Source: Flaviaestuariibacter flavus (lineage in GTDB: Bacteria > Bacteroidota > Bacteroidia > Chitinophagales > Chitinophagaceae). From it: a stretch of DNA of 64,000 bases. Positions 1 to 64,000 of this stretch are shown here, in pieces. Every line of letters starts with the position of its first letter. The stretch's first letter is position 1. A model generated the notes under the pieces. It made no database searches and had not been told where the DNA came from. It saw only the letters and a program-made list of their open reading frames with translations. Both the position numbers and the translations under genes were made by a program. The DNA lies in assembly GCF_004337505.1 (NCBI RefSeq), contig NZ_SJZI01000009.1:1-64000 (forward strand), written 5' to 3'.

Positions 1-147
1 GATTACATGAGCAAATGAATACATGAGCCGGAGAGGGATGGCTGATGTCGGATGTGTGATGTCTGATTTGTTTGCAGATCCGAGATTCGAGATAGGCAGA
101 TTTCCTGCTGCCCTCATGTAATCATGTATTCATGTACTCATGTAATC
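1..147. repeat. Imperfect palindromic element with CATGTAAT-type repeated arms
   Basis: The left arm (1-27) is built from ATTACATGAG-like units and the right arm (113-147) from their reverse complement, with CATGTAATCATG and CATGTACTCATG in close succession. The middle (about 40-100) contains near-repeats of GGATGT and GATCCGAGAT. No gene is visible. The left end may be cut by the window edge. The build resembles other intergenic elements in this window (3884, 17516, 20265, 29073, 55240). Confidence 0.5.
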
Positions 148-190
148 TGCCTTCAATCTGCTTGCATCTTTTTTGCAGTACATTCCGCCT

Positions 191-829
191 ATGACGAATT
201 TCATCCCGATCTTCCCCCTGGGCATCGTGGTGTATCCGGGCGAGCGCCTCAACCTGCACATCTTCGAGCCGCGCTACAAGCAGCTTATTGCCGAGTGCTA
301 TGAAACAAAGCGTCCCTTCGGGATTCCCACCGTGATCAATAACGAGCTGCAGGACTTCGGCACGCTGGTGCAGATCAGCGAACTCAGCAAATTGTACGAG
401 GGCGGCGAAATGGACATAAAGACCGAAGGGCAGCGCATCTTCCGCATCCTGGAAGTGATCCAGCAGGTGCCCGACAAACTGTACAGCGGCGCCATCGTCA
501 ACTACCCCGTTACATATGAAGATGCCAACCCCGAAACGATCCGCCGCCTTGTTGCCGGCGTGCGCGAGCTGCACAGGATGCTCAAAGTGACGAAAGACTT
601 TAAGAAAGAAGACAGCGAGCTGCGCAGCTACGATATGGCGCACCACGTAGGCCTCACGCTTGAAGAAGAATACCGCCTGCTCAATTTCCTCGACGAGCGC
701 CAGCGCCTTGAGTTCCTGAAGCAGCACATCACCCGGGTGGTGCCGCTCATTTCAGAGATGGAGAAACTGAAGGAAAAAATCAAAATGAACGGGCACTTCC
801 GGAACATCGAGGGTTTTAACCTGAAATGA
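191..829 (+). CDS. LON substrate-binding domain protein
   Basis: A 212-residue protein that begins with the hallmark of the Lon N-terminal (substrate-binding) domain: the beta-strand PIFPLGIVVYPGE, followed by LHIFEPRYKQLI. It lacks the AAA+ and Ser-Lys protease domains of Lon, so it is a stand-alone LON-domain protein whose client and partner are unknown. The C-terminal third is helical and charged. The ATG at 191 was chosen because homology starts directly after it (MTNFIPIFPL); an in-frame start at 173 would add six unconvincing residues. It lies upstream of coaX on the same strand, separated by a repeat element. Confidence 0.85.
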   Translation: MTNFIPIFPLGIVVYPGERLNLHIFEPRYKQLIAECYETKRPFGIPTVINNELQDFGTLVQISELSKLYEGGEMDIKTEGQRIFRILEVIQQVPDKLYSGAIVNYPVTYEDANPETIRRLVAGVRELHRMLKVTKDFKKEDSELRSYDMAHHVGLTLEEEYRLLNFLDERQRLEFLKQHITRVVPLISEMEKLKEKIKMNGHFRNIEGFNLK

Positions 830-860
830 GCAGGGACAAAGAAGCCGTCATCAGCAAGGC

Positions 861-1004
861 CGTCATTGCGCGGCACGGAACGAAGTGTAGTGCTGAAGCA
901 ATCCCCTGCGGCCGGCCCTGCGTTTATTTGCGCTACCCGAGGCGGTGCCTGCCGTGGGTGATTGCTTCGTATGGCTTGGCCACGCTTTGCCTCCTCGCAA
1001 TGAC
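861..1004. repeat. REP-like palindromic intergenic repeat (CGTCATTGCG ends)
   Basis: The ends are inverted: CGTCATTGCG at 861 and CGCAATGAC at 996-1004. An inner inverted pair, GAAGCAATC and GATTGCTTC, sits inside. A related element occupies about 26949-27066. No coding sequence is credible in this gap between the LON-domain gene and coaX. Confidence 0.55.
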
Positions 1005-1067
1005 CTTCCCAGGGGTTGCTGCGTAGCGGGCTGAAAGCTGTATCTTGCCCCGCACTCAAAACTGACC

Positions 1068-1805
1068 GTGAACGGGAACCCTACATTCTGCCTCGATTTC
1101 GGAAATACCCGCCTGAAGCTGGCGCGCTTCGAGAACGACACCCTCCGTGAAGTGATCTTCCTGCGCGAGGACGCGCTGCAGCACCTGCGTGAGCTGCTGG
1201 AACAGTACCGGCCGGCGCGCAGCATCCTTTCATCAGTGGTGCACCACGACCCGGAGATCGAGGTCCTGCTCAGCGCGCACACGCGATTTCACAAGCTGTC
1301 CAATACCTCGCGGCTTGCCTTTACTATACCCGTAGGCAAGCCCGAAACCATGGGCGCCGACCGCCTGGCCGTTGCCGCCGCGGCCGTCGACCTGTTCCCG
1401 GGCGCGAATAACCTCGCCATCACGCTCGGAACCTGTATCACCTTCAACTTCATCAACACGAAGGGCGAGTTTCTGGGCGGCTCTATTTCCCCGGGTATGG
1501 AGATGCGCTTTCGCGCCATGCATGAATACACGGCCAAACTGCCATTGGTAAAAGGCGAATGGAATGTGCCCCTCATTGGCTACGACACCGCCACCAACCT
1601 GCAGAGCGGGGTGGTGCTGGGGATGGTGCACGAGATCGACGGCATCATTGACAGCTACGCCGCGCGTTTCGGGAACTTTAACGCCCTTTTAACCGGGGGC
1701 GACGGACCCGTTTTAACCCCCCATCTAAAAAACAGGATATTTGCAGACCCCGAACTTATTTTTAAAGGATTATATGCGATCAGCCGCGTCAACACTGACT
1801 TCTGA
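1068..1805 (+). CDS. coaX: Type III pantothenate kinase
   Basis: CoaX phosphorylates pantothenate, the first step of coenzyme A synthesis, in the cytoplasm. The protein has 245 residues, the usual size. Visible family motifs are the N-terminal phosphate-binding strand CLDFGNTRLKLARF, the GADRLAVAAAAV motif, and TLGTCITFNFI with GGSISPGMEMR downstream. The start is a GTG (1068); no ATG fits the conserved N terminus. The 3' end overlaps the next gene by 32 bp, and the order coaX, outer-membrane protein, LptC is typical of Bacteroidota. Confidence 0.93.
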   Translation: MNGNPTFCLDFGNTRLKLARFENDTLREVIFLREDALQHLRELLEQYRPARSILSSVVHHDPEIEVLLSAHTRFHKLSNTSRLAFTIPVGKPETMGADRLAVAAAAVDLFPGANNLAITLGTCITFNFINTKGEFLGGSISPGMEMRFRAMHEYTAKLPLVKGEWNVPLIGYDTATNLQSGVVLGMVHEIDGIIDSYAARFGNFNALLTGGDGPVLTPHLKNRIFADPELIFKGLYAISRVNTDF

Positions 1806-3192
1806 GAAAACCAAACATACTGCGCTCCGCCTGCTGGGTGCTTCCGCACTCGCGCTTACCTCGGTAGCCGCAGGCGCCCAGGGCAACTCGCCCTACTCGC
1901 GCTACGGCCTCGGCGACCAAATGTCGAACACCCATGTCATCAACCGCGGCATGGGCGGCATTTCCGCCGGCGATGCCGACAACGTGGATCCCACGGGGCA
2001 GTTCAACCGCAATTTCTACAGCCACATCAACTTCAGCAACCCGGCTTCTTACAGCACCTTCCTGGCGCCGCCGCAGCGCACCTCCGGCCAGAAGAAGGCC
2101 AAGGCCGGCTTCGGCCGTGTGCTTTTTGACGTAGGCGTGGCCATCGACAACCGCACCCTGCGCGCGCCGGGCGTTACCGACAAGTTCACATCTTCCGAGA
2201 TCAACATTTCGTATATCCAGGTGGGTATTCCCATCAAAAAGGGCTGGGGCATGGTGTTCGGACTGCGTCCGCTCAGCCGCATCGGCTACCAGATCCAGGA
2301 CAGTCGCCGGCTTCCGGGCATCGACTCGGTATTCACCGAATACCAGGGCTCGGGCGGCAGCTACCTTGCCTCCGTCGGCACCGGCGTAGCGATCGGCAAC
2401 CTGAGCCTGGGTGTCAACTTCGGCTACCTGTTCGGCAACCGCGACATCTCCACCATCCGCGATTTCGAGAACGACACCGTTCTGTATTACCACGGCGTCT
2501 ACCGCGAGCAGACCTCCTACGGAAAATTGTTCTTCAACGCCGGCGCACAGTACCTCGTTTCGCTCAACAAAGCAAAAGATCAGTATATCCGCTTCGGCGC
2601 CAGCGGCAACATCCGGCATAAGATGACCGCATCGCAGGACCGCACGGTAGGCACCTTCACCATCGACCCGACGAATCTGACCGACTCCGTGTTCAAGACC
2701 AAGGACAACAAAGGTGAGATCATTTATCCCTCTTCTTACACCGTTGGCTTCGTTGCCGGCGGCGGCATCAAGGGCGGTGGCTTCTGGCAGGGCGGTGTTG
2801 ATGTAGTTCACAGCAACTGGGACGAATACCGCTTCTATGGTCAAACCGACGCGGTACAAAGCAATACCATCATTCGTGTTGGCGGGCAGCTGCTCCCGGC
2901 CCCGCTGAGCCGCTCGTTGTTTGGCCGCACCGCTTACCGCGCTGGCTTCGCCATCGGCAAGGACTATGTTACCGCCTCCGGTCGCCTGCCCTTCTGGAGC
3001 GCAACCGCCGGCATCGGCCTGCCGCTCGGCCACCGCAACAACATGGCGCGCAACCAGCAAACGATGCTCAACTTCGCGCTCGAATACCTGAACCGCGGCA
3101 ACAACAACAACCTCCTGAAAGAAAATAATTTCCGCGTCTCCATCGGGCTTAACCTCAGTGACGCCTGGTTCCTGAAACGGAAATACGATTAA
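1774..3192 (+). CDS. Outer-membrane beta-barrel protein (coaX-linked, SPYSRYG type)
   Basis: A 472-residue exported protein. An N-terminal signal sequence (hydrophobic stretch LLGASALALTSVAAGAQ) is followed by the motif NSPYSRYGLGD and alternating, aromatic- and glycine-rich strands typical of a FadL/OmpP1-like barrel. It should sit in the outer membrane; its substrate is unknown. The ATG at 1774 (TATATGCGAT) is preferred to the in-frame TTG at 1741, which lies well inside coaX. The coding region overlaps coaX by 32 bp, so the two are translationally coupled. An intrinsic terminator follows. Confidence 0.8.
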   Translation: MRSAASTLTSEKTKHTALRLLGASALALTSVAAGAQGNSPYSRYGLGDQMSNTHVINRGMGGISAGDADNVDPTGQFNRNFYSHINFSNPASYSTFLAPPQRTSGQKKAKAGFGRVLFDVGVAIDNRTLRAPGVTDKFTSSEINISYIQVGIPIKKGWGMVFGLRPLSRIGYQIQDSRRLPGIDSVFTEYQGSGGSYLASVGTGVAIGNLSLGVNFGYLFGNRDISTIRDFENDTVLYYHGVYREQTSYGKLFFNAGAQYLVSLNKAKDQYIRFGASGNIRHKMTASQDRTVGTFTIDPTNLTDSVFKTKDNKGEIIYPSSYTVGFVAGGGIKGGGFWQGGVDVVHSNWDEYRFYGQTDAVQSNTIIRVGGQLLPAPLSRSLFGRTAYRAGFAIGKDYVTASGRLPFWSATAGIGLPLGHRNNMARNQQTMLNFALEYLNRGNNNNLLKENNFRVSIGLNLSDAWFLKRKYD

Positions 3193-3197
3193 TGAAG

Positions 3198-3225
3198 AAG
3201 CGCTCCGCAAGGGGCGCTTTTTTTT
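3198..3225 (+). terminator. Intrinsic terminator after the outer-membrane protein gene
   Basis: AAGCGC-TCC and GG-GCGCTT form a GC-rich stem with a GCAA loop, followed by a run of T. It ends the coaX operon six bases after the stop codon. Confidence 0.8.
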
Positions 3226-3268
3226 GCCGGAGAACGACGGGCCGGCTGCGCAAATCATAACAGATCTT

Positions 3269-3868
3269 ATGAAATCTGCGTACCTACGCTCCGCGTCTTT
3301 ACCGCATCTTTGCACCACTGCTTTGCGTATCGCGATCCTCATATCAGCCACACTCCTGCTTGCCGCCTGCGAGAACGACATGGCGCGCATCAACGACCTT
3401 AACAAAACGGTGCAGATGGTGGAAGAGGCAAAGGAGGTGACCACCCTGTTCAGCCAGAGCGGCAACCTCAAAGCAATCCTCAAAGCGCCGCTGATGCTGC
3501 GTTACCTGGGCGACTCCACCGTGATCGAGTTCCCGAAAAAGATGCATGTCGACTTCTACGACTCGCTGGGCAGGGTCGAAAGCTATCTCGATGCCCGCTA
3601 TGCGCGCTATATCGAGAACCGCAGCAAGGTGTTGCTCCGCGATTCGGTGCAGGTGATCAACGTCAACGGCGACACGCTGCGCACCTCCGAAATGTGGTGG
3701 GACCAGAACGCGGCCATCTTTTATACCGACTCCACCGTGCGCATTACCCAGCGCGACAAGCGCATCCGCGGCGGCCGGGGCATGGTGGCAAAGCAGGACC
3801 TCACCGACGTACTCATTAAATACCCTACCGGGACGGTGCTTGTCGGCACCGATGTGCTGCCGGAATAA
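3269..3868 (+). CDS. lptC: LptC-like LPS-export lipoprotein
   Basis: A 199-residue predicted lipoprotein with lipobox LLLAAC. The body matches the LptC/OstA beta-jelly-roll family: FSQSGNLKAILKAPLML, PKKMHVDFYDSLGRVES, and repeated strands such as DTLRTSEMWWDQNAAIFYTD. LptC bridges the LptBFG inner-membrane complex to LptA during LPS export. In Bacteroidota it usually lies downstream of coaX, as here. The ATG at 3269 is chosen because the longer frame from 3224 begins inside the upstream terminator. A lipid anchor instead of a transmembrane helix is common in this phylum. Confidence 0.82.
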   Translation: MKSAYLRSASLPHLCTTALRIAILISATLLLAACENDMARINDLNKTVQMVEEAKEVTTLFSQSGNLKAILKAPLMLRYLGDSTVIEFPKKMHVDFYDSLGRVESYLDARYARYIENRSKVLLRDSVQVINVNGDTLRTSEMWWDQNAAIFYTDSTVRITQRDKRIRGGRGMVAKQDLTDVLIKYPTGTVLVGTDVLPE

Positions 3869-3883
3869 ACGAGCAGGGTGCCG

Positions 3884-4010
3884 TGGTTTTGAGGCTCTGA
3901 GGTTTTAAGATTGGTTCAACCCGCGTGGCCCATTCCTATTTTTGAACCGCGCCAACCGATCTACGGTTGCACAACTCCAGAACCTCAAAACCTCAGAACC
4001 CTAAAACCTT
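3884..4010. repeat. Imperfect palindromic element with AACCTCAGAACC-type arms
   Basis: The left arm (3884-3918) reads GGTTTTGAGGCTCTGAGGTT-like and the right arm (3971-4010) is the degenerate reverse complement, composed of AACCTCAAAACC and CTCAGAACCC units. A promoter box for the aldo/keto reductase gene lies between the arms. Similar AACCTCAGAACC tracts occur near 5130-5166, 10060-10086 and 21930-21966. Confidence 0.5.
3937..3944 (+). promoter_or_regulatory. TAnnTTTG -7 promoter box for the aldo/keto reductase gene
   Basis: TATTTTTG matches the Bacteroidota -7 consensus TAnnTTTG exactly. No good -33 TTTG is seen at the usual spacing. The box would give a leader of about 65 nt before the ATG at 4015. 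Confidence 0.4.
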
Positions 4011-4014
4011 TTTC

Positions 4015-5004
4015 ATGGAATACCGCAGAATGGGCCGCACGGGCCTGCAGCTGAGCGCGCTGTCCTACGGCAGCTGGGTCACCTTTCACAAGCAGGTAGA
4101 CGACAGCCTCGCCGACGAGCTGATGGGCCTCGCTTATGATGCCGGCGTCAACTTTTTTGATAACGCCGAAGTATATGCGGGAGGAGAAAGCGAAAAACTG
4201 ATGGGACGCGTACTGCAGAAAAAGAGATGGGACCGCACCTCCTACACCGTTTCTTCCAAGGCTTTCTTCGGCTGGCGCGGAAAAGAAAACAAACCCAACC
4301 AGCATGGCCTTTCGCGCAAGCACCTTACCGAAGCCTGCCATGAAGCATTGCAGCGCCTTCAAATGGATTACCTCGACCTGTACTTCTGCCATCGCCCCGA
4401 CAAAAACGTACCCATCGAGGAAGTGGTGCAGACGATGAACACGCTCATCCAGCAAGGCAAGATCCTGTACTGGGGCACCTCGGAGTGGAGCGGCACCGAG
4501 ATCATGGAAGCGCACCGCGTGGCCGCCGATTACCGACTCATCGGGCCTTCGGTGGAACAGCCGCAGTACAACCTGCTGGAGCGCGAAAAGGTGGAGAAAG
4601 ACTATTACAACATCTTCCGCACCGTGGGCATGGGCACCACCATCTGGAGCCCGCTGGCCTCGGGGCTGCTCACCGGCAAATACAACGAAGGCATTCCCGA
4701 AGACAGCCGCCTCGCCCTCGAAGGTTTCGACTGGCTGCGCGACAAGCTGATCGCCGATGAAAAGCTTGCCAAAGTGAAGCGCCTCGGCACGCTGGCGCAG
4801 GAGCTCGGCGTTCAGCAATCAACGCTCGCCATCGCCTGGACGCTGAAGAATCCCAACGTCACCACCGCCATCCTCGGCGCCACCAAACGCAACCAGCTGG
4901 AAGAAAACCTAAAGGCACTCGAAGTGCTCCCGCTGCTCACACCTGAAGTGCTCCAACGCATCGAAGACATCATGGAAACGAAGCCGAAGCTGCCGGATTT
5001 CTAA
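4015..5004 (+). CDS. Aldo/keto reductase (Kv-beta/YghZ-like)
   Basis: A 329-residue NADPH-dependent aldo/keto reductase with an (alpha/beta)8 barrel. Catalytic features are visible: the NFFDNAEVY segment (Asp and Tyr of the tetrad), a Lys in SSKAFFGW, and the LDLYFCHRPD strand (His). NADPH-binding motifs near the C terminus include GTTIWSPLASGLLTGKY and AILGATKRNQLEENLKA. The similarity is to the potassium-channel beta-subunit and E. coli YghZ group. The natural substrate cannot be told. The ATG at 4015 begins MEYRRMGRTGLQ, the standard N terminus; the upstream in-frame extension runs through a repeat tract. Confidence 0.9.
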   Translation: MEYRRMGRTGLQLSALSYGSWVTFHKQVDDSLADELMGLAYDAGVNFFDNAEVYAGGESEKLMGRVLQKKRWDRTSYTVSSKAFFGWRGKENKPNQHGLSRKHLTEACHEALQRLQMDYLDLYFCHRPDKNVPIEEVVQTMNTLIQQGKILYWGTSEWSGTEIMEAHRVAADYRLIGPSVEQPQYNLLEREKVEKDYYNIFRTVGMGTTIWSPLASGLLTGKYNEGIPEDSRLALEGFDWLRDKLIADEKLAKVKRLGTLAQELGVQQSTLAIAWTLKNPNVTTAILGATKRNQLEENLKALEVLPLLTPEVLQRIEDIMETKPKLPDF

Positions 5005-5007
5005 GGC

Positions 5008-5228
5008 GGAAAAGGGAAAGAAGGTTCGGAACCGCTAAGAAAAGAAGTTGAATAAGCGATTCGCTAAGGAATACGATTGAAAAGGTCCCCGCAAGCGGGA
5101 CCTTTTATTTGACTGCTGTTATCTAACCAACCTCAAAACCTCAGAACCATAGAACCTCAGAACCTTTCTTAGCGTATCAACTTCTTTGCTTTTTCTCTTT
5201 GCGGTGAAAAACTCTTCTTTACCTTTCT
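5008..5228. repeat. Intergenic element, family A, copy 1 (contains a terminator)
   Basis: An element of about 220 bp. The left arm (GGAAAGAAGGTTCGG, then CTAAGAAAAGAAGTTGAATAAGCG) is inverted in the right arm (CTTAGCGTATCAACTTC, then CTCTTTGCGGTGAAAAACTC). Between them are an AAAGGTCCC hairpin and an AACCTCAGAACC tract. A second copy with the same parts in the same order lies at 21800-22030. Confidence 0.6.
5081..5109 (+). terminator. Hairpin terminator within family A element
   Basis: AAAAGGTCCC and GGGACCTTTT form a ten-base stem with a CGCAAGC loop, followed by ATTT. It can end transcription of the aldo/keto reductase gene and is symmetrical enough to act in both directions. Confidence 0.7.
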
Positions 5229-5231
5229 CTC

Positions 5232-6053
5232 ATGACTTTCCAAAACAAAACGGTATTCATCACCGGCGGATCGCGCGGCATCGGCAAGGCCATTGCCCTG
5301 CGCCTCGCCCGCGAAGGAGCCAACGTAGCCATCGCCGCGAAGACAGCCGAAGCACACCCGAAGCTGGAAGGCACCATCCATACCGCGGCGGCGGAGATAG
5401 CGGCTGCGGGCGGCAAGGCACTTGCCCTGCAGGCCGATATCCGCTTCGAAGACCAGATCAATGCGGCGGTGCAGCAGGCAGCGGATCACTTTGGCGGTAT
5501 CGATATTTTGGTGAACAATGCCAGCGCCATCAACCTGGTGCCCACCGAAACCCTCGAAGCAAAGCGCTTCGACCTCATGCACGGCATCAATGTGCGCGGC
5601 ACGCTGCTGGTATCGAAGGCCTGCATTCCTTACCTCAAAAAAGGTAGCAACCCGCATATTCTCAACCTCTCCCCGCCGCTCGACCTCGACCCGCGCTGGT
5701 TTGGTCCGCACCTCGCTTATACGCTGAGCAAATACGGCATGAGCATGATCGCGCTCGGGCTGGCCGAGGAGCTGAAGCCGCAGGGCATTGCGGCCAACGC
5801 CCTCTGGCCGCGTACCACCATCGCCACAGCAGCCGTACAGAACCTGCTCGGCGGCGACTACCTCGTGCAGCGCAGCCGCACACCCGACATCGTGGCCGAA
5901 GCGGCCTTCGCCATTCTTTCGCGAAACTCAAAGGAATGCACCGGCAACTTCTTCATCGATGAAGAAGTGCTGCAGCAGGAAGGCATCACCGACTTTTCGA
6001 AGTACGCGGTGAACCCGGAGAACGAGTTGCAGAAGGATTTGTTTATCGCTTGA
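5232..6053 (+). CDS. Short-chain dehydrogenase/reductase (HSDL2-like)
   Basis: A 273-residue NAD(P)-dependent SDR. The cofactor motif TGGSRGIGKAIALRLA is at residues 10-25, NNAS follows near residue 96, and the catalytic YTLSK (Tyr-x3-Lys) is near residue 161. A charged insert after strand two (KTAEAHPKLEGTIHTAAAE) is characteristic of the HSDL2 / fatty-acid-type SDR subgroup. The natural substrate is unknown. It starts just after family A element copy 1, and no strong promoter box was recognised. Confidence 0.88.
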   Translation: MTFQNKTVFITGGSRGIGKAIALRLAREGANVAIAAKTAEAHPKLEGTIHTAAAEIAAAGGKALALQADIRFEDQINAAVQQAADHFGGIDILVNNASAINLVPTETLEAKRFDLMHGINVRGTLLVSKACIPYLKKGSNPHILNLSPPLDLDPRWFGPHLAYTLSKYGMSMIALGLAEELKPQGIAANALWPRTTIATAAVQNLLGGDYLVQRSRTPDIVAEAAFAILSRNSKECTGNFFIDEEVLQQEGITDFSKYAVNPENELQKDLFIA

Positions 6054-6063
6054 ACATGTGAGG

Positions 6064-6194
6064 AAGCCGGAGAGAAGGAACGCTGATTCCGCATGCGGAA
6101 TACGCAGATTGGTTATGATCTATACGGATTTTGGTACCAATATCCGTGTGCATCATAACCAATCATAAGAAATCCGCGTTCTTTCTCTCCGCTT
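6064..6194. repeat. Intergenic element, family B, copy 1
   Basis: The outer arms GGAGAGAAGGAACGC (from 6069) and GCGTTCTTTCTCTCC are inverted. Inside, GGTTATGATCTATACGGATT pairs loosely with ATCCGTGTGCATCATAACC around the centre GATTTTGGTACCAATATCCG. The GATTTTGGTACCAA core recurs at about 21333 in copy 2. It separates convergent genes. Confidence 0.55.
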
Positions 6195-7082
6195 CTAAAT
6201 CACTTTGTAATTCTTGTAGGTAAACGGCCGCCAGCCGGTCCACTTCTCCATGAAGTTCTTGAACTTGTCTTTCTTTCGCAGCCAGTTGCGCGACATATCC
6301 CACTCGAACTTCCAGTCCATCTTCGCAATGCGCTCCTGCATCACGGCGGGGTGACGGCCTTCAAAGCGGGCCAGCGAGTTGACCAGCGAAAAAGCATAGC
6401 CCTCGGGCACCACCACATTGTCGACATCCGAAACATTATCGATCGTGCCTTCGGCACCGTGGTTGATGATGTCCTTCACATTGAACTTGGCCTTCATCAC
6501 CTTCGGATCCTGCACCCAGCCATAGTGATGCACATAAGCGTCCACCGGCTTCACGCGCAGCTTCTGGTTGTTGCCCTTCCGAAATCCCTGTGCGTCTTTA
6601 TACGAATAAAAATCCGGTCGCTTGCGCAGCACGCGGATCTCGTGGCGATACCAATGACCTTCGGCACCCACGTAGTTGTAGGAACCAAAGAAGTGCCGGT
6701 ACCTGAGCAGGAGCCCGTCCACACGCTTGTTATCCAGCCAGCGGGTCATCGCGGCGCGCAGGTTGTCGTAGCCATCTTCGTGGAGCACTTCGTCGCCCTG
6801 GATATAGATGCACCAGTCGGCATCGGCGGGAATCGCGGCATAAGCCTTGTCGGTTTCCACGGCCAGCACGCGTCCGCCTTCTTTCAGGGTATCGTCCCAC
6901 TCGGTGTCAATGATGCGCACTTTGGGGCTGATGGCCGCCACCAGCTCGCGGGTATTATCCGTAGAGCGGCCCACGGCCACCACCACCTCGTCGCAGAGCG
7001 GCAGGATAGAGCGGATCGCTTCCACGATCGGGTATTGAAACGTGGCCGCGTTGCGGATGAAGGAAAAGCCGACGACTTTCAT
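6195..7082 (-). CDS. Family 2-like glycosyltransferase
   Basis: A 295-residue protein with a GT-A fold start, KVVGFSFIRNAATFQYPI, then EVVVAVGRSTDNT (nucleotide-binding strand) and DWCIYIQGDEVLHEDG, where QGDEV probably replaces the usual DxD metal site. No transmembrane helix is seen. It resembles cytosolic glycosyltransferases of Bacteroidota that act on surface glycans. Donor and acceptor are unknown. The gene lies ten bases downstream of lysS on the same strand and may be co-transcribed with it. Confidence 0.75.
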   Translation of the reverse strand: MKVVGFSFIRNAATFQYPIVEAIRSILPLCDEVVVAVGRSTDNTRELVAAISPKVRIIDTEWDDTLKEGGRVLAVETDKAYAAIPADADWCIYIQGDEVLHEDGYDNLRAAMTRWLDNKRVDGLLLRYRHFFGSYNYVGAEGHWYRHEIRVLRKRPDFYSYKDAQGFRKGNNQKLRVKPVDAYVHHYGWVQDPKVMKAKFNVKDIINHGAEGTIDNVSDVDNVVVPEGYAFSLVNSLARFEGRHPAVMQERIAKMDWKFEWDMSRNWLRKKDKFKNFMEKWTGWRPFTYKNYKVI

Positions 7083-7091
7083 GAACTACAG

Positions 7092-8645
7092 TTAGGCGTT
7101 CGTTTCATTTTCTTCTGCAGGCACGTCATCCGACTTCTCGGGGCGCATCTGCGGGAAGAGCAGCACATCCTGGATCGATACGTTGCCGGTGAGCAGCATG
7201 CAGAGGCGGTCGATGCCGATGCCGATGCCCGCCGTGGGCGGCATGCCGTATTCGAGGGCGCGCAGGAAGTCGTAGTCGATGAACATCGCCTCGTCGTCGC
7301 CGCGCTCCATCAGCTTCACCTGGTCTTCGAAGCGCTCCCGCTGGTCGATGGGATCGTTGAGCTCGGAGTAGGCATTGGCGATCTCCTTGCCGTTGATCAT
7401 CAGCTCGAATCGCTCCACGAGGCCCGGCTTGCTGCGGTGCTTCTTGGTAAGCGGGCTCATCTCCACCGGGTAATCGGTGATGAAGATGGGCTGGATATAA
7501 TGATGCTCGCAACGCTCGCCGAAGATGGTGTCGATCAGCTTGCCTTTGCCCATCGAAGGGGCCACTTCCAGTCCGAGCTTGCCGCATACTTCGCGGAGGC
7601 CGGCCTCATCCATCTCGCTTACATCGAAGCCGGTGTGCTCCTTGATGGCTTCATAGATCGGTACGCGCTTGAAGGGTGCCTTGAACGATATCGTTTTGCC
7701 GCCGATGATGCTTTCATCGGTTCCGTTGACGGCGATGCAGGTGCGCTCGAGCAGCTGCTCGGTCACGTTCATCATCCAGAAATAATCTTTATAGGCCGTG
7801 TACCATTCAAGGATGGTAAACTCGGGGTTGTGCGTGCGGTCCATGCCTTCGTTGCGGAAGTTGCGGCTGAACTCATATACCCAGTCGAAGCCGCCTACGA
7901 TGAGGCGCTTCAGGTAAAGCTCGTTGGCGATACGCAGGTAAAAAGGCACATCGAGCGCATTGTGATGCGTGATGAAGGGGCGCGCCGCCGCACCGCCGGG
8001 GATCGACTGCAGCACCGGCGTATCCACTTCGAGGGCGCCGTGCTCGTTGAGAAACTCGCGGATGGCGTTGATCATCTTCGTGCGCTTCACGAAGGTTTCT
8101 TTTACCAGCGGGTTTACCACCAGGTCGGCGTAGCGCTGGCGGTATTTGAATTCGGGATCGGTAACAGCGTCGAAGGTCTGTCCTTCGGCCACCTTCACCA
8201 CCGGCAGCGGGCGCAGCGATTTGCCCAGGAAGGTGAGCTCCTGCACGTGCACGGAGATCTCGCCCATCTTGGTGCGGAATACAAAGCCTTTGATGCCGAT
8301 GAAGTCACCGAGGTCGATGAGCTTCTTCCACACGTTGTCGTACAGCATGGTGTCGCCGTCGGTGGCGATGTCGTCGCGGCGCACATACACCTGGATGCGG
8401 CCCTGGCTGTCCTGCAGCTCGGCGAAGGCAGCCTTGCCCATGTCGCGCACGCTCATTACGCGGCCGGCGAGGCAAACGGCGGCGAAGTCGTCTTTGTTAT
8501 CGTCGTTAAATACGGCTTTGATCTCCTGCGAATAGTGACTCACGGGATAGAGGGCTGCGGGATAAGGCTCGATGCCGAGACGCTGGAGTTCGGCCAGCTT
8601 CTCGCGGCGGATCAGCTCCTGCTCGGAAAGGTGTTGTGTGCTCAT
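7092..8645 (-). CDS. lysS: Lysine--tRNA ligase (class II)
   Basis: LysRS charges tRNA-Lys with lysine. The protein has 517 residues, normal for the class II enzyme. The N-terminal OB anticodon-binding domain (AGRVMSVRDMGKAAFAELQD) is followed by the class II catalytic core: motif 1 in FVKRTKMINAIREFL, motif 2 in YEFSRNFRNEGMDRTHNPEF, and motif 3 in MPPTAGIGIGIDRL. The start at 8645 (MSTQHLSEQE) agrees with the family. A longer frame to 8834 would run through the promoter box at 8665-8672 and is rejected. Confidence 0.97.
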   Translation of the reverse strand: MSTQHLSEQELIRREKLAELQRLGIEPYPAALYPVSHYSQEIKAVFNDDNKDDFAAVCLAGRVMSVRDMGKAAFAELQDSQGRIQVYVRRDDIATDGDTMLYDNVWKKLIDLGDFIGIKGFVFRTKMGEISVHVQELTFLGKSLRPLPVVKVAEGQTFDAVTDPEFKYRQRYADLVVNPLVKETFVKRTKMINAIREFLNEHGALEVDTPVLQSIPGGAAARPFITHHNALDVPFYLRIANELYLKRLIVGGFDWVYEFSRNFRNEGMDRTHNPEFTILEWYTAYKDYFWMMNVTEQLLERTCIAVNGTDESIIGGKTISFKAPFKRVPIYEAIKEHTGFDVSEMDEAGLREVCGKLGLEVAPSMGKGKLIDTIFGERCEHHYIQPIFITDYPVEMSPLTKKHRSKPGLVERFELMINGKEIANAYSELNDPIDQRERFEDQVKLMERGDDEAMFIDYDFLRALEYGMPPTAGIGIGIDRLCMLLTGNVSIQDVLLFPQMRPEKSDDVPAEENETNA

Positions 8646-8664
8646 GTTCCTGGAAAAAGTGCGG

Positions 8665-8672
8665 CAAAGGTA
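8665..8672 (-). promoter_or_regulatory. TAnnTTTG -7 box for lysS
   Basis: On the minus strand the sequence is TACCTTTG, an exact match to the Bacteroidota -7 element, 19 bases before the lysS ATG. The leader would be short, roughly 12-14 nt. Confidence 0.55.
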
Positions 8673-8739
8673 CGATCGTGAATCGTCTCCCGAAGCTTCG
8701 GGGTATGAATCGTGAATGCAACCCTTGCCGCCAGGCAGT

Positions 8740-9198
8740 TTACAGCGCGATCCGAAGGTGCATCGCGGCAAAGGAATGGCGTGCGGCGGGATAGGGCAGC
8801 AGGGCGGCTTCAGGGGCGAGCACCACGCGCGCAAGGCGCCGGTTGCGGCCGCTGGCCACGAAAAGGGGAATGCTTCCGGCTACGAGTGCGAGCCCGCCGA
8901 CGGTCAGCCCCACACCGGTGCGCTCGCGTGCTTTGCGGCGCATCCGCTGCGCTTCGGTCTCCACCTGGTAGATGTCGCGGTAATCGGGCTTGAGCATGAA
9001 CACGCCGATGAGCGAGAGCGTGAGCCCGCTGCCGAGGGAGCTCAGGGCAACCACCTTCTGGCGCCGCGACTTACGGAGGTACCAGTCGGGCGAATACGGC
9101 TCGGTCACACCGGGCGGCTCCGGCCGCCTTTGGGCAAAAGCGCCGGTAGCAGGCAGCAGCGGGAACAGCAGGGTGACAAATGCCTTGCACATACGCAT
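8740..9198 (-). CDS. Unknown exported membrane protein
   Basis: A protein of about 152 residues. The N terminus is a signal peptide (MCKAFVTLLFPLLPATGAFAQ), followed by a short polar region and two hydrophobic segments (LGSGLTLSLIGVFML and VGLTVGGLALVAGSIPLFV) separated by a basic stretch RMRRKARER. It looks like a small membrane protein with two helices. No family is recognised. The ATG at 9198 is preferred because it puts the signal peptide at the N terminus; the next Met at 9192 is equally possible. Confidence 0.6.
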   Translation of the reverse strand: MRMCKAFVTLLFPLLPATGAFAQRRPEPPGVTEPYSPDWYLRKSRRQKVVALSSLGSGLTLSLIGVFMLKPDYRDIYQVETEAQRMRRKARERTGVGLTVGGLALVAGSIPLFVASGRNRRLARVVLAPEAALLPYPAARHSFAAMHLRIAL

Positions 9199-9293
9199 GA
9201 GCGCCAAGATACTACAGGTAATTAAATGTGTTGCGCAACCGCAAACGCGACTGTGGCCTTCTTTTTGAAAGTACGCCGTCAAAATAGAGCCCC

Positions 9294-10013
9294 ATGTATC
9301 GATATATTTTGCTGCTCAGTCTTGCTGCACTGCCGTTCACCTCCTGCGACACCATTAAGAACCTGCCCGGCGCGGGCACCTATGCCCCCATTACCGAGGC
9401 GGAAGCCGCCGAAGGCATCCGCCAGGCCCTCGACCAGGGCGTAAGCCGCGGCATCAGCACGCTCAATGCGCGCGATGGCTTCTTCGGCAATGCCGCGTAC
9501 AAGATCCTGATGCCGCCGGGCGCCCAGCGTATTGAAACAACGCTCCGCGACCTGGGGATGGGCTCGATGGTCGACCGGGCCATCCTGCAGGTGAACCGCG
9601 CCGCCGAACAGGCCGTAGTGCAGGCCCGTCCCATCTTTGTGGACGCGCTTCGCCAGATGACCATCACCGATGCCCTCAACATCGTGCGCGGCGGCCGCAA
9701 TTCCGCTACGCAGTATTTCCGGGACAAAACCACCGCCGCACTCATCACGGCCTTTACGCCCATCATCCGCAGCACCCTCGACCAGGTGAACGCCACGAAA
9801 TATTACGACGAGGTGATCGGCATCTACAACGGCTTTCCCACCACGCAGCAGAAGCTCAACCCCGACCTCGTTTCCTATGTAGCCGGCAAGGCCGTCGACG
9901 CACTCTTTGACCAGGTGGCACAGGAAGAAGCCAATATCCGCGCCAACGCCGCCGCCCGTACGACGGATGTGCTGAAGCGGGTGTTTGGGGCTGCCGCCAA
10001 TAACCGCGGCTAA
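9294..10013 (+). CDS. DUF4197 lipoprotein
   Basis: A 239-residue predicted lipoprotein with lipobox LPFTSC. After the anchor comes the DUF4197 pattern: EGIRQALDQGVSRGISTLN, FFGNAAYKILMPP, MVDRAILQVNRAAEQAV, and a C-terminal helical segment ending in DVLKRVFGA. DUF4197 proteins are widespread in Bacteroidota and Proteobacteria and have no established function. The gene is divergent from the preceding small membrane-protein gene. Confidence 0.85.
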   Translation: MYRYILLLSLAALPFTSCDTIKNLPGAGTYAPITEAEAAEGIRQALDQGVSRGISTLNARDGFFGNAAYKILMPPGAQRIETTLRDLGMGSMVDRAILQVNRAAEQAVVQARPIFVDALRQMTITDALNIVRGGRNSATQYFRDKTTAALITAFTPIIRSTLDQVNATKYYDEVIGIYNGFPTTQQKLNPDLVSYVAGKAVDALFDQVAQEEANIRANAAARTTDVLKRVFGAAANNRG

Positions 10014-10023
10014 GCCGATATAA

Positions 10024-10086
10024 TGAACACGGAACAGGGAATCAGGAACACGGAACCGCAGAACCTTAGAACCCCGGAACCTTAAA
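10024..10086. repeat. Degenerate GGAAC/AGAACC short-period repeat
   Basis: The tract repeats GGAAC-type units (ACACGGAACAGGG, AACACGGAACCGCAG, AACCTTAGAACC) with a period near 10 nt. It resembles the AACCTCAGAACC arms elsewhere, but no partner arm was found here. Confidence 0.45.
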
Positions 10087-10121
10087 GCCCTTCTTATCGT
10101 CCTGCCTTCCTAATTTTAGGC

Positions 10122-10667
10122 ATGACCTTTACCAACCCGCCCATCGACCTTGCCGCCCTGCCACCGGTAGCCGGGCTCGGGCTGCAGGCGCCCGAGCCCG
10201 GCTACCGGCGCCTCCTGCGGCTGGAGTGGCGCCTCACGGCGCTCTTCGCCTTTGCAGCGGCAGCCGCGTTGTTTTACTTTATTCCTTCCTGGCGCGACCG
10301 CACCGCTATGTTTGTTACCGGCGGCGTACTGGGCCTGCTGCTGTTGTGCTGGTACCTTGCCATCGAGCTTGGCTGGCCCTGGCGCGGCTATGCGCTGCGT
10401 AGCCACGACATCGCTTACCGCTCCGGCTGGATCTTCCGACGCCTGCAGGTATGTCCCTTCAACCGCATCCAGAACTGCAGCCTGAGCCGCGGTCCGCTCG
10501 ACCGCCGCTATGGCGTGGCCACCCTCGCGCTCTATACCGCCGGCAGCGACAGCGCCGATATGAAACTGCACGGCCTTCCCGTAGAAACCGCTGAAAGCAT
10601 CCGCGAATTCCTGCTCAACCGCATCCATGGAAACCACGACAACACCGTCCCCGGCACCGCTGATTGA
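10122..10667 (+). CDS. PH domain-containing membrane protein (YdbS-like)
   Basis: A 181-residue protein with two adjacent transmembrane segments (residues about 34-50 and 59-80), followed by a bacterial PH (bPH2) domain: YALRSHDIAYRSGWIFRR, LQVCPFNRIQNCSLSRGPLDRRYGVATLALYTAG. This is the short partner of the YdbS/YdbT pair. Members are inner-membrane proteins of uncertain function. It overlaps the following PH-domain gene by 41 bp, indicating coupling. Confidence 0.85.
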   Translation: MTFTNPPIDLAALPPVAGLGLQAPEPGYRRLLRLEWRLTALFAFAAAAALFYFIPSWRDRTAMFVTGGVLGLLLLCWYLAIELGWPWRGYALRSHDIAYRSGWIFRRLQVCPFNRIQNCSLSRGPLDRRYGVATLALYTAGSDSADMKLHGLPVETAESIREFLLNRIHGNHDNTVPGTAD

Positions 10668-12138
10668 CTGGTCGCGGCCGCAACGCCAGCCCTGGGCCGG
10701 CTTCGCCATCACGCTGCTGCACTCGCTGAAGATCGTGCTGCGCATGGTGTGGCCGGTGATCCTCCTGCGCGTCTTCAAAACCGACAAGGAAGAAGTGGGA
10801 CGAAAGGGCTGGGGCCTCATCGCCTTTGTGCTCGTCATCGTTGCGCTGACCATCATCATCAGTTTTGTGCAACGCTACTTCTTCCGGTTTTTCATTGCGG
10901 GCGGCGAGCTGCAGGTGCGCAAAGGCTGGTTGAAAAAAGAAGTGATTTCCATCCCGCTGGAGCGCATCCAGTCGGTTGAGATCGAAGAAGACCTCATGCA
11001 CCGCGCCCTCAACCTGGTGAAGCTGCGCATCAATACCGCCGGCTCTTCCAAAACCGAAGCCACCATCGATGCGCTGCGCCGTCCCATGGCGGAGGCTTTG
11101 CGGGACGCCCTGCTGCTTGATCGTAGTTCTACGGATCAACAACCGGAGACGGGAGCAACAGGGGAAACGGCGCCGCGCCGGCGCGTGGCGCTGCAGCTTT
11201 CGGGTTACGACCTGCTGCGGCTGGCGCTCACCGCCAACCACCTCGAGGCCTTTGTGCTGCTGCTCATCTTCGGCTGGGGTCTTTACGACGACCTGCGCCC
11301 CATTGCCGAACGCATCTTTCCGGGCCGCGCCGAGCTTGCGGCCGCGGGATTTAAGGCACTGCTCCTTCTCGGTATCGTGGTGCTGATCGTCACCTTCGTA
11401 TACTCCGGGCTGCGGACGGCGCTGCGTTTTTATGATTACCGCGTGCTGCAGGACGACAAAGGCTTCAGCCTGCGTTATGGCCTCATCGACCGGCGGCAGC
11501 GCGTAGTGCCTTTTGAAAAGATCCAGTACCTACAGTGGCGCGCCAACTGGATGCGCCGCCTCTTCGGGCTTTGGCTGCTGGAACTGGGCGCCGTGGGCGA
11601 AGAAGAACTGAAACGAAAGCAGAAGATGGAGATCCCGCTCACCGGGCCGGCGCAGGTGGCACCACTGGCGGCGCTCTACCACCCGGTGCCCGATGTTGCA
11701 GCAACGGAAGTCCTCCGCATCCACCCAGTGTATCCCTTCCGGCGCCTGCTGCTGGTGGGCCTGTTGCCGCTGCTGGTGCTGCTGCCCGCCACCTGGGCTG
11801 CGGGCGAGGAAAAAGCGCTGCTCCTGTTGCTGTGGCCCGCCTTTACGTTCCTGATGTCGACGCTGCGGCAACGCAAGTTCCGGCTCTGGATGTTCGGCGA
11901 CGTGCTCTACCTCCGCGGCGGCCTGCTGGGCGAATCGTTTACATTGTTGAAATGGTACAAGGTGCAGTCGGCACACATCGTGCAAAGCCCGTATCAAAGA
12001 AGCCATGAACTCGCCTCCGTAGAACTACATACCGCGGCCGGCAAGATCAAGGTGCCGTGGATACCGCTGGCGGAAGCGCAGGGGATCGTGGATTATGCCT
12101 TGTATAAAGTTGAATGTGAAGAGCGGGTGTGGATGTAA
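10627..12138 (+). CDS. PH domain-containing membrane protein (YdbT-like)
   Basis: A 503-residue inner-membrane protein with paired transmembrane helices and three bPH2 domains. The repeated signature is RKGWLKKEVISIPLERIQSVEI near residue 100, LRYGLIDRRQRVVPFEKIQYLQ near 280, and LRGGLLGESFTLLKWYKVQSAH near 430. It is the long partner of YdbS-like proteins and overlaps the upstream gene by 41 bp. The function is not established. It converges with the minus-strand gene that ends seven bases away. Confidence 0.87.
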   Translation: METTTTPSPAPLIDWSRPQRQPWAGFAITLLHSLKIVLRMVWPVILLRVFKTDKEEVGRKGWGLIAFVLVIVALTIIISFVQRYFFRFFIAGGELQVRKGWLKKEVISIPLERIQSVEIEEDLMHRALNLVKLRINTAGSSKTEATIDALRRPMAEALRDALLLDRSSTDQQPETGATGETAPRRRVALQLSGYDLLRLALTANHLEAFVLLLIFGWGLYDDLRPIAERIFPGRAELAAAGFKALLLLGIVVLIVTFVYSGLRTALRFYDYRVLQDDKGFSLRYGLIDRRQRVVPFEKIQYLQWRANWMRRLFGLWLLELGAVGEEELKRKQKMEIPLTGPAQVAPLAALYHPVPDVAATEVLRIHPVYPFRRLLLVGLLPLLVLLPATWAAGEEKALLLLLWPAFTFLMSTLRQRKFRLWMFGDVLYLRGGLLGESFTLLKWYKVQSAHIVQSPYQRSHELASVELHTAAGKIKVPWIPLAEAQGIVDYALYKVECEERVWM

Positions 12139-12144
12139 GCGCCC

Positions 12145-13038
12145 CTACTTGCAAACCAGCACGCCCAGCTGCACATCCAGGTCGAGTTGCTGGCTGCCCA
12201 TCGTCATCGGCGCCCATGAACCTGTCGGCGTCTTAAAATACATCCCTGTCGCTCCGACCGGGTGCGCCGCAAACGAGTAGCCGTATAACTCCGTTATGGC
12301 CTGCGGCGGTGGCGGCCCGTCGAAGGGGACCTTCCAGCGGTACTCTTCGCCCGACACGATCAGCTCGAACACAACGAACAAGCCCTCTTCCGGTACCGGG
12401 ATGCGAAACGACTCGAGCGGCGTTTCAAACCAGCCGAACTTTTTGCCGGAAACGCGGATGTCATCGTACACGAGCTCCTCGCCCGGACACCCTTCCGCAT
12501 CGCGGGCGTAGAAGCGCAGGCGAACCGGCGTATTGGGGTAACCGCGGTAGCGCTTGTTGGCGTCAAAGCAAGTTTTAATACCCCAGCCCAGGGTTTGGAT
12601 GGTGCCGGGCCGGCCTGATGGATTTTTCACCCACACGGCCATCTGCGCGCCGGTAAGCCATTGTATATAGCAGATCGTTTTCGACTGCTTCAGGGCTCCG
12701 GCCTGGTCGAGAAACAACGGCAGCGCCGGCTTGCAGCCCTTCACCACTACCTCCGGCATCGTCTTCTGAACAAGCGCTATCCTATTGCGATCACCTACAT
12801 GCAAACGAGCAGGACGAAATCCAACAAAGCTGAAATCGAGCACTGCACTTCGCAGGCTGTCCGGCAGTGTTGCGCGGCCCAGCGAGTCGGTCATTAGCAC
12901 CCAGTTCTTTTCAACGCTGGCAATGGTTGCATACGGAAGCCCGCGGCCGGAGGCGCTGTCGACCACATGAAGCACCTGTTGTGCGGAGCTGAAAAGCGGC
13001 AGGAGAAGAAAAAGCAGTAGGCGCATTGACTGAGGCAT
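12145..13038 (-). CDS. Secreted LPEVVV-array protein A (CarboxypepD_reg-like domain)
   Basis: A 297-residue exported protein. The signal peptide (LLLFLLLPLFSSAQQ) is followed by a CarboxypepD_reg-like beta-sandwich (VVDSASGRGLPYATIAS, LPDSLRSAVLDFSFVGF), then the linker MPEVVVKGC and a second unknown all-beta domain of about 190 residues. The family is shared with the three neighbours at 13072, 13535 and 14053. The xEVVV link is the same that joins this beta-sandwich to TonB-dependent receptors, but no receptor barrel follows. A role at the cell surface is inferred. The start could also be the Met at 13026. Confidence 0.65.
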   Translation of the reverse strand: MPQSMRLLLFLLLPLFSSAQQVLHVVDSASGRGLPYATIASVEKNWVLMTDSLGRATLPDSLRSAVLDFSFVGFRPARLHVGDRNRIALVQKTMPEVVVKGCKPALPLFLDQAGALKQSKTICYIQWLTGAQMAVWVKNPSGRPGTIQTLGWGIKTCFDANKRYRGYPNTPVRLRFYARDAEGCPGEELVYDDIRVSGKKFGWFETPLESFRIPVPEEGLFVVFELIVSGEEYRWKVPFDGPPPPQAITELYGYSFAAHPVGATGMYFKTPTGSWAPMTMGSQQLDLDVQLGVLVCK

Positions 13039-13071
13039 TTAGCTTGATCAGGTGTTGCCAGCGATGTTATC

Positions 13072-13516
13072 TTAATTAGCACATACTCGTACCTCGAGCC
13101 CTACCGCCGGAACCATGCGCGGCCGGTTTGCCCAGGGCATCGCCGGATCGGAAGGTTAATAGCGCACCGGTGCGGCCAGAGTCGTTCGCCACATAAAAAT
13201 GCAGGCGGATAGGGGCATCGGTGTGTTGATTGCGGTGAATACCCTCTACGAAGAAAGTTAACGACTGAAGCCACGCGCTTTTACCCGTGCTGTTGGGAAC
13301 ATAGGTTTTCCAAAGAATTCCAAAAACGTTCGCGTACAAACCGAGGTAGTAATTCCAACGGGCTTTTGTCACACCCAGATTTGCATTTTTCCAATCCGTG
13401 CAATTCGGAACCACTACCTCCGGCAACGACTTCCATGCCTGAACACTGTCGGCATTTTGTGCAGCGGCAATAAGTCCTGTTGCACTGAACATAATTATGA
13501 AAAGCAGTTGGCGCAT
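13072..13516 (-). pseudogene. Broken LPEVVV-array protein B
   Basis: The open frame 13516 to 13076 encodes a signal peptide, LPEVVVPNC and the first half of the second domain as in neighbour D (TDAPIRLHFYVANDSGR matches TDAPVALHFFLPSDTSR). After about residue 122 it diverges and stops early. The conserved C terminus survives in another frame: VPAVGLEVRVCAN then a stop at 13072, matching PALGLSVRFCRE of protein D. An internal deletion with a frame change is the simplest reading. No CarboxypepD-like domain is present. Probably inactive. Confidence 0.65.
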
Positions 13517-13534
13517 ATTTCAATTGACAGAATT

Positions 13535-14012
13535 CAGTCGACGCAATAGCGAACATCGAGACCAACCGCCGGTCCATCGCCCAGGCGGGCGAGCTGCGGC
13601 GACCAGCCCCCCCCAAAAGTCATGCTGGGTGCCGCGCGGCATCGCTTCGAACACAAAAGCACAGTGCTTGTTCAGATGTTTCCGGCCTTCCCAGCCTTTT
13701 AACCGCATCCCGCGCACAGGCGCGTACCACCACCTCGGGCAGCACGCGCGGTGACAAAGCAACGGCAGCCGCTCCGCGCACGGTGATCTTTCGCGCATCA
13801 TAGCCGACAAAGCTGGCCTGCAACGTCTTTCCCATCAGGCTGTCGGGAACCGCAACAACGCCGGCGGAGTCGCTGACGCGGCCCCAGGCACCATCTGTTG
13901 TGCCGACCGAGGCATAAGGCAGCCCGCGCCCGCTGGCGCTGTCCACAATACGAATGTTCACTTGGGTGAATGCACAAAGGGGCACGCATAAAAACAGGAA
14001 GAGGAATCGCAT
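13535..14012 (-). pseudogene. Broken LPEVVV-array protein C
   Basis: From 14012 the frame gives a signal peptide (FLFLFLCVPLCAFTQ), an intact CarboxypepD_reg-like domain (IVDSASGRGLPYASVG) and LPEVVVRAC. Then nearly the whole second domain is missing. Its C-terminal end reappears in two other frames: HCAFVFEAMPRGTQHDF, then, after an eight-base G run (13607-13614 region), ARLGDGPAVGLDVRYCVD and a stop at 13535. At least one large deletion and two frame changes are needed. Its N-terminal half resembles protein A. Confidence 0.65.
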
Positions 14013-14052
14013 AAAGGAGTATACCGGAAGATACTTCGAAATAGCATCCCTC

Positions 14053-14706
14053 CTACTCGCGGCAAAACCGCACGCTCAGCCCGAGGGCCGGCTCGGGCGG
14101 CAACACCGGGCGCATGCCGGGCTTCTGCAGGTCCTGCGCCCGCTCGCGGAGCACCGGCGCCGCATCGAAGCGAAAACCATAAAGCTTGTCGGTCCACGCA
14201 CCGCCGGCACCACTATCTCCTTTCACCTCGTAGCGAAACTGCGGCCCGGCATCCGGCACCTCGATCCCGATGATCAGGCCCTCGGCAGGCATCGGGATGC
14301 GGTAGGCCGTGAGGTCGACGTTGATGCGGCCCGTGCGGCCCGGCACCACGCGCACGGCTTCACCGGTAAGCGGGATGCCATTGCGGCTCGTATCGGAAGG
14401 AAGAAAGAAGTGCAGGGCCACCGGCGCATCGGTGTGCTGCCGCGGCTCCTGGCGGTCTACATAAAACGTGAGTGACTCAATCCAGCCGTTGCGGCCCGTA
14501 GGATTACTGATAAAGACATGAAAACGCATCCCGAACTGCCCGTCCGGGATGCCGATTGAGGGGCCGGCGGGACGGCGCGTCACACCCAGCTCCATCGGCC
14601 GCCAGGCCGCGCAGTTGGCCACCACCACCTCCGGCAGCGCCGCCGCGGGCTGGGCAGCCACGCTGGTTACAATCAGGAAGAAAAGGATCGTACTCAAAAA
14701 GCGCAT
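14053..14706 (-). CDS. Secreted LPEVVV-array protein D
   Basis: A 217-residue exported protein with a signal peptide (FLSTILFFLIVTSVAAQ), then directly ALPEVVVANCAAW and one all-beta domain of about 180 residues ending PALGLSVRFCRE. It lacks the CarboxypepD_reg-like domain of proteins A and C. It is the intact form of the domain found in fragments in B and C. The family is not recognised; cell-surface or periplasmic location is inferred from the signal peptide. It lies eight bases downstream of the flavin reductase gene on the same strand. Confidence 0.6.
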   Translation of the reverse strand: MRFLSTILFFLIVTSVAAQPAAALPEVVVANCAAWRPMELGVTRRPAGPSIGIPDGQFGMRFHVFISNPTGRNGWIESLTFYVDRQEPRQHTDAPVALHFFLPSDTSRNGIPLTGEAVRVVPGRTGRINVDLTAYRIPMPAEGLIIGIEVPDAGPQFRYEVKGDSGAGGAWTDKLYGFRFDAAPVLRERAQDLQKPGMRPVLPPEPALGLSVRFCRE

Positions 14707-14713
14707 GGGCTCA

Positions 14714-15598
14714 TCAGGCCTCGAGCGTCAGCAGCACCTGCCAGGCTTCGGCCACCTTACCCGCATCCAACAACCGGGCCGCATAGCTGTGCACCTCGCG
14801 CTCCATATCGGCCGGGTTGAGCGAATAGTATTGCACGATCTGCTTCAGGTGGGCGTCGTCGAAGGCGGGCTCCACCACGGGCGACTCATGCACGTTGGCC
14901 AGCATGCCGAGGTGGTTGCCGCTCAGGTAACGGCTACCGCGGATGGCTTCGGGCAGGGCGTCGATGCCGATGCCCAGCTTCGTGTTGGGCTTGGGCACGG
15001 TAAAGAGGCTCTCCGGCGTTACGCGGCTGTACCAGTCGCCGCCAAGGCGCGCCACCAGGTCGAGGCCCTTCTGGTCGATCTTCTTATCGGCGTCCAGCAG
15101 GCTGTCGTCGATGTGGACGACGAGCACCTCGCAGATCACGAGCTGCCCCGCGCCGCCTTCTTCGCCGAGCGACTTCACCTCCAGCACGCGGCACTCCAGC
15201 TTGGCCTTCGCTTCCTTCACCATCGGCGGGCGTACCACCGTGGCTGCTTCCTTGGTCAGGCCGGCCTTGATGAATTCGTCGGTACCCTTGGGATACTCGC
15301 AGCTGGAGAGCGAGGTCTGCTGCACGATATCATAGGTAACCATGTTGATCACCACCTCGGGCACGGCCAGCACGTTTTCGAGCGTGTGCTTGATGGTATT
15401 GTCGCGCACGCGCCGCGAGGGCGAAAAGATGACGATGGGCGGCTGCGAGGAAAACAGGTTGAAGAACGAGAAGGGGCTCAGGTTGGGATTCCCGTCGGCG
15501 TCGATGGTGGAGGCGAAGCAGATCGGGCGCGGCGCCACGATGTGCTGCAGGTAATACTGCTTTTCAGAAGCCTTCAGTGTGCTCAGATCGAAGATCAT
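14714..15598 (-). CDS. Flavin reductase-like FMN-binding protein
   Basis: A 294-residue protein of the flavin reductase / FMN-binding split-barrel family. The domain starts with YYLQHIVAPRPICFASTIDADG and continues NLSPFSFFNLFSSQPPIVIFS, the typical FMN-phosphate-binding region. The C-terminal 100 residues are an extra helical part seen in the longer Bacteroidota members. Its electron donor and acceptor are unknown. The start at 15598 (MIFDLSTLKASEKQYYLQH) fits the family; the 15 residues encoded upstream are not conserved-looking. Confidence 0.82.
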   Translation of the reverse strand: MIFDLSTLKASEKQYYLQHIVAPRPICFASTIDADGNPNLSPFSFFNLFSSQPPIVIFSPSRRVRDNTIKHTLENVLAVPEVVINMVTYDIVQQTSLSSCEYPKGTDEFIKAGLTKEAATVVRPPMVKEAKAKLECRVLEVKSLGEEGGAGQLVICEVLVVHIDDSLLDADKKIDQKGLDLVARLGGDWYSRVTPESLFTVPKPNTKLGIGIDALPEAIRGSRYLSGNHLGMLANVHESPVVEPAFDDAHLKQIVQYYSLNPADMEREVHSYAARLLDAGKVAEAWQVLLTLEA

Positions 15599-15718
15599 GC
15601 GGCAAAGAAAGGAAAAGACCGGGAGCCGCAGTTCATCCTGCAATGCGGCCGTTTGGTTCGAAAGGCAACTGCATTGCGCGCCCGCTGGCTTACTTTAGTC
15701 TTCACAAAAAGAACAACC

Positions 15719-16411
15719 ATGAAACGACTGCTCTTCTTCTGCCTCGCGCTGCTGGCCATGACCGCCCTGCGCGCACAAACAACCCTCGAAGGAAAAGGCC
15801 CCGTTACGCGCCGTGAGGTGCCGGTGAGCGCCTTCACCACGCTCGATGCCGGCGGCATGTACGAGCTGCGTCTTTCCAGCGGCAGCAAAGAAAGCGTTAC
15901 CATCGAAACCTACGAAAACCTGCAGGACCTTTTCGAGGTAAAGCAGGAAGGCAGCAAGCTGAGCATCCGGATGAAAAAACGCGAGGGCGGCCTCAACTTC
16001 CGCTCCAAGACGACGATGGTCGTATATGTAACCGTTCGCCAGCTCGACAAGCTCGACCTGAGCCTGATGGGCGCGGTGCGCACCGAGGGCACCATCACGC
16101 AAAAAGAACTGAAGGTATTCAACAAGAGCATGGGCGAGGTACGCCTCAGCCTGGCGCTGGAGCACTTTGAGCTGATCAACGAAGGCATGGGCCGCGTGGT
16201 GCTCGAAGGCAGCGCCGCCGATGCCGGCATCCGCAACAAAGGCATGGGCGAGCTGCAGGCCGGCGAGTTCAGGGTGGGATCGCTCACCCTGTCGAACAAA
16301 GGCATGGGCAGGGCCGTGGTGAACGCGGAGAAGGAGCTCATTTACAAAGACAATATGATGGGCAAGATGGAAAACCGCGGCGGAGCGCGCTTTGTTACCA
16401 AGCTGAACTGA
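15719..16411 (+). CDS. DUF2807 (GIN domain) secreted protein, paralogue 1
   Basis: A 230-residue exported protein with a signal peptide (LLFFCLALLAMTALRAQ) and a DUF2807 / head-GIN domain: REVPVSAFTTLDAGGMYELRL, SVTIETYENLQDLFEVK. The C-terminal half consists of about 20-residue strands each carrying MG (NKSMGEVRL, NEGMGRVVL, NKGMGELQ, NKGMGRAVV), as expected for a right-handed beta-helix. These proteins are common, auto-transporter-adhesin-like proteins of Bacteroidota with unknown function. A close paralogue follows at 16819. Confidence 0.85.
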   Translation: MKRLLFFCLALLAMTALRAQTTLEGKGPVTRREVPVSAFTTLDAGGMYELRLSSGSKESVTIETYENLQDLFEVKQEGSKLSIRMKKREGGLNFRSKTTMVVYVTVRQLDKLDLSLMGAVRTEGTITQKELKVFNKSMGEVRLSLALEHFELINEGMGRVVLEGSAADAGIRNKGMGELQAGEFRVGSLTLSNKGMGRAVVNAEKELIYKDNMMGKMENRGGARFVTKLN

Positions 16412-16432
16412 TTAGACTACTCATCGGATCAA

Positions 16433-16457
16433 AAGGACGCCTTCGGGCGTCTTTTTT
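16433..16457 (+). terminator. Intrinsic terminator after DUF2807 paralogue 1
   Basis: GACGCC-TTCG-GGCGTC forms a perfect stem with a stable UUCG tetraloop, followed by six T. It lies 25 bases beyond the stop codon. Confidence 0.88.
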
Positions 16458-16525
16458 CGTTTATGGGAGCCGATTGCCGTTGACACCCGCGACGAGGCCT
16501 TGCCGGCATCACATGCGCAGGGCGA

Positions 16526-16680
16526 GATCCTGATGCTGCGCATCAGGATGACAGGAAACCGGGAGGATTCAACGGGCGGCCCGTGTAATATTTCCTACCC
16601 GGGGGGCAGCACCCCGGGCCGCCCTGTTGGTTAATCCAGGCCCTTTGTCATCCTGATCGCCTGCGATCAGGATCTGATCC
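16526..16680. repeat. REP-like element, family C, copy 1 (TCATCCTGATC ends)
   Basis: The left end GATCCTGATGCTGCGCATCAGG and the right end TCATCCTGATCGCCTGCGATC are each palindromic and inverted to one another. The centre contains GGGCGGCCCG and CCCGGGCCGCCC. A second copy with the same outer and inner motifs is at 31170-31300. The gap 16458-16818 holds nothing else recognisable. Confidence 0.55.
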
Positions 16681-16818
16681 TACTGCCATCACGCAGATCA
16701 TTGCCGCCCAAACCCACGGCAGGCCACTCATCACAGAAAAAACAAAAGACTGTAACAACCGGACGCCTCCCCCGTTATACGAAAAAATTCGTCTAACTTA
16801 AATTAAACCACGACCATC

Positions 16819-17514
16819 ATGAAAAAACTCCTCCTGGCCGCCGGCCTCCTGGTAACCGCGGGTGCGGTATCTGCCCAGAATGAATCCCCAACCGGCAACG
16901 GAAACGTTGTTACCCGCGAGGTGCCGGTTAGCTCCTTCGACGAGATCCGCTCCGGTGGCATCTACCAGCTCCAGCTGTCGCAGGGTACGAAAGAGTCGGT
17001 GACCATCGAAGCGGATGAAAACCTGCAGCAATATTTCAGTGTGAAGAACAACGGCTCGAAACTCGTGATCGAGATGACCAGGAAGGACAACTTCAGCATC
17101 CGCAAAAGCACCAGGATGGTGGTGCACGTTACATTCCGCAACCTCAAGTCGATGGACCTGCAAATGGTCGGCAACGTTCGCTCGGCTGCGCCGCTTACCT
17201 TTTCCGATCTCCGCATCCGGAACAGCTCGGTGGGTGCCGTTGACCTGAAGCTGACAGCGAACACCCTCAAGCTTGATAACAGCGCGGTGGGCGCCGTTTC
17301 CCTCAGCGGTAAGGCCGACCGTGCCGTCATCAATTCCAACGCCGTCGGCGCCATCCACGCCGGCGACTTCGTGGTGCAAACCCTCACCATCGACAACGAC
17401 GGCGTAGGCTCCGCCGAAGTGAATGCGGAGAAAGAGATCAATGTAAAAGATTCGTTCCTCGGGAAAGTGAAGAACCTGGGTGCGGCGAAAATGAAAAAGA
17501 AAGAAACAATTTAA
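16819..17514 (+). CDS. DUF2807 (GIN domain) secreted protein, paralogue 2
   Basis: A 231-residue paralogue of the protein at 15719, with signal peptide (LLLAAGLLVTAGAVSAQ) and the same core: REVPVSSFDEIRSGGIYQLQL, ESVTIEADENLQQYFSVK. Here the repeated C-terminal strands carry VG (NSSVGAVDLKL, NSAVGAVSLSG, SNAVGAIHAG, NDGVGSAEVN) instead of MG. Function unknown; location outside the inner membrane is inferred. The gap between the paralogues contains a terminator and a REP-like element, so they are probably transcribed separately. Confidence 0.85.
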   Translation: MKKLLLAAGLLVTAGAVSAQNESPTGNGNVVTREVPVSSFDEIRSGGIYQLQLSQGTKESVTIEADENLQQYFSVKNNGSKLVIEMTRKDNFSIRKSTRMVVHVTFRNLKSMDLQMVGNVRSAAPLTFSDLRIRNSSVGAVDLKLTANTLKLDNSAVGAVSLSGKADRAVINSNAVGAIHAGDFVVQTLTIDNDGVGSAEVNAEKEINVKDSFLGKVKNLGAAKMKKKETI

Positions 17515-17515
17515 T

Positions 17516-17639
17516 GCGGTAATGTGATAATGCGGTAATGCGGTAAATAGAGACCTGCCGACTACCAAAGCGAAGGCCGCTCCAATGGAGCGGCCTTCGC
17601 TTATTATCACATGATCACATTACCGGATTACCGCATTCA
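17516..17639. repeat. Palindromic element with GCGGTAATG arms and strong central hairpin
   Basis: The left arm repeats GCGGTAATG and TGATAATG units; the right arm is their reverse complement (TATCACATGATCACATTACC and GATTACCGC). The centre (17568-17602) is a near-perfect stem AAGCGAAGGCCGCTC / GAGCGGCCTTCGCTT. It lies between convergent genes and may act as a two-way terminator. Related arms occur at 20265-20409 and 55240-55350. Confidence 0.6.
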
Positions 17640-18650
17640 TCATACGTTTTTCTTCAGCTTCAAAATGCTCCACTCGGTTTCTTCGGGCACCATCTGGTTT
17701 TCAAGCGATCCGAGCGCGTCGATCTTCATCACCACTTCATCGTTGGGTTGCAGCCACTGCTCTTTATAGTTGGGATCGTTCAGCTTGCCGGTGCCATTCA
17801 GTTCGAGGAAGCAGCCGGTGCCCACGGTGCCCGAGCCGATGACATCGCCGGGGTAGAGGTCAACGCCATAGGAGGCGCGCTCGATGATCTCGGCGAAGGT
17901 CCAGTCCATGTCGCCGAGGTTGCCTTCGCTCACGGGCACGCCGTTGACGGTACAGGTCATTTTCAGGTTCCAGCTTTTGCCCACGTGGCCTTGCTTGGGC
18001 GGCACCTCGTATTGCTCCAGCTCGTCGAGCGTTACCAGCCAGGGGCCGATGGTGGTGGCGAAGTCCTTACCCTTGGCCGGGCCGAGGTTGAGCAGCATCT
18101 CTTCCATCTGCAGGCGGCGCGCGCTGAGGTCGTTCATGATCATGAGGCCACCGATGTATTCGTCGGCATGCTCCGCGGGAATGTTGCGCCCGTGCTTGCA
18201 GATGACGATGGCCGCCTCCAGCTCGAAGTCGAGCCGCTCGAAGTGGTCGGGCATGCAGCGCACCGGGCCGGGGCCGTACACCGCGTGGTGGTTGGTCATG
18301 TAAAAGATGGGGTATTGGTCAAACTCGGCGATCATATCCACCTTGCGGTTGCGGCGCGCCGCGGCCACGTGCTGGCGAAAGGCGTAGCCGTCGCGGCAGG
18401 AGGTGGGATGCGGCACGGGCGCCAGCAGCTGCACCCCGTCGATGGCAACGCCTTTGTTGGCGGCGATGCGGCCTTCTTCCACCAGTTTGACGCCGGCCTG
18501 TGCCACGGGCAGCACATCGTCCCAGTACTGGAGAAACATGCTCATGGTGCCGGGCAGGTCGGGGTGCAGCAGCTCCATATCATAGAGCTTGCCGTTCACG
18601 AGTGCGGCAAGCTGGTCCTGTTCGTCTTTGAGGTAGGAAACGAGTTTCAT
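17640..18650 (-). CDS. Fumarylacetoacetate hydrolase family protein
   Basis: A 336-residue protein of the FAH superfamily. Metal-binding features are visible: the FDQYPIFYMTNHHAVYG region, FELEAAIVICKHGRNIP (the DxE/E site motif in this family) and the DLYPGDVIGSGTVGTG signature near the C terminus. FAH proteins hydrolyse or decarboxylate beta-diketo acids, for instance in tyrosine or aromatic catabolism. The exact substrate cannot be assigned. The start at 18650 (MKLVSYLKDEQ) matches the family; the open frame further upstream is composed of repeats. Confidence 0.85.
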   Translation of the reverse strand: MKLVSYLKDEQDQLAALVNGKLYDMELLHPDLPGTMSMFLQYWDDVLPVAQAGVKLVEEGRIAANKGVAIDGVQLLAPVPHPTSCRDGYAFRQHVAAARRNRKVDMIAEFDQYPIFYMTNHHAVYGPGPVRCMPDHFERLDFELEAAIVICKHGRNIPAEHADEYIGGLMIMNDLSARRLQMEEMLLNLGPAKGKDFATTIGPWLVTLDELEQYEVPPKQGHVGKSWNLKMTCTVNGVPVSEGNLGDMDWTFAEIIERASYGVDLYPGDVIGSGTVGTGCFLELNGTGKLNDPNYKEQWLQPNDEVVMKIDALGSLENQMVPEETEWSILKLKKNV

Positions 18651-18689
18651 GAATTTGCGGGTTGTGCGGCGAAGATAGGCGCTCAGGGC

Positions 18690-18960
18690 TTCGGCTTCGC
18701 TCCCCTGTCGGCTTCGGCTTCGCTCAGCCTGACAGGGCACTTTGTCACGCTGAGCCTGTCGAAGCGTGTCATCCTGAGCGGAGCCGAAGGATGGCCCCCG
18801 GCTGGCAGCCCTGCCGCCGTTAGCCTGACGGGTCGGGGACCCTGAACCGCCCCGCTTAGGCGGGGCGGGCTCTGCGGCGGGTGCACTCCATCCGCGCAAG
18901 ACCCCACCCCCTGCCCCTCCCCAAAGGGGGAGGGGAGTGAGACCCCACCCCCTTTGGGAA
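18690..18960. repeat. Cluster of REP-like palindromes upstream of the FAH gene
   Basis: Several short palindromic motifs are packed together: CGGCTTCGGCTTCGCT repeats, AGCCTGACAGGGC, ACGCTGAGCCTGTCGAAGCG, TCATCCTGAGCGGAGCCGAAGG, and CCCTCCCCAAAGGGGGAGGG. Some of these resemble repeats common in many bacterial genomes. No coding sequence was accepted. Confidence 0.5.
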
Positions 18961-18965
18961 AGAAA

Positions 18966-19216
18966 ACGACAACGCCTAAACGATAGCGAACATGCTCCAG
19001 AAGAGAGCGAACAACGCCTGGAAGACAGCGAACATCGGCTGAACGACACCGAACAACGCCTGAATAGCAGCCGACAATGCCCGGATGACAGCTGACATTA
19101 TCCAGACGGCACCGAACAATGCCCGGACGACAGCCGACAATGCCTGGATGACAGCGGACAATGCCTGAATGGCAGCCGACAATGGCTAAACGGGAGCGGA
19201 CATCGTCTGGACGATT
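18966..19216. repeat. Degenerate 21-nt tandem repeat, about 12 units
   Basis: Units follow the pattern GCGAACAACGCCTGGAAGACA with many substitutions but almost no length change; successive GCGAACA/GCCGACA starts are 21 bases apart. Because 21 is a multiple of three, one minus-strand frame stays open (18976-19182) and spells a seven-residue repeat of the type ALSAVIQ. No start signal, domain or neighbour supports translation. The units are too short and too contiguous for a CRISPR array. Confidence 0.75.
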
Positions 19217-19279
19217 TGCAAAATCACCGAACCAGGTGTTTGTTTTTCAACGGGTTGCGCGTAGAAAAACGTGTTTTTA

Positions 19280-19515
19280 CGCTAACGCCCACCCCTTTCG
19301 GGAGTGAGAAGGGACAAAGCGCCGCGTAGCGGCGCCACCTGTTAACCCTGGGCTTCAGCCCGGGGTGACGAAGCATGCGCGCTCCCCTCTCCCTCCGGTA
19401 GAGGGGCCGGGGGTGAGGGACCAAAGGCGAGGACGCTCCCGCCAACGGCGGTTCAGGGTCCCCGACCCGCATACTAATGGCTCCACGGGGGCCACCCGGG
19501 GGCATCATCCGCCGG
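19280..19515. repeat. Cluster of GC-rich palindromes
   Basis: The stretch contains GCCGCGTAGCGGC, CCCTGGGCTTCAGCCCGGGG, CTCCCCTCTCCCTCCGGTAG with GAGGGGCCGGGGGTGAGG, and a GGTCCCCGACCC run that also appears near 18830. No gene is visible between 18651 and 19602. Confidence 0.5.
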
Positions 19516-19574
19516 CTTCAACAGGTAGTAACCGCACTTTAACGTCTACCCGGTAACTACAAAATGCAAACGCG

Positions 19575-19582
19575 TAAATTTG
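19575..19582 (+). promoter_or_regulatory. TAnnTTTG -7 box for the fatty-acid hydroxylase gene
   Basis: TAAATTTG is an exact -7 consensus match, 21 bases before the ATG at 19603, predicting a leader of about 15 nt. It argues against using the in-frame upstream start at 19564. Confidence 0.5.
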
Positions 19583-19602
19583 CCCCGGAAATACCGTGTA
19601 GT

Positions 19603-20265
19603 ATGAAATTCGAAAAGATCCACAATAAAGGGCAGGCCCAGCTGTTCAGCAACCCCGCGCTGGAAATGCTTACCAAGGCCAACCCGCTCGTTATCTGGGG
19701 CATGTACCTGCCCGTTATCATCGGCTTTCCCATCTGGGCCGGCGGCGCCTTCGGACTCAGCGCGGCCCGCGTGCTGACGATCTTCCTCGCCGGCTCCTTC
19801 TTCTGGACCTTCTTCGAATACATCGCCCACCGCTTTATCTTCCACGCCGTAGCCGAAAGCGAGCGCGCCCGCCGCGTGGTGTACGTGATGCACGGCAACC
19901 ACCACCACTTCCCGCGCGACAAGCAGCGGCTCTTCATGCCGCCCGTGCCCAGCATCATCCTGGCCTCGGCCATCTTCGGGCTGCAGTACCTCGCCCTTGG
20001 CAAGTATACCTTCGTTTTCTTCCCCGGCTTTATGATCGGCTACCTCATGTACGGCACCATGCACTACGCGATCCATGCCTGGAACCCGCCCTTCAAGTGG
20101 ATGAAGCCCCTGTGGCGCAACCACCACCTCCATCACTATAAAGATGAAGGCAAGGGTTACGGCGTTTCCACCACCATCTGGGACCGCGTTTTCGGCACCA
20201 TGTTCGACCTGAGGAAAGAGAAGGAAGACAAGGAGAAAGTGAAGGAACTGATGTTTCAGAAATAA
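19603..20265 (+). CDS. Fatty-acid hydroxylase / sterol desaturase family protein
   Basis: A 220-residue integral membrane di-iron enzyme. Four hydrophobic segments surround the histidine boxes HRFIFH, HGNHHHF, HYAIH and NHHLHHY that bind the two irons. The size and spacing fit the fatty acid 2-hydroxylase (FA_hydroxylase) group; hydroxylation of sphingolipid or other membrane acyl chains is likely but unproved. The start at 19603 follows a good promoter box. Confidence 0.88.
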   Translation: MKFEKIHNKGQAQLFSNPALEMLTKANPLVIWGMYLPVIIGFPIWAGGAFGLSAARVLTIFLAGSFFWTFFEYIAHRFIFHAVAESERARRVVYVMHGNHHHFPRDKQRLFMPPVPSIILASAIFGLQYLALGKYTFVFFPGFMIGYLMYGTMHYAIHAWNPPFKWMKPLWRNHHLHHYKDEGKGYGVSTTIWDRVFGTMFDLRKEKEDKEKVKELMFQK

Positions 20266-20409
20266 TGCGGTAATGCGGTAATGTGATAAATGTAGTCTGC
20301 GCCTGCAGACTATTTTATTCTACAGGCACTGCACTTACCCGTTGCCGAAAGCTTTCCTGGTTCCACCCTCTATTACCGCATTATCACATTACCACATTAT
20401 CACATTAAC
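20265..20409. repeat. Palindromic element with GCGGTAATG arms, second copy
   Basis: The left arm repeats TAATGCGGTAATGCGG and AATGTGATAAATG; the right arm (20371-20408) repeats ATTACCGC, ATTATCACATTACC and ACATTATCACATTA. The interior is unique and contains the small palindrome AGTCTGCGCCTGCAGACT. It separates the hydroxylase gene from trmB and provides the five bases before the trmB GTG. Confidence 0.55.
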
Positions 20410-20413
20410 TCCC

Positions 20414-21127
20414 GTGGGTCACAAAAAATTAGTCCGCTTCGCCGAAATAGAAACCTTTCCCAACGTGCTGCAATACCCCGAGGGGATAGCGGGCAAGTGG
20501 AAGGAGTTCTTTAAGAACGACAACCCCATCACGCTCGAGCTCGCCTGCGGCAAGGGCGAGTATACGCTCGGCCTCGCGCGGATGTACCCGCAACGCAACT
20601 TCCTGGGCATCGACCTGAAGGGCAACCGCATCTGGGCCGGCGCCAGGAAAGCACTGGCCGAAGGCCTCGGCAACGCCGCCTTCCTGCGCATCCTTATCGA
20701 TGGTATTGAAAAATTCTTCGCACCGGGTGAGGTAGACGAGATCTGGATCACCTTCCCCGACCCGCAGCTGCGCACCGGCAAGGCCAAGAAGCGCCTTACC
20801 CACCCGCGCTTCCTCCGCCGCTACCAGCAGCTGCTGAAGCCGGGTGGCCGCATCCACCTCAAGACCGACAGCCCCAACCTGTATGGCTTCACCATGAAGG
20901 TGTGCGAAATGTACGGCTGCACCGTGCTGGAGCATTCCGACAATGTATACGCACAGCCGGAGATAAAGGACGAGCTGAAGATCAAGACCTATTACGAGTC
21001 GCTCGACATTGCCGGCGCCGCCCGCGTGCACTACGTTTGTTTTACCCTACCGCAAACCATCCCCGGCACGGAGCTCGACGCGCGCCTGCAGGAAGAACTG
21101 AAAGAAAATGAACAACCCGCTGGTTGA
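20414..21127 (+). CDS. trmB: tRNA (guanine-N7)-methyltransferase
   Basis: TrmB methylates G46 of tRNA to m7G using S-adenosylmethionine. The protein has 237 residues. Motif I reads LELACGKGEYTLGLA (the usual E-G-CGKG with Ala in place of Gly), followed by FLGIDLKGNRIWAGA and the family motif WITFPDPQLRTGKAKKRL. The GTG at 20414 is chosen because the sequence before it belongs to the flanking repeat. It overlaps the following small gene by 20 bp. Confidence 0.93.
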   Translation: MGHKKLVRFAEIETFPNVLQYPEGIAGKWKEFFKNDNPITLELACGKGEYTLGLARMYPQRNFLGIDLKGNRIWAGARKALAEGLGNAAFLRILIDGIEKFFAPGEVDEIWITFPDPQLRTGKAKKRLTHPRFLRRYQQLLKPGGRIHLKTDSPNLYGFTMKVCEMYGCTVLEHSDNVYAQPEIKDELKIKTYYESLDIAGAARVHYVCFTLPQTIPGTELDARLQEELKENEQPAG

Positions 21128-21293
21128 GGGCGAAGACTACTACTGGAACGAGCAGGGCTATGTAGTGCTTACCGAGAAGCACCACCTCGCCCGCGGTTAT
21201 TGCTGCGGCATGGGCTGCAAGCACTGTCCCTACGACTGGGAGGCGGTGCCCGAGCCGCGGCGCAGCGCGCTGCTGGAAGAGAAAGGCCGCTGA
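21108..21293 (+). CDS. DUF5522 small protein
   Basis: A 61-residue protein rich in Cys and aromatic residues. The core YCCGMGCKHCPYDWE with an upstream YVVLTEKHHLARG is the DUF5522 pattern, known from many Bacteroidota and Proteobacteria. The four Cys suggest metal binding; no function is established. The start overlaps the end of trmB by 20 bp, so it is probably translated from the same message. Confidence 0.8.
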   Translation: MNNPLVEGEDYYWNEQGYVVLTEKHHLARGYCCGMGCKHCPYDWEAVPEPRRSALLEEKGR

Positions 21294-21415
21294 TTTTTTA
21301 TGATCTGTTAGGATGAACCCAGATTTTGGTACCAACATCCGCGAAAATCATAAGCGATCTGCGCATCCCGCACGCGGGATCAGCGTTCTTTCTCTCCCGT
21401 CTTTCGTACATTTCC
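21294..21415. repeat. Intergenic element, family B, copy 2
   Basis: It shares with 6064-6194 the core GATTTTGGTACCAACATCCG, an adjacent AATCATAA and the right end CAGCGTTCTTTCTCTCC. The left outer arm seen in copy 1 is not present, so this copy appears shortened on one side. A CGCATCCCGCACGCGGGATC hairpin is inserted. Confidence 0.5.
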
Positions 21416-21419
21416 ACTT

Positions 21420-21797
21420 ATGAAAAAGCCGCCGCTGAAAACGGTCACGCCCTCGGGGCGTAGCGACAAGGAATCGTTTTTCGAGCTCGTGTACGATGTG
21501 GTGCGCCAGGTCCCGAAGGGGCGCGTTACCTCTTATGGCGCCATCGCCGCGGCGCTCGGCACCAAAGGCTCGGCGCGGATGGTGGGCTGGGCCATGAATA
21601 ACTGCCACGCCCTGGTGCCGCCCGTGCCCGCCCACCGCGTGGTGAACCGGCTTGGGCTGCTCAGCGGCAAGATGCACTTCGGCGAACCCGACCGGATGGA
21701 AAAACTCCTCAAGAAAGAAGGCGTGAAGGTGGTGGACGACCGGGTGCAGGACTTCGACAGGAAGTTCTGGGACCCGGCGACGGAGTTAAGTTTATGA
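21420..21797 (+). CDS. Alkyltransferase-like (ATL) MGMT-family protein
   Basis: A 125-residue protein with the DNA-binding and active-site fold of O6-methylguanine-DNA methyltransferase: VPKGRVTSYGAIAAALG, SARMVGWAMNN and VPAHRVVNRLG. The acceptor Cys of the usual PCHRV motif is Ala here (PAHRV), so it cannot take up the alkyl group. Such ATL proteins bind alkylated bases and hand the lesion to nucleotide-excision repair. The N-terminal domain of full MGMT is absent, as is normal for ATL. Confidence 0.88.
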   Translation: MKKPPLKTVTPSGRSDKESFFELVYDVVRQVPKGRVTSYGAIAAALGTKGSARMVGWAMNNCHALVPPVPAHRVVNRLGLLSGKMHFGEPDRMEKLLKKEGVKVVDDRVQDFDRKFWDPATELSL

Positions 21798-21799
21798 AG

Positions 21800-22030
21800 G
21801 GAAAGAAGAGTCTTTCACCGCAAAGAAAAGAAGCTGAAAAAGCGTTTCGCTAGGGAATACAATTGAAAGGTCCCGCCTGCGGCGGGACTTTTTATTTTGA
21901 TTGCTGATCTCCCGTGCTTGGATTTAAACAAACCTCAGAACCTTAGAACCCAAAACCCAAGAACCTTACTTAGCGTATCAACTTCTTTTCTTATTCTCTT
22001 AGCGGTGAAAGACTCTTCTTTCCCTTCTAA
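21800..22030. repeat. Intergenic element, family A, copy 2 (contains a terminator)
   Basis: It matches 5008-5228 part by part: GGGAAAGAAGAGTC, CAAAGAAAAGAAGCTGAAAA, GGGAATACAATTGAAAGGTC, a GC-rich hairpin, TTTTGATTGCTGATCT, an AACCTCAGAACC tract, and the right arm TTAGCGTATCAACTTCTTTT then AGCGGTGAAAGACTCTTC. Both copies lie immediately upstream of a plus-strand gene. Confidence 0.6.
21866..21898 (+). terminator. Hairpin terminator within family A element, copy 2
   Basis: GTCCCGCC-TG-CGGCGGGAC, flanked by AAAG and TTTTTATTTT, forms a strong intrinsic terminator for the ATL gene. Confidence 0.78.
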
Positions 22031-22098
22031 TTCTTAACCTAGATCAATGTTGCAACACCATTAATCGCCCGACATTTGTGTCAACAAACCGAACACAA

Positions 22099-22686
22099 AT
22101 GAAAAAGATCCTGTTCTCTTCCGCCCTCGTCCTGCTCGGCGCCGGCGCTTTTGCCCAGAGCAAAACCTGGACTGTTGATGCCTCCCACTCCAATGTCCGC
22201 TTTACCGTCACCCACATGGTGATCTCCGACGTGGAAGGTGCCTTCCGCAAGTTCAACGGCAGCCTCGTTTCGGCCAAGCCCGACTTTACCGACGCCGCCA
22301 TCAACTTCGCCGTTGACATCAACAGCATCGACACCGATAACGACAGCCGCGACAAGCACCTCAAATCCGATGACTTCTTCAATGGTGAGAAGTACCCCAA
22401 CATGACCTTCAAAAGCACCTCGTTCCGTAAGCTCTCGGGCAACAAGTACGAGCTGAAGGGTAACCTCACGATCCGCGACATCACCAGGCCGGCAACCTTT
22501 GCCGTCACTTACGGTGGCACCGCCAAAGATCCCTGGGGCAATACGAAAGCCGGCTTCAAGGCCAGTACCTCCATCAACCGCTTCGACTACGGCCTGAAGT
22601 GGAACACGCTTACCGAAGCCGGTGGTGCCATGGTTGGTAAGGATGTAGCCATCGACCTGAAGCTCGAGTTCGCCCAGGCGAAGTAA
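22099..22686 (+). CDS. YceI family periplasmic protein
   Basis: A 195-residue exported protein. The signal peptide (ILFSSALVLLGAGAFAQ) is followed by the YceI lipocalin-like barrel: WTVDASHSNVRFTVTHMVIS, FAVDINSIDTDN, SDDFFNGEKYPNMTF, and LTIRDITRPATF. YceI proteins bind isoprenoid-type lipids in the periplasm and are often stress-induced; the ligand here is unknown. The ATG at 22099 gives a proper signal peptide. A conserved-looking TTG / ACATTTG pair lies upstream but is not an exact promoter match. Confidence 0.9.
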   Translation: MKKILFSSALVLLGAGAFAQSKTWTVDASHSNVRFTVTHMVISDVEGAFRKFNGSLVSAKPDFTDAAINFAVDINSIDTDNDSRDKHLKSDDFFNGEKYPNMTFKSTSFRKLSGNKYELKGNLTIRDITRPATFAVTYGGTAKDPWGNTKAGFKASTSINRFDYGLKWNTLTEAGGAMVGKDVAIDLKLEFAQAK

Positions 22687-22822
22687 TTCTGAAATCTCCA
22701 ATCTCAGGATCCCGGATCTACGGTAACCTGGGACGTAAAGGCAATCGGTTTGTGTGTGCTGTCGCCCGGCAACGGGGGCAGTTACCCAGCCGATTGCCTT
22801 TGCATTTTTACGGGCTTTGATT

Positions 22823-23956
22823 TTAGCGCTGCGGGCAATTCTTCTCGAGGTAATTGTCTATGTAATCCTTGTATTTGTTGAGCACTTCGAAGTTGGAGCC
22901 GGCGCTTGCCAGTGCAGCCTTGTAGGTTTCGAGCGCCGTTGCCAGCTGCTTTAACTGGAAATCGACATCATCACGGAGCTTTTCGAAATCCTCGATCTTC
23001 TGGATGTTTTCGTAAAAGTGAATATAACCTCCCACGATCGGGACAAGTTCGAGCAACTCGTTCTTTGCATTCTGAACCATTGCCTTCTCGAAGTCTTCCT
23101 GCGACGCAACGTCGATCATGTCGTTCACTTTGTTGTTGAACTTATCCACGCGGTAAGCCACTTTGCCCACCTTGCCCAGTTGAACGGCCGTGCGCGCGAG
23201 CGTTCCGGAAGGCACGAAGTCCACCACCAGGTCGCGGACCGTTTTCAGGTGCAACCGGATCTGCGCCCAATTGGAGCGTGCGTTCTTACTATCCTCCAAA
23301 AGCTCGATCCGCAGCTTTTCGATATCGGCAACCAGCTCCGCTTTCAACTGATACTTTGAACGCGCCTTGTCCCACTGCTCAAAAAGCCGCTCGTCGCGGT
23401 AGGCAACCATCTGTGCACAGTCGCCGGCCGCCCGCGCTGGCTTCGCGGGCGACAGGACTTCCGGCTCCTTTGCCACCACCGGCTTTTTGATGACAACCGG
23501 CTGTGCGGACAGCTTTTTATTTCCGGACGCCGGCTTGCCGGCGGCGATGGCGAGCAAGCGCACGCTGACGCTGCTCACCATCGACGTAAAATTGCCCGGG
23601 TAGGTGCGGATGCGGCCGCAGTCGCCGCCATCCACCCGCAGGTACTGGAGCGACTCGGCCTGGCGCGGCGCCAGCATATAATCGATCCGGCGCTCGGCCG
23701 TGAGCCCGCATACAGAAGTGACATATGCCTGGAAGGAAACCGTCACTTTCTCGTCGCTCATATTGGCGACGGCAAACACCACTTCTTCTCCGCCGTTCTG
23801 CCCGCGGGTGTAGGCCTGGGCCAGCACGCGCGCATCGCCGGCGTCGAGGCGCCAGCGCAATTCGCCGTCACTGTAGGTCTGGGCCCGGGCCGTAGAAACA
23901 ACAAGCAGCAGCAGGGCGGGAAGAACACGCGTCATGCGGGTAGCAGCAGCTTTCAT
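22823..23956 (-). CDS. Unknown exported protein with coiled-coil C terminus
   Basis: A 377-residue protein with a signal peptide (VLPALLLLVVSTARAQ). Residues 25-140 look like an all-beta domain with two Cys (SVCGLTAERR, GGDCGRIR). A Lys/Ala/Pro-rich linker follows (about 145-180), then a helical part of about 190 residues with heptad-like segments, a small hydrophobic patch (ELVPIVGGYIHFYENI) and a C-terminal NCPQR. No family is recognised. The start could also be the internal Met at residue 8. Confidence 0.6.
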   Translation of the reverse strand: MKAAATRMTRVLPALLLLVVSTARAQTYSDGELRWRLDAGDARVLAQAYTRGQNGGEEVVFAVANMSDEKVTVSFQAYVTSVCGLTAERRIDYMLAPRQAESLQYLRVDGGDCGRIRTYPGNFTSMVSSVSVRLLAIAAGKPASGNKKLSAQPVVIKKPVVAKEPEVLSPAKPARAAGDCAQMVAYRDERLFEQWDKARSKYQLKAELVADIEKLRIELLEDSKNARSNWAQIRLHLKTVRDLVVDFVPSGTLARTAVQLGKVGKVAYRVDKFNNKVNDMIDVASQEDFEKAMVQNAKNELLELVPIVGGYIHFYENIQKIEDFEKLRDDVDFQLKQLATALETYKAALASAGSNFEVLNKYKDYIDNYLEKNCPQR

Positions 23957-24049
23957 GAAAACAAGTTAACTGATTTTCGGCAGCCGTGCTACCGGTGCAA
24001 GGGCTGCCGCGGGGGCAAAACCTTTCGAAACCTAAAACGGTTCTCTCCA

Positions 24050-24057
24050 TATTTTTG
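24050..24057 (+). promoter_or_regulatory. TAnnTTTG -7 box for the aminotransferase gene
   Basis: TATTTTTG, exact -7 consensus, ends 16 bases before the ATG. A weak TTTC lies roughly 23 bases upstream in place of the -33 TTTG. Confidence 0.5.
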
Positions 24058-24073
24058 CCGCATAACGGCATGC

Positions 24074-25339
24074 ATGAAACTTTCCCATCTTTCCGAAACG
24101 CTTATCGGCTCTGAGATCGTGAAGCTTGGCGGTGAGATCCGTGAGCGGATCCGCCAGGGCGAAACCATCTACAACTTTACCGTTGGTGATTTTGACCCGA
24201 AGATCTTCCCGATCCCGAAGGAGCTCGAGGAGGCGATCATCGATGCGTACCGCAAGCATTTCACCAACTACCCGCTGGGCGAGGGCAACCTCGACCTGCG
24301 CGAGTCGATCGCTGCCTTCAGCAAGCAGTTCCAGGGGCTTGCGTATGGGCTCGACGAGATCCTTGTAGCCTCCGGCGGCCGCCCGCTTATCTACGCGCTG
24401 TACCGCGCCATCTGCGATACGGGCGACAAGGTGGTGTATGCCGTTCCGAGCTGGAACAACAACCACTACACCCACTTCGTAAGCGGTGAGCACGTGGTGG
24501 TGGAAGCCACTGCCGAAAACAACTTCATGCCCACGGCCGCCGACCTGGCGCCGCACCTTCCGGGCGCGGCCCTGCTGGCACTCTGCTCGCCGCAGAACCC
24601 CACCGGCACCACCTTCCGCCGCGAAGACCTCAAAGCGATCTGCGACCTCGTCGTAGCCGAGAACGAGCGCCGCGGCGACGGTGAAAAGAAGCTGTACCTG
24701 CTGTACGACCAGATGTACTGGATGCTCACCTATGGCGGCATCGAGCACGTCGACCCCGTGTCGCTGCACCCGGGCATGCGCCCCTATACGGTGTACGTAG
24801 ACGCCGTGAGCAAGGTGTTTGCCGCCACCGGCGTACGCGTGGGCTGGAGCCTCGGCCCCGCGCATATCCTGAATAAGATGAAGGCGATCCTGTCGCACGT
24901 AGGCGCCTGGGCGCCGATGGCCGAACAGAAGGGCGTGGCGCAGTACCTGCGGCAGACCGAAGCCATCGGGCAATACCTGGCGCATTTCCGCGCCGAGCTG
25001 GAAGAGCGTCTGCGTAGCATCTTCGACGGCTTTATGCAACTGAAAAGCGAAGGCCTGCCGGTGGATGCCGTGGCACCCGAAGCCGCCATTTACCTGACCC
25101 TGAAGATCGATGCGGCGGGCCGGCGTACGGCCGGTGGCACCGAACTGAAAGACCAGTCGGATGTAACCTCGTATATCTTAAAGGAAGCGAAGCTGGCGGT
25201 AGTGCCTTTCTATGCTTTTGGCGCTTCGCGCGACACCGCCTGGTATCGCCTGAGCGTGGGCACCTGCAATAAGGAGGAAATCGGGGAGATGATCGGGAAG
25301 CTGCGCGCGGCGCTGTGCGCCCTGCAGCCGCTGGCTTAA
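24074..25339 (+). CDS. PLP-dependent aminotransferase, class I/II
   Basis: A 421-residue fold-type I aminotransferase. Visible features are FTNYPLGEGNLDLRESIA (substrate-side N-terminal segment), SPQNPTGTTF with the pyridoxal-contacting Asn, LLYDQMYWMLTYGG (Asp/Tyr contacts) and the Schiff-base Lys near residue 247 in VDAVSKVFAATGVRVGW. The C-terminal part ends with the substrate-carboxylate Arg in WYRLSVGTC. The amino acid substrate cannot be fixed from sequence. The gene converges with a small minus-strand gene and overlaps it by four bases. Confidence 0.88.
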   Translation: MKLSHLSETLIGSEIVKLGGEIRERIRQGETIYNFTVGDFDPKIFPIPKELEEAIIDAYRKHFTNYPLGEGNLDLRESIAAFSKQFQGLAYGLDEILVASGGRPLIYALYRAICDTGDKVVYAVPSWNNNHYTHFVSGEHVVVEATAENNFMPTAADLAPHLPGAALLALCSPQNPTGTTFRREDLKAICDLVVAENERRGDGEKKLYLLYDQMYWMLTYGGIEHVDPVSLHPGMRPYTVYVDAVSKVFAATGVRVGWSLGPAHILNKMKAILSHVGAWAPMAEQKGVAQYLRQTEAIGQYLAHFRAELEERLRSIFDGFMQLKSEGLPVDAVAPEAAIYLTLKIDAAGRRTAGGTELKDQSDVTSYILKEAKLAVVPFYAFGASRDTAWYRLSVGTCNKEEIGEMIGKLRAALCALQPLA

Positions 25340-25578
25340 TTACGGTTGATGAGGAAGTAAAACGGCTTCAGGTCGGGGGTAGCAACGGCTTTGAGGATCT
25401 TGCGGGACTTCCGGGTGATGCTGTTGCGGGTAACCAGTTCGTGCGCCTGGCAGAACACGTCATCGCATTCCACCTGCGAAAGGATTTTGTTGAGACAGTC
25501 CACGGTCTGGTTCAGGGCCTGCTGGCTCTGGTTTTGCTCCTTCAACAATACCAATAAGTCTCTTTTACCGTTTTCCAT
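25336..25578 (-). CDS. Unknown 80-residue protein
   Basis: The protein is 80 residues, mostly helical, starting MENGKRDLLVLLKEQN and containing two Cys spaced five apart (VECDDVFCQ). No signal peptide or membrane helix. Family not recognised. The start lies 18 bases after the stop of the small lipoprotein gene at 25597, so the two form a likely operon. The codon use resembles genuine genes and the 3' end overlaps the aminotransferase stop by four bases. Confidence 0.55.
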   Translation of the reverse strand: MENGKRDLLVLLKEQNQSQQALNQTVDCLNKILSQVECDDVFCQAHELVTRNSITRKSRKILKAVATPDLKPFYFLINRN

Positions 25579-25596
25579 ATAGTCCCCGTTTATGTG

Positions 25597-25725
25597 TTAC
25601 ATTCCTCGTTGACTCGGACAGCCGCATTTGCTGCCGCGACCACTGCCGGAATAATAGTTCCTGTTACAACTGGTCACACTGATAAAAGTCAAGAACAATG
25701 CCACATATACCAACAGTTTTCTCAT
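25597..25725 (-). CDS. Small lipoprotein (42 residues) with CGCPSQRGM tail
   Basis: ATG at 25725 opens a 42-codon frame: a basic N terminus (MRKLLVY), a hydrophobic stretch ending in the lipobox FISVTSC, then a short tail rich in Tyr, Gly and Ser that ends KCGCPSQRGM. The lipid anchor Cys is residue 20, leaving only 22 mature residues. Similar tiny lipoproteins with Gly/Cys-rich tails occur in Bacteroidota, but no name or function is known to me. Confidence 0.6.
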   Translation of the reverse strand: MRKLLVYVALFLTFISVTSCNRNYYSGSGRGSKCGCPSQRGM

Positions 25726-25797
25726 AGTATCGCTTTCTGATCTAACTAAATTACCACCCTTTTATGATGCGTGTTGACCAAACCCGGAAAATTTAAC

Positions 25798-26907
25798 ATG
25801 AGCTGCCGCCCCGCACCGGCCGGACCGCGCATCCTGGTGGCGGCCCTCGACTGGGGGCTGGGTCATGCAACGCGTTGTATCCCAATAGTCCACCGCCTGC
25901 TTTCGCGCGGCGCCACGGTGCTGCTGGCGGGCAGCGGCGCCTCCGGCGGGGTGTTGCGGGAGGCTTTTCCCAACCTCTCCTACCACGAGCTCCCGGGCCA
26001 CGAAATACGCTACGCACGCAGCGCCGGCGGGCTCATGTGGAAAATATTGCAGCAACTGCCGCGGCTGGCGCGCACCACGAAAGCAGAGCGGCGCTGGCTT
26101 GCCCGATTCGTGCAACAGCAAGGAATTGACGCAGTTATCTCCGACAACCGCTACGGACTCCATCATCCCGGCCTGGCCACGGTTTTTATTACCCATCAAC
26201 TGGGCATCCGCACCCCGTTGGGCAGCGTTGGCAACAACCTGTTGCGCCGCTACCACTACCGCCTCATCGGGCGCTTTGGCGCCTGCTGGGTACCCGACGG
26301 GCCGGCGCCGGGGCTTTCCGGACTTCTCGGTCACCCGGGGCCGTTACCCACCGTGCCTACGCGCTACATCGGGCCGCTCTCGCGATTTCAAAAAGCCGAA
26401 GCCGCAACGCTGTTCGACCTCGCGGTGGTACTCTCCGGCCCCGAGCCGCAACGCGGCATATGGGAGGCGCAGCTGCTGCAGCAATTGACCAATTTTCCGG
26501 GCAAGGTGCTGCTTGTGCGCGGCCAGCCGCGGGATAAAACTTCCGTCACCTCCGGCAACCTGACCCGCGTGGGACACCTGCCCGCCGCCGAACTGCAGGC
26601 CGCGCTGGCCGGCGCCGCCCTGGTGCTGGCGCGCTGCGGCTACAGCACCGTGATGGATCTCGCGGCACTCGGCAAACGCAGCATCCTGGTGCCCACACCC
26701 GGCCAGACCGAGCAGGAATACCTCGCCCGACACCTCACGGAAAGCGGGTTCGCCTGCTGCCTTCCGCAAAAGGATTTCAGCCTGCAACAGGCCCTCGCAA
26801 CGGCCGGCCGCTTTTCATACCATCTCCCAACCGCTTCCGGCCATCAACATCTTGATGAAGCAATCGACGAACTGCTGGCGCGGCTGGAGGTGAACCGGGA
26901 GGCGTAA
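25798..26907 (+). CDS. MurG-like (GT28-type) glycosyltransferase
   Basis: A 369-residue GT-B fold protein. The N-terminal ILVAALDWGLGHATRCIPI with a Gly-rich loop, and the C-terminal donor-binding region LVLARCGYSTVMDLAALGKRS followed by PTPGQTEQEYLA, are the pattern of MurG-like UDP-sugar transferases. It is not MurG itself: it stands alone, away from the murein cluster, and lacks the usual MurG N-terminal motif. Acceptor unknown. An upstream in-frame GTG at 25771 is possible, but the ATG at 25798 fits better. Confidence 0.75.
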   Translation: MSCRPAPAGPRILVAALDWGLGHATRCIPIVHRLLSRGATVLLAGSGASGGVLREAFPNLSYHELPGHEIRYARSAGGLMWKILQQLPRLARTTKAERRWLARFVQQQGIDAVISDNRYGLHHPGLATVFITHQLGIRTPLGSVGNNLLRRYHYRLIGRFGACWVPDGPAPGLSGLLGHPGPLPTVPTRYIGPLSRFQKAEAATLFDLAVVLSGPEPQRGIWEAQLLQQLTNFPGKVLLVRGQPRDKTSVTSGNLTRVGHLPAAELQAALAGAALVLARCGYSTVMDLAALGKRSILVPTPGQTEQEYLARHLTESGFACCLPQKDFSLQQALATAGRFSYHLPTASGHQHLDEAIDELLARLEVNREA

Positions 26908-26919
26908 GCCGGGAGCATG

Positions 26920-27066
26920 CATTGCGAGGCCCCGCGCCTTGTTAGGCGTCATCGCGACCGCAGCGAAGCACACCTGCGGTAAAAAAATGCAACGGGCCGG
27001 GCAGCAAAGACTTCCCGTGGACGATTGCTTCGCCGTCTCCCTCCGCACGCCTTCCCGCAATGACGG
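26920..27066. repeat. REP-like palindromic repeat (CGCAATGACG end)
   Basis: It carries GCATTGCGAGG at the left, GCGAAGCA and GATTGCTTCG inside, and CGCAATGACGGCAATGAGG at the right. It belongs to the same family as 861-1004. No gene is visible in 26908-27146. Confidence 0.5.
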
Positions 27067-27146
27067 CAATGAGGAAGCGCGGCCGCCACTGCCGCACGTC
27101 CGAGATCTGACATCTGACATCTTCCCGGCATCTTATCTTGCACGCG

Positions 27147-28043
27147 ATGCGCCCCCGCCTGCTGGCCCACATTGCCGTACTCGCCGCCAATATCTTCTTC
27201 GCCGCCAACTTCAGCTTCGTGAAGATGATCACGCCGCGCCTTGTAGCGCCCTTCGGGCTCAATGTGTACCGGGTAGGCTGCAGCCTCGTGCTGTTCTGGC
27301 TGCTGTGGCTGCTGGCGCCCGACAAGCGGGCGCCGCGACGCTCCGATATCGGCCGCATCATCGCCTGCGGGCTCACCGGCGTCGCCGTCAACCAGATGCT
27401 GTTCATCCGCGGGCTCACGCTCACCACCAGCATCCATGCGGCACTCCTGATGCTGACGACACCCCTGCTCATTACGTTATTTGCCCTGCTGGTGCTGCGC
27501 GAAAAACTCACCCGCACCCAGGTTCCCGGCCTTCTGCTTGGCGTGGCGGGCGCGGCCTGGCTCATCGCGGGCGGCGCGCAGAGCAGGCTGGCACCGAACC
27601 CGCTGCTCGGCGACGCGCTCATCCTGGTCAACGCTATCTCCTATTCGATGTATTTCATTCTCGTGAAGCCCCTGATGACCCGCTACACGCCGCTGGAGGT
27701 GGTGCGCTGGGTGTTCACCGCCGGCTTCGTATTCATGCTTCCTTTCGGCTGGAAGCAGGCCGCCGGAGTACCTTTCACCATCTTCACCGCAACGGATTGG
27801 GCGGCCCTGGCGGCCGTGGTATTCACCGGCACCTTTTTGGCCTACTGCTTCAATGCCTACGGCATCCGCCACCTCGGCGCAGGCACCGCCGGAGCGTATA
27901 TCTATACGCAGCCGGTATTCGCGGTGTTCATCGCCACGCTGGTTCTCAACGAGCAACTCTCTTTGGAAAAAGGACTCGCGGCCGCACTCATCTTCGCAGG
28001 TGTTTTCCTGGCAACGCGGAAGCCGCGAAAAAACGAAGCCTGA
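27147..28043 (+). CDS. EamA-family (DMT) transporter
   Basis: A 298-residue inner-membrane protein with ten hydrophobic segments in two five-helix repeats, as in the drug/metabolite exporter family. Typical elements: FFAANFSFVKMITPRLVAP near residue 17, RGLTLTTSIHAALLMLTTPL in the first repeat, and YGIRHLGAGTAGAYIYTQPV in the second. The substrate is unknown; EamA proteins often export amino acids or metabolites. The ATG at 27147 is used; a TTG lies three codons upstream. Confidence 0.88.
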   Translation: MRPRLLAHIAVLAANIFFAANFSFVKMITPRLVAPFGLNVYRVGCSLVLFWLLWLLAPDKRAPRRSDIGRIIACGLTGVAVNQMLFIRGLTLTTSIHAALLMLTTPLLITLFALLVLREKLTRTQVPGLLLGVAGAAWLIAGGAQSRLAPNPLLGDALILVNAISYSMYFILVKPLMTRYTPLEVVRWVFTAGFVFMLPFGWKQAAGVPFTIFTATDWAALAAVVFTGTFLAYCFNAYGIRHLGAGTAGAYIYTQPVFAVFIATLVLNEQLSLEKGLAAALIFAGVFLATRKPRKNEA

Positions 28044-28093
28044 CATTCGTTCTTTTTCGAAAAAAGCAATAGCTTGGTGGCAAATCCATTCCA

Positions 28094-28495
28094 ATGAAAA
28101 CAGCATCCCGCCTGTTGGCACTCCTTTGCCTGTGCGCGCTCTTCAGCTGCCGCGCCGAACCTGTAGATTACAACGACAACACTGCCGCTTACCTCACGAT
28201 GGGACAATGGAAGGTCCGCGAATGCGTGGGCGATGGCGTGCCGGCCGCAGACCTCACGGCCTACAGCCTGCAGTTCACCAACGACGGACACTTCACCGCA
28301 CGCCGCAACGGGCAGGTGCTGGAAGGCAACTGGGACCTGCGCCGCCACCCGGACGGACAGTCGCTGCAACTCCGCCTCGACGACAGCAACAACGAGCTCG
28401 CCCCCGTCAGTAATACATGGAGCCTGCGCTACTCCGACCCCAACGAGCTGAAGCTCGAACGCAGCGGCGCGGCCCTGCACCTGGGCCGCCCGTGA
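28094..28495 (+). CDS. Lipocalin-like small lipoprotein
   Basis: A 133-residue protein with lipobox LCALFSC. The rest suggests a small beta-barrel of the lipocalin-like type: MGQWKVRECVGDG at the start, YSLQFTNDGHFTARRNG, GQVLEGNWDLRR and ELKLERSGAALHL. Function unknown. It lies 50 bases after the transporter gene on the same strand and is followed by a strong terminator, so it may share its message. Confidence 0.6.
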   Translation: MKTASRLLALLCLCALFSCRAEPVDYNDNTAAYLTMGQWKVRECVGDGVPAADLTAYSLQFTNDGHFTARRNGQVLEGNWDLRRHPDGQSLQLRLDDSNNELAPVSNTWSLRYSDPNELKLERSGAALHLGRP

Positions 28496-28530
28496 AAGGC
28501 ATTGCCATGACTCACTAACCCTCCCCATAC

Positions 28531-28558
28531 AAAAAGGCTCCCGCGCGGGAGCCTTTTT
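28531..28558. terminator. Bidirectional terminator
   Basis: AAAAAGGCTCCCGC and GCGGGAGCCTTTTT form a perfect stem with A and T runs on both sides. It ends transcription from both the lipoprotein gene and the convergent phosphatase gene. Confidence 0.9.
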
Positions 28559-28574
28559 CATAAGTATCAAAACA

Positions 28575-29069
28575 TCAACCCACAGGGTTCTTGGGATAAT
28601 CGAAGAAGAGGAATTTCTTTTCTGCGGTCGCAAACTCCGCCCAGGTTTTTCCTTCCATACCTACGGCAAACACGGCGCAGGTCGGCATATCGTCTATCCG
28701 CACATTGGTGAGCGTGTTGACGTATTCGGTGATGCCGGGATTGTGGGCGAAAAGCGCCACCACGTTTTTGTCGGCGGGCAGTGCCGCCACGGCATCCGCG
28801 AAGGCCTGCACCGTGGGCTCGTAGAGGTGGTCCACCACTACGATATCATCTTTTTCAAACCCGAATGCTTCTGCGAAAAAGCGCGCGGTGCGCCGTGCCC
28901 GCTTTGCCGGGCTTGTAACGAAGTGCTCCACCTTTACTTTTTCCTTCACCCGCTCCGCCATCTCGGGCGCATCTTTCTTACCGCGCTCATTGAGCGGCCG
29001 GTCGAAGTCTTTCATCGTGATGTCGTCCCAGGAACTTTTGGCGTGGCGAACCAACAATAATATTTTCAT
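28575..29069 (-). CDS. SixA-like phosphohistidine phosphatase (histidine phosphatase family)
   Basis: A 164-residue protein of the histidine phosphatase superfamily. The catalytic RHxxS appears as LLLVRHAKSSWDD at the N terminus, a second Arg in SPAKRARRTA, and the second His in FAHNPGITEY. The size and HAKSSW form match SixA, which removes phosphate from histidine-containing phosphotransfer domains; other small substrates remain possible. No partner phosphorelay gene is next to it. Confidence 0.85.
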   Translation of the reverse strand: MKILLLVRHAKSSWDDITMKDFDRPLNERGKKDAPEMAERVKEKVKVEHFVTSPAKRARRTARFFAEAFGFEKDDIVVVDHLYEPTVQAFADAVAALPADKNVVALFAHNPGITEYVNTLTNVRIDDMPTCAVFAVGMEGKTWAEFATAEKKFLFFDYPKNPVG

Positions 29070-29072
29070 AGT

Positions 29073-29172
29073 GTGCTAGTGGGTTAGTGTGCTAATATGC
29101 TAAAATAATAAAAGGCCACCCGTATAACCAATGCCCCGACTACTAGCACACTATCCCACTCGCATACCAGCA
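29073..29172. repeat. Palindromic element with TAGTGTGCTA arms
   Basis: The left arm repeats GTGTGCTAGTGGGTTAGTGTG and CTAATATGCTAA; the right arm is its degenerate reverse complement (CTAGCACACTATCCCACTCG, CATACCAGCACACTAA). The interior is unique. Short pieces of the same unit (ATATGCTAGAGTGCTAGTG) recur at 31087-31110 upstream of the PurF-like gene. Confidence 0.5.
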
Positions 29173-29174
29173 CA

Positions 29175-31022
29175 CTAATAACCGCGTGCATTCTTTCCCT
29201 CCATGTAATTCATGAAAGCTTTGTTTACCACGCGGTTGCCACCGGGGGTGGGATAGTTGCCGGTGAAGTACCAGTCGCCGAGGTTGTTGGGGCAGGCCTC
29301 GTGCAGGTCTTCGATGGTCTGGAAGATGACCGACACCGGTATCCTGAGGCCGACGGGCGTGATGAGTTCGGCGATCTTGTTGGTGATCTCCTGGTTGGAG
29401 AAAGGCTTGTAGAGGTGCTTCACGACGTTCACTGTATGCAGGTCGCCGCGCTGGTGCAGGGCCACGCATTCGTCATAGAGCTTTTGCAGCAGGTCTTCCT
29501 GCCCGCGCTCTTTCAGCAGGGCCACGGCGGCATTGAAGGCGATGAAGTCACCAAGCTTGCTCATGTCGATGCCGTAGCAGTCGGGGTAGCGGATCTGCGG
29601 TGAGGAGGAAACCACGATGATCTTTTTGGGCTCGAGGCGCGCCAGCATGCGGATGATGCTTTCCTTGAGCGTGGTGCCCCGCACGATGGAGTCGTCGATC
29701 ACCACCAGCGTGTCTTCACCCGCGCGCACAGTGCCGTAGGTAACGTCGTATACGTGCTGCACCATCTCGTTGCGGCCCGCGTCTTCGGTGATGAAGGTGC
29801 GCATCTTCACGTCCTTGATGGCGATCTTTTCCATCCGCACCCGGCGGCTGATCATCTCCTGGAGCTTTTCGGGATCCACATCGCGGCCCCAGCTTTGAAT
29901 GCGCTCGATCTTGATCTGGTTGAGATAATCCTCGCAGCCTTTCAGCAGCCCATAAAAAGCTACTTCGGCGGTGTTGGGAATAAAGGAGAAGATGGTGTTC
30001 TTGAGGTCGTAGTCGATGCACTCGAGCACCGGCTTGCTCAGGTTATAGCCGAGGCGCTGGCGCTCCTTGTAAATTTTTTCATCCGATCCGCGCGAGAAGT
30101 AGATGCGCTCAAAGGAGCAGGCCTTGCGCTCCTTGGGTTCCACCACGGCTTCGATCACGTAGCGTCCGTCGGGATATACCACGATGGCGTGGCCGGGGAG
30201 CAGTTCCTGTACTTCATTTTCGCCCACATTGAAGGCGGTGCGGATGGCGGCGCGCTCGGAAGCAGCCACGATCACTTCTTCATCGATATAATAATAGGAC
30301 GGACGGATGCCGTGGGCGTCGCGGAACACGAAGCCCGTGCCGTTGCCGGTGAGGCCACCCACGTGGAAGCCACCGTCGAAGAGCGGTATGGCTTTGCGGA
30401 GCACGGAGAGCACGTCGGTGCCACCGGGCGCGGCTTCGTCGGCCTGCACCAGGAAGTGGTGGAGCACTTCCATCATGGCGGCGAGGTCGCTTTGCTTCTG
30501 GAAGACGCCGGGCTCCAGGCCGATGAGCGAGAAGAGCTCCTCGGTGTTTACGAGGTTGAAGTTGCCGGCCAGGGCGAGGTTACGCGCCGGCACGGTATGC
30601 CGCTTCACAAAGGGATGACAGAATTCGACGTTGTTGCGGCCCTGGGTGCCGTAGCGCAGGTGCCCCAGCAGCAATTCACCCATGAAGGAAAGATGGCCCT
30701 TCAGCAGGCCGGGATGATTGGTGGCGTCGGGGTTGAATTTCTGGAGCTCGTTGTATTCCTGGCCGATCTGCCGGAAGAGGTCGGCGATGGCGCCGCTGTC
30801 GGCGCTCCGAAGACGCGCCAGGAACGGATATCCCGGCTCCACATCCAGCTTTACCGCGGCTACGCCGGCACCGTCCTGCCCGCGGTTGTGCTGCTTTTCC
30901 ATCAGCAGGTACATCTTGTTGAGTCCCCACAAAACAGTTCCGTAGCGTTGCTGGTACCAGGAGAAGGGCTTACGAAGACGGATAAAAGCCAGGCCGCATT
31001 CGTGTTTGATGGCGTCGCTCAT
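29175..31022 (-). CDS. Amidophosphoribosyltransferase-like class II glutamine amidotransferase
   Basis: A 615-residue protein with both PurF halves. The class II glutaminase starts at Cys9 (HECGLAFIRL), and the phosphoribosyltransferase PRPP loop is LVVIDDSIVRGTTLKES near residue 440. It is longer than canonical PurF (about 470-510 residues) because of extra segments in the glutaminase half and a C-terminal extension. Only eight residues precede the Cys, so propeptide removal is implied. Many Bacteroidota carry such a long second PurF; whether it makes phosphoribosylamine is not shown. Confidence 0.82.
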   Translation of the reverse strand: MSDAIKHECGLAFIRLRKPFSWYQQRYGTVLWGLNKMYLLMEKQHNRGQDGAGVAAVKLDVEPGYPFLARLRSADSGAIADLFRQIGQEYNELQKFNPDATNHPGLLKGHLSFMGELLLGHLRYGTQGRNNVEFCHPFVKRHTVPARNLALAGNFNLVNTEELFSLIGLEPGVFQKQSDLAAMMEVLHHFLVQADEAAPGGTDVLSVLRKAIPLFDGGFHVGGLTGNGTGFVFRDAHGIRPSYYYIDEEVIVAASERAAIRTAFNVGENEVQELLPGHAIVVYPDGRYVIEAVVEPKERKACSFERIYFSRGSDEKIYKERQRLGYNLSKPVLECIDYDLKNTIFSFIPNTAEVAFYGLLKGCEDYLNQIKIERIQSWGRDVDPEKLQEMISRRVRMEKIAIKDVKMRTFITEDAGRNEMVQHVYDVTYGTVRAGEDTLVVIDDSIVRGTTLKESIIRMLARLEPKKIIVVSSSPQIRYPDCYGIDMSKLGDFIAFNAAVALLKERGQEDLLQKLYDECVALHQRGDLHTVNVVKHLYKPFSNQEITNKIAELITPVGLRIPVSVIFQTIEDLHEACPNNLGDWYFTGNYPTPGGNRVVNKAFMNYMEGKNARGY

Positions 31023-31038
31023 AAAGGTGAATGAGCCG

Positions 31039-31046
31039 CAAAGGTA
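31039..31046 (-). promoter_or_regulatory. TAnnTTTG -7 box for the PurF-like gene
   Basis: Minus-strand TACCTTTG, exact -7 consensus, begins 16 bases before the ATG. The short leader parallels that of lysS. Confidence 0.55.
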
Positions 31047-31169
31047 ACGGGAGAATGGGGTAATGGGGGAATGTGCTGATGGGGCAATATGCTAGAGTGC
31101 TAGTGTGTTGGAAGTGGCCCTAAATAATTCCCGGAGCAACGATGGGGGGTAGATACCGATCGCCGGCGG

Positions 31170-31300
31170 TCAGGATGACAGGCGGCAGAGAGATGCAAGC
31201 GGGCGGCCCGCGGTGCAGCTCAAGGATTCGGGAATACCAACCCGGGCCGCTGTTCAGGAACCCGGACTCCTGTCATCCTGATGCGCAGCATCAGGATCTT
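31170..31300. repeat. REP-like element, family C, copy 2
   Basis: CAGGATGACAGGCGG at the left, GGGCGGCCCG and CCCGGGCCGC in the centre, and TGTCATCCTGATGCGCAGC with CATCAGGATC at the right mirror the element at 16526-16680. The gap 31047-31355 otherwise holds only a short TAGTGTG-type repeat. Confidence 0.55.
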
Positions 31301-31355
31301 AAACTCGCGATTGGGAGACAGGCTCTCGTGTGCTAATCGGCTGCCGGCTCTTGCC

Positions 31356-33200
31356 TCATGCGCCCCTGTCTTCCGGCAGGGGTACGGCAACGGTGATCGT
31401 ACTTCCTTTGCCCGATACCGATTGGATTTCGACGGTGCCGCCGAACATCCCTGCGCGGTTTTCCATATTGGTAAGGCCGAGGCCGCGGCGTACGCTGGCG
31501 GGATCGAAGCCTTTGCCGTCGTCGGCAACGCGGAGGAAGGCGGTGCCGCCTTCGCGGCCCAGGGTGATGTCGACGCGGGTGGCGCCGGCGTGCTTTACGA
31601 TGTTATTCAGCTGTTCCTGCAGGATGCGGAAGAACATCAGCTTGCGGTTGTCGGGCACCGACTCTTCGTCGAAGCCCTCGCAGCTGAAGCGGATGCGCAG
31701 GTGCTGCGTGCGGGTGATGGTGTATACGAGGTCGTTGATCGACTCTTCGAGGCCGAGGTCGCCGAGCGTGGAGGGGATAAGGTTGCGGCAAAGGGCGCGG
31801 ATCTCGTTGATGACGTCGGAGATGTTGCGGTTGGCAAGGGCCACCATCTCGAGGGTTTCTTCGTCGGCGGTGGCCTTGGCGAGATCGAGGTACAGCTTGA
31901 TGGTGGTAAGCTGCTGGCCGATATTGTCGTGGAGCTCCTTGCCGATCTCGGTGCGTTCTCTTTCGGAAGAGTCGATCGTGGCCTGGGTGAGCTGCCGCTG
32001 GTGGCTGATCTGCTCGGCGAGGAGGCGGTCTTCGAGCGCCTTGCGCTCGCTGATGTCGGCAAAGGATGCAATCACATATTGAAGCACCTGCTGCTCGTCG
32101 AAAACGGGATCGGCATTCACCAGCAGCCAGATGCGGCGGCCGGTGACGGGATGCAGGTGCCCCATAACGAAGTTGCGCACCGGCTGGCCGGTACGGATGG
32201 CGCGGAGCGCGGGCAGCTGGTCGGGGGTAATGGGAGCGCCGTGCTCGCTGATGACGCCCCAGGCGGCAGCGGGCAACGCGGTTCCCATGAGGGTTTCGGG
32301 GGGCAGGCCCAGGATGCGGGTGGCGGCCTCATTGCAGGTTTCGATCACGCCGTTGACATTGAACATCATTACCCCGCTCTGGATATTGCGTACCAGCAGG
32401 CGGAAGCGCTGCTCACTTGCTTTCAGGGCTTCGGAGGCCTCCTTGCGCTGCGAGTCGTCGTGGAAATAAATGGCGATGCCGCCGACGCTGGGATTGGCCA
32501 GCAGGTTATTACCCCGCACGAGGCACCACAGCCAGGGCCCGTCCTTGCGACGGAGGCGCACGTTGATGAATTTGATTTCGGCATTCTGGTTCACCTCACG
32601 CATAAAAGCTTCCGAAGCTTTCGAATGATCCTCGGGATGCACAAAGTCGAACGCCCATTTGCCCAGCACCTCGGCATAGTCGTAGCCCAGCACATGCTTG
32701 ATGGAGGGTGATGCGAAGGTGATGCGGCCGGACACGTCCATGAGCAGGATGCCGTCGAGGGCGTCGGCGATGAGGCCGCGGTAGAAGCGTTCCTTGCGGT
32801 GCAGGTTCTGTTCGGCGATGCGCTCGGCGGTGCGGTCGCGGCCGATAACCAGGATGCCTTCGGGCCGCCCGTCGGCACCGGGAAGAAAAGTGAGCGTAAA
32901 CCAGAAGTAGTGACGCTGCCCGTCGCGGCCGGCGAAGGGGAGCTCGCCCTGCCAGCGCCCGGTGGTGGCCACCTGCGCCTTGATGGCCTCGAGCGGCTCG
33001 GCCGGGCTGTATTCGAAGGCAACCAGTTCGGAAATACGGCAGCCGACCGCCCCATCCGGGTCGATGCCGAAATGACGCACGGCGGCCGCGTTAAGCGAGC
33101 GCACGTGGAAGTCGAGGTCGGCGGTGACGATGACATCATCGAGCTGTTGCAGGATGAAGGCATGCTGCCCAGCCGGGGGCAATATTGTAGGGGCAGGCAT
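31356..33200 (-). CDS. PAS-domain sensor histidine kinase (HisKA_3 type), soluble
   Basis: A 614-residue kinase without transmembrane helices. Three PAS domains precede the kinase core (roughly residues 10-125, 135-250, 260-380), including VGCRISELVAFEYSP and a PAC-type VRLRRKDGPWLWCLVRGNN. The HisKA_3 dimerization helix carries the phosphorylated His near residue 423 (EIGKELHDNIGQQLTTIKLY). ATP-binding boxes: LNNIVKHAGA, DDGKGFDP and GLGLTNMENR. No response regulator is nearby. The start at 33200 is chosen because a promoter box sits at 33233-33240, exactly over the alternative upstream start. Confidence 0.88.
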   Translation of the reverse strand: MPAPTILPPAGQHAFILQQLDDVIVTADLDFHVRSLNAAAVRHFGIDPDGAVGCRISELVAFEYSPAEPLEAIKAQVATTGRWQGELPFAGRDGQRHYFWFTLTFLPGADGRPEGILVIGRDRTAERIAEQNLHRKERFYRGLIADALDGILLMDVSGRITFASPSIKHVLGYDYAEVLGKWAFDFVHPEDHSKASEAFMREVNQNAEIKFINVRLRRKDGPWLWCLVRGNNLLANPSVGGIAIYFHDDSQRKEASEALKASEQRFRLLVRNIQSGVMMFNVNGVIETCNEAATRILGLPPETLMGTALPAAAWGVISEHGAPITPDQLPALRAIRTGQPVRNFVMGHLHPVTGRRIWLLVNADPVFDEQQVLQYVIASFADISERKALEDRLLAEQISHQRQLTQATIDSSERERTEIGKELHDNIGQQLTTIKLYLDLAKATADEETLEMVALANRNISDVINEIRALCRNLIPSTLGDLGLEESINDLVYTITRTQHLRIRFSCEGFDEESVPDNRKLMFFRILQEQLNNIVKHAGATRVDITLGREGGTAFLRVADDGKGFDPASVRRGLGLTNMENRAGMFGGTVEIQSVSGKGSTITVAVPLPEDRGA

Positions 33201-33232
33201 CGGGTTCACGGGATACAAAATTGGAAGAGCCA

Positions 33233-33240
33233 CAAAGGTA
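33233..33240 (-). promoter_or_regulatory. TAnnTTTG -7 box for the PAS histidine kinase gene
   Basis: Minus-strand TACCTTTG; exact match. It rules out the longer frame as the translation start because it would lie inside the coding region. Confidence 0.5.
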
Positions 33241-33315
33241 GGCAGAATGCAAGGCCGTGGTTAATATTACGGCTGGGTCCCGCAGCCTGTCGGTGGGAGG
33301 CGCCGGATGCGGGGA

Positions 33316-33343
33316 TAAAAAAACCCCGACGCGGTGGTCGGGG
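33316..33343 (-). terminator. Intrinsic terminator of the SurA-like gene
   Basis: On the minus strand, CCCCGAC and GTCGGGG close around ACCGCG-type loop bases, followed by seven T. It begins ten bases after the stop of the isomerase gene. Confidence 0.8.
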
Positions 33344-33352
33344 TGGGAAACT

Positions 33353-34714
33353 TTATTTGCTGGCTACCTTTTGCGCCTGCGTCCAGCGCTGGATGCGGCT
33401 GCAGTGGTTCATCGCCGGATCCACCATCACGTAATGGTCGCCGAGGTGATCGTTGAGCCACTTCTCGAGGGTATTCATTTTCTTTTCCTCGAGGGCCGAC
33501 TGCGCAATGCGGTTGTAGTCGTCCTTCAGGTTCATGCGGTGCGGCTCGGTGCGGGTCTTCAGGTAGATGAGGCGCACGCCTTTGTCGCTGCGCTCGTTGG
33601 TGAAGACGGCCGGCTGGGAGTACTCGCCTACCTTGAGGCGGCCGAGCTGGGCCACCACTTCCTTGTCGAGCTCGTCGATGGTCACGTAGGTGCCGTTGCG
33701 GCCCTGGATATAGGGACCCTGGAACTTGGCGGCCTCATCGTCGCTGTAGCGGCCGGCGGCAGTGGCAAAGTCGATGGTTCCGGCAATGAGGCGGGCACGT
33801 ACGGAGTCGAGCTTGGACATACCGGCGTTTAGCTCGATCTCGGTTACCGGTGCCTTGCGGAGGATGTGGCGCACGATGGCGTCGTCGCCGGTGCGCGACA
33901 TCAGCTGGATGAGGTGGAAGCCCGATTTGGAGCGCACCACGTTGGAGATCTCCCCTTCCTTGAGGCGGAAGGCCGCGGCAACGAAGGCCGGGTCCCAGCT
34001 CTTGTCGGTGCGGTTGATCTGGTACTGGCCGCCACGGTCTTTGGAGCCGGGGTCTTCCGACACTTCCTTAACCGCCTGCTCAAAGGAGATCTGCTTGCTG
34101 GCGATGCGGCTGCGGAGGCTGTTCATTTCGGAGATGACGTAGGCCTCTAGGTCTTTGGAAGGCTTCGGGTATACGATGATCTGGCCGATCTCGAGTTCGC
34201 TCTCGAAGAAGGGCAGACTGTCTTTGGGGATGCGGTTGAAGTAGTTGCCTACTTCGGTGGGGGTGATGCGCACGTTCTCCACGATCTTACGCTGCATCAT
34301 CTGGGCGAGCTTGTTTTCGCGCACGGATTCGCGGCCATCGTCCTTGATCTGGTAGATGGTCTTGCCGGCGATACGCTCCAGTTCTTCCTGGGTGCCGTAA
34401 ACACGGATAAAGTGACGGATCCGCTGGTCGAGCTCGGATTCCACTTCATTGTCATCAAGCTTGAGGGAGTCGCGCTCGGCCTGGAGCATAAGGAGCTTCG
34501 ACACGAGGGCCTGCTCGATGATGGAGCAGTCGGCGCCGGCAGGCACTTCCTGGCCCTGGCGCTGGGCATCGGCAATGGCGTTGCGGATGTCGGATTCGAG
34601 GATGATGCGGTCGCCCACCACACCGATGATGCGGTCGCCGACCTGCTTGCGGGGCTGGGCAAAGGCCGCTGCCGCCAGGAGGAAGGAACAAAGAACGAGG
34701 AAAGACTTTTTCAT
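33353..34714 (-). CDS. SurA-like periplasmic peptidyl-prolyl isomerase
   Basis: A 453-residue exported protein. The signal peptide (FLVLCSFLLAAAAFAQ) is followed by an N-terminal SurA_N-like helical chaperone domain (DRIIGVVGDRIILESDIRN) and two parvulin-type rotamase domains, one containing SEDPGSKDRGGQYQ and AFRLKEGEISNVVRSKSGFHLIQL, the other SDDEAAKFQGPYIQGRNG. It should help fold outer-membrane proteins in the periplasm. The start at 34714 follows a promoter box by eleven bases; a terminator follows the stop. Confidence 0.9.
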   Translation of the reverse strand: MKKSFLVLCSFLLAAAAFAQPRKQVGDRIIGVVGDRIILESDIRNAIADAQRQGQEVPAGADCSIIEQALVSKLLMLQAERDSLKLDDNEVESELDQRIRHFIRVYGTQEELERIAGKTIYQIKDDGRESVRENKLAQMMQRKIVENVRITPTEVGNYFNRIPKDSLPFFESELEIGQIIVYPKPSKDLEAYVISEMNSLRSRIASKQISFEQAVKEVSEDPGSKDRGGQYQINRTDKSWDPAFVAAAFRLKEGEISNVVRSKSGFHLIQLMSRTGDDAIVRHILRKAPVTEIELNAGMSKLDSVRARLIAGTIDFATAAGRYSDDEAAKFQGPYIQGRNGTYVTIDELDKEVVAQLGRLKVGEYSQPAVFTNERSDKGVRLIYLKTRTEPHRMNLKDDYNRIAQSALEEKKMNTLEKWLNDHLGDHYVMVDPAMNHCSRIQRWTQAQKVASK

Positions 34715-34725
34715 ACGCGTAGCGT

Positions 34726-34733
34726 CAAAAATA
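34726..34733 (-). promoter_or_regulatory. TAnnTTTG -7 box for the SurA-like gene
   Basis: Minus-strand TATTTTTG, exact consensus, eleven bases before the ATG. The predicted leader is only about five bases. Confidence 0.5.
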
Positions 34734-34849
34734 GGGTATCGGGCGCGGAAACGGCCGGGGCTGTGGTAGATTAACATTTGTTTGCGCGCCCTTACCCGAG
34801 CCTTCCCCAGAGAAAGGAGTAGATGTGCGTACCGATTAATGGTAACAAA

Positions 34850-35070
34850 GCATCCCGGAGGGATGCACGCTCCTTAGCCGGGCATGCAATGCCGGGAAAG
34901 AAAAATGGCCGGCATTATTCGGCATGCCGGAGGCATGCACGTTGTCCCGCCGTTCCCGGAACCCCGCAGCCTCTGTTAACGCGCATCCCTCCGGATGCGT
35001 TGTTGCGTTCCGGACCGCATTTACCCGGCATTGCATGCCGGGCTGAAAAACGAGCATCCCTCCGGGATGC
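34850..35070. repeat. Cluster of GCATCCC..GGGATGC and GGCATTGCATGCC palindromes
   Basis: Several perfect or near-perfect palindromes: GCATCCCGGAGGGATGC (34850-34866), CCGGGCATGCAATGCCGGG, GGCATGCCGGAGGCATGC, CGCATCCCTCCGGATGCG, CCCGGCATTGCATGCCGGG and GCATCCCTCCGGGATGC (35054-35070). The first and last form the outer ends. No gene lies between the infB terminator and the SurA-like promoter. Confidence 0.65.
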
Positions 35071-35085
35071 AGCTTTCTTTCAACT

Positions 35086-35113
35086 AAAAAGACCCCGCGG
35101 CGGCGGGGTCTCA
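35086..35113 (-). terminator. Intrinsic terminator of the rimP-nusA-infB operon
   Basis: On the minus strand GACCCCGCC and GGCGGGGTC-type arms (35091-35110) form a GC-rich stem followed by five T (35086-35090). Confidence 0.82.
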
Positions 35114-35152
35114 TTTCGATATTCGTTATTCCTTGATCGTTATCCGATATTC

Positions 35153-38100
35153 TTACAGCGTACGCTTCACTTCCTCGAGCTCGTAGGCTTCTACGATATC
35201 GCCAGGCTTGATGTCGTTGTAGTTCTTGATCGTCAGACCGCACTCCATGCCCATGAGCACTTCCTTCACGTCGTCTTTGTAACGCTTCAGGGAGCCCAGT
35301 TCCGCGTTCACGCCCTCGCCGGTGGGGTACACCACGATGCCGTCGCGGATGATGCGGATCTTGTTGTCGCGCTTGATGCGGCCGTCCAGTACAACGCAAC
35401 CGGCAACGGTGGCCTTGTCGAACTTGAACACCTCGCGGATCTCCACGTTGGCCACGATCTTCTCCTGCGTCTTCGGTTCGAGCATGCCCTCCATGGCGGA
35501 GCGCAGGTCGTCGATGGCGGAGTAGATAACCGAGTAGGTCTTGATCTCGATACCGGCGCCTTCGGCGAGGCGGTTGGCCTGCACCGAGGGACGTACGTTG
35601 AAGCCGATGATGAGGGCGTCGGAGGCTTCTGCCAGCGACACGTCGCTCTCGTTGATCTGGCCCACACCCTTGTGGATGACGGATACCAGGATCTCTTCGG
35701 TCGACTGCTTCTGCATCGAGTCGGACAGTGCTTCCACCGATCCGTCCACGTCGCCCTTGATGATGACCTTGAGTTCCTTGAAGGTACCCAGGGCAATACG
35801 ACGGCCGATTTCGCCGAGGGTGATGTGCTTCTTGGCGCGCATGCCCTGCTCGCGCAGGATCTGGGCGCGGCGGTTGGCCACCTCTTTTGCTTCGGCTTCG
35901 TCTTCGTATACCTTGAATTTCTCACCGGCCTGGGGAGCGCCGTTGAGACCGAGGATCACCACCGGCACCGAGGGGCCGGCGTCCTTCATCTTCTTGTTGC
36001 GTTCGTTGAACATCGCCTTCACGCGGCCGAAGTGCTGGCCCGATACCACGATGTCGCCGTTGTTGAGCGTACCGTTCTGCACCAGCACGGTGGTCACGTA
36101 GCCGCGACCCTTGTCGAGGGAGGCTTCGATCACGTTACCGGTAGCTTCGCGGTCGGGGTTGGCCTTCAGGTCGAGCAGTTCGGCCTCCAGCAGGATCTTC
36201 TCCAGCAGCAGGTCTACGTTGATGCCTTTCTTGGCCGAGAGCTCCTGGCTCTGGTATTTACCACCCCAGCTTTCCACCAGCAGGTTCATCTGTGCGAGCT
36301 GCTCGTAGATCTTGGTGGGGTTGGCGCCGTCCTTATCGATCTTGTTGATGGCGAAGATCATCGGAACACCGGCGGCCTGGGCGTGGCTGATGGCTTCACG
36401 CGTCTGGGGCATGATGGCGTCGTCGGCCGCGATCACGATGACGGCGATGTCCGTCACCTTGGCACCGCGGGCACGCATGGCGGTAAACGCTTCGTGACCC
36501 GGGGTATCGAGGAAGGTGATGTCCTTGCCATTCGGAAGATGCACCTGGTAGGCACCGATGTGCTGGGTGATACCACCGGCCTCACCGGCTACTACGGTCG
36601 CATTCCGGATATAGTCGAGGAGCGAGGTCTTACCGTGGTCCACGTGACCCATGATGGTCACGATGGGCGAACGCGGCTTGAGGTCTTCGGCCTCGTCGGC
36701 TTCTTCCTCCTCGTCCATTTCGAGTTGCTTTTCCATATCGATGAATTCGACGTCGTAGCCGAATTCGGAGGCCACCAGCTCGATCACCTCGGCGTCGAGG
36801 CGCTGGTTGATGGACACCATGATGCCAAGCCCCATACACTTCGAGATCACTTCGGCGAAGGAAACGTCCATCAGGTTGGCGAGCTCGCTTACCGAGATGA
36901 ACTCGGTTACCTGCAGCTTGTTGTCCTCGTGGCCATCCATTTCGTCGCCGCCGCCGCTGCTGCCGAAGCGCTTTTTGCGCTGGGCTTTGCTCAGCTTCTT
37001 GCCGCCGCCGGCAAGGCGTGCCTGTGTTTCCTGGATTTTGCGCTTGATCTCGTTGTCGTCGATCTGGCGGTTGGGGTCGTCGCGACGACCACCGGGTCCG
37101 CGGCCACCGCGCTGCCCGGGCTGGTTGCCCGTGCGGCCGCGGCTGCCCTCGCCGGGGCGGGTAACAGTAAAGCGACCGCCGCCGGAACCCTGGGCTCCGC
37201 TGACGCCTGCTCCCGGACGGGGCGGGGTATCGGGTGCTTTCTTGATGGGAATGCGGTTGCGCTTGCGCTTCTCGTCCGGCTTCGGACGGGTATCATTATC
37301 CACCGGCAGTTCGATCTTGCCCAGGATCTTGGGGCCTTCGAGCTTCTCGGCGCGGATGTTCTCGATAACGGGTGCCGGGGGTTCGGCTTCCGCCTTCGGC
37401 TCTTCGGCTTTGGGGGCCTCGGCAACGGGGGCGGGTGTTTCGGCTTTTGCCGGTGTTTCCACTTTCAGGACCTTGGCCTTAGGCGCTTCAGCTTTGGGCG
37501 CTTCGGCTACCGGCTGCGGTGCCGGTGTTTCGGCTGTAGGAGCCGGCGTTTCGGCTACAGGGGCCGGCGTTGCCGGTGCCTCGGCGGGCTTTGCCGGTGC
37601 CGCGGGCTCTTCCTTCTTCGCCGCGCCTTTCTTGGGGCGGGTAGAGGAGTCGATAGCCGACAGGTCGACGGTGCCGAGGATCTTGGGGCCGATAGTCGGC
37701 GTAGCGGGGGCGGGCGCCGGGGCTTCCGGTGCCGGGTCGGCCTTTGCGGGTGCCTCGGGTTCCGGGGCGGGCGCGGGTACTTCCGCTACGGGTGCGGGTG
37801 CCGGGGCTTCCGGAGCGGGAGCAGGAGCGGGTGCCGGCTCCGCCTTGGGCGCTTCAGCCACGGGTGCGGGCGCGGGTGCCGGCTCCGCCTTCGGAGCGGC
37901 AGGTGCCGGCCATTCGGCCGCGGGGGCTGCCTTGGGTGCCTCGGGAGCAGGGGCCTCCGCTTTGGGCGCGGTCTTGGCGCGCTCCTCGCGCTGCTTGGCC
38001 ATCACATCTTCTTCCTCCTTGCGCTTCTTCGCCTCGGCGATGGCGCCCTTCGGAAGGTCGATCTGCTCGGCCTTGTGCTTCGCCACCTTGTCGGAGTTGA

Positions 38101-38263
38101 ACTCCTGCTGCAAGGCGCGGTACATGTCTTCGGTCAATTTGGCCGTGGGTTTCAGGTCGTCGCGGTTGAAACCTTTTGCCGCCAGGAATTCCACCAGTGT
38201 ATCTTTACCGATGTTGAACTCCTTGGCCGCAGCCATTAACCTGGGTGTTTGAATTTCTGCCAT
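35153..38263 (-). CDS. infB: Translation initiation factor IF-2
   Basis: IF-2 delivers fMet-tRNA to the 30S subunit and promotes subunit joining. The protein has 1036 residues. The N-terminal IF2-N helical motif ([17 protein letters not shown]) is followed by about 300 residues of Pro/Ala/Glu-rich linker with [13 protein letters not shown]-type repeats, a Gly/Arg-rich patch, then a second IF2-N ([18 protein letters not shown]). The GTPase domain begins near residue 530: [29 protein letters not shown]. Domains II-IV complete the C terminus. Third gene of the rimP-nusA-infB operon. Confidence 0.97.
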
Positions 38264-38351
38264 TAATATTTTTTATAACAAATCGTCTCTACTTGTCGGT
38301 TACCTTTTTCAATTCGTGTTTTCCGAAAAGGTAACCCTTGGTGCATGTGCC

Positions 38352-38430
38352 CTTCGGCAAGCTCAGGGTGACAGGCGGGCCTCGGCAAGGTTAGCCTGAC
38401 AAATAACTGTCAGGCTGAGCCTGTCCAAGC
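38352..38430. repeat. REP-like palindrome between nusA and infB
   Basis: AGGGTGACAGGCGGG, then AGCCTGACAAATAACTGTCAGGCTGAGCC, which forms a perfect AGCCTGACA/TGTCAGGCT hairpin. The gap between nusA and infB (38264-38430) has no gene. Confidence 0.5.
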
Positions 38431-39678
38431 TTAGCCGCGATCAAACTCGGCCTGCAGGATCTTGCGCAGGTCGGTGATCGTTTCTTTTTCAAGGTCGGTG
38501 CGGCGCTCGAGCTCCTCCAGGCTGAGATCGAGCACGGAGCGGGCGGTATCGCAGCCCACCTTCTTGAGCGCCTCGATGATCCAGGGCTCCACCTCATCGC
38601 TGAACTCTTCCAGGTCGATATCGAACTCCTCGGTCTCGCCTTCGTTATCGCGGTAGACGTCGATGTCATAGCCTGTCAATTCACAGGCCAGCTTGATGTT
38701 GACGCCGCGGCGGCCGATGGCCAGCGACACCTGGTCGGGCTTCAGGTAAACGGAAGCGCGCTTGCCTTCGTTGTCGATCTCCATGGAGGTGATCCGGGCG
38801 GGCGTCAGCGAGCGCTGGATCAGCAGCTGGATGTTGGCCGTCCAGTTGATGACGTCGATGTTCTCGTTCTTCAGCTCGCGAACGATGCCGTGGATGCGGG
38901 AGCCTTTCATACCCACGCAGGCGCCCACGGGGTCGATGCGGTCGTCGTAGGACTCGACGGCCACCTTGGCGCGCTCACCCGGGTCGCGCACGATCTTCTT
39001 GATAACAATGAGACCGTCGAAGATCTCCGGCACCTCGATCTCGAGCAGCTTGGCCAGGAACTCGGGGGCGGTGCGCGAAAGAATGATGACGGGGTTGTTG
39101 TTCTTCATGTCCACCTTACGCACTACGGAGCGGATGGATTCGCCCTTCTTGAAGTAGTCCTGCGGGATCTGCTCGCTCTTGGGGAGGATGAGCTCGTTGC
39201 CTTCCTCGTCGAGGAGGAGCACTTCCTTCTTCCACACCTGGTATACCTCGGCGGAGATGATCTCGCCGATGCGGTCGCCGTATTTTTTGGCGAGGATGGC
39301 TTTCTTCAGGTCTGCGATCCGCGATGCCAGCGTTTGCTTGGCGGCGAGGATGGCGCGGCGGCCGAAGTCTTCGAGGTTCACCTCTTCATAAAGTTCTTCG
39401 CCGACGGAGTAGTCGGGCTCGATCTTGATGGCGTCGGAGTATTCGATCTCCTCGAGGGTGTTGTAGATATCGCCGTCTTCCACGATGGTGCGGCGGCGGA
39501 AGATCTCGAGGTCACCTTTTTCCGCGTTCACGATCACGTCGAAGGTTTCGTCGGAGCCGTACTTTTTGCGCAGCAGGGTGCGGAATACGTCCTCCACGAC
39601 CCGCATGAGGGTGGGGCGGTCAATATTTTCGGCGTCTTTGAACTCCTGGAACGCTTCAATCAGGTTGATGCTTGCCAT
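38431..39678 (-). CDS. nusA: Transcription termination/antitermination factor NusA
   Basis: NusA binds RNA polymerase and nascent RNA to control pausing, termination and antitermination. The protein has 415 residues: NusA-N (LIEAFQEFKDAENIDRPTLM), an S1 domain (VYQVWKKEVLLLDEEGNEL), KH1/KH2 (GACVGMKGSRIHGIVRELKN; DQVSLAIGRRGVNIKLA), and a short C-terminal tail with one HhH-like segment (VGCDTARSVLDLSLEEL). It lacks the acidic repeats of E. coli NusA, as usual outside Proteobacteria. It lies between rimP and infB on the same strand. Confidence 0.96.
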   Translation of the reverse strand: MASINLIEAFQEFKDAENIDRPTLMRVVEDVFRTLLRKKYGSDETFDVIVNAEKGDLEIFRRRTIVEDGDIYNTLEEIEYSDAIKIEPDYSVGEELYEEVNLEDFGRRAILAAKQTLASRIADLKKAILAKKYGDRIGEIISAEVYQVWKKEVLLLDEEGNELILPKSEQIPQDYFKKGESIRSVVRKVDMKNNNPVIILSRTAPEFLAKLLEIEVPEIFDGLIVIKKIVRDPGERAKVAVESYDDRIDPVGACVGMKGSRIHGIVRELKNENIDVINWTANIQLLIQRSLTPARITSMEIDNEGKRASVYLKPDQVSLAIGRRGVNIKLACELTGYDIDVYRDNEGETEEFDIDLEEFSDEVEPWIIEALKKVGCDTARSVLDLSLEELERRTDLEKETITDLRKILQAEFDRG

Positions 39679-39758
39679 ACAATTCTGGTTTTTTTCCGTG
39701 AGCCGTCAACCTAAAGCCGTGAGCGCTGGCGCCCGCGGCCCGGGGTGGGCCCTGTCGA

Positions 39759-40232
39759 TTAGAACTTTACTTGAACTTTTGTTGTTTTAATATCGGTAAA
39801 CAGGATAGTCTCCTGCTTCATTTCTTTCTTTTTGCCCTTACCGGCCTCGGTTTCCACCACGATGCCGTCTTCGGTGGCGGCGGTGAGCTTGCCTTCAAGC
39901 CGGGTGCCGGCCTCGTCGGCGAGGGTCACCTCCACGTAACGGCCCACGTTCTTGGCATACTGGCGGTGCAGCTTCAGGGGTTCATCCACGCCGGCCGACG
40001 ATACTTCGAGCGAGAAGTTGCCGTCGGGGAAGAGGCCGCCTTCCTCGAGCTGCTTGTACAGCTTGCGGTTGTACTGCACGAGGGCAGACAGGGGCAGCCC
40101 TTCATCGCTGTCGAGAAACACCTTGATGTTGTTGGTGGGCTTGATGCGCACGTCCACCAGGAAGTGTTTCGGGTCTTCGATGAGGCCTTCGATCTGCGTT
40201 TTCAGGGTCTCGATCAGGTTCTCTGTTGTCAT
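39759..40232 (-). CDS. rimP: Ribosome maturation factor RimP
   Basis: RimP helps assemble the 30S subunit. The protein has 157 residues with the two-domain pattern: HFLVDVRIKPTNNIKVFLDS, then FSLEVSSAGVDEPLKLHRQY, the most conserved RimP motif, and a C-terminal SH3-like part (LEGKLTAATEDGIVVE). The start at 40232 (MTTENLIETLKTQ) is preferred; an upstream in-frame start at 40298 lies before a promoter-like box. First gene of the rimP-nusA-infB operon. Confidence 0.94.
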   Translation of the reverse strand: MTTENLIETLKTQIEGLIEDPKHFLVDVRIKPTNNIKVFLDSDEGLPLSALVQYNRKLYKQLEEGGLFPDGNFSLEVSSAGVDEPLKLHRQYAKNVGRYVEVTLADEAGTRLEGKLTAATEDGIVVETEAGKGKKKEMKQETILFTDIKTTKVQVKF

Positions 40233-40285
40233 AGTATAAAAGAAGAAGGGAACGGCCACGTTCCCTTCATTCGTCAAATCCGGCA

Positions 40286-40293
40286 CGAAAGTA
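40286..40293 (-). promoter_or_regulatory. Possible -7 box for the rimP operon
   Basis: Minus-strand TACTTTCG differs from TAnnTTTG at one position. It lies 54 bases before the rimP start and is the best candidate seen. The stretch 40299-40545 is otherwise a degenerate GGTTTT/GGTTC repeat tract with no gene. Confidence 0.3.
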
Positions 40294-40551
40294 AGCAAAA
40301 AGGCCTATTCATTCCAAAACCTTTTGGGAGGTTTTTGCAGGTTTTAAAGGGTTTTTCACGGTTCGGGAGGGTACAGTGAGGTTTTAGGGGGTTCTAACGG
40401 TTTTGGAAGGTTCCCGCGGGTCCTGATGGTGCCTGGTTTTTAAAGTTCGGGCTATGCGCCGGGGGCTGCGACCGGGGGAAAAGTTAATAATGAGCCGAAA
40501 ACGTAAAAGCTCAAAACCGTAAAACGCCGAATCGGGTACCTTTGGGTGGCT

Positions 40552-40806
40552 ATGCTCGCTGTACTTTTCTACATATTCCTCGCCTACCTGCTTTTCCGCT
40601 TTGTTTTCGGCTTCCTGGTCCCGATTATCCGCACCACGCGCCAGGTAAAGCGGGGCTTCCGGGAAATGAATGAGCGGATGGGCTCCTTCGGCGGTCAGCA
40701 CCCCGAAGATCTCCACTCGGCGCAGGCTCCCGGCCAGCGGAGCCAGGTAAATTCCAAGGCCCCTTCCAAAGACGACTATATCGACTTCGAGGAAATCAAG
40801 GAGTAA
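40552..40806 (+). CDS. DUF4834 small membrane protein
   Basis: An 84-residue protein with one N-terminal transmembrane helix (AVLFYIFLAYLLFRFVFGFL), a basic juxtamembrane segment (IRTTRQVKRGFREMNERMG) and an acidic C terminus ending DDYIDFEEIKE. This is the DUF4834 pattern, confined to Bacteroidota and usually sited near tRNA or ribosomal genes. Function unknown. The ATG at 40552 is used; a GTG two codons earlier is possible. Confidence 0.78.
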   Translation: MLAVLFYIFLAYLLFRFVFGFLVPIIRTTRQVKRGFREMNERMGSFGGQHPEDLHSAQAPGQRSQVNSKAPSKDDYIDFEEIKE

Positions 40807-40820
40807 AGCCCTGAAATTCC

Positions 40821-40828
40821 TAAGTTTG
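40821..40828 (+). promoter_or_regulatory. TAnnTTTG -7 box upstream of the split tRNA
   Basis: TAAGTTTG is an exact consensus match about 100 bases before the tRNA 5' exon. The gap includes a tandem repeat that would be transcribed as leader. Confidence 0.45.
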
Positions 40829-40840
40829 CAAACCCAAAGA

Positions 40841-40882
40841 GGATCTCGGATCTCGGATCTCGGATCTCGGATCTCGGATCTC
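40841..40882. repeat. Perfect 7-nt tandem repeat (GGATCTC x6)
   Basis: GGATCTC occurs six times head to tail, directly upstream of the tRNA 5' exon and followed by ATCGGACATCCGACATCGG, a small palindrome-like stretch. Confidence 0.85.
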
Positions 40883-40965
40883 GATCGAAATCGGACATCC
40901 GACATCGGAGATCACCAAATTCTCTTTCGGATCCTTAGCTCAGTTGGTTAGAGCGGCTGACTCAT

Positions 40966-41673
40966 CAAGGATTGTTCTTTGATATTCTGTATTTTGAAAG
41001 AAAGCTTTACGATGGCACCTAGAATATGCGTTGTTTGCGCGACCCCGATAAGCGGTCAGAAGGTGAAATACTGCAGCAATGCATGTAAACAAAAAGACCA
41101 CTATCACCGGGTGAAGCAGCAAACAACCACGTATCATTCTCAAACGATCCGCTCATTGCGGAGGAAGCTACAACTCGTGGAGATGTTTGGTGGAAAATGT
41201 GATGCGTGTGGTTATGATAAAAACCTGGCAGCATTACATTTTCATCATATCGATGCGAACAATAAAGCGTTTAAGTTAGATGTACGTTTTCTATCGAACC
41301 GAACATGGGAAGCAATCATAAGCGAAGCTCAAAAATGCAGATTACTTTGTTCCAATTGCCATTCAGAGTTACATCACCCTGAACTGGCTCTTGATAAAGT
41401 TCAAAGAATGATCAGCGGTGCCGCCGGCACGAAATTGCCGGATGGGATAGGGGTTAATTCAGGGAAGCCTTCCTTTTTGCAAACGCAGAAAGATGGTAAT
41501 CCTGAGCCAAGCAGGACGAATGGTTAGAAGAGTAGTCCTGAAGGTGCAGAGACTAGGAAGTGCGGAAACCAGCCAATAAGCTTCCAATAACGCCCCTCAC
41601 CTGACTGCTCCGCATTAAGCGGAATAAAAGGTGGTGAGATAGTCCAACTACTTCGCGAAAGCGGAGGAAAGTG
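40966..41673 (+). ncRNA. Group I intron (IC3-like) in the tRNA anticodon loop
   Basis: A 708-nt insertion lies directly after the anticodon U36. It obeys group I rules: the 5' exon ends in U, the intron ends in G (41673). Core elements in order: IGS GTG at 41418-41420 (pairs with exon CAU), P2 hairpin CCGGCA/TTGCCGG, P element AATTCAGGGAAG (41456), Q element AATCCTGAGCCAAGC (41498), R element GTGCAGAGACTAGG (41544), S element GAGATAGTCC (41636), and a P9 stem CTTCGC-GAAA-GCGGAG (41651-41666). The IGS and insertion site equal those of the Azoarcus tRNA-Ile(CAU) intron. The endonuclease gene fills the P1 loop. Confidence 0.87.
41012..41527 (+). CDS. Intron-encoded HNH homing endonuclease
   Basis: A 171-residue protein. 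Residues 6-25 form a Cys4-like zinc motif (CVVCATPIS...YCSNACKQK). The HNH core follows: CDACGYDKNLAALHFHHID near residue 70 and LLCSNCHSELHHPE near residue 115, with the metal-binding Cys pairs and catalytic His. Such enzymes cut intron-less alleles and spread the intron. The ATG at 41012 follows an AGAAAG stretch. The last 37 codons or so overlap the ribozyme core (P1 to P6), so the C terminus is shaped by RNA structure. The region is more AT-rich than the flanking genes. Confidence 0.85.
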   Translation: MAPRICVVCATPISGQKVKYCSNACKQKDHYHRVKQQTTTYHSQTIRSLRRKLQLVEMFGGKCDACGYDKNLAALHFHHIDANNKAFKLDVRFLSNRTWEAIISEAQKCRLLCSNCHSELHHPELALDKVQRMISGAAGTKLPDGIGVNSGKPSFLQTQKDGNPEPSRTNG

Positions 41674-41715
41674 AATCAGCGGGTCGTGGGTTCAAGTCCC
41701 TCAGGATCCACCAAC

Positions 41716-41744
41716 AAAAAGGGCTGCCCAACGGCAGTCCTTTT
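41716..41744. terminator. Terminator after the split tRNA
   Basis: AAAAAGGGCTGCC-CAAC-GGCAGTCCTTTTT, with A and T runs on both sides, serves the tRNA and probably the convergent gene ending at 41758. Confidence 0.85.
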
Positions 41745-41757
41745 TCATTTCCGGCAT

Positions 41758-42159
41758 TTACGCCGCCTGCGGTCCGCCGAGCAGCTGGCGGATGCTTTCG
41801 GCCCAGCGGCGCGCCCGTTTTTCGAAGGGTACGGCATCTCGGCCGTCGGCCTTCACATTATAGAAAACGATCTCGCAACCGGGGCGGCTCTTGAATTCCA
41901 GGCGGAGGCTGATGCGGCGCAGGAAGGCGTCGAGGCGGCGGCCCGAAAGCGCACCGGGACGGATGGGCGCGTATTCTTTTTTTACGGTGCATTCGCGGAT
42001 GTCGTCGAGTGCGATGAGCTGCTCACCCGAATCCACCACCAGGAGGCGGCGGTTGCGGGCGTCGAGGCCGATGACGGTGTCGCGCAGGATCTCCTGGCTC
42101 GACAGCAACAGCATGCGGCGGGCGGCGGATTCCGTAAAGCGATATAAGAGCTGTTTCAT
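41758..42159 (-). CDS. Unknown 133-residue protein
   Basis: A cytoplasmic-looking protein with no signal peptide or membrane segment. It starts MKQLLYRFTESAARRMLLLS, then has alternating strands (DTVIGLDARNRRLLVVDSG, LRLEFKSRPGCEIVFYNV) and a helical C terminus (EKRARRWAESIRQLL). The pattern suggests a PH-like or small alpha/beta fold, but no family is recognised. Codon use is typical for the genome. It is the last gene before the tRNA terminator on the minus strand. Confidence 0.6.
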   Translation of the reverse strand: MKQLLYRFTESAARRMLLLSSQEILRDTVIGLDARNRRLLVVDSGEQLIALDDIRECTVKKEYAPIRPGALSGRRLDAFLRRISLRLEFKSRPGCEIVFYNVKADGRDAVPFEKRARRWAESIRQLLGGPQAA

Positions 42160-42240
42160 TGATTCTGTTTTAAGTATTCAGGACGGCAGCGGACCGGTTC
42201 CGATCGGCTGCCGGGATTCGAGGCCTGCGGACACTTGCGC

Positions 42241-42426
42241 TTAGCCTCTGCTGGCCCGGCGGCGCCGGTACAACAGCGCCAGCATAAAAGCCGGCACCGA
42301 GAGGTACAGCAGGCGGTAGGCGCCCGGGTGCCCGGTGATGCCTTCCTCAAGGAGGACCGCATTGAGCAAGGCCAGGGCCAGCACAACGTTGGCAGCCACG
42401 AAAACCGGTTTGGATTTTCGATGCAT
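42241..42426 (-). CDS. Small two-helix membrane protein
   Basis: A 61-residue protein with two hydrophobic segments (VFVAANVVLALALLNAVLL and LLYLSVPAFMLALLY), separated by EEGITGHPGAYR and ending in a basic tail RRRRASRG. No family recognised. The start at 42426 fits the first helix; an in-frame ATG 15 bases upstream is possible. Confidence 0.5.
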   Translation of the reverse strand: MHRKSKPVFVAANVVLALALLNAVLLEEGITGHPGAYRLLYLSVPAFMLALLYRRRRASRG

Positions 42427-42478
42427 GGCAGGAATTAACATGTAAAAAGAAAAGGACGCGGGCATCCGCGCGTTGCAA

Positions 42479-42685
42479 TCAGGCTGCCGTCTTGAAATCT
42501 TTCCAGCTCGAGAAATAGTAGAGCTCCGAACAGAAGGGAACGAATTCGGGGAAGGACCAGGTATAGCAATCACACATGTCGAGGATCAGCGTGGCGACAT
42601 GCCCTTTGTGAAGGTGTTGTATGATTGCGGGATTCATCCCGACAAACTTAAACCGTTTTCCATCGCTGCCCGCATCCATAACCAT
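42479..42685 (-). CDS. Unknown 68-residue protein
   Basis: A short protein with unusual composition: MVMDAGSDGKRFKFVGMNP, then HKGHVATLILDMCDCYTW and a C-terminal aromatic segment CSELYYFSSWKDF. Two close Cys (CDC) and a His-rich stretch could bind metal. Not recognised. Supported only by coherent composition and position in a minus-strand run; the two preceding in-frame Met codons leave the start uncertain. Confidence 0.4.
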   Translation of the reverse strand: MVMDAGSDGKRFKFVGMNPAIIQHLHKGHVATLILDMCDCYTWSFPEFVPFCSELYYFSSWKDFKTAA

Positions 42686-42756
42686 AAGAAAGGTTAAAGC
42701 GGCGCCGGCCGGAAGCAATCGTGGCACGATTCTCCGCCTTAGTGGCAAAGCATTTT

Positions 42757-42885
42757 ATGAAAGACACCAATACGGCCTATGTGCCGGAATCCAAGGAAGA
42801 AGGTACCGGCCTGGTGATCTTCATGTGTACCCTGCTGCTGCTCTTCTTTATCGCGATCATTTACGTGGCGGTCAACAGCTTTTAG
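42757..42885 (+). CDS. Small single-pass membrane protein (42 residues)
   Basis: ATG at 42757 opens 42 codons: a polar N terminus (MKDTNTAYVPESKEEG) followed by one transmembrane helix (LVIFMCTLLLLFFIAIIYVAV) and NSF. The size and form recall small membrane subunits or regulators of respiratory complexes, but no partner lies nearby. Not recognised. Confidence 0.5.
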   Translation: MKDTNTAYVPESKEEGTGLVIFMCTLLLLFFIAIIYVAVNSF

Positions 42886-42966
42886 CGCAGCAGCACATCC
42901 CGCAGGAAAGGTTAAAGCGTAGCGGCCGCACCCCGACGGGGAGCGCCGATCCCCTATTTTCGCGGC

Positions 42967-43299
42967 ATGCTGCGTCTCCTGCTCTTCCTGCTGCTCCTGC
43001 CCGGCGCATTGCGTGCCGGCACCAACGCGGCGCCTTCGCTGAAGAAGGCGCTTGCGGAAGGCAGCGTGGTGGCGCGGCACAGCAACCCGGCCCATACCGA
43101 GCTCGCGCCCCTGCAGGCCCTGGTACTCCCCGCCGCGCGTGTAACCGGCCACCTCGTTCCGGGCGGCGCCCTGCTGCCGGTGGCCCCGGGGCTTTCCACG
43201 CCCTTGCTTCCCCATTCGATGCGGGGCACAACGCGCCCCTGGTGCACCGCCGCGCATCGCTACCTGCGGCACAACTACCCCGCGCATGCCTTCTGGTAA
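42967..43299 (+). CDS. Unknown exported protein (110 residues)
   Basis: A signal peptide (LRLLLFLLLLPGALRAG) is followed by a 90-residue region rich in Ala, Leu, His and Pro without recognisable motifs (HSNPAHTELAPLQALVLP; two late Trp). The composition is skewed and the reading frame could be fortuitous in this GC-rich DNA, yet the signal peptide is convincing. Confidence 0.4.
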   Translation: MLRLLLFLLLLPGALRAGTNAAPSLKKALAEGSVVARHSNPAHTELAPLQALVLPAARVTGHLVPGGALLPVAPGLSTPLLPHSMRGTTRPWCTAAHRYLRHNYPAHAFW

Positions 43300-43361
43300 G
43301 AAAAAGACGAATCCCGCCCCCGGGCATCTCAGCACTTTTTCTTCACTTTAAATTGACTACC

Positions 43362-43481
43362 ATGGCTATCCTGATCACGGCCGGCATTTTGCTGGCTTTT
43401 ATCGCAGGCGTCATCGGGCTGCTCGTGTTCGTGAATAACCGCGACAAGCGACGCGCTGCCCGCGATACCCGCCCGTCCTAA
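43362..43481 (+). CDS. Small single-pass membrane protein (39 residues)
   Basis: ATG at 43362 begins a protein that is mostly one transmembrane helix (ILITAGILLAFIAGVIGLLVFV) followed by a basic tail NNRDKRRAARDTRPS. It lies 38 bases upstream of the K+/H+ antiporter gene on the same strand and might be co-transcribed with it. No family is recognised. Confidence 0.45.
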   Translation: MAILITAGILLAFIAGVIGLLVFVNNRDKRRAARDTRPS

Positions 43482-43519
43482 GCGACCTCCCCTGATCAGT
43501 GTAGGCAAATCGTTTCGCT

Positions 43520-45007
43520 ATGCGTTTACAACCCGACAACATCCTGCTCATTGGCTCAATCCTGCTGCTGATCAGCGTGCTCGCCGGCAAAGCCATCCGG
43601 CGTCTCGGTGTGCCTACGCTGATCTTTTTCCTGCTCGTCGGCATTGCCGCAGGCTCCGAAGGGATCGGCGGCATCGCTTTCGACAATGCGGCCTTTGCCC
43701 AGTTCATCGGCATCGTTGCCCTCAACTTCATCCTTTTCTCCGGCGGCCTCGATACCAACTGGCGGCATATCCGCCCGGTATTCGGCAAAGGCCTGTCCCT
43801 CTCCACCATCGGCGTGCTCATCACCGCGGGCACCGTAGCCCTCTTCATGCACTATGTGTTCGGCTTCACCCTTGCCGAGGGCGCCCTGCTGGGCTCTGTA
43901 GTATCGGCAACCGACGCGGCCGCGGTGTTTTCGATCCTGCGCGGCAAAGGCGTGGGCCTCAAAGGCCCACTGCAACCCATGCTGGAGCTTGAGAGCGGCT
44001 CCAACGACCCGATGGCCTACTTCCTCACCATCACCTTCACCGCCATCGTGGCGGGGGAATCCACCTCGGCAACCAATATGCTGCTGGCCTTCGTACGCGA
44101 GTTCGCTATCGGCGGCGCGCTGGGCTACGCCATGGGACGCGTGTCGGTGTGGATCATCAACCGCATCCGCCTGGGCGCTGAAGGGCTTTACCCGGTGCTG
44201 ACACTGGGCCTGGCGATGTTCACCTACTCCTTTACGCATTACCTGGGCGGTAATGGGTTTCTTGCCATTTACCTCTGCGCGCTCATCATGGGCAACAGCG
44301 CCATGCTGCACCGCCGCAGCCTTACCCGCTTTTACGACGGGCAGGCCTGGCTGATGCAGATCATTCTCTTTCTTACGCTCGGACTGCTGGTCTTCCCTTC
44401 GCGCATCTACCCCATCGCGGCCATGGGCCTGGCGATATCCGCCTTTCTCATCTTCGTGGCCCGCCCGCTCGGCGTTTTTGGCGCGCTGGCATTCGCTAAT
44501 GTCAACACGCGGGGCAAGTGGTTCCTGTCGTGGGTAGGCCTGCGCGGCTCCGTGCCGATCGTGTTTGCCACCTACCCGCTGCTGGCCGGCATTGCAAAAG
44601 CCGACCTCATCTTCAACCTGGTGTTTTTCATTTCGGTCACCTCGGTGCTGCTGCAGGGCACTACACTTTCCTATGTGGCGAAGAAGCTGCGTGTGGCCGT
44701 TCCGGAAAGCGCCCGGCGCCGCATCGATCCCGCCTTCGAGGCGCAGGACCACATCCGCGGCTCCATGAGCGAGGTGCTGGTGGTACCCGGCGCGCCGGCA
44801 ATCGGCAAGCGGATCGTGCAATTGCGCCTCCCGGCCTCGGTTACGATCCTGGCGGTGCAGCGGCACGGGCAATACATCGCGCCAAATGGGTCGACGCTGA
44901 TCCAGGACGGCGACCAGCTCACCCTGCTCGCAGAAAACAGCGACACCATCTCCCAGCTGCGCGACTGGCATTTCGGGAAAGCACGCAGCCCGCTTCCGCC
45001 TGCGTGA
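43520..45007 (+). CDS. Potassium/proton antiporter, CPA1 family (NhaP2/CvrA-like)
   Basis: A 495-residue inner-membrane antiporter with about twelve hydrophobic segments. The CPA1 core motif appears as VVSATDAAAVFSILRGKGV and ELESGSNDPMAYFLTI (the Asp pair that carries ions and protons). A C-terminal TrkA-C/RCK-type domain (about residues 410-485: SEVLVVPGAPAIGKRIVQLRL, NGSTLIQDGDQLTLLA) suggests control by a ligand. By similarity it exports K+ in exchange for H+. Confidence 0.88.
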   Translation: MRLQPDNILLIGSILLLISVLAGKAIRRLGVPTLIFFLLVGIAAGSEGIGGIAFDNAAFAQFIGIVALNFILFSGGLDTNWRHIRPVFGKGLSLSTIGVLITAGTVALFMHYVFGFTLAEGALLGSVVSATDAAAVFSILRGKGVGLKGPLQPMLELESGSNDPMAYFLTITFTAIVAGESTSATNMLLAFVREFAIGGALGYAMGRVSVWIINRIRLGAEGLYPVLTLGLAMFTYSFTHYLGGNGFLAIYLCALIMGNSAMLHRRSLTRFYDGQAWLMQIILFLTLGLLVFPSRIYPIAAMGLAISAFLIFVARPLGVFGALAFANVNTRGKWFLSWVGLRGSVPIVFATYPLLAGIAKADLIFNLVFFISVTSVLLQGTTLSYVAKKLRVAVPESARRRIDPAFEAQDHIRGSMSEVLVVPGAPAIGKRIVQLRLPASVTILAVQRHGQYIAPNGSTLIQDGDQLTLLAENSDTISQLRDWHFGKARSPLPPA

Positions 45008-45120
45008 GCGGCCCGGCTTTCGTTAACTTATTCAGAATGAGGGCCTCCAAACGTTAAACAACGGCCATTAGAAGGGGTTTAAGAGGAGCTCTTCGGATTA
45101 AATCCGTATGTTTAACCTGA

Positions 45121-45147
45121 AAGCCCGGAGGCCCGGGCTTTCCTTTT
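45121..45147 (+). terminator. Intrinsic terminator upstream of the desaturase gene
   Basis: AAGCCCGG-AGGC-CCGGGCTT is a perfect eight-base stem followed by TCCTTTTG. It probably ends the antiporter transcript. Confidence 0.7.
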
Positions 45148-45182
45148 GCCCTTAACGGAAGCTCACGGACTAAAAAAACCCT

Positions 45183-46274
45183 ATGGCCAAGAACTCTTTC
45201 ATTGACAATCTTTTACAAACGCCTTCGTATGGCTGGCAGGATGAAAACGGCGAACTGATCGTTCCCACAACGCGGCAACTCTGGCGCGAAACCTTTTCCC
45301 GCATCAATGTTTTTAAAAACAAGAACAACTGGATCTCCGCCATCAGCGTAGTGATGATCGCCTGCCTGATGCCTTTTGCCGTGAAATTTTTTGCCTCGTA
45401 TTTTTCCTGGAAGCTGGTCCTCCTGGCCGTGTTTTACAGTATGGTGATCATGGGCACTCACGGCACCATCTGGTATCACCGCTATTGCACGCACAAGGCT
45501 TATAAATTCAGTCACCCCATCTGGCGCATCATGACGCAAAACCTGGTGATCAAGACTTTCCCCGAAGAGATGTACGTGCTCTCGCACCACGTGCATCATG
45601 TAAAGTCCGACGAGCCCGGCGATCCGTACAACCCGCGTGGCGGCTTTATGTATTGCATGCTTTCGGAATTCAACCACCACAGCATCAACAAAAACCTCGA
45701 CGAGGCCGAATACCGCCGCGCCGCGCGCTTTATGGAGCACAGCGGGGTAGAGCTGAACTCCTATGCACAATACCGCAAATGGGGCTCCGTGGCCACGCCG
45801 GTGGCGACCATCGCCAACTGGGCACTCAACTGGGCCTTCTGGTACGTAGCACTGTTTCTCATCGGCGGTCATGCATTGGCCTGCGCGCTTTTCACCGGTG
45901 CCGCGCTCTGGTATATCGGTGTGCGTGCATTTAACTACACCGGTCATGGCAAAGGCGAAGTGAAGCACCAGGATGGGATCGACTTCGACCGCAGCAACCT
46001 GTCGGTAAACCAGGTGCGCCCCGGCCTCTTTGCCGGCGAATGGCACAACAACCACCATCTCTATCCCGGCTCGGCGCGCGCAGGCTTCCTGCCTTCGCAA
46101 ATCGACCTGGCCTGGATCTATATCTGGACGCTTCACCGCATCGGCATGGTGGCTTCCTACAAAGACTCGAAAGCGGAGTTCATGCGCAAGTACCTCAACA
46201 AAGAGCAAAGCGCCCGCACCGTAGAACCGGCTTTCAACAGCCAAGCCGCACAGCACATGCCTCATCGGCTGTAA
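45183..46274 (+). CDS. Acyl-CoA/acyl-lipid desaturase
   Basis: A 363-residue integral membrane di-iron desaturase. Histidine boxes: WYHRYCTHKAY (HxxxxH), LSHHVHHVKSDEPGDPY (HxxHH) and EWHNNHHLYPGSARAG (HxxHH). Hydrophobic segments flank the boxes. It introduces a double bond into membrane acyl chains; regiospecificity is not decidable. A terminator with matching arms follows the gene. Confidence 0.9.
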   Translation: MAKNSFIDNLLQTPSYGWQDENGELIVPTTRQLWRETFSRINVFKNKNNWISAISVVMIACLMPFAVKFFASYFSWKLVLLAVFYSMVIMGTHGTIWYHRYCTHKAYKFSHPIWRIMTQNLVIKTFPEEMYVLSHHVHHVKSDEPGDPYNPRGGFMYCMLSEFNHHSINKNLDEAEYRRAARFMEHSGVELNSYAQYRKWGSVATPVATIANWALNWAFWYVALFLIGGHALACALFTGAALWYIGVRAFNYTGHGKGEVKHQDGIDFDRSNLSVNQVRPGLFAGEWHNNHHLYPGSARAGFLPSQIDLAWIYIWTLHRIGMVASYKDSKAEFMRKYLNKEQSARTVEPAFNSQAAQHMPHRL

Positions 46275-46305
46275 ACCGGAATTAAAGCAGCACTTTCTGC
46301 TTTCC

Positions 46306-46345
46306 AATAGCTACGGCCCGCTTCATGGCGGGCCGTAGCTATTTT
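46306..46345. terminator. Bidirectional terminator
   Basis: AATAGCTACGGCCCGC and GCGGGCCGTAGCTATT form a 16-base perfect stem around TTCATG, ending in TTTT, between the convergent desaturase and TerC genes. Confidence 0.85.
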
Positions 46346-46365
46346 AGAAAGGTTCCGGAAGAAGC

Positions 46366-47127
46366 TCAGCTCCCTGGCCGGGTGTTCCCACCAGCGCGTT
46401 TACCCTCGTCGTAGTGCTCGCGCAGGTCCACCGGCGGCTGCTTCGTCTTGTGCGTCCGCATCTGCAGGATGTCGACGAAAAGCGCGAAGGCCATCGAGAA
46501 ATAGATATAGCCTTTCGGGATATGGAAGCCGAGGCCCTCACCCATCAGCGACACGCCGATGAGCATCAGGAAGGAGAGCGCCAGCATCTTGAAGGCCGGG
46601 TGCCTGTTGATGAATGCGCTGATGGGCCCGGAGGCGAACAGCATGATGGAAACAGTAACGATCACCGCTACGTACATGATCCACAGCTCGTCTACCATAC
46701 CCACGGCGGTGATGATGGAATCAACCGAAAACACCAGGTCGAGGATGAGGATCTGGGCGATCACGCCTTTGAAAGAATGCGCCTTGATGTTTTTGGAAGT
46801 ATCACCTTCCTCGCCTTCGGTCTTATGCCAGATCTCCTTCGAGGATTTGTAAATGAGAAAAAGCCCGCCGGAGATAAGGATCAGGTCCTTGCCGGAGATG
46901 CCTTGCCCGAACACGACGAACAGGTCGCCCTCCAGCTTCAGGATGATGGAGATGAGGCCCAGCAGCACGAGGCGCAACACCATGGCGAGGAGGAGGCCAA
47001 GGCGCCGGGCCTTCTGTTGCTGCTCTTTGGGCAGCCGCGCCGCAACGATCGAAATAAAGATCACGTTGTCGAGACCGAGCACGACCTCCAGCAGGATAAG
47101 CGTCAGCAAGGCAATGACTTGTTCCAT
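46366..47127 (-). CDS. TerC family integral membrane protein
   Basis: A 253-residue protein with seven hydrophobic segments and the TerC core: VVLGLDNVIFISIVAARLP with the conserved Asp-Asn, and LDLVFSVDSIITAVGMVDE. TerC/YkoY-type proteins are metal-ion exporters, often for manganese, in the inner membrane. The specific ion is not known. The C terminus is basic and cytoplasmic. Confidence 0.85.
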   Translation of the reverse strand: MEQVIALLTLILLEVVLGLDNVIFISIVAARLPKEQQQKARRLGLLLAMVLRLVLLGLISIILKLEGDLFVVFGQGISGKDLILISGGLFLIYKSSKEIWHKTEGEEGDTSKNIKAHSFKGVIAQILILDLVFSVDSIITAVGMVDELWIMYVAVIVTVSIMLFASGPISAFINRHPAFKMLALSFLMLIGVSLMGEGLGFHIPKGYIYFSMAFALFVDILQMRTHKTKQPPVDLREHYDEGKRAGGNTRPGS

Positions 47128-47207
47128 AAGTGCAAAGATTGCGCTAGGGCATCAATAAGGGTGCCGTGCTAACGGGAAGCCCTGTACGCAGTAACCCCGT
47201 GCGCTGC

Positions 47208-48164
47208 CTACAGCCAGCGCTTCCGCTTAAAGATCCACAGGAAGAGCAGCGAGGCCAGCACCATCAATGCCAGCGCAAAGGCGTAGCCGCCGCGCCACTG
47301 CAGCTCGGGCATATGCCGGAAGTTCATGCCGTAGATGGAGGCGATGAGCGTGGGTGGCATGAACACCACCGTCACCACCGTAAAGATCTTGATCACTTTG
47401 TTCTGCTCGATATTGACGAGACCGAGGAAGGTGTTCTGCAGGTATTCGAGGCGCTCGAAGTTGAACTGGGTATGCTGCAGGATGGAGCCGATATCTTTCA
47501 TGATGATGCGCAGGCGCTCTTTGTCGTCGGCGTCGATGTTGCGGCTTTTGACAAGGGCCGACACGAGGCGCTGCTTGTCTACGATGCTTTCACGCGCCTG
47601 GATGGTGCTTTCCTGCAGCTCGGTGATATCGATAAGCACCTGCTCCTTGAAGGAGCGCTCTTTGGTGAGCTTGCGGCTGATATCGGTGGTGAGGCGCATG
47701 CTGTATTCGATGAAGTCGGCGTCGAGGTCGATCTGGAACTCGATGACGGTCAGCAGCAGGAAGATGCCATCGATGCCCCTGGGCGAGCGCAGGCTTTTAA
47801 GCCGTTTCACGGTAAGGGCGAAGGAGCGCAGGTCGGCATCGCGCAGTGTAAACAGAACCCCTTTCTGCAGGATGAAGGACACCTGGTCGGTGACGATGGT
47901 GTGGTTGGCATACAGGATGAACGTGTTGTTGCCCTCGGTGTAATCCTCGTCTTCAAAAAAGCGTGAAGAGCTTTCGATCTCGGCTGCCTCCTGGCGGGTG
48001 AAGAGCTCCACGCCGAACTGCTGCTCCACCATGGCCTTCTCCTGCGCCGATGCGCCCTGCAGGTCAACCCACACGATCCGGTCGCAGCCCTCGGGCTGCA
48101 GGCTCCCGGGTCCTTTTTCCCAGGTCAGCCTACCTTGCTTGTTGATATAGAAAAGTCGGATCAT
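47208..48164 (-). CDS. corA: CorA family magnesium/cobalt transporter
   Basis: A 318-residue CorA. The long cytoplasmic N-terminal domain has the expected alternation of strands and a long stalk helix (SFKEQVLIDITELQES onward). The C terminus has two transmembrane helices with the diagnostic YGMNF motif (ASIYGMNFRHMPEL) at the end of the first and a basic end KRKRWL. It should conduct Mg2+ as a pentamer. Confidence 0.92.
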   Translation of the reverse strand: MIRLFYINKQGRLTWEKGPGSLQPEGCDRIVWVDLQGASAQEKAMVEQQFGVELFTRQEAAEIESSSRFFEDEDYTEGNNTFILYANHTIVTDQVSFILQKGVLFTLRDADLRSFALTVKRLKSLRSPRGIDGIFLLLTVIEFQIDLDADFIEYSMRLTTDISRKLTKERSFKEQVLIDITELQESTIQARESIVDKQRLVSALVKSRNIDADDKERLRIIMKDIGSILQHTQFNFERLEYLQNTFLGLVNIEQNKVIKIFTVVTVVFMPPTLIASIYGMNFRHMPELQWRGGYAFALALMVLASLLFLWIFKRKRWL

Positions 48165-48189
48165 AGCCTATGGCGCCTGCGGCGGCGGC

Positions 48190-48197
48190 CAAAGATA
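48190..48197 (-). promoter_or_regulatory. TAnnTTTG -7 box for corA
   Basis: Minus-strand TATCTTTG is an exact match 26 bases before the corA ATG. Confidence 0.5.
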
Positions 48198-48246
48198 GCC
48201 TGTCGTAAGCTTTCGTACTGCTGACCAAAAGGCGGCGGCACCGGCC

Positions 48247-48254
48247 TACATTTG
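48247..48254 (+). promoter_or_regulatory. TAnnTTTG -7 box for the 76-residue protein gene
   Basis: TACATTTG is an exact consensus match; the ATG at 48337 lies about 80 bases downstream. The corA box points the opposite way 50 bases apart, giving a divergent promoter region. Confidence 0.42.
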
Positions 48255-48336
48255 CATCGCCCGGCAATATGCTTATCTTAGATGCCCAAACCCGGCGCTC
48301 GTGTCACCGGCCCCGGTTCAAAAAATCAAAACCCAG

Positions 48337-48567
48337 ATGATCAGCTATCCCCTGCTCTATTCGCTCAACGACGGCACCCGTGTGGAAGTAAACCCTGTTC
48401 TTGATGGCGAGGCTTTTATGTTCAGCCTCGACAAACCCGACGCCGAGCCCGAATCTTTTGTATGGGCACCTCCCGGCTCCAAGAGCAGCCACATGAATTA
48501 CGAATCGGCGCTTTCGGCCAACGAAATGGAAGCGCTCCAGAATTTCCTGAAACAACAACGTTCCTGA
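48337..48567 (+). CDS. Unknown 76-residue protein
   Basis: A small soluble protein (MISYPLLYSLNDGTRVEV, LDGEAFMFSLDKPD, SALSANEMEALQNFLKQQ). It reads as a small alpha/beta fold with a C-terminal helix. Family not recognised. The ATG at 48337 is chosen; the 12 residues upstream in the frame look non-coding. Confidence 0.55.
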   Translation: MISYPLLYSLNDGTRVEVNPVLDGEAFMFSLDKPDAEPESFVWAPPGSKSSHMNYESALSANEMEALQNFLKQQRS

Positions 48568-48648
48568 CCGATCCGGCACTACGTCATTTTATTCCGGCAT
48601 AGCGCACGAGGGCTGCCGGCGCATCCGCCTGCGCGCGGGTTGCGCCCG

Positions 48649-49116
48649 TCAGCGGGCGGCCTTCGCGCAATCCACGGGTTCCCAGCGTTCCTCGCTCAGA
48701 AACTGAACCGACCCGGGATGCGCGTAACGCACCGTGTCGCCGGAGTTCTCCATAGGGCCCACGCCCCGTACGAGGCCATTGCCCTCGCGGCGGAAGAAAA
48801 TCTCCATAACGCTGCTGCTGCCTTCTGATTCAAACACGTATATCAGGCGGTATACATTACCCGTAACCTTGCCGGTGACGGTGCCGCGGCTGCTGTCTTT
48901 TTCATAATTGTCGAAGCCGAGGTCGCCGCTGAGGTCGGCGCCGTTGCGCTGCAGGCGCAGGGAGAAGGTGTCGCGTCCCTGCACGCGGCGGTAGCAGGTT
49001 TCGCCGTCGGCAGGCGCCGCGGCCCTGGTTGTCTCGGTAGTCTTTTTTTTGTTGTTGTTGTCGTTGCCGGAGCAGGCCGCCAGCAACAGGAGCAGCAGGA
49101 AGGTGAGGTTACGCAT
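48649..49116 (-). CDS. Unknown lipoprotein (155 residues)
   Basis: A predicted lipoprotein with lipobox LLLLAAC. A low-complexity Asn/Lys/Thr linker (about residues 18-35) leads to a small domain of roughly 110 residues: CYRRVQGRDTFSLRLQRN, ADLSGDLGFDNYEKD, MEIFFRREGNGLVRGVGP. The strand pattern hints at a lipocalin-like barrel. No family was recognised. Confidence 0.6.
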   Translation of the reverse strand: MRNLTFLLLLLLAACSGNDNNNKKKTTETTRAAAPADGETCYRRVQGRDTFSLRLQRNGADLSGDLGFDNYEKDSSRGTVTGKVTGNVYRLIYVFESEGSSSVMEIFFRREGNGLVRGVGPMENSGDTVRYAHPGSVQFLSEERWEPVDCAKAAR

Positions 49117-49235
49117 GACGCTTTTTGCCAGCCGCTCAAATTACCGTGCCAGTACGCCCGTTGGCGCCCGGCAACCCATGCACTGTTTGGTGCAACCCGG
49201 CGCCTTCTGTACCGGTGCCCGCGCGGGCAATGCCG

Positions 49236-49243
49236 TAGCTTTG
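49236..49243 (+). promoter_or_regulatory. TAnnTTTG -7 box directly before the MFS gene
   Basis: TAGCTTTG matches the consensus exactly and ends four bases before the ATG at 49248. If used, the message would be leaderless. Confidence 0.5.
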
Positions 49244-49247
49244 AGGG

Positions 49248-50510
49248 ATGCAGCTGCTCCAGCAAATCGCCGCCACCTATAAGCGTTCCTTTTCAGGCCT
49301 CAGCCGCGAAACCTGGCTGCTGGCCACCGTCATCCTCATCAACCGCTGCGGCTTCATGGCCGTGCCTTTTATGAGCCTTTACGTAACGCAGCACCTGCAC
49401 CGCAGCACCGGCGAGGCCGGGCTGATCATCGCCTTGTTTGGCGTCGGCTCCGTGGCCGGGGCGGCAACGGGCGGCTTTCTCACCGACCGTTTCGGACCCA
49501 AGCCGGTGCAGATCGGCGCGCTGGTGACGGGTGGCGCACTCTTCCTGCTCTTCTCCTCCATCACTCATTTCGGCACGCTCTGCGCGCTTGCGCTGGTGAT
49601 CGCCTTTTTCACCGAGTCGTTCCGTCCCGCCAACTTCGCGGCCACGCATACCTATGCGCGCCCGGGCACCAACACGCGCTCCTACGCCCTCAACCGGCTG
49701 GCGATGAATATCGGGTGGGCCGTAGGCTCCGGCCTCGGCGGGGTGCTGGCTTCGATCAACTACCGCCTGCTTTTTCTTGTCGACGGCGGCATCAGCATTA
49801 TCGCCGGCGGCGCGATCCTGCTGCTGCTTCCGGCCGTACGCCCGCAGCTGAAAAAGCGCAAGGCCGGCGCCGCGCCGGTGCGCCGCCCCTGGCAGGACGC
49901 GATCTTCCTGCGCTTCATGACGGTGACCACCTTGTTTGCCACCTGCTTCTTTCTCATGTTCCGCATCGGGCCCGTGTTTTTCAAAGAGCGCTGGGGACTC
50001 AACGAATCGGTGATCGGGCTGCTGCTGGGGCTCAACGGAGTTATCATCGCGCTCTTCGAGATGGTGCTCACCGCCCGCCTCGAAAAGCGGCCGCGGCCAC
50101 TGCGCTTCGCCATGGCGGGAGCCCTGCTGCTGGGTGCCGCCTACCTGTTTCTCGCCCTTCCGGCCTCGGCAGCGCTCCTGGCTGGTACTGTGTCAATGTT
50201 GCTTTTTACCGTAGGAGAAATGTTTGCGCTGCCCTTTCTCAACAGCTTCGTACTTGGCCGCGCCGACGAATCAAACCGCGGTCAATATGCCGCGGGTTAT
50301 ACGCTTTGCTGGAGCTGCGCCCAGGTGATCGGGCCGGCGGGCGGCTTTTTCCTGGCCGAGCACTGGGGCTACGGCACGCTGTGGCTCCTGCTGACGCTGC
50401 TGCTGGCCGGCGCGGCCTGGGGCTACGGCCGTGTGCAGCAGCACTCCACGTCGGAACAGGCTTTAGCTACTTTGGCGGTGGAGGCCGAAGCGCAGCCGCA
50501 GGGCGTGTAA
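49248..50510 (+). CDS. Major facilitator superfamily transporter
   Basis: A 420-residue permease with twelve hydrophobic segments. The MFS loop motif between helices 2 and 3 is GGFLTDRFGPKPVQIGAL, with conserved Asp-Arg-Gly-like spacing; the second half has a comparable start (LRFMTVTTLFATCFFLM). Substrate unknown; the sequence resembles drug-efflux-type MFS proteins. It converges with the unknown 791-residue gene 17 bases away. Confidence 0.87.
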   Translation: MQLLQQIAATYKRSFSGLSRETWLLATVILINRCGFMAVPFMSLYVTQHLHRSTGEAGLIIALFGVGSVAGAATGGFLTDRFGPKPVQIGALVTGGALFLLFSSITHFGTLCALALVIAFFTESFRPANFAATHTYARPGTNTRSYALNRLAMNIGWAVGSGLGGVLASINYRLLFLVDGGISIIAGGAILLLLPAVRPQLKKRKAGAAPVRRPWQDAIFLRFMTVTTLFATCFFLMFRIGPVFFKERWGLNESVIGLLLGLNGVIIALFEMVLTARLEKRPRPLRFAMAGALLLGAAYLFLALPASAALLAGTVSMLLFTVGEMFALPFLNSFVLGRADESNRGQYAAGYTLCWSCAQVIGPAGGFFLAEHWGYGTLWLLLTLLLAGAAWGYGRVQQHSTSEQALATLAVEAEAQPQGV

Positions 50511-50527
50511 GACCGGCAGCATAAGCT

Positions 50528-52903
50528 TCACCGCCGGTAGTCGCGGATAAAGGCGGCGTACACCTGGCACTCCGCCACCAGGTCGTTGAAATAGGCGGCG
50601 TCCACGCCCTGGCGGCGCAAGGCCTGTTCGCCCGGCATCCGGAAGGGCGCCCGCTTGCTTTCATCGATCCCGGCCACGGCGGCGAGGTAGTCGAGCCAGC
50701 GCCGGTCGCACTGCTGCATCATGTAATAGCAAAAGGTTTTAAGGCGCCGGTCGGTGGCATGGCGCCACCCGGTTTCATAATAAGCCCGGGCCTTTTTGCA
50801 GCCGTAGTAATCGTCGTTTTCAGCGCTTCGTTGCACCCGGGCGGTTCGGTAGGGGTTGCCCTCCAGTTCGTACATCGACCGGTATTGGCGGGTAGCCAGC
50901 CACGACTTCCCATGATAGCTCATATTAAACCAGGCATTGCCCAGCTCCAGCGCCGCCCGTGCCGGCTGGATACCGCGCTGCAATTCGCGCTCACGCCGCA
51001 GCAGCCCGCGCACCAGGTCGGGCTTCGTCATCGGGTAAAGACGGTCGCGCTCCTCGTTCTTCTCGAAAAGGTTTACGTAAAAGGGGTCGCCGAGGTAGTA
51101 GTCATCATAGGGATAGCGGTGCCAATAGCTTTCCGGTATGGCTTTCAACACGGGCAATGCTTCGGCGGGGCGCTGCCGGCGGAGATACCAGGAAGCTTTG
51201 TAATCGAGGAGGCGGTTGCGATCCCAGTAGCCGTGGCTGCTGTCGGGCCGCGCCTCCAGGTACATGTCTTCGGGCGAGCGGAAGGGCGCCCGGGTAACGA
51301 AGCGCTCGAAAGCCGATTTGCGGGCCCGGTCCAGCACGGCGATCATCGCATCGTAATCGGCGGGAAGCGCCTCCTCCCCTACAAACTGGTACACACCTTT
51401 GTAGCTGCTGATGGGCAGCTCACCCAGCGCGCGGTTGGTTTGCGACAGCAACAGGAGCCCGCGCACCCGGTCGCCGCGGGCCATCAGCTTGCGGGCCGTG
51501 TAAAGTACCAGCTGGTTGCGCAGGATGTCGGGATCGGTGACACCGAGGCTGCTGTCGGAAGCCGTAGCCAGGCGCATAAAGCGCCTTTCCGTTTCGGGCC
51601 CGAAGTCCTCTTCGAGGTCGAGCAACAGGCGACTCACCGCAACCTGCGTGCGCAGCTTACGCGGCAATCCCCTCACGCTTTCGGCAAGGCGCAGCTCGCT
51701 TCGGGCGCGGCTCCTGTTGCGCAGCAGCAGCGACAGGTGGGCATCGTAAAGATGCAGCAGCACGCGTTCATTACCGCGCACATCGCGGGCCGCGTCCCGT
51801 AGAAATACGGCCAGCGACATTGCATAGGAAATGTCTCTGCGGCGGTTGCTTTCGAGGTCGGGAACAAGAAAGCGGTCGTTGTTATAATCATAGTCAGGCT
51901 GCGGCCCGGTAGCCGACCAGCCGAAATCGCTCGTTTTGCTGGTGAGCAGCCAGTCTTCGATCTTGTTGATCTCACGCAGCAGCAGGAAAGACAGGTCGCG
52001 GTGGTGCCGCTCCAGTGCGCGGATACGCTTTATATCGCCGAGGGCGCGGCCGCGGTTGTTGAAGGCGCGCATGGCCAGCACCGTGGCCTGCTCCTGCCGG
52101 CTGCCGGCCATTGCGAGGACAGCGTCGGCGTCTTCTGATCGAAAGTGGATGAGGCAGTTGCTGCGCCGGTAGCCGCCCGCGAACGCTTTTGCAAACAGGT
52201 ACCCACGCGCCGGCCCGCTTCGCTGCAGCGCCAGCTGGTACAGTGCCGCGGCCTTCACCCAGCTGTTGCCGGGCCCCGGCGCCACCCACGCATCGTACAA
52301 CTGCTGCTGCGCGAGTGTATCGCGGCTGAAGCCAAGCACGCGGATGCCCTGGAAGGCGCAGCGCAGCTGCAGGAAAGGGCTTTTCGATTTATGATGCAGG
52401 TCGCGCAGTGCGGCCGCCACGGAGGCCGCGCTTACATTGGGGCCTTGCTCCTCCCAGGGATCGGGGTTGGCTGCGATGGACTCAACTTCTTTCGATAGTT
52501 GCATATAGCGAAGCGCATCTTCATGCCCCTGCGTTTGCAGCCAGCGCAGGAAGCTGTTGGTGGCGGCATCGTCCGGTCCGCCGGGAAAGTCATCCGGATC
52601 GGTGTGATTAAGGATCGTATCGATGGCGGACAGCGTAACACCGGGCCCGGTTTCGGCGCGCCACTCCGCCAGGTTCTGCGCCAGGTCGGGGCGGGCGGCC
52701 TGTTCGAGATCATCGTGGTACAAGTAGGTGGAAGCGAAATAAAAAGGCGACAGGTCGGGCGCCTCCACGATGTCGGGCTGCAGCAGCCAGAAGCGGTAGG
52801 TGCCCGGCCATACGCTGAAGCCGCAGGCCCGCGCCGTGCGCTTGGGAAGCAGCAGGGCAAGCAGGCTAGCGGAAAGAAGCGTAAACCGCAGAAAGGGTGT
52901 CAT
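50528..52903 (-). CDS. Large unknown exported protein (791 residues)
   Basis: A signal peptide (FLRFTLLSASLLALLL) is followed by a Cys-containing junction (RACGFSVWPGTYRFW) and a long, mostly helical protein with aromatic-rich segments and repeated YRS/RxL-type helices suggestive of a TPR-like solenoid, though no clear TPR is seen. A DUF-like conserved patch may be WYLRRQRPAEALPVL. Family unknown. The start codon overlaps the end of the upstream gene by 38 bp, so the two are a coupled pair. Confidence 0.65.
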   Translation of the reverse strand: MTPFLRFTLLSASLLALLLPKRTARACGFSVWPGTYRFWLLQPDIVEAPDLSPFYFASTYLYHDDLEQAARPDLAQNLAEWRAETGPGVTLSAIDTILNHTDPDDFPGGPDDAATNSFLRWLQTQGHEDALRYMQLSKEVESIAANPDPWEEQGPNVSAASVAAALRDLHHKSKSPFLQLRCAFQGIRVLGFSRDTLAQQQLYDAWVAPGPGNSWVKAAALYQLALQRSGPARGYLFAKAFAGGYRRSNCLIHFRSEDADAVLAMAGSRQEQATVLAMRAFNNRGRALGDIKRIRALERHHRDLSFLLLREINKIEDWLLTSKTSDFGWSATGPQPDYDYNNDRFLVPDLESNRRRDISYAMSLAVFLRDAARDVRGNERVLLHLYDAHLSLLLRNRSRARSELRLAESVRGLPRKLRTQVAVSRLLLDLEEDFGPETERRFMRLATASDSSLGVTDPDILRNQLVLYTARKLMARGDRVRGLLLLSQTNRALGELPISSYKGVYQFVGEEALPADYDAMIAVLDRARKSAFERFVTRAPFRSPEDMYLEARPDSSHGYWDRNRLLDYKASWYLRRQRPAEALPVLKAIPESYWHRYPYDDYYLGDPFYVNLFEKNEERDRLYPMTKPDLVRGLLRRERELQRGIQPARAALELGNAWFNMSYHGKSWLATRQYRSMYELEGNPYRTARVQRSAENDDYYGCKKARAYYETGWRHATDRRLKTFCYYMMQQCDRRWLDYLAAVAGIDESKRAPFRMPGEQALRRQGVDAAYFNDLVAECQVYAAFIRDYRR

Positions 52904-53969
52904 GACCGTAGTGTTTGATCTCGTTTTCGGAAAGCTCAAAAAGGGCTACGCTGTACCTGCGCGTGTTCACCGCCGTTTGCGCCAGCGCCGCCGCCGCCCG
53001 CAGGTCGGCAACCGAGGTCTGCTCCACCTTCAGCTCGTCGCCGGGACGGAGGTAGATATCGTTGAAGACGGTGTCTTGCGTCACGGCATAAAAAGGCCCG
53101 CCTTTATGGGTGACAAAGGAGAGCGCGCGCACCTTTTCTTCGTCGAGGCTGTTCTGGATGCCATAGAATTTTCCCTTGCGGAAGATGAGCGTCCAGGAAA
53201 AGGCCGGGAGCGCCATATCGAGCGGCAGCGGGTAGCGCGCCGCTCCGTCGAAATAAGCGGCTGCTTTTTTCTCGTCGAAGATGGAAGAGCCCGGCCCGTA
53301 GCGCGTAGGATCGCTGATATTGTAGATCATGAGCATGCCGCGATTGACGGGCGGCACGCCGGTTTTGCTAAAGTGCTTGTACTGGTGCAGGCGGATTGTG
53401 GCCGAAAGCCGGATGCTGTCGGGCACCTGGCGCCGCAGGGCGCGCAGGAACGCGAAGTAGGCCGGAGCTGTCGCCACGGTCCAGTCGCAGTCGACCTGCA
53501 CCTCGCGCGGCCGGATGGCCCCGCCCCAGCCGCGCAGGTAGTGGCGGTCTTCGTATTGGAGGTCGATGGCGTCGAGCCCCGGCAGGCAGCGCCGCGCCAC
53601 GCGCCGGGCCAGCAGCGATACAGCTTCGACGGTATCGATCTGCTCAAACACTTTGTTGGTGATGAACACGACGGGCACAAACTGTGGATTGACACTGTCG
53701 TAGAGCCGCAACTGTTCCTTCAATTTCTCGGGGCTGCCTTCCGACATCGGCACGGCGCCCTGCACCGGGTCCCAGTCCACGTCGAGCTGACGCACGTACA
53801 GCTTTTGCAGCCCGGTCTTTTTTACGAAATGGCGCTCCGAAGCCTCGGGCTCGCTGCTGCGCCAGTAATAGTAAGCACGGGTTACCTGCGACCGCTCGCG
53901 GCAGGAGGTGAAAATTGCCAGGAAAAAGAGGAGGAAAGCAGTGGTGGGCCGGGCCCGGGGAGGTTCCAT
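52866..53969 (-). CDS. Unknown lipoprotein (DUF3142-like barrel)
   Basis: A 367-residue predicted lipoprotein (lipobox FLAIFTSC). The middle resembles the TIM-barrel-type DUF3142 group: DAIDLQYEDRHYLRGW, REVQVDCDWTVATAPAYFAF, LRALRRQVPDSIRLSATIRL, and MLMIYNISDPTRYGPGS. If so, it may be a glycoside-hydrolase-like domain; the catalytic residues are not certain. The start at 53969 gives a proper lipoprotein signal; a Met five codons upstream exists. Coupled to the 791-residue protein gene downstream. Confidence 0.6.
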   Translation of the reverse strand: MEPPRARPTTAFLLFFLAIFTSCRERSQVTRAYYYWRSSEPEASERHFVKKTGLQKLYVRQLDVDWDPVQGAVPMSEGSPEKLKEQLRLYDSVNPQFVPVVFITNKVFEQIDTVEAVSLLARRVARRCLPGLDAIDLQYEDRHYLRGWGGAIRPREVQVDCDWTVATAPAYFAFLRALRRQVPDSIRLSATIRLHQYKHFSKTGVPPVNRGMLMIYNISDPTRYGPGSSIFDEKKAAAYFDGAARYPLPLDMALPAFSWTLIFRKGKFYGIQNSLDEEKVRALSFVTHKGGPFYAVTQDTVFNDIYLRPGDELKVEQTSVADLRAAAALAQTAVNTRRYSVALFELSENEIKHYGHDTLSAVYASFR

Positions 53970-54090
53970 AAAACACCGCTGCAATTTTGAATGCGGGCGG
54001 CAATCCTAATGTACGATGGCAGAATCGCCGCCTCCAAATACGAACACGTTAAAGCGTTCTTAAAACCGAAAGCATCTGTAGTTTTACGGT

Positions 54091-54246
54091 ATGCCGGTGA
54101 TTTTGCTGTATACCCGCAGGCCGGGCGCACTTTTCATCCTCCTGCTGCTTCCCCTGCTGTTTCTCTGGAGCCTGTTCTTCGAAAAGGAGCCGGACATCCC
54201 TTCCGTGGAAGAGCAGGAGCGCCTGCGGCGGGAGCGTGCTGAATAG
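54091..54246 (+). CDS. Small single-pass membrane protein (51 residues)
   Basis: ATG at 54091 opens 51 codons with a basic start (LLYTRRPG), one transmembrane helix (ALFILLLLPLLFLWSLFF) and an acidic, then basic tail (EKEPDIPSVEEQERLRRERAE). Not recognised. It precedes the LLM oxidoreductase gene by 39 bases. Confidence 0.45.
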   Translation: MPVILLYTRRPGALFILLLLPLLFLWSLFFEKEPDIPSVEEQERLRRERAE

Positions 54247-54285
54247 ATACATCGTTCCGGCCCGCTCCTTGCATCCGGACCTGCC

Positions 54286-55251
54286 ATGATCGGCTACCAG
54301 GCATCCCACGAGCAATTTAGTCCCTCTCAACTGCTGCGCTACGTACAGCTGGCCGAAGCGGCCGGCTTTACCTCGGTCAACAGCTCCGACCATTTCTTTC
54401 CGTGGAGCCGCGCGCAGGGCCAGAGCGGCTTTGCCTTCTCCTGGCTGGGCGCGGCTCTTGCCACCACCACACTTTCCTTCACATCGGTGTGCGCCCCCGG
54501 GCAGCGCTACCATCCCGCTATCGTGGCGCAGGCGGTGGCGACGCTGGCCGAGCTCTTTCCGGGCCGCTACGACGTGGCGCTCGGCTCGGGTGAAGCGCTC
54601 AACGAGCGGATCACCGGCGCACCCTGGCCGCCGAAGGCGGAACGCAATGTGCGCCTCGGCGAGTGCGCGGCGATCATCCGCGCGCTGCTGCAGGGCAAAG
54701 AAGTAACGCACCATGGCACCGTGACCGTAGAAGGCGCCCGCCTGTATACGGTCCCGGCAGCGCAGCCCCGCCTTTTTGCCGCGGCGCTGTCGCCCGAGAC
54801 GGCAGGAATCGTGGCTGCCTGGGCCGACGGGCTCATCACCGTGCGGCAGGAATACAGCCGCATGCGGGCAGTGCTGGATGCGTTCCGCAGCAACGGCGGC
54901 GATGGGAAACCGGCCTGCGTAAAGGTCGACCTCTCCTACGCCGCCACCGATGCCGCCGCGTTGCAGGGCGCATGGGAGCAGTGGCGCAACAATATCTTCT
55001 CCGGCACCGTGCTGGGCGAATTGAGCACCGTGGCGCAGTTCGATGCCCTCGGCGACCTGGTGCAGCCCGAAGAGGTGAAAGAAAAGGTGCTCGTCTCGTC
55101 GAGCCTGGAGGAGCATGCCGATGCCATCGCATCATTGAAGGAGCTTGGCTTTGAACGGATCATCCTCCACAACGTAAACCGGGAGCAGGAGCGGTTTATT
55201 GAGGATTTCGCGGCGAAGGTGCTGCCGCAGTTCAATGCGCGAATGCGGTAA
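54286..55251 (+). CDS. LLM-class flavin oxidoreductase (TIGR03885-type)
   Basis: A 321-residue luciferase-like monooxygenase-family protein with an (alpha/beta)8 barrel. Recognisable parts: FTSVNSSDHFFPWS in strand 2, RYHPAIVAQAVATLAELFPG, RYDVALGSGEALNE, and RLYTVPAAQPRLFAAALSPE. These match the non-F420 TIGR03885 group, in which FMN is the cofactor. The substrate is unknown. Confidence 0.83.
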   Translation: MIGYQASHEQFSPSQLLRYVQLAEAAGFTSVNSSDHFFPWSRAQGQSGFAFSWLGAALATTTLSFTSVCAPGQRYHPAIVAQAVATLAELFPGRYDVALGSGEALNERITGAPWPPKAERNVRLGECAAIIRALLQGKEVTHHGTVTVEGARLYTVPAAQPRLFAAALSPETAGIVAAWADGLITVRQEYSRMRAVLDAFRSNGGDGKPACVKVDLSYAATDAAALQGAWEQWRNNIFSGTVLGELSTVAQFDALGDLVQPEEVKEKVLVSSSLEEHADAIASLKELGFERIILHNVNREQERFIEDFAAKVLPQFNARMR

Positions 55252-55350
55252 TGTGGTAAAGCAGCGCCGAAAGAGGACCGACATATTATTTACAATGCGA
55301 CGGTGGCTTATCCGCCACCGTCTGATATTATCACATTACCACATTCCCTA
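55240..55350. repeat. Palindromic element with AATGCGGTAATG arms, third copy
   Basis: The left arm AATGCGGTAATGTGGTAA and the right arm TATTATCACATTACCACATT are inverted. The centre holds a GACGGTGGC/GCCACCGTC hairpin (about 55301-55322). The arms overlap the last codons of the oxidoreductase gene. Confidence 0.55.
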
Positions 55351-55358
55351 ATGCCGCC

Positions 55359-55366
55359 TATCTTTG
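55359..55366 (+). promoter_or_regulatory. TAnnTTTG -7 box for the outer-membrane protein gene at 55433
   Basis: TATCTTTG, exact consensus, gives a leader of about 60 nt before the ATG. Confidence 0.48.
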
Positions 55367-55432
55367 CGCCCACCCGTTGGGTTAACCTTTCCTTAACCCT
55401 TTGGCGGCTACTTTTGATTTTTAACCTGATTT

Positions 55433-56161
55433 ATGAGAAAACTCTTTCTTGCTGCACTGGGCCTGTGTCTTTCCGGTGTGTTGTTTGCCCAGTCCGACTC
55501 TTCGGTAAAGCGCAGTATTCTTTCCAGCCGCGGCCTGCCGAAGGGCAATGACCACTTTATGATCCAGGTAGGCTACACCCAGTGGGCCGGCCGTCCGGAT
55601 ACCATCAGCACCACCGGCATTCCCCGCTCGCTCAACATCTATTTTATGCTGGCCTTCCCCTTCCGCACCAACCCGCACTGGAGCGCGGCCATTGGCGTAG
55701 GCGTTGGTTCCGATAACATTTACTTCAAGAACACGGATATCCGCATCCGCGACGTGGATACCCGGATCAAGTTCATTGACGTTTCCAACACGCAGCACTA
55801 CAAGAAATACAAGCTGACCACCGATTACCTCGAGGCACCTGTGGAACTGCGTTTTTCGAGCCATCCCAACGACGACAACCGCAGCCTCAAGTTTGCGCTG
55901 GGCGCCAAGGTTGGCCTCCTGCTCAATGCCAAGACCAAGGGCAGGACCCTGCTCAACGGCAGCGGCGACACCATCAACGAATACAAGGAAAAAGAGGTCA
56001 GCAAGAAGTTCTTCAACCGACAGCGTCTCGTGGCCACCGGCCGCGTATCGTATGGTCACTTCGGCATCTTCGCCACCTACCAAGTGTCGCAGGTGTTCAA
56101 AGAGAACATGGGCCCCGACGTTCACCCCTTCACGATCGGCGTGGCGCTCTCCGGCCTCTAA
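55433..56161 (+). CDS. Outer-membrane beta-barrel protein
   Basis: A 242-residue exported protein with a signal peptide (LFLAALGLCLSGVLFAQ) and a barrel-like body of alternating hydrophobic/aromatic strands (MIQVGYTQWAGRP, WSAAIGVGVGSDNIYF, FALGAKVGLLLNAKTKGR, YGHFGIFATYQVSQ, FTIGVALSGL). It belongs to the outer-membrane beta-barrel (PorT-like / OMP_b-brl) group by pattern. No specific function. A terminator follows. Confidence 0.78.
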   Translation: MRKLFLAALGLCLSGVLFAQSDSSVKRSILSSRGLPKGNDHFMIQVGYTQWAGRPDTISTTGIPRSLNIYFMLAFPFRTNPHWSAAIGVGVGSDNIYFKNTDIRIRDVDTRIKFIDVSNTQHYKKYKLTTDYLEAPVELRFSSHPNDDNRSLKFALGAKVGLLLNAKTKGRTLLNGSGDTINEYKEKEVSKKFFNRQRLVATGRVSYGHFGIFATYQVSQVFKENMGPDVHPFTIGVALSGL

Positions 56162-56192
56162 AGTCCCCAAATCTCCCAATGGGGAGGCTTAC

Positions 56193-56230
56193 AAAAGACC
56201 GGATCGCCTAGCGATCCGGTCTTTTGTTTT
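56193..56230 (+). terminator. Intrinsic terminator after the outer-membrane protein gene
   Basis: GACCGGATCGC-CTA-GCGATCCGGTC, an 11-base perfect stem, flanked by AAAA and TTTTGTTTT. Confidence 0.88.
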
Positions 56231-56311
56231 GAAGTACCTTCTTTAGGAATGATTCGTGCATAAAAGAATGTTAGTCCTGGGTGTCCGCCGGCTGGCGGAG
56301 CACAGGGGCTT

Positions 56312-56319
56312 TATATTTG
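56312..56319 (+). promoter_or_regulatory. TAnnTTTG -7 box directly before hflX
   Basis: TATATTTG is an exact match that ends six bases before the ATG at 56326, implying a leaderless or nearly leaderless message. Confidence 0.48.
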
Positions 56320-56325
56320 TCCAAT

Positions 56326-57516
56326 ATGATCGATAAGCAGAATAAGATTGGAAAAGAAGAGCAGGCGGTGCTGGTTGGCGTGGTGCAGAAAGAGCAGAAC
56401 GAAACCCAGGTGAACGAGTATCTCGACGAGCTGGCTTTCCTGGCGGAGACCGCCGGCGCGGTGACGGTAAAGCGCTTTATCCAGAAGCTGGCCCGCCCCG
56501 AGCCCAAGACCTTTGTAGGCAAGGGCAAGCTGCAGGAGATCGCCGAATATGTGCGTACCCACGGCGTGGAGCTCATCATCTTCGACGACGAGCTTACCGG
56601 CGCGCAGATCGGCAATATTGAAAAAGAAACCAAGGTGAAGGTCATCGACCGCTCCGACCTTATCCTCGACATCTTTGCCCGCCGCGCCAAAACGGCCCAG
56701 GCCAAGGCGCAGGTGGAGCTTGCCCAATACCAATACATCCTGCCCCGCCTCCGCGGTATGTGGAGCCACCTGGAACGCCTCGGTGGCGGCATCGGCACAC
56801 GCGGTCCGGGTGAAACGGAGATAGAGACCGACCGACGGATTGTGCGGGAAAAGATCTCGCTGCTCCGCAACCGCCTCAAGGAGATCGACAAGCAGGCCTT
56901 TACCCAGCGCAAGGAGCGCGGCGAGCTCATCCGCGTATCGCTCGTGGGCTACACCAATGTGGGCAAGAGTACCATCATGAACCTGCTGAGCAAGAGCGAG
57001 GTGCTGGCCGAGAACAAGCTCTTCGCCACCCTCGATACCACCACGCGGAAGATCGTGTACGAAACAACGCCCTTTCTGCTCAGCGATACGGTGGGCTTTA
57101 TCCGCAAGCTGCCCCACCATCTCGTGGAAAGCTTCAAAAGCACGCTCGATGAAGTGCGCGAGGCAGACATCCTGCTGCACGTGGTCGACCTGAGCCACCC
57201 TCAATACGAAGACCAAATGGGCACGGTGAACAAGACCCTCCAAGAGCTCAAGAGCTTCGAAAAGCCGACGCTGACGATCTTCAACAAGCTGGATGAATAC
57301 GTGAAAAAAACTTTCGATCCCTGGCTGGAGGAAGATACGAAAGCAGAGATCCTCCGCGACCTGGAAGAGCGCTGGCAGCGCGCCACCAATGGCAACGCGC
57401 TGTTCATCTCGGCGCTGGAGCGGACCAATATCGAGAAGCTGCGCGAAGTGATCCTGAGCAAGGTGCGCGAGCTGTACCGCGTTCGCTACCCTTACAAAAC
57501 GGAATTTTTCTACTGA
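56326..57516 (+). CDS. hflX: Ribosome-dissociation GTPase HflX
   Basis: HflX splits stalled ribosomes during stress. The protein has 396 residues. The N-terminal HflX domain includes AETAGAVTVKRFIQKLARPE and FVGKGKLQEIAEYV; a coiled-coil linker follows, with GGGIGTRGPGETEIETDRR. The GTPase domain carries G1 GYTNVGKST (near residue 209), G3 DTVGFIRKLP and G4 NKLD. The stop codon overlaps the ATG of the next gene (TGATG). The upstream start at 56281 is rejected because of the promoter box. Confidence 0.95.
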   Translation: MIDKQNKIGKEEQAVLVGVVQKEQNETQVNEYLDELAFLAETAGAVTVKRFIQKLARPEPKTFVGKGKLQEIAEYVRTHGVELIIFDDELTGAQIGNIEKETKVKVIDRSDLILDIFARRAKTAQAKAQVELAQYQYILPRLRGMWSHLERLGGGIGTRGPGETEIETDRRIVREKISLLRNRLKEIDKQAFTQRKERGELIRVSLVGYTNVGKSTIMNLLSKSEVLAENKLFATLDTTTRKIVYETTPFLLSDTVGFIRKLPHHLVESFKSTLDEVREADILLHVVDLSHPQYEDQMGTVNKTLQELKSFEKPTLTIFNKLDEYVKKTFDPWLEEDTKAEILRDLEERWQRATNGNALFISALERTNIEKLREVILSKVRELYRVRYPYKTEFFY

Positions 57517-57863
57517 TGGCGCTGCAATGGGTGAAGATTGCCGAGGCGCCGGATGAGTTGCTGTTCAATGACCGCGACCTGGCCGAGATCGAAGCCGCCG
57601 GCCGCTCTTTCTGCATTGCCCGTCACAACGGGAAGCTCTTTGCCGTAGCACCCAAATGCCCGCATGCTTCGGGACGTTTTGTGCACGGCTTCATCGACGG
57701 CGCGGGCAACGTGGTGTGTCCGCTGCACCGCTACAAGTTTTGCCTCGCTAACGGTCGGAATATCAGCGGCGAAGGCTATTATCTCAAACACTGGCCCCTG
57801 GAAGTGCGCGAAGACGGTGTGTTTATCGGGATAGAGGGTGGTACCTTCGCATCATGGTCCTGA
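57516..57863 (+). CDS. Rieske [2Fe-2S] ferredoxin-like protein
   Basis: A 115-residue Rieske protein with the two cluster-binding motifs CPHASGRFVHG (CxH) and VVCPLHRYKFCL (CxxH). The N terminus (ALQWVKIAEAPDELLF) resembles the small nitrite-reductase (NirD-like) Rieske family. No dioxygenase or reductase partner is adjacent. The ATG overlaps the hflX stop by one base, and the 3' end overlaps the kinase gene by 10 bp, so the three form a coupled operon. Confidence 0.87.
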   Translation: MALQWVKIAEAPDELLFNDRDLAEIEAAGRSFCIARHNGKLFAVAPKCPHASGRFVHGFIDGAGNVVCPLHRYKFCLANGRNISGEGYYLKHWPLEVREDGVFIGIEGGTFASWS

Positions 57864-59527
57864 CCCGCCGACTGGACAAGCCCCGACGCCTTTTTCCCGT
57901 TGCCGCCATTTTCTGCGCGGGCATTATCGTCCTGCTCTGGACCGCCATTTTTCAACAACAACGTTCGGCGCGCGCTGCGGCCATAGCGGCTTCCGAAGGA
58001 CGGAGCGACAACCTGGCCGTTTCGCTGGAGCAGTACGCCATCCGCACCATTCACAATGCCGACGCGCTCCTGCAGCTGGTGCGGCTTGAATACACGCGGG
58101 TCAACGGTCCCGTGGACTTCGACCACCTGCGCAACGGGGGCCTTATCGACGCGGCCTTTGTACAAGGCATCGCCGTCCTCGATGCGCATGGCCGCATGGT
58201 TGCCGGCGACAGCAGCATGCGCCAAAGCATCGGTATGGACCTCTCCGACCGCGAGCATTTTACCTTTCACCGCGACCGTAAAAACGACACGCTGTTCATT
58301 GGGAAGCCGATTTTTTCGCGCACCATCAACAGGATCGTCATTCCCATCAGCCGCCGCCTGCAAACGGCCGACGGGCGCTTTGCAGGCACCGTTGCCGTGC
58401 AGATCGAGCCGCGCACCTTTACCGAGTTTTATGCCCATGCCCGCATGCGTCCCAACGATATCATGTCGCTGATCTCGCTCGATGGCATCACTTATGCGCG
58501 CCGCACCGGCACCCGCGAAAGCCAGGGTGAGGACATCAGCAAGAGCCCGCTGTTCAGCTACGTGGCGCGGCAGCCGGTGGGCAGTTATTTCGCGCGCGAC
58601 GCCATCCGTGGCATCCCCACCTATTTCAGTTACCGCAAGCTCGAAAACTACCCGATGATTGCCACCGTGGGTGTTTCGGAAATCGATGTACTCGCCGAGT
58701 ACCGCGTGATGTCCCGCCGCGAAAACTGGTTTGGCGCCCTGGTGAGCACGCTGGTGCTGCTCTTTACAGGGATGGTGGTGATTACCCTGCGCCAGCGCAG
58801 GTATAGCATCAATGCCATCCGCAAGGCAGCGCAGGCACACCGCCGCGAGCAGCGTCGCATGCAGCGCCAGATGACGCAGCAGATCATCGCCGCCCAGGAG
58901 CGGGAGCGGGAGGAGATCGGCCGCGAGCTGCACGACAACGTCAACCAGGTGCTTACTACGGTGAAGCTGTACCTGGAGCTGGTGCAGTCGGAGCCGGCGC
59001 AGGGCGCGCGCCTGCTGCCGCGCGCGGTGGCCTACCTGCAGCAGTGCATTTCGGGCATCCGTACCCTCTCGCGCGAGCTTTCGGCGCCTACGCTCGGCAC
59101 CCGCTCCATTGTCGACTCCATCGCGGCGCTGGTGGAAATGGTGGGCGAAGGCGGGCGTCTCGATATCCGCTTCGACCACGAACATTATAAGCGGGCGATG
59201 CCCAAGGAGCAAAAGCTGGCGCTGTACCGCATACTACAGGAGCAGCTTAACAATATCCAGAAGCACGCCGGGGCAAGCGAGGTGCTCATCACCCTCGACC
59301 AGAATGCCAGCGAAACGATGCTCCGCATCCGCGACAACGGCAAGGGCTTCGACCCGACGGCGCGCCGGGCGGGCATCGGTATCAACAATATCCGCAGCCG
59401 GGCGCGGGCCCTGGGTGGCTCGCTGCGCATCGAAACGGCGCCCGGGCGGGGCTGCACCCTGCAGGTAACGCTGCCGCTGCCGGCCGAGGCCGAGGAGCCA
59501 AAAGGGAATTCAATGGCTCAACACTAA
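57854..59527 (+). CDS. Membrane sensor histidine kinase with extracytoplasmic PDC domain (HisKA_3)
   Basis: A 557-residue kinase. Transmembrane helix 1 (about residues 14-35), an extracytoplasmic PDC/Cache-type domain (about 40-285; GIAVLDAHGRMVAGDSS, FTFHRDRKNDTLFIGKPIF), helix 2 (about 293-313), then HisKA_3 with the phosphorylated His near 360 (EIGRELHDNVNQVLTTVKLY). ATP-binding boxes: QLNNIQKHAGA, DNGKGFDP, GIGINNIRSR. No response regulator is nearby. Confidence 0.87.
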   Translation: MVLTRRLDKPRRLFPVAAIFCAGIIVLLWTAIFQQQRSARAAAIAASEGRSDNLAVSLEQYAIRTIHNADALLQLVRLEYTRVNGPVDFDHLRNGGLIDAAFVQGIAVLDAHGRMVAGDSSMRQSIGMDLSDREHFTFHRDRKNDTLFIGKPIFSRTINRIVIPISRRLQTADGRFAGTVAVQIEPRTFTEFYAHARMRPNDIMSLISLDGITYARRTGTRESQGEDISKSPLFSYVARQPVGSYFARDAIRGIPTYFSYRKLENYPMIATVGVSEIDVLAEYRVMSRRENWFGALVSTLVLLFTGMVVITLRQRRYSINAIRKAAQAHRREQRRMQRQMTQQIIAAQEREREEIGRELHDNVNQVLTTVKLYLELVQSEPAQGARLLPRAVAYLQQCISGIRTLSRELSAPTLGTRSIVDSIAALVEMVGEGGRLDIRFDHEHYKRAMPKEQKLALYRILQEQLNNIQKHAGASEVLITLDQNASETMLRIRDNGKGFDPTARRAGIGINNIRSRARALGGSLRIETAPGRGCTLQVTLPLPAEAEEPKGNSMAQH

Positions 59528-59624
59528 GGTTTCTCCATTAACGCGAGAAAAAAGTCATCTGTAGGGAAAACCATTTTTTTCGCATTACGTATGTTTAGTG
59601 TGGTTGCAGCAATGCGGCCGCGAT

Positions 59625-59850
59625 CCAGATCCACGAAAAGCCGTCCGATCCTTTGAAAACCGTCCAGATCCTTTAGAAAACCAATCCGATCCTAAGAAAA
59701 ACGCATCCGTATCCTGAACAAAACCATGTCCGTATCCTGAAGAACCAAAGATCCAAGCCTTAGAAAAACCAGATCCGATCCTGAAAGACCATCCTACCTT
59801 AAGGAAACCTAAAACCTGAACAAACACCGATTCCGACTCCGAAATTGATC
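59625..59850. repeat. Degenerate ~21-nt tandem repeat (GATCCGATCCTxAGAAAA)
   Basis: About nine degenerate units of the kind GTCCGATCCTTTGAAAACC, with spacing of 20-24 bases (for example GTCCAGATCCTTTAGAAAACC and ATCCGATCCTAAGAAAAAC). One minus-strand frame remains open (59585-59929) with a roughly seven-residue motif, but no domain supports it as a gene. It lies between the histidine kinase gene and tRNA-Asn. Confidence 0.65.
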
Positions 59851-59996
59851 CCCCGGCAGCGCCGGGGGATCCTTGTTTCTGGCCAGGGCCCGCTAGTGTC
59901 GCACGGCGCCGGCGCCGGCGGGCGGCCAAGTGCCTGTGGTCAAAGCTTTTAGAAAAAAAATTCTCAGCAGATGGCGTCTGTTTTTGCAGAATCCCC

Positions 59997-60004
59997 TATT
60001 TTTG
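59997..60004 (+). promoter_or_regulatory. TAnnTTTG -7 box for tRNA-Asn
   Basis: TATTTTTG, exact consensus, 52 bases before the tRNA 5' end. The -33 region (TCTG at 20 bases) is weak. Confidence 0.5.
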
Positions 60005-60055
60005 CTGTCCCGAAACGGGAAGGCAGGCTCCACTGCCGGAACGAGGTAGGGAAAT

Positions 60056-60129
60056 TCCTCCTTAGCTCAGTTGGTTAGAGCATCTGACTGTTAATCAGAG
60101 GGTCTCAGGTTCAAGTCCTGAAGGGGGAG
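60056..60129 (+). tRNA. tRNA-Asn (anticodon GTT)
   Basis: Acceptor TCCTCCT / AGGGGGA (one T-G pair), D stem GCTC/GAGC, anticodon stem TCTGA/TCAGA with loop CTGTTAA, T stem TCAGG/CCTGA with TTCAAGT loop, discriminator G. CCA is not fully encoded (GCCTCA follows). The 3' half overlaps, in antisense, the end of the recombinase gene at 60095, marking the likely integration site of the element to the right. Confidence 0.95.
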
Positions 60130-61645
60130 CCTCACTAGACAAGCCCACATATTGTGGGCTTTTTTTATGTGTTCGTCGCCCGAAACCCGCGCCCCGCTTG
60201 CTTATCAGCGCGAAGAGGGGGTTGGAGCCTATGGTTTGAAAAGTTTTTTTCGAATAGATCAATTTTTCGGGGAACATCAAACCAATCAGCTGTTGCTTCA
60301 GGAGCAGGTTGCTCTCCACGTAGAGGTTGTCCAGGTTGGTAAAAAACTTCCCGGCGAAGGCCAGCAGGTCGGCCAGGTCGCTGTTTTCGCGCGACAGGCT
60401 GCGCAGCTGGCTTTCCAACTGGCTCACGATCGGTTCGTAGCGGTTTTTGATGGCTTTGTAGTCGGCCGGATCGATGGTGCCGTCCAATAGGAGTTGCTGG
60501 GCCTGGTTGAGGCGTTCCTTATTCTTCTCGATCTCCCCTTTCAGTTTTGCCCGCTCCTTTGCGGCACTTTGTCCGTCGCTGCCGTACAGCGAAGTGGCGA
60601 AGTATTCGATGGCATTATGGGCCACTACATTCAGCCTGATGTTCTGCAGCATTTTGGCAAAGGCCGCATTAGCCTCTTCGGCATGGAATCGCTCGCCGCA
60701 CTTGGGGGTGCAGTGGTAGTAATAGTACATGCCGCCGTTTCCTTTCGAGGTGCTGCCCGTCAATTTGCGGCCGCAGCGCGCGCAAATCAGGTGCCCCCGC
60801 AGCGGAAACTCTTCCCGCGGTCGGTGTGACACAGGCCAGTTGCGCCGCTTCTTCGCCATGACGATCTGTACTTCGTCAAAGAGTTCTTCGCTGATGAGGG
60901 GTTCGTGGAGGCCCTTCACGACCATCTCCGGCTCGTCTTTGTAAGCGGGGATAACCATCCGGCCACAAAAGGTCGGGTTCTTGATCATCATGTAGAAATT
61001 CCCGCGCGAGACGCCAAGCCCTCGGCGCATCGCCTCCTTGCGCACCACCTCGCCGCTGGAGATGCCTTTGCAGATCTCTTCGAAGACCCATTGGACGATC
61101 GGTGCCTTTTCGGAGGGTACGATCACCGGTTGGTTGCGTTCGTTGCGGGTATTTCGATAACCTACGGGCGCACCACCCATCCAACGGCCTTCTTTCCGTG
61201 CCCGCCGCATGCCCGCCACGGTGTTCAGCGCCCGGCGGTCGTTCTCCACCTCGGGCGCGGCCAGGTAAAAGGCCAGCATGATTTTGTTTTCGGGGATGTT
61301 CAGGTCGAGCGGCTGCTCGATAGCCTGGGGCTCGATACCCAGCTTGTTCAGGGTATTGATCATGCCGTAGGCGTCGCCGGCATTGCGGGAGAAGCGGTCC
61401 CACTTGAGGAACAAGAGCAAGTTGGCGAGCTTCTTTTCTTTTTTGAGGCGGCCCAGGAGCTTTTGAAACTGAGGCCGCTCAAAGGTTTTGGCCGAATGGT
61501 CTTCGCGGTAGAAGTCGACCACTTCGATCTGCTGCAGGGCGCAATATTGTCGCAGGCGTTCTTCCTGGTGCTGGAGGCTGAAGCCGCGGTCAGCTTGCTC
61601 GTCGGTACTTACGCGGACGTAGAGGATGGCTTTCTTCTGTGCCAT
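60095..61645 (-). CDS. Large serine recombinase
   Basis: A 516-residue site-specific recombinase. The resolvase domain begins AILYVRVSTDEQADRGFS with the catalytic Ser in VRVST and the motif LLLFLKWDRFSRNAGDA. The recombinase domain (about residues 150-260) follows, then a zinc-ribbon (LICARCGRKLTGSTS ... HCTPKCGERFH), a coiled-coil (about 370-430) and a C-terminal segment. The last dozen codons (PPSGLEPETL) are antisense tRNA-Asn, so the original C terminus was replaced at integration. It probably mobilises the element. It overlaps the upstream small gene by 56 bp. Confidence 0.88.
   Translation of the reverse strand: MAQKKAILYVRVSTDEQADRGFSLQHQEERLRQYCALQQIEVVDFYREDHSAKTFERPQFQKLLGRLKKEKKLANLLLFLKWDRFSRNAGDAYGMINTLNKLGIEPQAIEQPLDLNIPENKIMLAFYLAAPEVENDRRALNTVAGMRRARKEGRWMGGAPVGYRNTRNERNQPVIVPSEKAPIVQWVFEEICKGISSGEVVRKEAMRRGLGVSRGNFYMMIKNPTFCGRMVIPAYKDEPEMVVKGLHEPLISEELFDEVQIVMAKKRRNWPVSHRPREEFPLRGHLICARCGRKLTGSTSKGNGGMYYYYHCTPKCGERFHAEEANAAFAKMLQNIRLNVVAHNAIEYFATSLYGSDGQSAAKERAKLKGEIEKNKERLNQAQQLLLDGTIDPADYKAIKNRYEPIVSQLESQLRSLSRENSDLADLLAFAGKFFTNLDNLYVESNLLLKQQLIGLMFPEKLIYSKKTFQTIGSNPLFALISKRGAGFGRRTHKKSPQYVGLSSEAPPSGLEPETL
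60141..60167 (+). terminator. Terminator downstream of tRNA-Asn
   Basis: AAGCCCACA-TAT-TGTGGGCTT followed by six T forms a textbook intrinsic terminator. It lies inside the antisense recombinase frame. Confidence 0.85.
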
Positions 61646-61868
61646 GGGTAGTATTGTTTAAGTCCACAACCGGGGCGCGGTGCCGGAAATCCAGCATGTA
61701 GAAGTCGTAGTAGATCCTGGTTAGCTTATACAGGAAGTCGCGCAGCTGCAGCAGTTCATCGTCGGTATAATCATACTCCTTTGCTTTGAACAACTTGCGG
61801 CATTGCTCTACGCTTGGCAGGCTTTCATACAGATCTTTGGATTTCGAGGCACCGGCTCCGGTTGTCAT
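61590..61868 (-). CDS. Unknown 92-residue protein upstream of the recombinase
   Basis: A short helical, acidic protein (YESLPSVEQCRKLFKAKEYD, DDELLQLRDFLYKLTRIYYDF) with no membrane segment. It overlaps the 5' end of the recombinase gene by 56 bp and is likely co-expressed. Not recognised; small genes at this position accompany serine recombinases in several Bacteroidota elements. An accessory or regulatory role is inferred only from position. Confidence 0.55.
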   Translation of the reverse strand: MTTGAGASKSKDLYESLPSVEQCRKLFKAKEYDYTDDELLQLRDFLYKLTRIYYDFYMLDFRHRAPVVDLNNTTHGTEESHPLRPRKYRRAS

Positions 61869-62410
61869 ATTGTTTACAGATCTAAGTTATAAACGATTGA
61901 TTATCAATTAGTATTGTGTTTTACGGGCGGGTTGTTCTCGCCCCTTTTGCATAACAACTAAATGCAAAGGCAAACCTAGAACAGCAGGAAAACTTGCTTT
62001 CCAGTTTGGGTCAGTTTATGGCTGTTTTTGCAGGATAATGTCAAAAGTTGTCAGTTTGGGAGCGAATTTTCCCTGCTTTTCCCGATTTCCGGAAACACGG
62101 AAAAGGATTGCCATAGGCACATAAAAAGCCATAATTGATGACCATCAATGATTCGGTCATGTAGCAATAATTGTGGAGGAATTGCGGAGCAATTAGGGAG
62201 GCATCGGAAAAGATTAGGGAGCATTATAAGAGCGTGCAATAATCAAGACCCAAAACAATGATTCTCCTATAAACCAGTTCGTAATCCTTTCCAAAACAGC
62301 GTTTATACAAGTCAAAAGCGCCATATTACCGGAATATTCTCAAAATTTAGCTACTTTGGCTTCCTACCAAGCCAACTGCCTCAAAGCGAAACAAACTAAC
62401 TGCAATTCTT
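61869..62410. other. AT-rich intergenic stretch without a recognised gene
   Basis: About 540 bases separate the divergent recombinase-side genes and the PLD-like gene. It contains an inverted ATGACCATCAATG / ATGATTCGGTCATG stretch near 62135-62162 and short repeats of the kind GCAATTAGGGAGGCAT, GATTAGGGAGCATTA (62185-62227). A minus-strand frame at 62051-62239 is open but unconvincing. Promoters for both directions should lie here; no exact TAnnTTTG was seen. Confidence 0.5.
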
Positions 62411-63283
62411 ATGGCATCTTTTGTCAATGACACCCGCATCAACGTCATCCTGGAAGAAATGATTCAGGAAGCCGAAGACCTCCTGGTTCTCTATTGCCCC
62501 TATTTTAAGTTACATGATCGTCTTCGGGATAAACTTCGCCTACGCAAGGATGATGACCGGCTAAAGGTGACAATCGTATTCGGAAAAAATGAAGACGATC
62601 CATCTCGAAGCCTGAACCGGGAGGATTTTGAGTTCCTGCAGTCATTTCGCAATGTGGAGATCGCTTACGAAAAAAGACTTCATGCAAAGTATTATGCAAA
62701 TGAGAAACGCGGGTTAATCACCTCATTGAACCTCCACACCTATTCACAAAACAACAATATTGAGGTAGGCGTTGAATTCAAAACCAAGAATCTTCTGAAG
62801 AAGATGACCAGTGACGTACTCGGCAACGTAACCTCAATCATCTCCGACACCGAGGACCTGGCCACAGAAGCGAGCGAGTTCTTTTACGATATCTACCAGA
62901 ATGCCGAAAAGATTTTTGTACGAGAGCCTCGATATCAGAAGGGTTTATTAGGCCTCACAAAATCCTACAGCCACTCAGAAGTCATTGTTGATCGCACAGA
63001 ATGGTTTTACGAGCAGGTGAAACCAAAAGAACAAATCTCCGCGCGAACACCAATCGGATTTACAACGCATCGCCAAGAGAAGCCGGAACCCATGTTGGAA
63101 CGAGGGTTTTGTATCCGGACTGGCGAAAAAATTAGCTTCAATCCGGCAAGACCACTTAGCCGTGGGGCTTATCAAAGCTGGGCTAAGTACAGTAATCCGG
63201 ATTTCGGAGAGCGCTTTTGTCATTCGTGTGGCAAAAAGTTTAGCACCTCCGTGCGATATCCTCTGTGTTCTGCTTGTAACTAA
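62411..63283 (+). CDS. PLD-like domain protein with C-terminal zinc ribbon
   Basis: A 290-residue protein. The phospholipase D-like half contains one HxK motif (RLHAKYYANEKRGLITSLNL; the second half-site is not obvious), followed by NNNIEVGVEFK as in PLD nucleases of the defence type. The C-terminal part has two Cys clusters (RGFCIRTGEKISFNP; CHSCGKKFS and CSAC) forming a zinc ribbon. A nuclease or nucleic-acid-binding role in phage defence is inferred from family and setting. ATG at 62411; first plus-strand gene of the element. Confidence 0.72.
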   Translation: MASFVNDTRINVILEEMIQEAEDLLVLYCPYFKLHDRLRDKLRLRKDDDRLKVTIVFGKNEDDPSRSLNREDFEFLQSFRNVEIAYEKRLHAKYYANEKRGLITSLNLHTYSQNNNIEVGVEFKTKNLLKKMTSDVLGNVTSIISDTEDLATEASEFFYDIYQNAEKIFVREPRYQKGLLGLTKSYSHSEVIVDRTEWFYEQVKPKEQISARTPIGFTTHRQEKPEPMLERGFCIRTGEKISFNPARPLSRGAYQSWAKYSNPDFGERFCHSCGKKFSTSVRYPLCSACN

Positions 63284-63322
63284 TAGTGTATCCCGTTTTT
63301 TGACACGTAAAATGTATTTGTT

Positions 63323-64000
63323 GTGGTCGACCTCATTATTCCTCTAATGCTGTTCATGGCTTGGACCTTATTCAGCGTTCTCTATATACGTCGCTATAAA
63401 GCCAGCCATCTGAATCATGATCAAACTGTACAAAAAAGCTTTTGGAACAATCAATACATTTTTGATTCGATTCCACCTGTCTTTCCAACACTTGGAATAT
63501 TCTGCACCGCGTTAGGAATTACTATTGGAATATGGAACTTCAAGACTGAAAATATTCAAGGAAGTATTCCTGAACTATTAAAAGGCCTGAGGCTCGCCTT
63601 CGTTGCAACAATGGCTGGAATCTTTGGACTGATTGTCTTTCAAAAAATAAACGCTGTTATTCAAAAATCAATTGATGATCACCCCTCTAGGCCAAGGAAG
63701 CAGACCGATGAGTTAACCGCCCTATCCGAACTCAGCCATTCGATGAACGAGATGAAGGTTGAAAATAGCCAGAACCTTGAAAGACTTATTGCTACTGTGT
63801 CTAATGAGTTAGAGTCCAAAGTCCAATCAATGCTATCATTAGTTCATGAAGATATTAAACAGCTGAAAATAGGGGTGTTTCAAACGAATGATGTAATTCA
63901 AAGTACCAACGTCCAAACGCATAAAATCTTATATGAGAGCTTTGACAAACTAAATGAGCAGTTAGGGTTCTTAAGAACAGAGCAGTTTAATACCGGTGAA
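63323..64000 (+). CDS. MotA/TolQ/ExbB-type channel protein, ZorA-like (partial)
   Basis: The first 226 codons of a gene cut by the window end. An N-terminal transmembrane helix (LIIPLMLFMAWTLFSVLY) is followed by the MotA/ExbB core: PPVFPTLGIFCTALGITIGI and LLKGLRLAFVATMAGIFGL. A long helical, coiled-coil-like tail begins after residue 125. This layout, in particular the channel plus long tail, resembles ZorA of the Zorya anti-phage system; a ZorB-like partner would be expected next, outside the window. The start is uncertain: GTG at 63323 or ATG at 63347. Confidence 0.65.
   Translation, partial: MVDLIIPLMLFMAWTLFSVLYIRRYKASHLNHDQTVQKSFWNNQYIFDSIPPVFPTLGIFCTALGITIGIWNFKTENIQGSIPELLKGLRLAFVATMAGIFGLIVFQKINAVIQKSIDDHPSRPRKQTDELTALSELSHSMNEMKVENSQNLERLIATVSNELESKVQSMLSLVHEDIKQLKIGVFQTNDVIQSTNVQTHKILYESFDKLNEQLGFLRTEQFNTGE

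Follow-up and report, generated by a model that had tools for sequence, protein, structure and literature searches.

A group I intron with an HNH reading frame inside its P1 helix interrupts a presumed tRNA-Ile2(CAU) gene of Flaviaestuariibacter flavus

How can a tRNA be spliced when the helix that defines its splice site must close over a whole second gene, whose codons supply one of the helix strands? This question is raised by a tRNA gene of Flaviaestuariibacter flavus, which we analyzed within a 64,000-nt stretch of contig NZ_SJZI01000009.1 (the window). A sequence-only reading of the window had proposed that a group I intron with P, Q, R, and S elements, a guide sequence (IGS) GTG, and a terminal G separates U36 from A37 in a CAU-anticodon tRNA gene; the reading suggested an Rfam covariance search as a check, attributed the large size of the intron to its ORF, and viewed it as a subgroup IC3 intron in an unusual host. 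The intron, its site, its sequence elements, and the reason for its size are borne out by our analysis, which adds two points: the ORF lies inside P1, and the gene appears to be that of the Ile2 (lysidine) tRNA.

With introns allowed, ARAGORN found one tRNA spanning 40929-41713, with two exons around a 708-nt insert; the joined exons form a 77-nt cloverleaf with encoded CCA. Without the intron option, ARAGORN did not detect the split gene; with it, the program set the boundary one base too early and labeled the anticodon "Gln(ctg)." The covariance search (cmscan) matched RF00028 at 41278-41667 with 65.2 bits (gathering score, 50; E = 2.8e-14), and the sole other Rfam match in the window was a tRNA-Asn. 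That the match starts inside the ORF is an artefact, because the ORF splits the 5' domain of the ribozyme. All of P, Q, R, S, the IGS, and the terminal G are present, as are a P1 with U.G at the 5' splice site, a P3-P8 core, and P7; on these features we classify the insert as a group I intron (Table 1).

Table 1. Positions in the window of the split tRNA gene, its intron, and predicted structural elements
Feature	Position	Strand	Basis or remark
5' exon of presumed tRNA-Ile2(CAU), ends at U36	40929..40965	+	ARAGORN, empty-site comparison
P1 5' strand, anticodon CAU plus first intron C, pairs with 41417-41420	40963..40966	+	unchanged in 12/12
Group I intron, 708 nt	40966..41673	+	Rfam RF00028
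P1 extension 5' strand, 13 bp, two G.U; contains boxA-like GTTCTTTGA (40974-40982)	40970..40982	+	
HNH endonuclease ORF, 171 aa, in P1 loop	41012..41527	+	PHROG HNH family, predicted model
P1 extension 3' strand	41401..41413	+	inside HNH codons 130-134
P1 3' strand	41417..41420	+	IGS GTG 41418-41420, within Gly136-Ala137 of HNH frame
P2 hairpin	41424..41441	+	5/6 pairs changed on both sides
P3 (41450-41453 with 41593-41596), encloses P4-P6 and P7 5' strand	41450..41596	+	helix counts
P4 (41459-41463/41501-41505), P5, P6 (41512-41517/41535-41540)	41459..41540	+	helix counts
P7 (41551-41555/41640-41644), guanosine site	41551..41644	+	unchanged in 12/12
P7.1-like hairpin, between P7 and P3'	41556..41585	+	4/5 pairs changed on both sides
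P8	41598..41633	+	helix counts
P9 with GAAA loop	41651..41666	+	helix counts; loop in alignment
3' exon, A37 to encoded CCA	41674..41713	+	ARAGORN, empty-site comparison
Intrinsic-terminator-like hairpin 3' of tRNA	41716..41745	+	fold -19.5 kcal/mol, 0/200 shuffles

We counted 11 helices in 12 of the 13 family introns (one ORF-less member, L209, was left out). Shuffling lowered the share of paired cells from 88.2% to 79.6% (0 of 500 shuffles reached the observed value), and sliding lowered it to 31 to 57%; 23 pairs were changed on both sides where 17.5 were expected (4/500); the number of further pair types in these 12 introns was unremarkable (57 versus 53.3; 78/500). The ten helices besides the P1 extension were kept in 78 to 100% of cells, with compensatory change chiefly in P2, P6, P7.1, and P9. 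Judged by this comparison, the ribozyme signal is not due to chance.

The insertion site was fixed by comparison with the genus. The upstream neighbor gene is present in 18 of 18 genus genomes; 10 of the 18 matching loci were taken, one of them from the own genome. Seven of the nine remaining loci contain an uninterrupted tRNA gene reading ...GACTCATAATC..., and no tRNA was found within the stretch examined at the other two (L214 and L219). Around the junction, one of the nine (L211) matches the window exons in every base, which places the intron exactly between U36 and A37; the boundary is set by these empty sites together with P1, with its U.G at the splice site, and the terminal G.

Separate genes for an initiator tRNA(CAU) (L012) and an elongator tRNA-Met(CAU) (L020) are present in the own genome, which also encodes TilS (165 bits; cut-off, 93.6). 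By elimination, therefore, the split gene is taken as tRNA-Ile2, in which C34 becomes lysidine. An exact pattern for the intronless Ile2 gene occurred once in 15 of the 18 genus genomes scanned, twice in one, and not at all in either the own genome or G975. The own genome is a draft (85.8% complete) and could be missing a further Ile2 copy. The interrupted gene, seemingly single-copy, appears to be one that the bacterium needs for AUA decoding.

The 171-codon ORF within the intron matches PHROG 3106, an HNH family (E = 2.1e-22), and residues H78, H79, N115, C116, and H117 are invariant in 14 sequences. A predicted model places strands at 75-79 and 109-113 and a helix at 114-121, with pLDDT block means of 81 to 96 over residues 61-120 and an overall pTM of 0.49; the HNH motif thus falls in a predicted ββα-metal fold. 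Searches for that fold gave weak matches: Pfam reported no HNH family for the ORF, a PDB profile search gave one match (E = 0.037), and Foldseek gave nothing below E = 0.001, its best matches being CBASS Cap5 and T4 endonuclease VII (E = 0.07 to 0.13). Among three Hymenobacter copies, dN/dS was near 0.1 (dN, 0.07 to 0.12; dS, 0.76 to 1.14), two of the more distant pairs yielding no usable dS; by this measure, the HNH gene is under purifying selection. The 3' end of the ORF overlaps the P1 extension, the IGS, P2, and strands of P3, P4, P5, and P6, and its codons GGT GCC cover the guide. The frame runs into P3-P4 (GVNSGKP, 151 to 171 aa) in 6 of 11 introns and ends near P2 (139 to 142 aa) in 5, a length similar to that of phage forms (137 to 146 aa). 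As the coding end is shared with ribozyme strands, we infer that the splicing fold and translation must compete.

The guide lies at intron nucleotides 453-455, 452 nt downstream of the 5' splice site, which puts the HNH ORF inside P1. Intron nucleotides 5-17 form the 5' strand of the P1 extension, and P1, a 3x3 internal loop, and the extension together fold with -16.5 kcal/mol when a short linker replaces the loop. Scored in the window's register of the general alignment, the extension was only 60% paired, because its strands shift by one base among relatives; we used a strand-by-strand test in its place, on 12 of the 13 members (again leaving out L209). Own strands paired with a mean of -11.4 kcal/mol, versus -7.3 for re-dealt strands (0 of 20,000 as low), and with just one Hymenobacter intron the result was unchanged (0 of 20,000). 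The own partner was the best of 12 in seven introns, and the other five had two to five better partners. The three Hymenobacter introns have a weaker extension, with the own partner ranked 5, 5, and 4 and foreign strands fitting better. Across the 12 introns, we conclude from these pairings, the P1 extension covaries. ORF-less L209 has a short extension, GACAGTT/AATTGTC, closing a 7-nt loop.

We found 12 relatives, ten with an HNH in the same place and two without. A two-sequence HNH profile run against GTDB contigs gave 10 loci, all in Bacteroidota (Flavisolibacter, Emticicia, Runella, three Hymenobacter, and four further MAGs), nine of which have the same split gene. The exception, L082, has an ORF-less 380-nt intron and an HNH relative truncated to 78 aa (1764-2000) about 100 nt 3' of the tRNA. 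The other ORF-less intron, L209 (273 nt), was found by its junction pattern, and one ORF-bearing member (L048) by a search of the order. The junction pattern occurred in 2 of 395 phylum genomes (the own copy and one ORF-less copy) and in 1 of 294 family genomes, the own genome counted in both; at the protein level, a scan with a threshold of E = 1e-20 through 395 genomes of the class returned the own genome alone. As sampled here, the family is rare and patchy, and none of the matches listed in the open-access PMC literature has a title on it.

Taken together, these sequence data make it very probable that the locus is a mobile group I intron in tRNA-Ile2(CAU) that carries an HNH gene in its P1 loop and homes as follows. 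In the transcript, the anticodon CAU would pair with the guide GUG far downstream, and the 13-bp extension would join the P1 strands across the loop containing the HNH gene. Guanosine would attack after U36, and the exons would be joined with A37 directly after the anticodon; with lysidine added by TilS, the spliced tRNA would read AUA. Only unspliced RNA or excised intron could serve as message for the HNH protein. In the window, its coding end doubles as the 3' strand of the extension, the guide, and strands of P2-P6, so that a translating ribosome and a folded ribozyme should not coexist on one molecule. The most likely targets of the HNH are intronless tRNA(CAU) genes, which it would cut near the anticodon; the intron would then be copied in during repair. 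Because codons of the gene form one P1 strand, splicing of a seemingly single-copy tRNA would compete with expression of a homing endonuclease.

Where the HNH came from is a separate question, on which phage genomes bear. Five viral contigs (L083-L087) encode HNHs of the same protein family, 56 to 60% identical to that of the intron, with a tRNA(CAU) gene 58 to 68 nt away in each case. The five loci represent three lineages, given the near-duplicate pairs L083/L084 and L086/L087; the HNH of L083 has a tRNA-Arg gene closer still (6 nt). Unlike the intron HNH, the five phage HNHs are free-standing, with a coding end that shares no ribozyme helices: Rfam gave no over-threshold intron at L083-L087. 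A wider profile scan of viral contigs returned the same five contigs. HNH matches occurred in 430 annotated phage records, six of which were inspected, and blastn of the intron core against annotated phages gave no match. The position of these HNHs, and of the more distant ones below, next to tRNA genes suggests endonucleases tracking a target tRNA. It fits the collaborative-homing route described in PMC3984707, and we regard it as quite possible, at somewhat below even chances, that an intron at this site, at first ORF-less, acquired in its P1 loop a free-standing phage HNH already aimed at tRNA(CAU) genes. Same-site ORF-less introns exist in L209 and L082 and, according to ARAGORN, in phage L147; L209 may equally represent a loss. 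Ten more distant phage HNH loci speak against this origin, in that just two adjoin tRNA(CAU) (LR756504, at 69 nt, and S-SRM01, overlapping), the other eight overlapping or adjoining tRNA Ile GAT, Asn, Tyr, Thr, or Glu genes. Resolution is poor in the trees of the HNH (18 of 31 ORFs) and of the core, which give no root for the direction of transfer. The set at hand comprises free-standing phage HNHs at tRNA(CAU), same-site ORF-less introns, and composite introns, and it makes the proposed route directly testable in bacterial tRNA genes.

Some phage tRNA genes are themselves split by group I introns. A core-motif scan covered 80 of at least 120 stretches; in 8 of these 80 phage loci, and in none of the remaining 72, ARAGORN delimited a tRNA that encloses the motif. 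The split tRNAs (Thr, Asn, Lys, CAU, and Leu) are on IMG/VR contigs (L102, L110, L114, L126, L137, L139, L147, and L158), and HNH genes lie 15 to 116 nt from four of them (L102, L110, L126, and L158). Phage introns tend toward protein genes, according to PMC3984707.

A simpler history, which we consider unlikely, has an intron that still splices while its HNH no longer drives homing, inherited vertically with occasional loss. It would account for the window and Flavisolibacter copies being nearest neighbors in both the HNH and core trees and, as read by eye, preceded by the same gene end, for the clustering of the three Hymenobacter copies, and for the two ORF-less members. A shared locus is likewise expected under homing, and purifying selection on the HNH and the scatter among family and phylum genomes described above speak against descent alone. 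That the insertion is dead or misassembled and does not splice is scarcely credible: the assembly is a draft and splicing is deduced from sequence, but 11 ORF-bearing members occur in separate genomes with covarying ribozyme helices, the upstream gene and tRNA are syntenic with the genus, and the assembly contains no intronless Ile2 gene.

Several known systems come close to the mobile intron favored here. The Azoarcus intron interrupts tRNA-Ile(CAU) at U36|A37 with IGS GUG, is assigned to subgroup IC3, is about 205 nt long, and is not known to contain an ORF; neither it nor the IC3 pattern is known to include P7.1. The window intron shares the kind of tRNA, the site, and the IGS, and has GAAA in its L2 and L9 loops; it differs from the Azoarcus intron in its length, the HNH ORF in P1, the 13-bp P1 extension, and the P7.1-like hairpin. 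Because that hairpin is present and covaries, the IC3 membership and the homology to the Azoarcus intron proposed by the earlier reading are only putative. The Azoarcus intron is also named in PMC3984707.

As to the host, Bacteroidota stands (the nearest relative is a Chitinophagaceae MAG), and "unusual" is too strong: of 396 genomes in the order, 34 have RF00028 matches and 28 of these exceed the cut-off, so the surprise is moderate. By ARAGORN and Rfam, 29 other loci include 10 tRNA-Leu(UAA), 12 initiator-like tRNA (four read by eye), and 4 tmRNA genes. ARAGORN labels L035-L039, L043, L044, L047, L049, L052, and L055 as tRNA-Leu(CAA) with an intron; on reading, L039, L047, and L055 resemble initiator tRNA-fMet genes with the break between U33 and C34. 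The L039 ORF matches PDDEXK_5 (E = 1.1e-45) and PDB 2ost (E = 1.5e-53), and L055 and L046 have frames that resemble it by eye. A Synechocystis tRNA-fMet intron, said to have been described by Bonocora and Shub in 2001, reportedly encodes an endonuclease of the PD-(D/E)XK type; it thus differs from the window intron in both endonuclease and host tRNA, and similar fMet introns are those of L039, L055, and L046. In L032, L033, L034, and L042, the group I intron match overlaps the 3' part of the tmRNA match. Group I introns in tmRNA are known in the class Bacteroidia; they occupy T-loop sites, homing endonuclease genes (HEGs), sought as LAGLIDADG, occur in 36 of 883, and those mapped lie in P7.1 or after P9 (PMC11915505). 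They share with the window intron the phylum and a structural-RNA host gene, and differ in their T-loop sites and in these HEGs.

The 5' strand of the P1 extension contains a boxA-like motif. GTTCTTTGA occurs once in the window, adjacent to the 5' splice site, and among 30 of the 41 own tRNA loci only beside a tRNA-Ile/Ala pair (L007:1756), which we infer to be the 16S-23S rRNA spacer; the intron copy thus matches the boxA of the genome's own presumed rRNA spacer. Of 13 introns, 7 have an exact copy, L074, L081, L082, and L209 keep part of the motif, and L048 and L080 lack it; the ATG follows within a few nucleotides 3' of the motif in 6 of the 10 other ORF-bearing introns (L074-L079). Phage loci L083-L086 contain 11 exact copies, 6 of which have a tRNA gene no more than 30 nt away. 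Among 22 other ARAGORN-bounded tRNA introns of the order, the motif is on the intron strand in one (L054) and in none of the 21 others, which are not in CAU-Ile tRNAs.

We cut back a reading of the motif as boxA alone, since it pairs with the HNH coding end. An idea of dual use was kept, because the three Hymenobacter introns retain the 5' strand though its partner has become CAGCGAA, and because the first G is mostly in a G.U pair or a bulge. The losses and partial copies just listed, and the rarity of the motif among other tRNA introns, speak against it. For E. coli, PMC10250234 gives a proposal in which NusB-bound boxA keeps boxC close to the polymerase until the trailer has been transcribed, with a role in the leader-trailer helix of pre-16S RNA. 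There, as in the intron, an anchored strand awaits a distant partner; the intron motif differs in adjoining a 5' splice site, in that its NusB site is putative, and in being missing from L048 and L080. By analogy, and as a doubtful conjecture, a putative boxA/NusB/S10 complex might tether the 5' strand of P1 to the polymerase while about 430 nt, mostly the HNH gene, are transcribed, and then release it for pairing. The same nine bases would serve as protein site and helix strand; tethered RNA would be translated into HNH, and paired RNA would yield spliced tRNA. If true, this would be a new way of guiding co-transcriptional ribozyme folding; the plain alternative is that GTTCTTTGA is kept since it is paired with conserved codons.

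The intron at L054 (1422-2235) is in a tRNA-Leu(UAA) gene, is 727 nt long, carries the motif about 10 nt inside, and has by eye an HNH-like ORF in its 5' part. Genes neighboring the split tRNA in the window encode RimP (39759-40298, minus strand) and a small DUF4834-like protein (40546-40806), whose match is below the Pfam cut-off and which is present in 18 of 18 genus genomes. Immediately 5' of the tRNA, a 7-nt tandem repeat, GGATCTC, is present in six copies at 40841-40883.
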